In this document: piece by piece, positions 1 through 25,031 of the stretch
Layout: each line of letters starts with the position of its first letter
Numbering within the stretch: position 1 is the first letter of the stretch
Virus record (IMG/VR): IMGVR_UViG_3300035670_001175
Coordinates: 1-25,031 of that record
Source: a virus
Length of the DNA stretch: 25,031 nucleotides
Strand: one strand, 5' to 3'
The notes under the pieces: generated by a model
Database searches by the model: none
Told to the model about the DNA's origin: nothing
What the model saw: only the letters and a program-made list of their open reading frames with translations
Program-made: the position numbers and the translations under genes

Positions 1-47
1 CGCTTCGGCTGTTTCTCTCTCCCATGCGTCCCGATAGCGCACACCAC

Positions 48-55
48 GGAGGTGA
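48..55 (+). promoter_or_regulatory. Strong Shine-Dalgarno of the first gene
   Basis: GGAGGTGA is an eight-base match to the anti-Shine-Dalgarno sequence. It lies six bases before the ATG at 62 and decides that start over the earlier ATG at 24, which is in another frame. Confidence 0.8.
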
Positions 56-61
56 CACGCT

Positions 62-463
62 ATGGACCGCTGCTGCGACCACTGCGGCGCCCCGTACCGA
101 GCGCAGCGGTCCACATCCCGGTTCTGCTCGGGAGCGTGCCGCACGGCGGCCGGTCGCAGGCCCCGCAAGGCCGCCCCCGTGGTCACCATCGAGGCTCCAC
201 GACCCCCGGCCGGTGATATCGAGGCTGCCACCTTGCGGGAACTGACCGCGGCCGGCGTGGAGCACTCCGCAGCAGGCGCCCGAGCTCTGGCTATGGCCCG
301 CCTGATCGACTCCCCGGCCCCGGGCACGTTCGGTGCCATCGCCGGCTGGTCCCGCGAGCACTCCGCCGCGCTGGCCGAGGCGCTGCGCACCGACCAGGTC
401 GTGCAGTCCACGTCACTCGCCGACCAGTTGAAGGCCCGCAGGGATGCCCGTCGGGGCGCTTGA
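62..463 (+). CDS. Putative terminase small subunit with N-terminal zinc finger
   Basis: This 133-residue protein lies directly before the large terminase and overlaps it by 20 bases, the usual place of the DNA-recognition subunit of the packaging motor. The N-terminus carries a Cys-x2-Cys ... Cys-x3-Cys pattern (CDHC at residues 5-8, CSGAC at 22-26) followed by basic residues, which suggests a small zinc-binding, DNA-contacting module. Residues 55-130 are Ala-rich and helical, ending in a basic tail. A perfect ribosome binding site at 48-55 fixes the start. The zinc-finger layout resembles that in the HNH gene at 8443. Assignment as small terminase rests mainly on position; an accessory DNA-binding protein is the alternative. 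Confidence 0.6.
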   Translation: MDRCCDHCGAPYRAQRSTSRFCSGACRTAAGRRPRKAAPVVTIEAPRPPAGDIEAATLRELTAAGVEHSAAGARALAMARLIDSPAPGTFGAIAGWSREHSAALAEALRTDQVVQSTSLADQLKARRDARRGA

Positions 464-1916
464 GGGCATCGCCCCGGCGTGGTCGTGGGTTCCTGACTAC
501 CACGACACCCTCGGCCCGGAGGTCGCAGAGCTGTGCGAGGCGGTCGGGTTCTACCCGGACCCGGAGCAGCGGCTGGCCCTGGATGCCACGTTCGCGTTCC
601 AGCGCGGCGGCAAGTCGGCCACCCGCGACGTGGGGCTGTGCGCCCCGCGGCAGAACCTCAAGACCGGGTTCCTGAAGATGGCAACCCTCGGGTGGATGTA
701 TGTGCTGGAGACCCGGCTGGTCGTCTGGTCCGCACACGAGTTCCGCACGTCGCAGGAAGCGTTCCGCGACATGTGCATCCTGATCGAGGACAACCCGGAA
801 CTGGACCGCGAGGTGCTGCGGACCACCCGCGGCAAGACCGGGATCAGCCGCGGCAACGGCGACGAGGCCATCGAGCTCCGCGGGGACCGGCGGCTGGTGT
901 TCAAGGCGCGCACGAAGGCCGGCGGCCGTGGTTTGACCGGGGACCGGGTGGTCCTTGACGAGGCCATGCTGCTCAAGCCGGACATGATGGCCGCCCTGGT
1001 GCCCACCCTGCGCGCCCGCCCGGACCCCCAGTTGGTGTTCGCCGGGTCGGCGGGGCTGCTGGAGTCCGACATCTGGCGCACCGTCCGCGACCGGGGCCGG
1101 GCCGGCGGGGATCCGTCGCTGGCGTGGCTGGAGTGGGGCGACCCGGATGCGTGGTCCGGGTGCGCGGACGCCAATTGCCTGCACCTGTACGGCGAGTCCG
1201 GGTGCGCGATGGACGACGAGGACCGCTGGTGGCGCACGAACACCGCGTTGGGCAAGCGGATCAGCGTGGAGTCGTTGCGGACGGACCGCCGACTGTTGCC
1301 GCCGATCAAGTTCGCCACCGAGACGTTGGGCTGGTGGGAGGACCCGCCGGACGACGAGCAGGGCGACGACATCCTGGCCAACTGGGACACCTGCGCCGAC
1401 GTGAAGGCCCAGACGGCGGGTGCGGTGCATCTGGCGGTGGTGGTGGCGCACAACCTCAAGGCAGCGTGCATCGTGGCCTGCGGGGCTGGTGCGGACGGCC
1501 TGCCGGTGATCGACGTGGTCGACTACCGGCGCACAGGCACCGCGTGGGTGCCTGACCGGCTCGCAGAGCTGCGGGAGCGGCACACCGTGACCTCGGTGGG
1601 GGTGGTGGCCGGGAGCCCTGCAGCGAGCCTCCTGCCACTACTCCCCGACGACATCACGGTCATCTCCGGTGTGGACTTCGCCGCCGCCTGCTCCGCGCTG
1701 GCGCAGGACGTGGACAACGCCGCGCTGCGCCACCTCGGCCAGCAGACCCTGACGATCAGCGTGGCGAACGCGGTTCGCAGGTTCGCCGGGGACGGGTGGC
1801 GCTGGTCGCTGAAGGAATCCACCTCCGACATCAGCCCACTGCATGGGGCGGTGGTCGCTCGGCACCTGTGGGCGATCACGGAGGAGTACGACCCTCTGGC
1901 GAACTTCCTGCCATAG
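444..1916 (+). CDS. Terminase large subunit (packaging ATPase/nuclease)
   Basis: This 490-residue protein is the motor that pumps DNA into the prohead through the portal. The ATPase domain has a Walker A-like segment APRQNLKTG at residues 67-75 and Walker B VVLDEA at 169-174, with an arginine/lysine-rich stretch just before it. The C-terminal half has the layout of the RNase H-like nuclease of TerL, including the DISPL segment at 462-466 and the Asp of GVDFAAA near 411. However, the positions where motif I and II acidic residues normally sit read AVVVAHN (331-337) and VVAGSPA (387-393). The start overlaps the preceding gene, so translation is probably coupled. Confidence 0.93.
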   Translation: MPVGALEGIAPAWSWVPDYHDTLGPEVAELCEAVGFYPDPEQRLALDATFAFQRGGKSATRDVGLCAPRQNLKTGFLKMATLGWMYVLETRLVVWSAHEFRTSQEAFRDMCILIEDNPELDREVLRTTRGKTGISRGNGDEAIELRGDRRLVFKARTKAGGRGLTGDRVVLDEAMLLKPDMMAALVPTLRARPDPQLVFAGSAGLLESDIWRTVRDRGRAGGDPSLAWLEWGDPDAWSGCADANCLHLYGESGCAMDDEDRWWRTNTALGKRISVESLRTDRRLLPPIKFATETLGWWEDPPDDEQGDDILANWDTCADVKAQTAGAVHLAVVVAHNLKAACIVACGAGADGLPVIDVVDYRRTGTAWVPDRLAELRERHTVTSVGVVAGSPAASLLPLLPDDITVISGVDFAAACSALAQDVDNAALRHLGQQTLTISVANAVRRFAGDGWRWSLKESTSDISPLHGAVVARHLWAITEEYDPLANFLP

Positions 1917-1942
1917 GGCCACAGCGCAGGGAGGCGCGCAAC

Positions 1943-2812
1943 ATGAGGGCACTGGTATCCGGCGACGCCGGATTCATCGGCCGCAACTTCACCCGACTGC
2001 TGACCGCGGACGGGTGGGACGTGGTCGGCTTCGACATCAAGACCGGGACGGACGCCCGCGACTGGTTCCCCACCAGCGCGGAGCACTTCGACCTGCTGGT
2101 GCACGCTGCCGCGGTGGTCGGCGGCCGGCAGTCCATCGACGGTGACCCGCTGGGCATCGCGCAGAACATGGGCATCGACCACGCCGCCCTGTCATGGGCG
2201 GTTCGCACCAGCACCCCGGTCTTGTACTTCAGCAGCTCCGCCGCCTACCCGGTGGGCCTGCAAGTCGCGCAGGGCCACCCGCTGCAGGAGTGGGATCTGC
2301 GCCCGGACGGCAAGATCAGCCCCCCGGACCAGACGTACGGCTGGTCGAAGGTCACCGGCGAGGTGATGGTGGACGCCGCCCGCAAGGCCGGGGCCACCGT
2401 CAGCGTGGTCCGCCCGTTCTCCGGGTACGGCACCGACCAGGACCTCGACTACCCGTTCCCGTCGTTCATCGACCGGGCGCTGCGCGGCGCTGACCCGTTC
2501 GAGGTGTGGGGCGACGGCGGGCAGGTGCGGGACTTCATCCACGTGGACGACGTCTACAACGCCTGCATGAACATCCTCGACAGCGGCACCACCGACCCGG
2601 TGAACCTATGCACCGGGGTCGGCACCTCGTTCCTCGACCTCGCCCGGATGGTCACCAAGGCGGCCGGGTACACCCCGTCCATCGAGTGTCTGACCGACAA
2701 GCCCACCGGCGTCCGCTACCGGGTGGGCGATCCGACCCGGATGCGCCGCTACTGGGAACCCAAGGTCACCCTGCGCGAAGGCATCGAGCGGGCGCTGGAC
2801 GGTGCCCTGTGA
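1943..2812 (+). CDS. NAD-dependent epimerase/dehydratase (extended SDR), first copy
   Basis: This 289-residue protein is a nucleotide-sugar enzyme of the extended short-chain dehydrogenase family, like UDP-glucose 4-epimerases and GDP-fucose synthases. The N-terminal Rossmann loop reads GDAGFIG (residues 7-13), the catalytic serine region is SSSA at 97-100, and the YGWSK catalytic Tyr/Lys pair is Y132/K136. The RDFIHVDDV segment, typical of the family's sugar-binding half, follows. The ATG at 1943 is chosen because AGGGAGG lies eight bases upstream and the Rossmann motif begins at once; the frame stays open further upstream but without domain sequence. It opens a cassette of four sugar genes. 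The exact sugar substrate cannot be read from sequence. Confidence 0.9.
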   Translation: MRALVSGDAGFIGRNFTRLLTADGWDVVGFDIKTGTDARDWFPTSAEHFDLLVHAAAVVGGRQSIDGDPLGIAQNMGIDHAALSWAVRTSTPVLYFSSSAAYPVGLQVAQGHPLQEWDLRPDGKISPPDQTYGWSKVTGEVMVDAARKAGATVSVVRPFSGYGTDQDLDYPFPSFIDRALRGADPFEVWGDGGQVRDFIHVDDVYNACMNILDSGTTDPVNLCTGVGTSFLDLARMVTKAAGYTPSIECLTDKPTGVRYRVGDPTRMRRYWEPKVTLREGIERALDGAL

Positions 2813-3486
2813 TGGCCGGGATGGTGGTGCTGGTCCCGTCCCGCACCCGCCCCGGGAACATCGCCCGCCTGCTGCAGGCGTGGCGGGACACCGGCGCCAC
2901 CGCCGACCTCGTGGTGCTGGTCGACGACGACGACCCCGACCTGCCCGGCTACCGCGAGGTGACCGGCAGCGGTGTGGCCGACCTAGTGGTGGGACCACGG
3001 CAACGGATCGGCCCGCTGGTCAACCAGCACGCGCTGGCACTGGCGGCCACGTACGACGTGGTGGCGTTCATGGGCGACGACCACTGCCCACGGACACCCG
3101 GATGGGACGAGAAGATCCTCGACGCATCCAGCCCGTGGTCGGTGGTCTACGGCGACGACCTGTTCCAGCGGGAGAAACTGGCCACCGCGGTGTTCATGGG
3201 CGGCGCACTGGTCCGCGAACTCGGGTACTTCAACGTGCCCGGCTGCGACCACCTCTACCTCGACAACGGGTGGATGACTGTCGGCCGGGAGTTGGGCACC
3301 CTGACCTACCTGCCCGATGTGGTCATCGAGCACGTGCACTACCTCAACGGCAAGGCCCCGCAGGACGCGCTCTATGCGGAGGTCAACGATCCGACCATGT
3401 ACGCCCACGACCGGGCCGCGTTCGCGGCGTGGGCCAACGGTCCGGCGGACTCCGACCTGCAGCGCGTGCGAGAGGCGATGGCATGA
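2812..3486 (+). CDS. Glycosyltransferase-like protein (GT-A fold), first of cassette
   Basis: This 224-residue protein starts with a beta strand and VPSRTRPGN, typical of nucleotide-sugar-binding GT-A glycosyltransferases. Acidic stretches VDDDD (37-41) and MGDDH (87-91) are candidates for the DxD metal and nucleotide-sugar site. The His-rich IEHVHY segment in the C-terminal part would fit the acceptor or metal-binding side. The ATG overlaps the preceding stop as TGATG and the stop overlaps the next ATG as ATGA, so the three genes are translationally coupled. Donor sugar and acceptor are unknown. The fold assignment comes from motif pattern only. Confidence 0.75.
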   Translation: MAGMVVLVPSRTRPGNIARLLQAWRDTGATADLVVLVDDDDPDLPGYREVTGSGVADLVVGPRQRIGPLVNQHALALAATYDVVAFMGDDHCPRTPGWDEKILDASSPWSVVYGDDLFQREKLATAVFMGGALVRELGYFNVPGCDHLYLDNGWMTVGRELGTLTYLPDVVIEHVHYLNGKAPQDALYAEVNDPTMYAHDRAAFAAWANGPADSDLQRVREAMA

Positions 3487-4298
3487 GGATCCTGGTCACC
3501 GGCGGCAGTGGGTTCATCGGCCGGGCTGTCGCCCGCGAGCTGGAGTCCCGCGACATCGGGCATGTCACCTTCGACCGCCCGCTGGATGTCCGCGACGCCC
3601 ACCAGATCAGCAACAACCTGACCGGCATCACCGGGGTCATCCACCTTGCCGGGGCGCTGGGCACGTCGGAGACCTTCGGCCATGAGCACGACGTGGCCGA
3701 CGTGAACATCCTCGGCGCGCTCACGGTGGCCGACCAGTGCGAACGCCGGCGGATCCCGATGGTGTGGATCGGCACCGGGCACTACGGGCAGCCCAACCCG
3801 TACGCCATCACCAAGGCGTGCGCGCAGGATCTGCTGCTGGCCCGCGGCAACGTGGCCATCGTCAAGGCGTACCACGCCTACGGCCCGGGGCAGAAGTCCT
3901 ACCCGCCGCACGGCAAGGGCCACGTTCGCAAGATCATGCCCTCGTTCGTGAACCGGGCGCTGACCGGGATGCCGCTGGAGATCCACGGCGACGGGTCGAA
4001 CATCATCGACCTGGTGCACGTGGATGAGGTGGCCCGGGTGCTGGTCGACGCCCTCGACGGACCCACTGGGGTGGTGCTGGAGGCGGGCACCGGGCTAGGG
4101 CTGGATGTGCGGTCCGTGGCCGAGTCCGTGATCAAGATGACCGGCAGCAGCTCGGAGATCGTGCACCTGCCGATGCGCCCCGGTGAGCCCGAGGGCGCGG
4201 TGGTGGTCGCGCAGGAGCCGCTGTGCGCCGACCGGCCGTTCCCCTACGGGATGGCGGCCACCATCGAGCACTACGCGGCGGCCCTGGATGCCCGCTGA
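3483..4298 (+). CDS. NAD-dependent epimerase/dehydratase (extended SDR), second copy
   Basis: This 271-residue extended SDR has GGSGFIG at residues 7-13, an HLAGALG segment in the nucleotide-binding core, and a YAITK Tyr/Lys pair at Y107/K111. The serine usually seen before the Tyr is replaced by a Thr-containing IGTGHYG stretch. Downstream NIIDLVHVDEVAR matches the family's conserved R/N-x-x-D-x-x-H-V-D-D-V region. It is clearly diverged from the first copy at 1943, so the pair probably catalyses two different steps, for example dehydration then reduction or epimerisation of one nucleotide sugar. That pathway reading is inference. The ATGA overlap with the preceding glycosyltransferase indicates one operon. 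Confidence 0.9.
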   Translation: MRILVTGGSGFIGRAVARELESRDIGHVTFDRPLDVRDAHQISNNLTGITGVIHLAGALGTSETFGHEHDVADVNILGALTVADQCERRRIPMVWIGTGHYGQPNPYAITKACAQDLLLARGNVAIVKAYHAYGPGQKSYPPHGKGHVRKIMPSFVNRALTGMPLEIHGDGSNIIDLVHVDEVARVLVDALDGPTGVVLEAGTGLGLDVRSVAESVIKMTGSSSEIVHLPMRPGEPEGAVVVAQEPLCADRPFPYGMAATIEHYAAALDAR

Positions 4299-4953
4299 CG
4301 TCGTCCTGACGTGGCTGCTGAATGCCACCCCGGACCCGCAGCGGGGCACCCACCTCGCCGGGGATGTGTCCCTGCTGGCGGTGCTGCGGGACAGCGTCCA
4401 CCGCCACGGCCGGCACCTGATCGTCCTGCACGACTGTCTCGGTGAGCCCGACGACGACCTGACCACGTTCGTGGCCGTCCCGTCCGGGGGCAACCCGTAC
4501 TTCCACCGCTGGGCTGTGACCGCGCACTACCTGACCGATCACCCGGAGATCGAGCGGGTGTGGTGTGTGGACGGCACCGACGTGGAGATGCTGCACGACC
4601 CGTTCCCGCACATGGTCCCCGGGTTGTTCTACTGCGGGTCGGACCCGTCGTCGCTGGGGGGCACCCCGGAGGCGGCATGGCTGGCCAAGCACTGCCACAG
4701 CACCCGCACGTGGCAGGAGCAGCACAAGCACCTGACCATGCTCAACGTCGGCACCCTCGGCGGGGATAGGGCCACCGTGCTCGACATCGCCACCCAACTG
4801 GCTGCCGCCGAGGCCGACGGGGACGACTGGGAGATGGGCGCGTTCCAGCGGATCGTCTACGAGCAGTACCCCGACCACGTGACCGGCCCGATGGTGCACA
4901 CCGTGCTGCGCCGCATGGACCGCGATTCCCCCGCCTGGTGTCGGCACAAGTGA
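4288..4953 (+). CDS. Putative glycosyltransferase-like protein, last of sugar cassette
   Basis: This 221-residue protein overlaps the epimerase by 11 bases. The chosen ATG gives a clean N-terminal beta strand (VVLTWLLNATPD); the frame is open upstream but yields only Arg/Pro/Ser-rich shadow sequence. A VWCVDGTDVEML segment at residues 91-102 resembles the strand plus DxD of GT-A enzymes, and GNPYFHRW and MLNVGTLGG segments resemble parts of proteins that find donor and acceptor. I do not recognise a named family. The operon context with two nucleotide-sugar enzymes and another glycosyltransferase supports a sugar-transfer role. A non-enzymatic relative is possible. Confidence 0.6.
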   Translation: MPADVVLTWLLNATPDPQRGTHLAGDVSLLAVLRDSVHRHGRHLIVLHDCLGEPDDDLTTFVAVPSGGNPYFHRWAVTAHYLTDHPEIERVWCVDGTDVEMLHDPFPHMVPGLFYCGSDPSSLGGTPEAAWLAKHCHSTRTWQEQHKHLTMLNVGTLGGDRATVLDIATQLAAAEADGDDWEMGAFQRIVYEQYPDHVTGPMVHTVLRRMDRDSPAWCRHK

Positions 4954-4967
4954 CCTCAGGAGGCCGC

Positions 4968-5093
4968 GTGAAGTACGTCCCCGGCGTCCTCGGCGCCCTG
5001 CTCGTCTGCGTCGGGCTGGCGTTCATCTTCTGGCCGGTGGCCATCATCGCCGCGGGCGGGTTCCTGCTGGCCGTCGATAGGCGGATGACCTGA
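4968..5093 (+). CDS. 41-residue hydrophobic membrane peptide
   Basis: A GTG start at 4968 is preceded by AGGAGG at 4958-4963 and the stop overlaps the portal ATG as TGATG. The peptide begins MKYVPG, then runs as a hydrophobic stretch (about residues 5-35, broken by a Trp-Pro near the middle), and ends in DRRMT. This looks like one long or two short membrane segments with a basic tail. The good ribosome binding site and the exact fit between neighbours support a real gene. Function is unknown; it might anchor or accompany the preceding sugar-transfer proteins at the membrane, which is speculation. Confidence 0.65.
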   Translation: MKYVPGVLGALLVCVGLAFIFWPVAIIAAGGFLLAVDRRMT

Positions 5094-6274
5094 TGGGACT
5101 GTTTTCCGGGTCACGCGCCGCCGTCGTTGAGCGCAGCACCCCGCCCACCGTGTCGTCGCAGACGTTCGCCGGGTTCAACTTCGCCGCCCTCACCCTGCCA
5201 GAGGTCACCCAGACCGCGGCCAGCCAGTCCATCGCCATCCGCTCCGCGGTGGACCTGATCTGTTCGCTGATGTCAGAACTGCCGATCCACGTGTATCGCG
5301 GCGAGGGCGCATCCCGCACCAAGCTGCCGCTGCCCGGCAACCTGCAGGACCCCGGTAACACCGGGTACGGCATCGAGGACTGGATCTACACACTGGGCCA
5401 GTCGTGGCTGTACCGCGGGAACGTGATCGGCGCCGAGGTCGCGTGGCAGCGCAACGGAAACGCCGCGCAGATCGAGATCTGGCATCCCGACGACGTGACC
5501 GTGCAGATGCGCGAGGGCACCCCCGTCTGGTACCTCAACGGGTCCCCGTACACCCGCCAAGACCTGGTCATGCACGACCGGGCCAACCCCATCCCCGGTC
5601 GGGTCATGGGCATGTCCCCGATCCACGAGCACTCCACGGCCATCGGCACCGCGCTGGCGTCCACCAAGTTCGGGTCCCAGTGGTTCCGCGACGGCGCGCA
5701 CCCGTCCGCGCTGCTGGTCAACTCCGAGGCGCAGATCGACGCCCTGACCGCGAACGTGGTCAAGGAGCGGTGGATGGGGCTGTTCCGCGGCTCCCGTGAG
5801 CCCGCGGTGCTCGGCAAGGGCTGGGACTACAAGCCCATCAGCGTCACCGCGGAGGAGTCCCAGTTCCTGGAGACCATGCGGTACACGGAGACCCAGTGCG
5901 CGCGCATCTTCGGGCCGGGAGTGGCCGAGATCCTCGGCTACGAGACCGGGCACTCCATGACCTACGTCACCGTGGTGGACCGCCGCTCCGACCTGCTGCA
6001 GTTCACGCTCAACAAGTGGCTGCGGCGCACCGAACGGATCCTCACCAACCTGCTGCCCGCCCCCCAGTACGTCCGGTTCGACCGAGACGCGCTGCTGGAG
6101 TCCGCGACCCTCGCCCGCTACGAGGCGCACGCCAAGGCGCTGCAGAACCGCTGGAAGACCGTCAACGAGGTTCGCGCCGACGAGGATATGGCGTCCGTCC
6201 CGTGGGGCGACGAACCGAACGACGCGGGGACGCCCGCCGGCTCAGGAGGAACAGATGACGCAACTCACGCGTGA
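5093..6274 (+). CDS. Portal protein (HK97-like)
   Basis: This 393-residue protein matches the HK97-type portal, the dodecameric ring at the head vertex through which DNA enters and leaves. Recognisable family features are the N-terminal AIRSAVDLICSLMSELPIHVY helix (about residues 46-66), the GNVIGAEVAWQRNG wing segment, the DLVMHDRAN strand followed by GMSPIHEHSTAIGTAL (about 160-190), and the stem-region ARIFGPGVAEILGYE (about 269-283) before TLNKWLRRTERILTNLL. The length is near the family norm. It lies directly before the protease and capsid genes and overlaps the protease by 20 bases, the classical head operon order. Confidence 0.93.
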   Translation: MGLFSGSRAAVVERSTPPTVSSQTFAGFNFAALTLPEVTQTAASQSIAIRSAVDLICSLMSELPIHVYRGEGASRTKLPLPGNLQDPGNTGYGIEDWIYTLGQSWLYRGNVIGAEVAWQRNGNAAQIEIWHPDDVTVQMREGTPVWYLNGSPYTRQDLVMHDRANPIPGRVMGMSPIHEHSTAIGTALASTKFGSQWFRDGAHPSALLVNSEAQIDALTANVVKERWMGLFRGSREPAVLGKGWDYKPISVTAEESQFLETMRYTETQCARIFGPGVAEILGYETGHSMTYVTVVDRRSDLLQFTLNKWLRRTERILTNLLPAPQYVRFDRDALLESATLARYEAHAKALQNRWKTVNEVRADEDMASVPWGDEPNDAGTPAGSGGTDDATHA

Positions 6275-6917
6275 GTTCACCTCGGACATTGAGATCCGCG
6301 CAGACGGGACCGGGCGCACCGTGCACGGCATTCTCGTCCCCTACGGGCAGGTCGCCCGGGTGTCCGACGGCGGCCCCGCCTACGACGAGGAGTTCGCCCC
6401 CGGTGCGTTCGCCCGCGACCTCGCCGCCCGCGCCGGCAACTACGGCGGGGTGAAGTTCCTGTACCAGCACAACCGCACCGAACCAATCGGGCGGGCCATC
6501 GACCTCCGCGAGGACGGCGCCGGGCTGTACGGGTCGTTCAAGATCAGCGACACCGTCCGCGGCAACGAAGCCCTGGAACTCCTGCGCGACGGGGTGCTGG
6601 ACTCGTTCAGCATCGGGTTCAAGCCGCTGCAGGAGGACTACCGCGGTGGGGTCACCGTCCGCACCAAGGCCGCCCTGCGCGAGACCAGCCTGGTCACCTT
6701 CCCCGCCTACGCCGGAGCCCTCGTGGCCGGGGTACGCAACCTCACCGATGAGGACATCGAGACCTCCCCCGACCTCGGGGGATCGGCTGACACCACCGCA
6801 CCAGAGGTGCGCGCGGACCAGCCAGAACCCACGCCTGACTCGGACTCGGCCCCGGCCACTCCACTCGGCGGACTGACGCCAGCGCAACGGCGCCTGCGTC
6901 TCATCCCAACGCACTGA
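6255..6917 (+). CDS. Prohead maturation protease (HK97 family)
   Basis: This 220-residue serine protease would cleave the capsid protein scaffold domain inside the prohead. The core covers residues 1-160: His72 in LYQHNRTEPIG, Ser119 in DSFSIGF, and Glu143 in LRETSLVTFPAYAGA match the His/Ser/Glu arrangement of the HK97 protease family. The last 60 residues are Pro/Asp-rich and poorly ordered, probably removed or used in scaffold contacts. AGGAGG lies just before the ATG at 6255 inside the portal gene, supporting the overlap. Confidence 0.92.
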   Translation: MTQLTREFTSDIEIRADGTGRTVHGILVPYGQVARVSDGGPAYDEEFAPGAFARDLAARAGNYGGVKFLYQHNRTEPIGRAIDLREDGAGLYGSFKISDTVRGNEALELLRDGVLDSFSIGFKPLQEDYRGGVTVRTKAALRETSLVTFPAYAGALVAGVRNLTDEDIETSPDLGGSADTTAPEVRADQPEPTPDSDSAPATPLGGLTPAQRRLRLIPTH

Positions 6918-6928
6918 GAGGAAACACC

Positions 6929-8314
6929 ATGCCCAACATTGACGTGGTGCTCGCCCGGCTCGATGAGATCGAGACCGAGTTCCGCACCATCAACACCGAG
7001 GTGGGCGACCGCTCCCTCAACGACGACGAGCAGACCCGCTGGGAGGCCCTTGAGGCCGAGCACGCCGAGCTGCGCGCATCCGCCGACAAGATGAAGGCCG
7101 ACGCCGACCGCGCCGCCCTCGTCGCCGAGCAGCGCGCCCGCTGGGGCTCGCTCCAGGTCGGCACCACGGTTACCACCGCCGACGACACCGACATCCGCTC
7201 CCTGTCCCGCGGCGAAGCGCGTGACCGGGCCATGAAGCGCATGGAGGTCGAGGCCCGCGGCCTCGACCTGTCCGCGGACAACCAGCACCGCATCGAGAAG
7301 ATCATCGGCACCCGCAGCGACCACCTCGACGGTGACCTCGTCGCCCGGGCGCTGCTGGCCACCGAGCGCCCGGCCTACAAGTCGGCATTCGGCAAGGCCA
7401 TCGCCGGACAGCATGGGTTCACCCCTGACGAGGCCCGCGCCCTCGACGAGGCCCGCGCCGCGTCCCTGACCTCCGGCAACGGCGGCTACGGCGTGCCGGT
7501 CCTCATCGACCCGACCATCGTGCTCACCGCGCAGGAGTCGCTGTCCGCCGTTCGGCAGATCTCCACGGTTATCCCCGTCACCACGAACGTGTGGAAGGGC
7601 GTCACCTCGGCCGGGGTCACCTGGTCATGGGACGCGGAGGCCGCAGCCGTAAGCGACGATGCGCCGACCCTGGTTCAGCCGTCGATTACGACCTACGCTG
7701 CCCGCGGCTTCATCCCCTACTCGATTGAGATTTCGCAGGACTACCCGTCCTTCGCTGAGGAGTTCGGGCGCCTGCTCTCGGAGGGCTACGACGAGCTTCG
7801 TGCTGCCGCGTACGTCACCGGGTCCACCCCCATCGGCATCCTGACGGCGCTCGACGCCAACACCAACGTCGAGGTGACGCCCACGACTGACGGATCGTTC
7901 GCAGCAGTGGACATCGACAAGGTGTGGACCGCGCTTCCTGACCGGGCCAAGCGCAACGCGACCTGGCTCATGTCTTCAGATGTCTCGTCTTACATCGGGA
8001 TCTGGGGTGACGCATTTGGTGGACAGACCGTTGATCTCGCTGGCGTGCCCACCACGCTCCGTGGCCGTCCCATCGCCATCGACTCGGCGATGCCGTCCTT
8101 CACCGGAACCACTGGCGCCTCGAACATCCTCATCGTGGGCGACTTCAAGCGCTTCTATGTGATCGAGCGCATGGGCATGTCGGTGGAACCCATCCAGATG
8201 CTGTTCGACGTGACGACCAACATGCCGACCGGCCAGCGCGGCATCTTCGCGATGGCTCGGGCGGGGTCCGACTCGATCGACGACGACCGCTTCAGGCTCC
8301 TTCAGAACGCCTGA
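6929..8314 (+). CDS. Major capsid protein (HK97 fold)
   Basis: This 461-residue protein forms the icosahedral shell. The first 75 or so residues are charged and helical (DEIETEFRTINTEV and following), typical of the scaffolding delta domain cut off by the upstream protease. The region after about residue 180, with GGYGVPVLIDPTIV, QESLSAVRQISTVIPVTTN and WSWDAEAAAVSDDAPTLVQ, is the HK97-fold N-arm, E-loop and P-domain pattern. TGQRGIFAMARAGSDSIDDDRF closes the protein as in relatives. The second half is less GC-rich than the flanking genes (for example 34 of 60 at 7681-7740). GAGAGG precedes the ATG, and tandem hairpins follow the stop. Confidence 0.95.
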   Translation: MPNIDVVLARLDEIETEFRTINTEVGDRSLNDDEQTRWEALEAEHAELRASADKMKADADRAALVAEQRARWGSLQVGTTVTTADDTDIRSLSRGEARDRAMKRMEVEARGLDLSADNQHRIEKIIGTRSDHLDGDLVARALLATERPAYKSAFGKAIAGQHGFTPDEARALDEARAASLTSGNGGYGVPVLIDPTIVLTAQESLSAVRQISTVIPVTTNVWKGVTSAGVTWSWDAEAAAVSDDAPTLVQPSITTYAARGFIPYSIEISQDYPSFAEEFGRLLSEGYDELRAAAYVTGSTPIGILTALDANTNVEVTPTTDGSFAAVDIDKVWTALPDRAKRNATWLMSSDVSSYIGIWGDAFGGQTVDLAGVPTTLRGRPIAIDSAMPSFTGTTGASNILIVGDFKRFYVIERMGMSVEPIQMLFDVTTNMPTGQRGIFAMARAGSDSIDDDRFRLLQNA

Positions 8315-8325
8315 ACCCCTAGGGC

Positions 8326-8346
8326 AGCCGGCCTAAGCAACCGGCT
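8326..8346 (+). other. Small hairpin after the capsid gene
   Basis: AGCCGG (8326-8331) pairs with CCGGCT (8341-8346) across a nine-base loop. It stands one base before a much stronger hairpin. Together they form a tandem structure directly after the capsid stop codon. Confidence 0.6.
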
Positions 8347-8347
8347 A

Positions 8348-8385
8348 GACGACCCGCACCCGCCTCCTCTGTGGTGCGGGTCGTC
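8348..8385 (+). terminator. Strong hairpin, probable transcription terminator after the capsid gene
   Basis: GACGACCCGCACC (8348-8360) and GGTGCGGGTCGTC (8373-8385) form a perfect 13-base-pair stem with a 12-base loop. It begins 33 bases after the capsid stop. There is no U-tract behind it (GCCTTGCC), as is common for terminators in high-GC actinobacteria, so it may be a partial terminator or an RNA-stabilising 3' end that sets capsid mRNA above downstream genes. The loop bases 8363-8372 are exactly complementary to 8427-8436, which contains the ribosome binding site of the next gene. Confidence 0.8.
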
Positions 8386-8430
8386 GCCTTGCCCAGCGAG
8401 CTCCGCCCCGCCAACAGAGGAGACCAACAG

Positions 8431-8436
8431 AGGAGG
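8431..8436 (+). promoter_or_regulatory. Ribosome binding site deciding the HNH gene start
   Basis: AGGAGG lies only one base before the ATG at 8438 but six bases before the ATG at 8443. Normal spacing therefore favours 8443, which is the frame of the zinc finger and not of the HNH core. The sequence ACAGAGGAG recurs at 8414-8422, 8427-8435 and 8955-8963. Confidence 0.7.
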
Positions 8437-8437
8437 A

Positions 8438-8974
8438 ATGGCATGCCCACGCCCAAATCGCCGCGCGTCATCATCGACTGCGAGGAATGCGGCGAACGAA
8501 TCCCCGACCATCGCAGGTCAGACGCTCGAACGTGTGGAGCGCAGACATGCACCAAGAGCAGACTCGCTAAGGCCAACCGAGCCAAGAAGGAACAGCAGGC
8601 CCCTACACGTTCCTGCGAGGATGCGCAATCGCCCGGGGGAGGCACGGTTCCGCGATGGCCACGGTTACGTGAAGGTCATCCCAACCCCTGGCGGGCGACC
8701 CGTGTTCGAGCACCGCTTCGTTATGGAAGAGATCCTCGGGCGCTACCTATGGCCTTGGGAGAACGTCCACCACGTCAACGGCATCCGCGACGACAACCGG
8801 CCCGAGAACTTGGAGCTGTGGAGCAAGTCCCAGCCGAGCGGGCAGCGCGTCCCCGACAAGCACGCATGGTGCATGGACTTCATGGAGTCCTACGCCGACG
8901 AGCGCCCTGAAGTCATCGACTGGGCTGAGTCGTTGATCGAGCGATACCGCACACAACAGAGGAGATCAGCATGA
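8438..8974 (+). CDS. HNH endonuclease (core domain; gene appears frameshifted)
   Basis: The frame running to 8974 encodes the HNH nuclease core: GEARFRDGHGYVKV, then EHRFVMEEILGRYL (residues 91-104), the VHHVNG motif with His111/His112, and DDNRPENLELW (118-128). This is the pattern of phage homing or packaging-associated HNH enzymes, which nick or cut double-stranded DNA with a metal at the His-Asn-His site. In this frame the first 62 residues (from 8438) are Arg/Ser-rich and look like an unselected shadow; the proper N-terminus with a zinc finger lies in the frame starting at 8443. A short start at ATG 8621 is possible but poorly spaced. Sited between the capsid and its usual follower, it could be a free-standing homing endonuclease. 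Confidence 0.75.
   Translation: MACPRPNRRASSSTARNAANESPTIAGQTLERVERRHAPRADSLRPTEPRRNSRPLHVPARMRNRPGEARFRDGHGYVKVIPTPGGRPVFEHRFVMEEILGRYLWPWENVHHVNGIRDDNRPENLELWSKSQPSGQRVPDKHAWCMDFMESYADERPEVIDWAESLIERYRTQQRRSA
8443..8640 (+). pseudogene. N-terminal zinc-finger part of the HNH gene, in a different frame
   Basis: Reading from the ATG at 8443 gives MPTPKSPRV, then a zinc finger with Cys-x2-Cys (CEECG, residues 12-16) and Cys-x4-Cys (CGAQTC, about 30-35), then a basic linker. This zinc-finger start is common in actinophage HNH proteins. The frame does not continue into the HNH core: after the run of five G at 8635-8639 it reads Pro/Arg-rich shadow sequence to 8910. Removing one base in that G run joins this part to the core as a single 176-residue protein. 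It could be a mutation, a sequencing error or a programmed +1 shift. Confidence 0.65.
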
Positions 8975-9195
8975 GCATTGTCATCGCATTGCAGAGCGCG
9001 TCCGTGTTCACACCGGGGAACCGGTACCCGGCGAACGTCCGCAAGGGCGAGGCGTGGCATTCGGAGTCGGCCATCGTGAAGGCCCAGCCGAGTCTGTTCA
9101 GCGCGGATGAGTCGCTGGCGAAGGGTGCCCCCGAGCGCCAGCCGCAGCCCGCGGCAGCCAAGTCGCCCAAGGTGCTGCGTCGTGGCCAAGCCTAA
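8971..9195 (+). CDS. Conserved small protein downstream of capsid
   Basis: This 74-residue protein overlaps the HNH stop as ATGA and has its own AGAGGAGA ribosome binding site upstream. The central part, GEAWHSESAIVKAQPSLFSAD (about residues 26-46, here shortened in function to a G-E-x-W ... V-K-A-x-P-x-L-F pattern), resembles small proteins found after the capsid gene in many actinophages. The C-terminal 25 residues are Pro/Ala/Lys-rich. Its role is not known; a minor head component is one possibility. Separation from the capsid gene by the HNH gene suggests that the HNH was inserted between them. Confidence 0.7.
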   Translation: MSIVIALQSASVFTPGNRYPANVRKGEAWHSESAIVKAQPSLFSADESLAKGAPERQPQPAAAKSPKVLRRGQA

Positions 9196-9952
9196 GAAGT
9201 CCAGCCGGGTCTCCGTGGAGCGGACCGGCGACACGATGGTGGCGTGGGTGCACTCCGAGTGGGTGGCGCACAGCTGGTTCCAGTCGATCCTCGCCCTGGT
9301 GATGACCTCCCCGCGGGTGGGGCCGTACACGGCGATGAAGTGCGGCACCGACGGTCTGGTGGCCGCCCGGAACAAGACGGTGGAGGCGTTCCTGTCGTCC
9401 CCAGCGGAGTGGTTGTTCTGGATCGACACGGACATGGGCTTCGCCCCGGACACGGTGGACCGCCTGCTGTCGGTGGCCCACCCGGAGGCCGCGCCCATCG
9501 TCGGAGCCCTGTGCTTCGCCAACCGGGAGACCCACACCGACGGGTTCGGCGGGTACCGCTGCCGGGCGGTGCCGACGGCGTTCAAGTGGGTGGAGATCCC
9601 CGCGGATGACAAGACGCCGATGATGAACGGCTTTCAGCCGATCTGGGACTACCCGCGCGACGAGGTGATCCCCGTCGCCGGCACCGGGTCGGCGTGCATC
9701 GTGATCCACCGCTCGGTGTTCGAGAAGGTGCAGGCCGCGGACGGTGGGAAGCCGTCCTGGTACAACCGGCTGACCAACCCGACCACCAATCAGGTCATCG
9801 GCGAGGACTTGTCGTTCTGCTACCGGGCGGCGATGGCTGGTGTGCCCATGTTCGTGGACACGGGGACGAAGACCACCCACCTGAAGCCGATCTGGTTGCA
9901 GGAGGGCGACTACGAGATGCCGGTGTTCGACAGTGTGATGGAGGCCGGATGA
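9182..9952 (+). CDS. Glycosyltransferase (GT-A, DxD motif)
   Basis: From the GTG at 9182 the protein has 256 residues. The segment GLVAARNKTVEAFL (58-71) followed by WLFWIDTDMGF (77-87, DxD at 82-84) is the classic donor-binding core of GT-A glycosyltransferases. GAGTGSACIVIHRSVF-like VAGTGSACIVIHR (165-177), GED at 207-209 and His233 in TTHLK fit the catalytic and metal-binding second half. The start is uncertain: the frame is open upstream, and an ATG at 9236 is an alternative. It lies just before two genes with Thr/Ala/Ser-rich repeats, possible acceptors, and is separate from the sugar cassette at 1943-4953. Confidence 0.82.
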   Translation: MAKPKKSSRVSVERTGDTMVAWVHSEWVAHSWFQSILALVMTSPRVGPYTAMKCGTDGLVAARNKTVEAFLSSPAEWLFWIDTDMGFAPDTVDRLLSVAHPEAAPIVGALCFANRETHTDGFGGYRCRAVPTAFKWVEIPADDKTPMMNGFQPIWDYPRDEVIPVAGTGSACIVIHRSVFEKVQAADGGKPSWYNRLTNPTTNQVIGEDLSFCYRAAMAGVPMFVDTGTKTTHLKPIWLQEGDYEMPVFDSVMEAG

Positions 9953-10176
9953 CTCGCACACCCGTGACGCGCCCCGATTGGGACTGGCGCACCCTGCGCA
10001 CCCAGTTGCGGGACCTGCAGGCCACGGTGGACGCGCTGGAGGTCATCGTGGGCGGCACCACCAATACCGCGGTGACCGTCACCCCGACCATTGCGGTCAC
10101 CTCGACAGCGGCCGTGTCGACGACCGCCGCCCTGACCGTCGCCCCGACCCTGGCGTCCGCCGGGGTGAAGCCATGA
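9949..10176 (+). CDS. Small helix plus Thr/Ala-rich repeat protein
   Basis: This 75-residue protein overlaps the glycosyltransferase stop as ATGA. Residues 10-35 (DWDWRTLRTQLRDLQATV and following) form a likely amphipathic helix or short coiled coil. Residues 38-75 hold repeats such as TVTPTIAVTSTAA and TTAALTVAPTLASAG. The latter is the same unit as in the 1012-residue protein at 11749. It could be an assembly anchor or a solo repeat protein of the same structure. No named family is recognised. Confidence 0.6.
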   Translation: MTRTPVTRPDWDWRTLRTQLRDLQATVDALEVIVGGTTNTAVTVTPTIAVTSTAAVSTTAALTVAPTLASAGVKP

Positions 10177-10186
10177 GGAGCCGCAC

Positions 10187-10348
10187 ATGAGCGACACGGT
10201 GTGGAGGGTGTCCCGGGTGGCGCACGCGGTGATCATCCGCGGGTGCTGCGGGCTGCCCGATGTAGACCCCGCAGGTGGACCGACCTGCAACTGCAAGCCA
10301 ACCGAGTGCACCTGCACCCACCCAGAAGGAGAACCAAACCATGGCTAA
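10187..10348 (+). CDS. Cys-rich 53-residue peptide
   Basis: An ATG at 10187 is preceded by GAGGAG at 10175-10180 with six-base spacing, and the stop at 10346-10348 overlaps the following gene by eight bases. The peptide starts MSDTVWRVSRVAHAVIIRG, then carries six cysteines: a Cys-Cys pair at 20-21, CNC at 34-36 and CTC at 41-43. The spacing would suit a metal site. The ribosome binding site and tight packing support expression. Function is unknown. Confidence 0.55.
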   Translation: MSDTVWRVSRVAHAVIIRGCCGLPDVDPAGGPTCNCKPTECTCTHPEGEPNHG

Positions 10349-10730
10349 CGGAGTCAGCGTCCTGCTCGCCAACTCGTGGCTCGATGCCCTGTGCAACAAC
10401 ACCAGTTACGCGGAGGCCAACACCTACGCGAAGCTGCACACCGCCGACCCGGGCGCCGCCGGCACCACGGCTGCATCGGTGGAGACCACCCGCAAGGTGC
10501 TGTCGTTCGCGGCGGCTACCACCGGGGCCATCGCCCTGGACACCACGGCGTCGTGGACCTCGTGGCCGGTCGGTGCTGACGGTGAGGTCATCTCCGACGT
10601 GTCGGTGTGGGATGACACCACGGCGGGCAACTTCCTGTACTCGGCGAACCTTGCCGCGAACAAGACGCTGAACACCGGCGACACCTTCAACCTGACCAAC
10701 ATCACGATCACGTTCACCACCGCGACCTGA
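10341..10730 (+). CDS. Phage structural protein, tail-fibre/decoration-like beta protein
   Basis: From the ATG at 10341 (AAGGAG lies upstream inside the previous gene) the protein has 129 residues. The pattern LANSWLDALCNN, then AKLHTADPGAAGTT, then KVLSFAAATTGAIA, SDVSVWDD and NFLYSANLAANKTLNTGDTF is a known layout of small phage structural proteins often labelled tail fibre or minor tail protein. In these the LHTADPG turn and the final amphipathic beta strands are conserved. Position before the connectors suggests a head decoration or fibre part. Which particle part it occupies is inference. Confidence 0.65.
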   Translation: MANGVSVLLANSWLDALCNNTSYAEANTYAKLHTADPGAAGTTAASVETTRKVLSFAAATTGAIALDTTASWTSWPVGADGEVISDVSVWDDTTAGNFLYSANLAANKTLNTGDTFNLTNITITFTTAT

Positions 10731-10734
10731 TCCG

Positions 10735-11475
10735 ATGGCCAGCAGCTACCCGGGGGCGTTGGACTCGTTCACCAACCCCACCTCCACCGACGCGATGGAC
10801 GCGTCCGCGGCGCTGTACCACGACGTGCAGCACGCCAACATCAACGACGCGGTGGAGGCCATCGAGGCCGAGTTGGGCACCGACCCGGCGGGCGCGCAGG
10901 CCACGGTGAAGGCCCGGCTGGACAACGTGTCGCATAGCCAGTTGGGTCCATGGGGGTCTGGCGTGTACCTGTCCAATCACTTTGGAAATACCAACGAAGC
11001 AGTGACATATGGACTGTCGGCGAACTGGGTCTACTTCGTCCCGCTATGGATCCCGGTCTCGGCGACCCTTGACCGGATCGCGATCAGGGTGACCACGGGC
11101 GGCGGCGCGGGGGATAACTGCCGAATCGGCCTCTATGGGTCCGATTCGGCAGGGGGACCCACGGGGGGCGCTACGGCCGACTTCGGTGAGATTGACGCAT
11201 CTGGGACTGGGGTAAAGGAGTTGACGATCTCCCAAGCGGTGAATGGCGGAACATACCAGTGGGTTGCGATCCACAATGAATCCAGCGCAGGAGTGCGGGT
11301 CGCAGGGATTGCCAACTACGGCGCGCGCTCATTCTTGGCCCACCAGACGCCGACAGATGCAACTCTGAGCGGTTACGTCCAAACCGGCGCGACTTACAGC
11401 AGTGGACTGCCTACTGTCGGCACGCTGAGCAACTGGACCGGCGTCGTGATTTGGGTGACTGCGAGGCGGACCTGA
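10735..11475 (+). CDS. Minor virion protein with attachment-like N-terminus and distinct C-terminal beta domain
   Basis: This 246-residue protein starts with SSYPGALDSFTNP followed by the helix NINDAVEAIEAELGTDP (about residues 35-53) and a short collagen-free linker, a layout seen at the N-termini of phage fibre-like proteins. Residues 75-246 are beta-rich with aromatic residues and could form a receptor-binding or carbohydrate-binding sandwich. That part is encoded by DNA of much lower GC (29 of 60 at 10981-11040, 31 of 60 at 11221-11280) than the neighbours (43 of 60 at 11581-11640), which suggests domain acquisition. The N-terminus resembles the small protein at 22725. Confidence 0.65.
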   Translation: MASSYPGALDSFTNPTSTDAMDASAALYHDVQHANINDAVEAIEAELGTDPAGAQATVKARLDNVSHSQLGPWGSGVYLSNHFGNTNEAVTYGLSANWVYFVPLWIPVSATLDRIAIRVTTGGGAGDNCRIGLYGSDSAGGPTGGATADFGEIDASGTGVKELTISQAVNGGTYQWVAIHNESSAGVRVAGIANYGARSFLAHQTPTDATLSGYVQTGATYSSGLPTVGTLSNWTGVVIWVTARRT

Positions 11476-11732
11476 TGGCCGAGAACTTCACCCGTATCCA
11501 GCGCTGGGACAACGGGGTCCTCGTCGAGGACTACACGGTGCCCAAGCCGGTGGAGCAGTTCAACGCGGAGACCATCACCGAGCAGGCCGTGCAGGCGTTG
11601 GTGGACAACCGGGCGTTCCTGGCCATCGACCCCCCGACGCAGGTGCAGGTGTTGGCGCAGGTGCGGGACTTGACCCGGCAGAACAACCGGATCATCCGCA
11701 TGCTGCTGCAAGCCTTCGACGGCACTGACTAA
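11475..11732 (+). CDS. Small conserved phage protein, unknown role
   Basis: This 85-residue protein starts at an ATG that overlaps the preceding stop as TGATG. The N-terminal third has short beta-like segments (RIQRWDNGVLVEDYTVP), and residues 35-80 are helical (TEQAVQALVDNRAFL, QVLAQVRDLTRQNNRIIRMLL), suggesting a coiled coil or trimerisation helix. It lies between a fibre-like gene and the giant repeat gene. It could be a chaperone or base for these fibres. I do not recognise a family. Confidence 0.6.
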   Translation: MAENFTRIQRWDNGVLVEDYTVPKPVEQFNAETITEQAVQALVDNRAFLAIDPPTQVQVLAQVRDLTRQNNRIIRMLLQAFDGTD

Positions 11733-11748
11733 GGATTAGGGGGCCGCG

Positions 11749-14700
11749 GTGACCCTCAAGCAGGTCCGCGGCTCCGCGGTCGACGCCACCAGCGGCACCA
11801 CGTGGGGCACCACGTCCAACGCGGTGGACGGGTCGTACGCGGGGTCGTCGTCAACGGACAGCACGGCGGCGACGTGGACGAGCGCGGCCCGTAACGTCGA
11901 CGCGAACATCGACATCGGCGGGTTCGACGGGTCGGGCAAGTTCGGTGACATCCCCGCCGGGGCGACGATCAACACGGTCACCATCTACGTGCGGCACTCC
12001 GAGTCGGACACGACCCGTATCGACCTCGCCAACGTGTCGGCGTTCGACGGCGGCACCCAGATCGGGTCCACGCAGTCGATGACCCGCAGCACGTCGGCGG
12101 TGAACTACTCCACGACGGCGATCACCCCGACGCTGGCCCAGTTGCAGTCCACCGGGTTCCACATCCAGATCGACTTCAGCCGGTCGAACCAGACCGTGTC
12201 CACGGTCGCGTCGCTGTTCAACGTGGACATCGAGGTCGACTACACGGCGATCACCGTGCAGGAGACCACCGCCTCGGTGTCGGTGACCCCGACCACGGAG
12301 GCCACGGGGGTCCGGGCGCGGGTGTCGGATGCCGCCCTGACGGTGGACCCGGCGACCGCGGCGGAGGGCGAGCGGGTCGCGGCCGGGGTCACCCATGAGG
12401 CCACCGCCGCCCTGACGGTCGACCCGGCGACGGCGGCGACCGGGGCGAAGGTTCACGAGACTACCGCCAGCTTGACCATTGGCGAGTCCGGTGGTGGGTC
12501 GACGGCGTACCGGACCTCGACGGCGTACCGCACCTCGCTGAACTACCGCGGGGTGACGACCGGCGGCACGTCCACGCTGACATTCACCGCGACCGGGGAG
12601 ATCCCCGACGGCACCACGAAGACGGCCACGGCGTCGGTTGATGTCACCCCAGCCACGGCGGCCACCGCGGGCGCCTCCAACAAGTCCACGACCGCCACCC
12701 TGGACCCGACGCCGACGACCGCCGCCACGGCGGGCGCGGTGGAACGGCCCACCACGGCCAGCCTGACAGTCGCCCCGGCGACCAGCGCCTCGGGCACCAA
12801 GGTCCAGTCCACTGACGCCTCCCTGACGGTCACCCCGGCGATCGCCGCCGAGGCCACCTCGAACACCGCGCAGTCGACGACGGCTAGCCTGGACCCCACG
12901 CCGGCCACCGCGGCCGCGGGTGTGCGGGTTGTGGACACGACGGCCAGCGCCAACGTCACCCCGACGGTGACGACGGCGGACGATCGCAGCGCCTCGACAA
13001 CCGCTGCCCTGACCGTCGTTCCAGCGCTGTCGGCGACCGCCGTCCGCGAGCAGTCGACCGATGCCAGCCTGACCGTCACCCCCACGACCAGCGCCACCGC
13101 CGGAGCCAGCAGCAAGTCGACGACGGCCAGCCTGACGGTGGACGTGGCCACGTCGGCGGCAGCTGTCCCGACCCAGTCGGCCACCGCGTCGCTGGACCTG
13201 TCCCCGACGATCACCACCACCAACGACCGCACCGCGGCCACCACCGCCAGCGTGGACGCAACCCCGGCCACGGCGGCGACGGCCGTCCGCGAGCAGTCCG
13301 CGACGGCATCGCTGGACCCGACCCCCACGGCCTCGGCCACCGCGGGGGCCAGCGACAAGAGCACCACCGCAAGTCTCGCGGTCGCCCCGACCGTCGAGGC
13401 CTACGCCACCCCGATGCAGTCGGCGACCGCGTCCCTGACCATCGGGGACACGGGCACGGCGGGGACCGCCTACGACGCGGCGGTCGCCTACGACGCGGCC
13501 ACCGCCTACGACGGTGGCACGGGCGCGGGCAACAGCCTGACCCTGTCGGCCACGGGCACCGCGGAGAAGTCCACCACCGCCACGGTGGACACAACCCCGG
13601 CACTGTCGGCGACCGCGGGCGGGTCGGAGAAGTCCACCACCGCGTCCCTCGACGTGGCCCCGGTTCTGGAGGCGCACGCCACGCCCACGCAGTCGGCGAC
13701 GGCTGCGCTGACACTGGCGCCCAGCATCACGGCGACGGTGACCCGCTCCGCGGACACCACCGCTGCGTTTGCCGTCGAGGTGGCGACGAGCGCCACGGCA
13801 ACCCGGGTCCAGGCCACGGATGCGTCGCTCACCGTCGCACCGACCACGGCGGCAACGGCCGGGGCGTCGGACAAGTCCACGACGGCTGCCCTGACGGTCA
13901 CTCCGGCGACAGAGGCGTTCGCCACCCCCACCCAGTCGACCACCGCGGCCCTCGCTCTCGCCCCGACAGCCGCGGCCACCGCCACAGCGGAGAAGTCGAC
14001 CACGGCGGCGCTGGATGCCACGCCAGGGACCGCGGCCACGTCCACAGCGGTCAAGGACGCCACGGCCACCCTCACGGTGGAACCGACCGCCGCGGCGACC
14101 GCACTGCGCGAGCAGTCGACCGACGCGGCCCTGACCGTCACTCCGACGACCAGTGCAACCGCGGGGGCCAGCGACAAGTCCACCACCGCGCCCCTGACTG
14201 TCACCCCGGCGACGACCGCGGAGGCCACCGCCGAGGCCGGTGGGGTCACCCACGAGACCACCGCCAGCCTGACCGTCACCCCGGCCGCGGCGGCGGAGGC
14301 GCAGCGCACCGCGGACACCACCGCAGCCCTGACCGTCGCTCCCGCGACAACGGCTGAGGCGGTCCGAGCTCGCGAGACCACGTCGTCGCTCATGGTCACC
14401 CCGGCGACCACCGCGGAGGCGGTGCGCGCCCGGGTCGCCGACGCAGCCCTGACCGTCACCCCGTCCACCGCCGGGACCACCACGAGGTCCGCAGACACCG
14501 CCGCCGACCTGACCGTGGACATGGTGCTGGCGGCCATGGTGGACCGCACCGCGGACACCGCCGCGATCCTGGCCATCAACCCGGCGCTGGCCGCGCTCGC
14601 CGTCACCCAGTACGACGGCAAGGCGGGCGCGTACAGCCCCGCAGCCATCGGTGCGACCCAGAACCTCAACCCGCCCCGCGGAACCGCCTACGCCCCCGGC

Positions 14701-14787
14701 AGGGCGCTCGCTGGGGCCGTTGCGGGGGCAGCCTCCGGCGCCACCTCATGGAACGTGCCACCGACAGCGAAGGGGACCGACCCGTGA
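11749..14787 (+). CDS. Giant Ala/Thr/Ser-rich repeat protein, probable virion fibre
   Basis: This 1012-residue protein starts at GTG 11749, 17 bases after the previous stop. Residues 1-171 form a beta-rich domain (AVDGSYAGSSSTDSTAATW, IDIGGFDGSGKFG, ITVYVR-like strands) resembling a jelly-roll or carbohydrate-binding module. Residues 172-954 hold about 35 units of roughly 20 residues with consensus [ST]T[AD][AS]LTV[AT]P-T-[AS]-A-T-A, interrupted by two Tyr-rich inserts near 245-291 and 566-607. The C-terminal 58 residues contain AYSPAAIGATQN and a Gly/Ala/Pro tail. Cysteine is absent. It is likely a long extended fibre or surface decoration; position before the connectors favours the head over the tail tip. 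Function is inference. Confidence 0.75.
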   Translation: MTLKQVRGSAVDATSGTTWGTTSNAVDGSYAGSSSTDSTAATWTSAARNVDANIDIGGFDGSGKFGDIPAGATINTVTIYVRHSESDTTRIDLANVSAFDGGTQIGSTQSMTRSTSAVNYSTTAITPTLAQLQSTGFHIQIDFSRSNQTVSTVASLFNVDIEVDYTAITVQETTASVSVTPTTEATGVRARVSDAALTVDPATAAEGERVAAGVTHEATAALTVDPATAATGAKVHETTASLTIGESGGGSTAYRTSTAYRTSLNYRGVTTGGTSTLTFTATGEIPDGTTKTATASVDVTPATAATAGASNKSTTATLDPTPTTAATAGAVERPTTASLTVAPATSASGTKVQSTDASLTVTPAIAAEATSNTAQSTTASLDPTPATAAAGVRVVDTTASANVTPTVTTADDRSASTTAALTVVPALSATAVREQSTDASLTVTPTTSATAGASSKSTTASLTVDVATSAAAVPTQSATASLDLSPTITTTNDRTAATTASVDATPATAATAVREQSATASLDPTPTASATAGASDKSTTASLAVAPTVEAYATPMQSATASLTIGDTGTAGTAYDAAVAYDAATAYDGGTGAGNSLTLSATGTAEKSTTATVDTTPALSATAGGSEKSTTASLDVAPVLEAHATPTQSATAALTLAPSITATVTRSADTTAAFAVEVATSATATRVQATDASLTVAPTTAATAGASDKSTTAALTVTPATEAFATPTQSTTAALALAPTAAATATAEKSTTAALDATPGTAATSTAVKDATATLTVEPTAAATALREQSTDAALTVTPTTSATAGASDKSTTAPLTVTPATTAEATAEAGGVTHETTASLTVTPAAAAEAQRTADTTAALTVAPATTAEAVRARETTSSLMVTPATTAEAVRARVADAALTVTPSTAGTTTRSADTAADLTVDMVLAAMVDRTADTAAILAINPALAALAVTQYDGKAGAYSPAAIGATQNLNPPRGTAYAPGRALAGAVAGAASGATSWNVPPTAKGTDP
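12262..14610 (+). repeat. Tandem array of about 35 degenerate 60-base coding repeats
   Basis: Counting by eye the [ST]TA[AS]LTVxP unit gives about 35 copies over 783 codons, with 20 or 21 residues each. A higher-order pattern of about four units is visible, in which unit ends run VREQ, then TAGASxK, then A-T-P-T-Q. The copies differ in third positions, so the array is old or under selection and not a fresh expansion. It could still vary in length by recombination. Confidence 0.85.
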
Positions 14788-15626
14788 GCCTCACCTACAC
14801 CGTGGGTCAGACAATCGTCTGGGGTCTCAAGACGTACGACGCCGCGGGCGCGCTGGCAGATGTGACCACCGGCCCGACCGCCACCGTCACCTTGCCGGAC
14901 GCGACGACCGCCGCGGCCACCGTGGTCAAGGCGTCCACCGGCACGTACACCGCCACGATCACGTCCACACTGGTCGGCCGGTACCGGGTCACCTGGGCCG
15001 GGTCCGGCACCAACAGCGGCGGGCTGCCGTACGTGGACGTGTGCGATGTGGCCGCGCTCGACCCGCGGTACATCATCAGCCTGGCCGAGGCGCGGGCGGC
15101 GCTGAACGTGCCGTCCACCACGCTGGTCAACGATGACGAACTGCTCGGGTACCTCGCCAGTGCCACCATCGTCGTGGAGAGCCTGATCGGTTCCATCCTT
15201 GTCGCCAGCAGGTCGGAGACGTGGTCGGGCAACGGGCGCGCTGCCCTCGCCCTGTCCCAGCATCCGACGGCCATCACATCGGTGGTGGAGGACGGGGTCA
15301 CCCTGCCCGCCACCGGGTACTGCTACGACGAGGCCGGGCTGCTGTGGCGCGGTTCGCAGCCGGGGTCCGCCCAGTGGTCCGCCCACGCCCCGAGGAACGT
15401 GGTGGTGACCTTCACCGTCGGCGCCGCAGTGGTCCCGGCGAACGTGGTCAAGGCCGCGGCGAACCTGATCCGGCACTGGTGGGACTCCGGGCTGCAGCAG
15501 TCCTACTACGTGGCCGGTGAGCCGGACATGGCCACCACCACCAGCATCGCCGGGTACGCGGTGCCCAACTTCGTGGTCGACCTGCTGAAGCCGAACATGG
15601 CCAACCGTGTGCCCGGGTTCGCCTGA
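14784..15626 (+). CDS. Head-tail connector with N-terminal Ig-like domain
   Basis: A GTG overlapping the preceding stop as GTGA gives 280 residues. Residues 1-90 look like a bacterial-Ig-like beta sandwich (TVGQTIVWGLKTYD ... STGTYTATITSTLVGRYRVTW). Residues 94-280 match the head-tail adaptor pattern of HK97 gp6 and SPP1 gp15 type: YIISLAEARAALNVP, DDELLGYLASATIVVESLIG, a central hydrophobic beta region (HPTAITSVVEDGVTLP) and the helix VKAAANLIRHWWDSG. It would bind below the portal. The Ig-like fusion is unusual for this family and could be exposed at the neck. Confidence 0.8.
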   Translation: MSLTYTVGQTIVWGLKTYDAAGALADVTTGPTATVTLPDATTAAATVVKASTGTYTATITSTLVGRYRVTWAGSGTNSGGLPYVDVCDVAALDPRYIISLAEARAALNVPSTTLVNDDELLGYLASATIVVESLIGSILVASRSETWSGNGRAALALSQHPTAITSVVEDGVTLPATGYCYDEAGLLWRGSQPGSAQWSAHAPRNVVVTFTVGAAVVPANVVKAAANLIRHWWDSGLQQSYYVAGEPDMATTTSIAGYAVPNFVVDLLKPNMANRVPGFA

Positions 15627-15997
15627 TGACCACCGCTATCGCCGGGGTCCGGGCGCACATCGCCACCACGCTGGCCACGGTCACCGGGATCACCATCTAC
15701 GCCAACCCGGACGGCCCGCTGCAGCCCCCGTGTGCCGCGCTGCTGCCCGGTTCCCCGTACCGGGACGACTCCACCTCGTGGGACGCCTGCACGGTCGGCA
15801 TCGACGTGCGACTGGTGGTCCCCGACGGGGTCGGGTTCGGCGCCATGACCACCATGGACGCCCTCATCGATGCCACCTGCGACGCCCTCGCGGCAGCACA
15901 GGTGCAGGTCGGGGCGGTCCCGTCCCCCACCCAAGAACCAGAGCAGGGCGTCCTGGTCTGCGACATACCCACCCTAACCGTCTGGAAGGACGACTGA
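15626..15997 (+). CDS. Putative tail terminator / head-tail joining protein
   Basis: This 123-residue protein lies between the connector and the tail tube gene, overlapping the former by one base and the latter by one base. The helix AGVRAHIATTLATVTG, strand ITIYANPDGPLQPPCAALLPG, and later DVRLVVPDGVGFGAMTTMDALIDATCDAL match the alpha-beta layout of tail terminator proteins (lambda gpU-like family). These cap the tail tube and join it to the neck. The assignment rests on position and predicted fold, not on a strong motif. Confidence 0.65.
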   Translation: MTTAIAGVRAHIATTLATVTGITIYANPDGPLQPPCAALLPGSPYRDDSTSWDACTVGIDVRLVVPDGVGFGAMTTMDALIDATCDALAAAQVQVGAVPSPTQEPEQGVLVCDIPTLTVWKDD

Positions 15998-16392
15998 TGG
16001 CAATCACCTCGGTAAAGGGCAAGTCCTGCACCTTCACCATCGGCACCACCGCCTACTCGGCGTGGGTGACCTCACTGGAGCTGTCCGCGGAGAAGTCCTC
16101 GGAGACTGTGGCCACGTGGAGCGAGGATGTGGCCTATGCGGGCACCCCGTCCTACACGGGCACCGTGCAGTTCCTGTTCGACCCGTCGTCCACGTCGCTG
16201 GGCAAGGCGATGGAGACCGCGTTCAGCACCAGCACCACGATCACCATCGCGCTGGCGCAGGGCACGGCCACCCGGTCGCTGTCCGCGTACCTGGTCACCT
16301 CGTACTCGGAGTCGATGCCCGCTGATGGGCTGGTCACCGGCGAGGCCGGGTTGACCGGCTCCAGCCTGTGGACCACCACCTACTCGACGTGA
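15997..16392 (+). CDS. Major tail (tube) protein
   Basis: The ATG at 15997 gives a 131-residue, beta-rich protein with no cysteine besides the N-terminal one. KSCTFTIGTTAYSAWVTSLELSAE, TVATWSEDVAYAG, YTGTVQFLFD and the late SYSESMPADGLVTGEAGLTGSS strand are typical of tail tube proteins, which stack as hexamers along the tape measure. It lies immediately before the tail chaperones. The length is short but within the range for such phages. Confidence 0.85.
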   Translation: MAITSVKGKSCTFTIGTTAYSAWVTSLELSAEKSSETVATWSEDVAYAGTPSYTGTVQFLFDPSSTSLGKAMETAFSTSTTITIALAQGTATRSLSAYLVTSYSESMPADGLVTGEAGLTGSSLWTTTYST

Positions 16393-16700
16393 TCATCACC
16401 CGGGTGGCGGTCACCTACCGGGACGGCAAGATCGCCGAAACCCTGGAGGTCGACCAGTACGCGTTCGCCCGTCTGGCCATGTGGGCGCGACAGAACGGCA
16501 TGGCCGGGCTGTCACCGGACACGGCGCAGGGTTCCGCGGAGCAGATGACCTGCATGCAGGTGATGTGCTGGGCGACCAGCACCCGCGGAAACCCCAAGCC
16601 ACCGTCCTTCGACGAGTGGCTGGCCAACGTCGCAGACATGGACATCGGCGAGTCCGACGAGGTGGACCCTACCGACCCGGCCACATCGGCCGGGTCGTAG
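16389..16700 (+). CDS. Tail assembly chaperone, G-type
   Basis: This 103-residue protein starts at GTG 16389 overlapping the tube stop. It has an N-terminal beta part (VAVTYRDGKIAETLEVDQYAF), a helical middle with W38, and a C-terminal Asp/Glu-rich tail (DIGESDEVDPTDPATSAGS). Tail chaperones bind the tape measure and tube subunits during assembly and are absent from the virion. Between tube and tape-measure genes and followed by a -1 overlapping reading frame, it fits the lambda G/GT type. The short gene in frame -1 is listed separately. Confidence 0.8.
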   Translation: MIITRVAVTYRDGKIAETLEVDQYAFARLAMWARQNGMAGLSPDTAQGSAEQMTCMQVMCWATSTRGNPKPPSFDEWLANVADMDIGESDEVDPTDPATSAGS

Positions 16701-16822
16701 CACAAGTCGCGGTCGCCCTGCACATCAGCCCGAGGGAGGTGTGGAGCATGGACCCCACCGACTTCGCCACCGTGGTCGACGTGCTCACAGGGGAAGACGT
16801 GATGCCCGAGGAGCCCGAGTGA
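16664..16822 (+). CDS. T-type extension of tail assembly chaperone, expected by -1 frameshift
   Basis: The -1 frame relative to the G gene stays open across its stop and ends at 16822. It encodes VAQVAVALHISPREVWSMDPTDF and ends with GEDVMPEEPE, a helix-turn-helix-like layout typical for the second chaperone (GT) in many siphoviruses. I place the start only approximately because ribosomes would enter from the G frame. No standard X-XXY-YYZ heptamer is visible in the overlap. An independent start at ATG 16748, eight bases after GGAGG, is an alternative and would give a 24-residue peptide. Confidence 0.6.
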   Translation, partial: GPYRPGHIGRVVAQVAVALHISPREVWSMDPTDFATVVDVLTGEDVMPEEPE

Positions 16823-17337
16823 CCACCTTCATCAAGGTCACCGGGCTGAAGGCGTACGTGGTTCCGCTCAAGGGCAAGGTGTTCAAGGACGTGAACCGGG
16901 AACTGCGGGTCGTGTCCAAGAAGATCGCCACGGAGATCCGCCCCGACGTGGTGTCTGCGGTGCGCCAGTCGAAGGCGCCGCAGGCGTGGCCCATGTCGGC
17001 GACCACCCGGGTCAAGTCCGACCGGGTGCCCGTCCTGTCGGTGGGCGCGGTCAACCCGCGGTTCACCACCCCGTGGCGCCGCGGGGGGCAGTCCGCCGCC
17101 CAGTCGAAGAAGCGCCGCGGCGCGCTGGCCCACGGCGTCGTGTACGGCACCGCGGGCGGCAGGCGCAAGGGCGGCGGGGACTACTACAAGATCCCCCGCG
17201 ACGAGTCAGGCGGCCCGCTGGGCAAGTCGCTGAGCAGCTCATACGGGCTGGCGATGAGGCGGGCGCGCGTCGCGTACAAGCGGGAGTACCTGAAGGTGCT
17301 GCGCCGCTACGGGTTCGATGTTGGGAGGCGGTTCTAG
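16819..17337 (+). CDS. HK97-gp10-like tail/neck protein
   Basis: The GTG at 16819 overlaps the previous stop as GTGA and gives 172 residues. The N-terminus FIKVTGLKAYVVPLKGKVFKDVN and the following helices (RELRVVSKKIATEIRPDVVSAVR) resemble the HK97 gp10 family, whose members sit at the head-tail junction. The middle is strongly basic (RRGGQSAAQSKKRRGALA). In most phages this gene is upstream of the tail tube gene, so its place between chaperones and tape measure is unusual. Family assignment is by pattern and moderate. Confidence 0.55.
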   Translation: MTTFIKVTGLKAYVVPLKGKVFKDVNRELRVVSKKIATEIRPDVVSAVRQSKAPQAWPMSATTRVKSDRVPVLSVGAVNPRFTTPWRRGGQSAAQSKKRRGALAHGVVYGTAGGRRKGGGDYYKIPRDESGGPLGKSLSSSYGLAMRRARVAYKREYLKVLRRYGFDVGRRF

Positions 17338-19194
17338 GTGTCCATCGGTGGCGTGGTCATCCAGTTCTCCGCTGAGACCAAGCGGGCCAAGCGCGAGATT
17401 GACAAGCTGACCCGGTCCCTACAGGGAGTGGACTCCACCGCAACCGCCGCCAACAAGCGGCGCGGCGGGCTGCTCGGCGGGGCTGCTGCGGCCAAGATGG
17501 CCGGCGGGACTGCGGCGGTGGCCGCCGCCCTGGCGGTGATCGGCGCCAAGTCCGTCAGTGTGGCCGCCGACTTCGAGACCTCGCAGAACGTGCTGCAGGC
17601 CAACCTCGGGGCCACCGCCGCCGAGATGAACAAACTGGCCGACCTCGCGAAGAAGATGGGCGCGTCCACGGTCTTCTCAGCGCAGGACGCCAGCGACGCG
17701 ATGCTGGAGCTGGCCAAGGCTGGGCTGTCCACGTCGCAGATCATGGGCGGCGGCGTGCAGGCTGCCATGGCCCTCGCCGCCACCGAGGGCATGGACCTCG
17801 CCGCAGCGGCGGTGGCCACATCCAACGCGATGAACATGTTCGGCCTGAGCGCCTCGGACCTGCCCGCCGTGGCCGACGCGTTCGCCGGGGCCGCCAAGGC
17901 GTCCACGGCCAGCGTCGAGTCCCTGACCCAGGGGCTGGCGCAGGTCGGCCCCGGCGCGAAGAGCGCGGGGCTGTCGCTGCAGGACACCGTCGGCATCCTG
18001 GCCGCGTTCGACAACATGGGCATGAAGGGGTCCGACGCGGGCACCTCGTTGAAGACGATGCTGAACCGGCTGGTGCCGCAGACGGACAAGGCCAAGAACG
18101 CGTTCAAGAAGTACGGGCTGGCGGTCTACGACTCCGAGAAGGCCATGGCCGCGCTCAAGGAAATGGGCATCGCCACCAAGGGCTCCGGCATCGACGACGT
18201 GACCGACGCCCTGCTGCGGTTCTACAAGGCGCAGGGGATGTCGCAGGTCGAAGCGGCCAAGGCCGCCGACGGGTTCCTGTGGGCTGAGGGATTCCAGAAC
18301 CAGCTGACCAACCTTGACGGGTCATTCAAGGCCCCAGCCCAGTGGGCCAAGGCGCTCAAGGACGCGCTCGGCGGGCTGTCTGAGGCGGACCTCACCGAGG
18401 CCACCAACCTGCTGTTCGGGTCCGATGCGGGCCGTGCGGGCGGGATCTTCGCCCAACTCGGCACCGAGGGTTTGCAGCCGTTCATCGACGGCGCAGGCCA
18501 AGCCGGGGTCGCTGCGGAGATGGCCGACGCGCGGACCAAGGGTTTCAAGGGAGCAACCGAGGAACTGACCGGGTCACTGGAAACCCTCGGCATCACCATG
18601 GGCACCACTGTGCTGCCCAAGCTGACCGAGTTCGTGAACTTCATCAACAACGAGGTCATGCCCGCCATCCAGCGGTTCGCCGAGGGAGGGGAGACCTTCG
18701 ACCAGTTCGGGCGCGCGCTCGCCCTTGTCGCGCAGTGGGTGACCACCTGGGTGGGGCTGGTCGCCGGAAACTTCCGCCTCCTGCTCAACGTGATCTACCT
18801 GTTCGGCAAGGGCGTGTTGGCCATCCTATCGAGCATCCCCATCATCGGCAGCAAGTTCGCCGAGGCGGAAGACACCTTGGACGCCCAGTTCGGGGCGGCC
18901 AGCAGTTGGCTGGACGGGGTGGAGACCAGCCTCGCGGAAGCACGCACAGCCATCGACCAGTACATCGCCAAGGTTGACGAGATCCCGAAGTCGTGGGGCG
19001 GCGGGTTCACCTACTACGACCCTCGGACCGGGGAGATGACCAAGAGCGGTGGGAAGAAGAAGTCCAAGTCGAGGTCTGGGGACGGCAAGAACGCGCGCAC
19101 AGTCAACGTCACCATCAACAACCCGACGCCGACCAAGGCCGAGGACTCGGCTGCACTGGCGCTTCGTCTGACCCGGACAGTGGGGGTGGCCTGA
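17338..19194 (+). CDS. Tape measure protein
   Basis: This 618-residue protein starts at GTG 17338 just after a TAG. It holds the TP901/PhageMin-type tape-measure pattern: a charged N-terminal coiled coil (ETKRAKREIDKLTRSLQGV), an Ala-rich hydrophobic helix (about 48-72), VAADFETSQNVLQANLGATAAEMNKLADLAKKMGA-type helices, MNMFGLSASDLP and TQGLAQVGPGAKSAGLS segments. A long hydrophobic stretch near residues 465-505 may be the membrane-interacting part. The C-terminus is Lys/Ser-rich. At about 1.5 angstrom per residue this suggests a tail near 93 nm. The ribosome binding site GGGAGG precedes it. Confidence 0.93.
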   Translation: MSIGGVVIQFSAETKRAKREIDKLTRSLQGVDSTATAANKRRGGLLGGAAAAKMAGGTAAVAAALAVIGAKSVSVAADFETSQNVLQANLGATAAEMNKLADLAKKMGASTVFSAQDASDAMLELAKAGLSTSQIMGGGVQAAMALAATEGMDLAAAAVATSNAMNMFGLSASDLPAVADAFAGAAKASTASVESLTQGLAQVGPGAKSAGLSLQDTVGILAAFDNMGMKGSDAGTSLKTMLNRLVPQTDKAKNAFKKYGLAVYDSEKAMAALKEMGIATKGSGIDDVTDALLRFYKAQGMSQVEAAKAADGFLWAEGFQNQLTNLDGSFKAPAQWAKALKDALGGLSEADLTEATNLLFGSDAGRAGGIFAQLGTEGLQPFIDGAGQAGVAAEMADARTKGFKGATEELTGSLETLGITMGTTVLPKLTEFVNFINNEVMPAIQRFAEGGETFDQFGRALALVAQWVTTWVGLVAGNFRLLLNVIYLFGKGVLAILSSIPIIGSKFAEAEDTLDAQFGAASSWLDGVETSLAEARTAIDQYIAKVDEIPKSWGGGFTYYDPRTGEMTKSGGKKKSKSRSGDGKNARTVNVTINNPTPTKAEDSAALALRLTRTVGVA

Positions 19195-19195
19195 C

Positions 19196-19618
19196 ATGTC
19201 CACACCGACGGTGAAGATCGGCGGCACCGACCTCAGCATCACCATGCACATCACCTCATGGGACGGCATCCTGATGAAGGCCCCCACCCGCGGGGACCTC
19301 ATCGAACTGGACTTCGTCGCCGGGGCAGTGTGGCAGCAGGGGCCGGTCGGGTCGTATGACTTCGAGATCCCCATGGTGGCCAAGTCGCAGGACCCGGCCA
19401 CGGCGGTCAGTCAGGCGCGGGCCGTGCAAGCCCTGGCCACCGGGGCCACGCAGACCATCCGCCGCGAGTTCTACAACGGCACCACGTTCGTCATGGAGAC
19501 CTGCTCCGGGGTCATCAACCAGGCCATCCCGCTGGACTGGGATCTGTCGGTGCGGTCCAAGGTGGGCATGGTGCTGATCTGCACTAACCTGTCGGGCACC
19601 TGGACCACCACCACATGA
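19196..19618 (+). CDS. Minor tail / distal-tail-like protein
   Basis: This 140-residue beta-rich protein begins one base after the tape measure stop. Its position and length suit a distal tail protein (Dit-like N-terminal part), the adaptor between the tail tube and tail-tip hub. Strands such as DLIELDFVAGAVWQQG and SYDFEIPMVAKSQDP and the late LDWDLSVRSKVGMVLI fit a tube-like sandwich. The final residues are Thr-rich. A specific family was not recognised. Confidence 0.65.
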   Translation: MSTPTVKIGGTDLSITMHITSWDGILMKAPTRGDLIELDFVAGAVWQQGPVGSYDFEIPMVAKSQDPATAVSQARAVQALATGATQTIRREFYNGTTFVMETCSGVINQAIPLDWDLSVRSKVGMVLICTNLSGTWTTTT

Positions 19619-21207
19619 TCGCCCGGGTCCGCGCCTACTCCGCCGACGGGTCCACCCTGCTCGGGGTGCTGCCCACCATCGACCTGCAGTTTAGTGTGGA
19701 GGTCGGCGGTGGCGGTGGGTGCTCGTTCACCGCCCGCGCATCCGACCTCGACAGCCTCAACTGCCGCGACTCGGTGATCAAGGTGGAGCTGGAGACCGCG
19801 CCCAGCACGTGGACCGCGGTGGCCGCCTACACCCTGCGCCCCCCGTTCCGCCGCGACAGGGTCGGCTTCCAACAGGTGCAGTGCACCGGGGTGGCCATCC
19901 TGGAGCAGTGGGCGTCCGAGGCGGTCATCTTCCCCGAGTACGCCACCACCACGATGCCGTTCGGGGCGGGCACCGACCGGGCCATCGGCTGGGAGTCCAC
20001 CGCGTACAACCCGTCCACGGACGCCGCCGAAGCGTGGGGCGGCTGCTACGAAACCTCCCGCACCACCATGCCGTCGCAGTCCGCGGAGACCGGGGCTGCG
20101 TGGCCATCGGGCACCGGCGCGAAGTGGATCAGCATCACCGGGGCGTCTGACGCCGCCGAGCGCAAGCTGTTCCGCACCGCGCAGGGCTCCCCGCTGACGA
20201 TCACCACCGCCACCCCAGTCCGCGTCTACATCGCCTCCGACTCACCCGGCACCCTGTACGTGGCCGGGGAACCACTGATCGACGTGTCCGGCGGGGAGCC
20301 CGGCAAGGACCCGATCCTGTTCCAGCAGGCCGACCTGTACATGCAGCCCGGGTCCTACGCCTGCGCCTACGACACGGCCTCGATCTGGGACGTCGGAGGG
20401 GACAATCAGGACCCCACCATCATCGCCATCTGCTCGCTGGACGCCGATGGGGACCCGGCCAGTTGGCTGCTCGTGAGCAATGAGACCGACTGGGTGGCCT
20501 GCCGCCGTGACGCCGAACCGCCGGACAACGACCCGCCCGGCCCGACCCCGGGGCAGACGCTGGCCATGCTCGTGGCCGAGGCCGCCGACCGGGGCGCGTC
20601 CGGGTGGGCCGTGGTCACCGACGACTTCTCCGCAACCACGGACAGCAACAACGCCACGTGGACCACTGCTGTGATCGAGCGGCAGGTGCGCTACGGGTCG
20701 GACACGCTGTGGTCGGTCATGCAGATGCTGTCCGAGACGGACGAGACAGACACGTGGATGACCGCGGATCTGGTGCTTCATGCCGCCAACTCGCAGGGCA
20801 CCGACCGCACCGGAACCGTCACCCTGGACACCTCCGACATCGTCACCATGTCCGACACGTACTCCCCCGACGCGGGCACCTACACCATGGCGCTGGCGTT
20901 GGACGGGTGGACGGATGCCAGCCAAGGCTCCCCGCGCCGCGAGTACGGCATGGAAGTCGGCACGGCGATCACCCGGGCAGTCGCCCTGCGGGTGGTGCAG
21001 TCCGCGCTGGCCGAGAACGGGCGCTGGGATGGCTCCTGCCGCCTCGCCCCCGGGGCGCCCACCCCGCTGGTGTCGTTCTTCCCCGGCGACCGGATCGCCG
21101 TGGACTACGCCGACGCGCCCGCGACGGTGCAAGTCCTGTCCATGTCCGCCACCGCGGGCGAGGGCGGGCTGTTGTGGGACCTGGAACTAGCGGAGGTGCC
21201 GTCGTGA
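19615..21207 (+). CDS. Tail-tip hub / tail-associated protein
   Basis: This 530-residue protein overlaps the preceding stop as ATGA. The N-terminal region (RVRAYSADGSTLLGVLPTIDLQFS, SFTARASD, AYTLRPPFRRDRVGFQQVQCTG) resembles baseplate hub proteins of gp27/Tal type found after the distal tail gene in Gram-positive phages. The middle, about residues 110-290, is an inserted beta-rich domain with aromatic residues (SPGTLYVAGEPLID, YACAYDTASIW) that may bind carbohydrate. The C-terminal 200 residues return to hub-like strands and end in LLWDLELAEVP. No lysozyme or peptidase motif is visible. Confidence 0.75.
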   Translation: MIARVRAYSADGSTLLGVLPTIDLQFSVEVGGGGGCSFTARASDLDSLNCRDSVIKVELETAPSTWTAVAAYTLRPPFRRDRVGFQQVQCTGVAILEQWASEAVIFPEYATTTMPFGAGTDRAIGWESTAYNPSTDAAEAWGGCYETSRTTMPSQSAETGAAWPSGTGAKWISITGASDAAERKLFRTAQGSPLTITTATPVRVYIASDSPGTLYVAGEPLIDVSGGEPGKDPILFQQADLYMQPGSYACAYDTASIWDVGGDNQDPTIIAICSLDADGDPASWLLVSNETDWVACRRDAEPPDNDPPGPTPGQTLAMLVAEAADRGASGWAVVTDDFSATTDSNNATWTTAVIERQVRYGSDTLWSVMQMLSETDETDTWMTADLVLHAANSQGTDRTGTVTLDTSDIVTMSDTYSPDAGTYTMALALDGWTDASQGSPRREYGMEVGTAITRAVALRVVQSALAENGRWDGSCRLAPGAPTPLVSFFPGDRIAVDYADAPATVQVLSMSATAGEGGLLWDLELAEVPS

Positions 21208-21233
21208 TCGTGCCTATTGGATGGGCACCCTGA
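21204..21233 (+). other. Nine-codon leader reading frame linking two genes
   Basis: GTG 21204 overlaps the hub stop as GTGA and this frame ends at TGA 21231-21233, which overlaps an ATG at 21233 as TGATG. The peptide would read VIVPIGWAP. It may be chance, but both junctions fit translational coupling. Confidence 0.3.
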
Positions 21234-21631
21234 TGTGGGGCGCCGGACTGGAACACCTCGCCCTACTGTTGACCATCATCGGCTCCGCGCTGGGCATCCG
21301 CAAGGGCATCAAGGTGTGGCGCGCGGAGTCCATCGCCGCCATCGAGGCGCGCGCTGAGCAGCAGCGCACCATCGACCAGATCGCCGCCGAGTTCAAGCCC
21401 CGCAACGGCAAGACCCTCGCCGAGGTTGTGGCCAAGATCGACGCCTCCGTCACCGACCACCACGTCAAGGCCGACAAGTGGTTCCAGGAGAACGCCGACG
21501 CGCACAAGGAGATCCACCGCCGCATCGACGGGCTGTTCCAGTTGGAGGCCGGGCGCGGGTCCACCCAGCCCCGCAAGATCGCCGAATGGCACAGGGTCAA
21601 GGCCGAGCGGGAAGAGGAGGACCCGACGTGA
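21221..21631 (+). CDS. Membrane-anchored coiled-coil protein (DUF2746-like)
   Basis: This 136-residue protein has an N-terminal membrane segment (LEHLALLLTIIGSALGI, about residues 10-26), then a long charged helix (AESIAAIEARAEQQRTIDQI and on to KWFQENADAHKEIHRRIDGL). Single-pass, helix-rich proteins of this kind are common near fibre and lysis genes of actinophages, for example DUF2746. The start at 21221 has no clear ribosome binding site, and ATG 21233, overlapping the micro-frame stop, is a credible alternative. It could help anchor a tail component, or act in lysis. The DUF2746 similarity is a layout judgement only. Confidence 0.6.
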   Translation: MGTLMWGAGLEHLALLLTIIGSALGIRKGIKVWRAESIAAIEARAEQQRTIDQIAAEFKPRNGKTLAEVVAKIDASVTDHHVKADKWFQENADAHKEIHRRIDGLFQLEAGRGSTQPRKIAEWHRVKAEREEEDPT

Positions 21632-22707
21632 CCCTGCGCCCCCGCCAGCCGGCCGTCGCCCGCATCAACCAGTCCCGCGCCCGCATGGCCCCCGGCGGGC
21701 GCCGCTGGTCGGAGTCCCCGATCCCCCGCCCCGGGGTGCGCCGAGTTCGGCAGGTGGGCGGGCTCTACGGGTGGACCCCGAATTCCACCGGGCTCACCGG
21801 GGGCGAGGTCGCGATGGGCATCGGGTACGGCGACGGCGTATGGGTCATCGTCGGCGAGGACGGCTTTCTCGCCACCGCCACCGACCCCACGGGAACGTGG
21901 ACCGCGCGCACGTCGAACCTGCCCAGCCACGGGTACACGGTGGCCTACGCGGGCGGCGTGTGGGTGGCCGCGGGCGCGGCTGGCGGACTCGCCACCGCCA
22001 CCGACCCCACCGGAACCTGGACCGCCCGCACCTCGTCGTTCGGGACCGATGCCGTCAAGTGGGTGGCCCACGACGGCACCACATGGGTGGCTGTCGGGGA
22101 GAACGGGGAGATGGCCACCGCCACCGACCCCACCGGAACCTGGACCGCCCGCACCTCGTCGTTCGGGACGACCGTGATCAACAGCGTCGCCTACGGCGGC
22201 AGCACATGGGTGGCTGTCGGCGACTCGGGGAAGTCGGCCACCGCCACCACCCCCACCGGCACATGGACGGCGCGCACCTCCCTGCAGACAGCGGTGGCGT
22301 GGGTGGCCGTGAGCTGCGTCGCACACGACGGCACGACGTGGGCCGCCGGAGGGATTGGGCGGGCTCTCGCCACCGCCACCGACCCCACCGGAACCTGGAC
22401 CGCCAACACGGCGGGCGCACCCGACGACCCCGCATCTGATGACGAAGACCTGTACGGGCTCACCTACGCGGGCGGCTATTGGCTGGCGTCGCTGACGGTG
22501 GGCAACAGCGCATGGATAGCCACCGACCCGACCGGGACGTGGACCCGAGTCAACCTGGGATTCGACACCCCACCGGAGACGAACTACGCCAATGTCCACG
22601 CTCTGGCCAACTACGCCGCCTACGGGGACGGGGTGTGGGTGGCCATCGACTACGGCGTCGACACGGTATCCACCGCCACTGACCCCACCCGGCCAGTGGC
22701 GACTTGA
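21628..22707 (+). CDS. Fibre with predicted seven-bladed beta-propeller
   Basis: The GTG at 21628 overlaps the previous stop as GTGA and gives 359 residues. Residues 1-45 are basic (TLRPRQPAVARINQSRARM) and may attach to the tail. Residues 46-359 hold seven units with the pattern YGDGVWVIVGEDGxxATATDPTGTWTART, about 40 residues each. The first six end with GTWTxxT; the seventh breaks off at ATDPTRPVAT. A matching YGWTPNSTG strand stands before unit 1 and could complete the last blade (velcro closure). Such propellers bind glycans or proteins, so it is a candidate receptor-binding protein. Ligand is unknown. Confidence 0.78.
   Translation: MTLRPRQPAVARINQSRARMAPGGRRWSESPIPRPGVRRVRQVGGLYGWTPNSTGLTGGEVAMGIGYGDGVWVIVGEDGFLATATDPTGTWTARTSNLPSHGYTVAYAGGVWVAAGAAGGLATATDPTGTWTARTSSFGTDAVKWVAHDGTTWVAVGENGEMATATDPTGTWTARTSSFGTTVINSVAYGGSTWVAVGDSGKSATATTPTGTWTARTSLQTAVAWVAVSCVAHDGTTWAAGGIGRALATATDPTGTWTANTAGAPDDPASDDEDLYGLTYAGGYWLASLTVGNSAWIATDPTGTWTRVNLGFDTPPETNYANVHALANYAAYGDGVWVAIDYGVDTVSTATDPTRPVAT
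21991..22046 (+). repeat. 56-base exact repeat in propeller gene, copy 1
   Basis: This stretch codes ATATDPTGTWTARTSSFG plus one base and recurs without change 123 bases later (22114-22169). It marks a recent blade duplication or gene conversion. Confidence 0.85.
22114..22169 (+). repeat. 56-base exact repeat in propeller gene, copy 2
   Basis: Second copy, in frame and exactly one blade (41 codons) after the first. Shorter matches occur in the blades beginning near 21871 and 22370. Confidence 0.85.
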
Positions 22708-22724
22708 CGCGGAAGGGAGAGTAG

Positions 22725-22910
22725 ATGGCCACCAACTTCCCGGGCAGCGTCGACGACTTCGCCACCACGTCGCCGACGAACCTCGGAGACGACGACAGCA
22801 CTGGGCGCACCCACTCCGAGCGGCACAACGACGTGGAATCCGCGATGGAGGCCGTGCAGGGCTACGTCATCGGCGCGGAGGCCGTCCTCGCCGTCCAAAT
22901 CTTCTCCTAG
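22725..22910 (+). CDS. Small fibre-attachment-like protein
   Basis: This 61-residue protein has GGAAGGGAG upstream of its ATG. NFPGSVDDFATTSPTNLGDDD followed by HSERHNDVESAMEAVQGYVIG matches the first 50 residues of the protein at 10735 (SYPGALDSFTNPTST ... DVQHANINDAVEAIEAELG). In longer relatives this segment begins a fibre and is followed by a receptor-binding domain; here it stands alone. It may be a truncated fibre, or a separate connector subunit. Confidence 0.65.
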   Translation: MATNFPGSVDDFATTSPTNLGDDDSTGRTHSERHNDVESAMEAVQGYVIGAEAVLAVQIFS

Positions 22911-22919
22911 GAGCCACGC

Positions 22920-23282
22920 ATGGCTGCACTGACCAAGGTCAAGCTGTCCGGGTCGACCAACGGCAAGGGCGTCAAGGTCGCCGCTACGGCCACGGCTGGC
23001 ACCACCATCCACACCACCGGGACGTCGGCATCCGTGATCGACGAGGTCTGGCTGTACGCCTACAACTCGGATACGACCGCCGTCGCGCTGACGATTGAGT
23101 GGGGCGGGGTGTCCGCGCCGGACGACAACATCAAGATGAACATCCCCGCGACGGCCGGGCTCACCCTAGTCGTTCCCGGGTTGATCCTGACAGGCAACGG
23201 CTCGGCCGGGTCGACGGTGGCCGCGTTCGCGGGGACCACCAACAAGATTGTGATCACGGGCTACGTCAACAGGATCGGATGA
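22920..23282 (+). CDS. Small beta-rich structural protein
   Basis: This 120-residue protein starts at ATG 22920; the preceding TAG is part of its TAGGAG ribosome binding site. It is almost all beta strands with Thr/Ala/Gly turns (KVKLSGSTNGKGVKVAATATAG, DEVWLYAYNSDTTAVALTIEWGG, GLTLVVPGLILTGNGSAG) and ends KIVITGYVNRIG. The layout suggests a small beta-sandwich of the tail tip or fibre, frequently seen near actinophage fibres. No enzyme motif is present. Confidence 0.65.
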   Translation: MAALTKVKLSGSTNGKGVKVAATATAGTTIHTTGTSASVIDEVWLYAYNSDTTAVALTIEWGGVSAPDDNIKMNIPATAGLTLVVPGLILTGNGSAGSTVAAFAGTTNKIVITGYVNRIG

Positions 23283-24034
23283 TGCGAGGGGTCGGCGCGC
23301 GGGGGCTTGCCTCGTCTCAGGTTTCCGACTGGTTCGGGAACAACACGAACAGCGTCCTCGTACCGAGCCGGCACCTGAGTGTGCCGCCGCCGCCTGCGGA
23401 TTACCCCCAGGTTCGATCCTCGGCCACCTACACCGACTCCAGTGCCGCCACCTCACGGGACATCACGTTACCGGCCACCGTGTCGTCGGGGGACCTGCTG
23501 CTGATGATCGTCGGGGCGTACTCCAACTATGTGCCCACCACGCCGTCCGGGTGGACCCAGATCGACTCCACGCGCTACGTCAGCACGTGGATCACGTCCA
23601 TTGTGTACGCGAAGGTGGCGGCCGGGACGGAGGGTGGTGGCACCGCCACGCTCGCCATGGACGGGTCGACGCGCGCATCCGCGGTCACCTTCGCCATCTC
23701 GGACTGGGCCGGCTCCCTGAGCGATGTCTACCAGTCATACATAGGCGATTCGATCCAGAACCTCGACCCGGCGTCGCTGTCGCCCACGCCGGGTTCATCG
23801 AACTACCTCTGGCTGGTGGGCCTTACGTGGAAAGACGGATCAACGTACTCGGTAAGCCTTGTCCCCACCGGGTACGGGAACGACGTGACCGCCGAGTCCG
23901 GGGTTACCACCGAAGGCGCCGTGTACGTCGTCCGCAAAGAGGCCACGGCATCCAGCGACAACCCGTCCACCTTCGAGATGCTCGGCGGGTCCACCCAACA
24001 GGCGGCGTGGACCATCGCCGTCAACGGACTTTAA
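23279..24034 (+). CDS. Tail fibre / adhesin-like beta-sandwich protein
   Basis: Starting from the ATG at 23279, overlapping the preceding stop as ATGA, it has 251 residues. After an N-terminal Pro-rich hinge (VPPPPADYPQ) it carries VSSGDLLLMIVGAYSN and TTPSGWTQIDST, then IVYAKVAAGTEGG, TFAISDWAG and NYLWLVGLTWKDG. This is the repeating layout of a jelly-roll-like domain common in phage fibres and secreted bacterial proteins. It is a further candidate host-binding component. The frame is open further upstream but without domain sequence. Confidence 0.7.
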   Translation: MMRGVGARGLASSQVSDWFGNNTNSVLVPSRHLSVPPPPADYPQVRSSATYTDSSAATSRDITLPATVSSGDLLLMIVGAYSNYVPTTPSGWTQIDSTRYVSTWITSIVYAKVAAGTEGGGTATLAMDGSTRASAVTFAISDWAGSLSDVYQSYIGDSIQNLDPASLSPTPGSSNYLWLVGLTWKDGSTYSVSLVPTGYGNDVTAESGVTTEGAVYVVRKEATASSDNPSTFEMLGGSTQQAAWTIAVNGL

Positions 24035-24053
24035 GAACCATAGGAGGATCGAC

Positions 24054-24266
24054 ATGAACGCCAACCAGCGCACCGCCCTCTACGTCCTCGCTGGCGCGGT
24101 CGCCGCCGCACTGACCGTGTGGGATGTTCTGTCCGCCGATGAGGCCGCAGCCCTGGTGTCCGTCGCCGGTGGGCTCATCGGCGTGGTCGCCGCGTTCGTG
24201 GCTGTCCGCCACGTCACCCCCGACGAGGAGCCGCCCGCGGTGGACGTGCCCGACCCGGAGGCGTGA
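24054..24266 (+). CDS. Holin (two membrane segments)
   Basis: This 70-residue protein has membrane segments at about residues 8-27 and 33-52 with a short acidic loop (DVLSADEAA), and an acidic C-terminal tail (TPDEEPPAVDVPDPEA). It lies directly before the lysin, overlapping it by four bases, with TAGGAGGA ahead of its ATG. Position and topology support a holin that opens the membrane for lysis. Charge pattern and size are within range for small actinophage holins. Confidence 0.8.
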   Translation: MNANQRTALYVLAGAVAAALTVWDVLSADEAAALVSVAGGLIGVVAAFVAVRHVTPDEEPPAVDVPDPEA

Positions 24267-24745
24267 TGGCACTGGCCCGGTCGTACCCGTTCCGCCGCGC
24301 CTACCCGGTGGGCACCAAGTACCGGTACTCCAGTGGCGCCGGGCACTACGCCTACGACTACCTGACCCCCATGGGCACCGACCTGCTCGCCGTGCGCGAC
24401 GGGGTGATCCTCGACTGCAACGACGGCCAGCCGGACAACCCGACCCGACGCTGGTCGGGGATGCCGTCGAACTGGATCCTCCTCGGCTACAAGAACGCCC
24501 TCGGGCAGAAGCGCACCGTCTACTTCCAGCACCTCAAGAAGGACTCGGTGCGGGTGAAGAAGGGTGACCTGGTTAAGGCTGGTCAGTGGATCGCCGAGAC
24601 CGGCAACAGCGGCAACTCCACCGGAGCCCACTGCCACATCCACGTGATGCGCGGGTGGCGCAACCGCTACGAGCGGTACTGGAACTACAAGGCCGCGTAC
24701 CGGATCTACCCGCCGTCGCTGGTGTGGGCGAAGTCCTCGCTGTGA
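24263..24745 (+). CDS. M23 peptidase endolysin (LytM-type)
   Basis: The product has 160 residues from GTG 24263 or 159 from ATG 24266. It holds the zinc-site pattern of M23/LytM endopeptidases: His28-x3-Asp32 in GHYAYD, His90 in YFQHL, and the HCH motif at His123-Cys-His125 in TGAHCHIHV. These enzymes cut peptide cross-bridges of peptidoglycan. The C-terminal 30 residues (YERYWNYKAAYRIYPPS) are aromatic. There is no separate cell-wall-binding domain, which is unusual for lysins of Gram-positive hosts. Directly follows the holin, with GTGA/TGATG overlap. Confidence 0.88.
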   Translation: MMALARSYPFRRAYPVGTKYRYSSGAGHYAYDYLTPMGTDLLAVRDGVILDCNDGQPDNPTRRWSGMPSNWILLGYKNALGQKRTVYFQHLKKDSVRVKKGDLVKAGQWIAETGNSGNSTGAHCHIHVMRGWRNRYERYWNYKAAYRIYPPSLVWAKSSL

Positions 24746-24843
24746 TGGTCATCTGCCGCCGCAACTACGAGGAGACCTGCGACTGCCGCGCGTGCGAGGC
24801 GCACCGGGAGATCCTGGCCAAGGAGGCCGAGCGTGAGCGGTGA
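24745..24843 (+). CDS. Small Cys-rich peptide after endolysin
   Basis: This 32-residue peptide (from ATG 24745, or GTG 24742) overlaps the lysin stop. It has four cysteines, Cys4 and the CDCRAC cluster at 12-17, followed by a charged helix (EAHREILAKEAERER). A zinc-binding microprotein is plausible. Close packing at both ends supports translation. No family is recognised. Confidence 0.5.
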   Translation: MVICRRNYEETCDCRACEAHREILAKEAERER

Positions 24844-25031
24844 GCACACCCACCCCGACTACGAGGGCGACCACGCATCCCTGCGCGCCGACCTGCTCGC
24901 CGCCGCCGACCGGCTCAACCGGCTCACCGCGCAGGTGGTGGCGCTGGAGGCCGGGCAGGCGGCACTCACGGAAGAAGCGGAGGACAAGGTGATCCGGTAC
25001 AGCCCAGTGTTCAAGCAGGAAGACGCCTGGT
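24833..25031 (+). CDS. Partial gene, coiled-coil protein beyond lysis genes
   Basis: The GTG at 24833 overlaps the preceding gene by 11 bases and the frame stays open to the window end (66 codons). The start reads SGEHTHPDYEGDHASLRADLL, followed by a helix with heptad-like leucines (RLNRLTAQVVALEAGQAAL), so a coiled coil is likely. The remainder is cut off. It might be a further lysis or virion-associated protein; not enough is visible to say. Confidence 0.6.
   Translation, partial: MSGEHTHPDYEGDHASLRADLLAAADRLNRLTAQVVALEAGQAALTEEAEDKVIRYSPVFKQEDAW

Follow-up and report, generated by a model that had tools for sequence, protein, structure and literature searches.

The question raised by this locus is what a set of putative sugar enzymes does in the midst of the DNA-packaging and head genes of a phage. 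The window, i.e., the whole 25,031-base stretch of DNA that was analyzed, is an IMG/VR record of the linear class and probably comes from an uncultured actinobacterial phage; DNA identity with known phages is limited to short matches of ~70% that are confined to one gene of the set, SDR2. The set holds up as a genuine cassette of sugar-nucleotide enzymes and glycosyltransferases that looks functional, and its most likely role is virion glycosylation. Systems of this kind are already known in mycobacteriophages; the cassette is ordinary in kind and new in detail.

A four-gene cassette between terminase and portal

The original prediction placed four genes, SDR1, GT1, SDR2, and GT2, at positions 1943–4953 between the terminase and portal genes, and all four were confirmed at that place, on the plus strand. 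The features of the locus are as follows.

444–1916, plus strand: TerL, large terminase subunit (phrog_9, 2.5e-49)
1943–2812, plus strand: SDR1, extended SDR of the NAD-epimerase family, 289 aa (PF01370, 8e-30; phrog_540, a phage nucleotide-sugar epimerase family, 3.8e-54; Ser98-Tyr132-Lys136)
2812–3486, plus strand: GT1, GT-A glycosyltransferase with a GT2/GT27-like fold, 224 aa (phrog_14945, 4.9e-49; model pLDDT 97)
3483–4298, plus strand: SDR2, second extended SDR, 271 aa (PF01370, 3.9e-27; phrog_540, 2.8e-32; Thr98-Tyr107-Lys111; active-site loop shortened)
4288–4953, plus strand: GT2, GT-A glycosyltransferase with a GT6-like fold, 221 aa (phrog_1579, 2.7e-46; model pLDDT 91; invariant DGTD)
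4968–5093, plus strand: 41-aa hydrophobic ORF, putative membrane peptide, between the cassette and the portal gene and overlapping the portal start (60% identity next to the cassette in contig L003)
5093–6274, plus strand: portal (PF04860, 3.3e-51)
6929–8314, plus strand: major capsid protein, HK97 type, candidate acceptor (PF05065, 8.9e-25)
9182–9952, start uncertain, plus strand: GT3, third glycosyltransferase-like protein, downstream of the major capsid gene (phrog_34859, 1e-11)

The portal gene is followed by a protease-like ORF, the HK97-type capsid gene, an HNH gene, and GT3. The cassette genes had been described as all coupled by ATGA or TGATG overlaps. This holds for the SDR1/GT1 junction, where TGATG is common to both genes (2810–2814), and for the GT1/SDR2 junction, where ATGA is shared (3483–3486), but SDR2 and GT2 overlap by 11 nt instead.

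Two extended SDR enzymes

Both SDR proteins carry the GxxGFIG and YxxxK motifs from which they were first recognized, as GDAGFIG and YGWSK in SDR1 and as GGSGFIG and YAITK in SDR2. Against a PF01370 cut-off of 20.9 bits, SDR1 scores 104 bits and SDR2 96 bits. Profile and motifs place the two proteins among the extended SDR/NAD-dependent epimerases, and the GxxGxxG and YxxxK motifs of SDR1 are found in 149/149 viral homologues. The loss of active-site residues that would count against a sugar-enzyme reading was not seen in either protein. Ser98, Tyr132, and Lys136 of SDR1 are kept in all 229 homologues (149/149 viral and 80/80 genomic), and Tyr107 and Lys111 of SDR2 are invariant in 81/81.

The best characterized sequence match of SDR1 is GDP-L-fucose synthase (Fcl/WcaG; NCBIfam, 94.5 bits; PDB 7ll6, 7.5e-22), with which it has the Ser-Tyr-Lys triad in common. 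This specific assignment was rejected, however. The score lies far under the 500-bit equivalog cut-off, and Cys109 and His179, the epimerization pair of GDP-L-fucose synthase, align with Ala100 (Ala in 229/229 homologues) and Tyr170 of SDR1. NDP-hexose 4,6-dehydratases (RmlB/GMD) are marked by an acid pair (Asp/Glu) that follows the catalytic Thr, and their equivalog cut-off is 365 bits. This assignment was rejected for both proteins: SDR1 has Ser98-Ser99-Ala100 and 67.7 bits, SDR2 has Thr98-Gly99-His100 and 52.7 bits, and the acid pair is missing from each. Because SDR1 keeps Ser-Tyr-Lys and has neither the Cys/His pair nor the acid pair, SDR1 is probably an epimerase or a ketoreductase whose substrates are sugar nucleotides supplied by the host. 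Given what is generally known of the extended SDR family, the likeliest chemistry for SDR1 and SDR2 alike would be C4 epimerization or keto-reduction of a nucleotide sugar from the host. The chemistry of SDR2 is uncertain because its catalytic Thr98, which is Thr in 26/81 members of the wider family, is Val in 53/81.

SDR2 was also considered as a UDP-glucose dehydrogenase and rejected in that role, as no UDPGDH family was among its listed Pfam and NCBIfam matches up to E = 1 and the matches were of SDR/epimerase types. The label "UDP-glucose dehydrogenase" is attached to SDR2 relatives in Microbacterium and Streptomyces phages (L007, 2393–3307; L008, 6001–6951). Both align to an SDR/epimerase protein, and judging from these alignments the label is likely a propagated misannotation. 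The SDR2 family is common in viral contigs, with glycosyltransferase-like, SDR, and methyltransferase families nearby (the glycosyltransferase identities were judged by eye from sequence).

The original prediction further held that the phage could make and transfer its own sugar. The enzyme classes agree with this, but the idea of synthesis from scratch does not stand as well: with no acid pair in either SDR, modification of a host sugar nucleotide is likelier.

Three glycosyltransferase-like proteins

Pfam returned only a sub-threshold Glycos_transf_2 match for GT1 and no match for GT2, and a search of both against PDB sequences gave no usable match. The PHROGs families of the two proteins are glycosyltransferase families, and structural models agree. 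AlphaFold models, for which related viral proteins were aligned (44 sequences for GT1, 17 for GT2), reached pLDDT values of 97.2 and 90.6, and among the Foldseek and VIA matches listed, both models matched GT-A glycosyltransferases only. The listed matches of GT1 are GT2/GT27-type enzymes, with GalNAc-T2 as the top VIA match (Z 17.4, 209 residues, 3.0 Å). Those of GT2 are GT6 enzymes, among them BoGT6a (VIA Z 16.8, 202 residues, 3.5 Å), with 7–12% identity between the GT2 model and BoGT6a or GTA/GTB. WrtF and others come within ~1 Z unit of the GalNAc-T2 match; because several other glycosyltransferases score close behind, the donor and acceptor of GT1 and GT2 are unreadable from the fold. An invariant DxD-like acidic motif accompanies the GT-A fold in each protein, as GDDH in GT1 and as DGTD in GT2 (17 sequences), which identifies both as GT-A enzymes.

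A third glycosyltransferase-like gene near 9182 was also confirmed. Homology in GT3 starts near 9227, inside the annotated start at 9182, and a protein with 84% identity is found in contig L006. In the cassette relatives and in many other contigs, GT3 lies directly after the major capsid gene. Some contigs carry GT3 as two tandem copies (L077, L085, L170, L171, L174, and L176).

The predicted sugar-nucleotide and transferase classes are well supported: profiles and fold matches agree with them, the catalytic residues are conserved, and the cassette recurs in other contigs. No family outside the sugar enzymes gave a better match. One use for such enzymes would be DNA modification, in which the transferases decorate a modified base of the phage genome and provide protection from nucleases. 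Phage glycosyltransferases that act on DNA are known (cited in PMC12619734). The window is a fragment of the genome and does not contain its replication half, where a base-modifying enzyme may lie, and early genes that modify DNA or the cell surface may likewise fall outside it. Nonetheless, this use is improbable: no DNA-glycosyltransferase family appears as a best match, the cassette sits with head genes, and among 40 related GT1/SDR1 records, some perhaps fragments, Tet/JBP genes occur in three and thymidylate-synthase-like genes in four.

Conservation of the cassette and a GT1–SDR1 core

A survey of related phages, which the original prediction had proposed, found all four genes together in two other viral contigs in the rotated order GT1–SDR2–GT2–SDR1. 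In L003, the cassette is again between TerL and portal, with identities of 67% for GT1, 90% for SDR2, 51% for GT2, and 77% for SDR1. In L004, it lies ahead of a protease-like ORF and a capsid gene, with identities of 67%, 88%, 55%, and 74%, respectively. Pairwise dN/dS against these two contigs is ~0.2 for SDR2, 0.4 for SDR1, 0.45 for GT1, and 0.7 for GT2. These values, together with homologues of all four genes in many contigs, indicate that the frames are not chance. All pairs are below 1, and the cassette genes are under purifying selection.

The rotated gene order and the uneven divergence, from 90% in SDR2 to 51% in GT2, are signs of mosaic exchange. They would fit a passenger metabolic island (moron) that has no dedicated virion or host target and is kept via gene flow. 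This is the least probable explanation considered, given selection on all four genes and a GT1–SDR1 pair that has been repeatedly retained across 88 divergent clusters.

That pair forms a recurrent core. GT1 is present in 78/80 viral contigs found via SDR1, SDR1 is present in 67/80 found via GT1 at the same bit cut-off, and after dereplication at 90% identity, GT1 accompanies SDR1 in 86 of the 88 SDR1 clusters. Clustering showed that in 47 loci a methyltransferase family is inserted between the two core genes, as would fit sugar tailoring; another such family takes this place in 10 loci. In L005, a GT1 homologue is fused to a SAM-methyltransferase-like domain (6001–7302), and another methyltransferase-like ORF and then SDR1 come after it. 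The "DNA methyltransferase" label of phrog_2675 probably stems from this fusion. The GT1–SDR1 core lies within 3 kb of a capsid gene in 11/24 records (5.9 expected) and in 4/17 when contigs of at least 20 kb are considered (2.6 expected), a weak enrichment that is not clearly above chance.

The core extends to chromosomes. GT1 is beside SDR1 in all 15 actinobacterial chromosomal SDR1 matches and in 0/65 in other bacteria or archaea, where four of the SDR1 relatives examined adjoin polysaccharide glycosyltransferase or export genes. Portal matches occur in 4/14 genomes with chromosomal GT1–SDR1 loci, mostly without placement at the locus. At least one locus is a clear prophage, with a capsid relative beside the pair (L261). 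These chromosomal pairs, and the surface-polysaccharide neighborhoods of cellular SDR1 relatives with GT4, GT2, WecG, and Poly_export genes, raise the alternative of host-surface modification, in which sugar is placed onto glycopolymers of the host cell wall or envelope, perhaps as a block to superinfection. This alternative is unlikely, though a better candidate than DNA modification. The cassette is in a packaging/head operon that is expected to be late, GT1 to GT3 are short soluble GT-A proteins, and no flippase or lipid-linked partner was recognized among the window genes examined.

Relation to known phage glycosylation systems

Virion glycosylation is reported for the mycobacteriophages Che8, Rita, Corndog, and Myrna (Freeman et al. 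2023, as cited in later papers), and capsid-protein glycans are reported for Rita and Che8 (PMC11256854). Che8 gp110 and Corndog gp38 are phage glycosyltransferases reported to be essential for capsid glycosylation (PMC12363180). The C-terminal domain of Rita gp101 is 37% identical to GT2 of the window over 98% of GT2 length, whereas the Che8 glycosyltransferases gp108–110 show no BLAST similarity to those of the window. The arrangement also differs, as the glycosyltransferase genes of Rita and Che8 lie at the right end of the genome and have no SDR neighbor, in contrast to the two SDRs and two glycosyltransferases found here between terminase and portal.

In Microbacterium phage Magritte, genes 5–8 include an SDR2 relative (39%, labeled UDP-glucose dehydrogenase) and then two glycosyltransferases, upstream of the terminase gene. 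The Magritte transferases are of other families (PF04488 and GNT-I-like) with an HNH gene between them, its SDR2 relative has Val in place of Thr98, and no SDR1 orthologue was found in the stretch examined. Streptomyces phage Phredrick carries a GT1 relative (phrog_14945 type, 43%) in gp77–79 beside another glycosyltransferase and a nucleotidyltransferase. This one sits among replication genes and has no SDR neighbor in the stretch examined, unlike GT1 of the window, which SDRs adjoin.

Virion glycosylation as the favored role

The favored reading is a late-expressed virion-glycosylation cassette that places a glycan on the phage's own particle, with a probability of roughly 60% and a predicted acceptor. 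A virion target is favored because of the late-operon position, the capsid-adjacent GT3, and the GT2 relative in Rita, a phage with a reported glycosylated capsid. SDR1 and SDR2 would convert host sugar nucleotides to the needed donor by epimerization or keto-reduction, and GT1 and GT2 would assemble a short glycan on one of the structural proteins while particles form, with GT3 possibly adding a further transfer step. In this model, the specific reaction, the sugar, the sequence of transfer steps, expression late in infection, and any advantage to the phage are all predictions. The acceptor would most likely be the capsid and/or the tail tube. The cassette is retained in L004 although the capsid there is 36% identical.

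A broader proposal, put forward tentatively and somewhat doubtful as yet, is that the GT1–SDR1 core, with optional methyltransferases, SDR2, and GT2, is a widespread undescribed glycan module of actinobacteriophages. Such a module might supply a dedicated, perhaps unusual donor sugar for a multi-residue virion glycan, and exchange of its enzymes among phages might diversify the surface of the particle. In the literature searched (open-licence full texts), no description of the four-gene arrangement or of the widespread core was found. So far, only a few mycobacteriophages are documented to have virions glycosylated by phage-encoded transferases. A cassette with its own sugar-nucleotide enzymes, and a core that recurs in actinobacterial chromosomes and in dozens of viral contigs of divergent sequence, would suggest that many phages of actinobacteria have particles coated with glycans. 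The cassette also supplies named genes for tests in cultured Streptomyces or Microbacterium phages.

Two repeat proteins of the window are of separate interest. A 1012-aa protein at 11749–14787 carries a 20-aa repeat rich in Thr, Ser, and Ala (STTASLTVTPTTSATAGASDK type) in ~36 degenerate copies and is mucin-like (Thr 22%, Ser 9%); it has no PHROG match. In this phage, it may serve as a glycan acceptor. As an obligatory acceptor it was rejected, since it is missing at this position in the closest cassette relative (G001/L330), where GT3 is followed directly by connector genes. In the tail region, a protein at 21478–22707 has ~40-aa repeats (TATDPTGTWTARTSSFGT) that look beta-propeller-like by eye.
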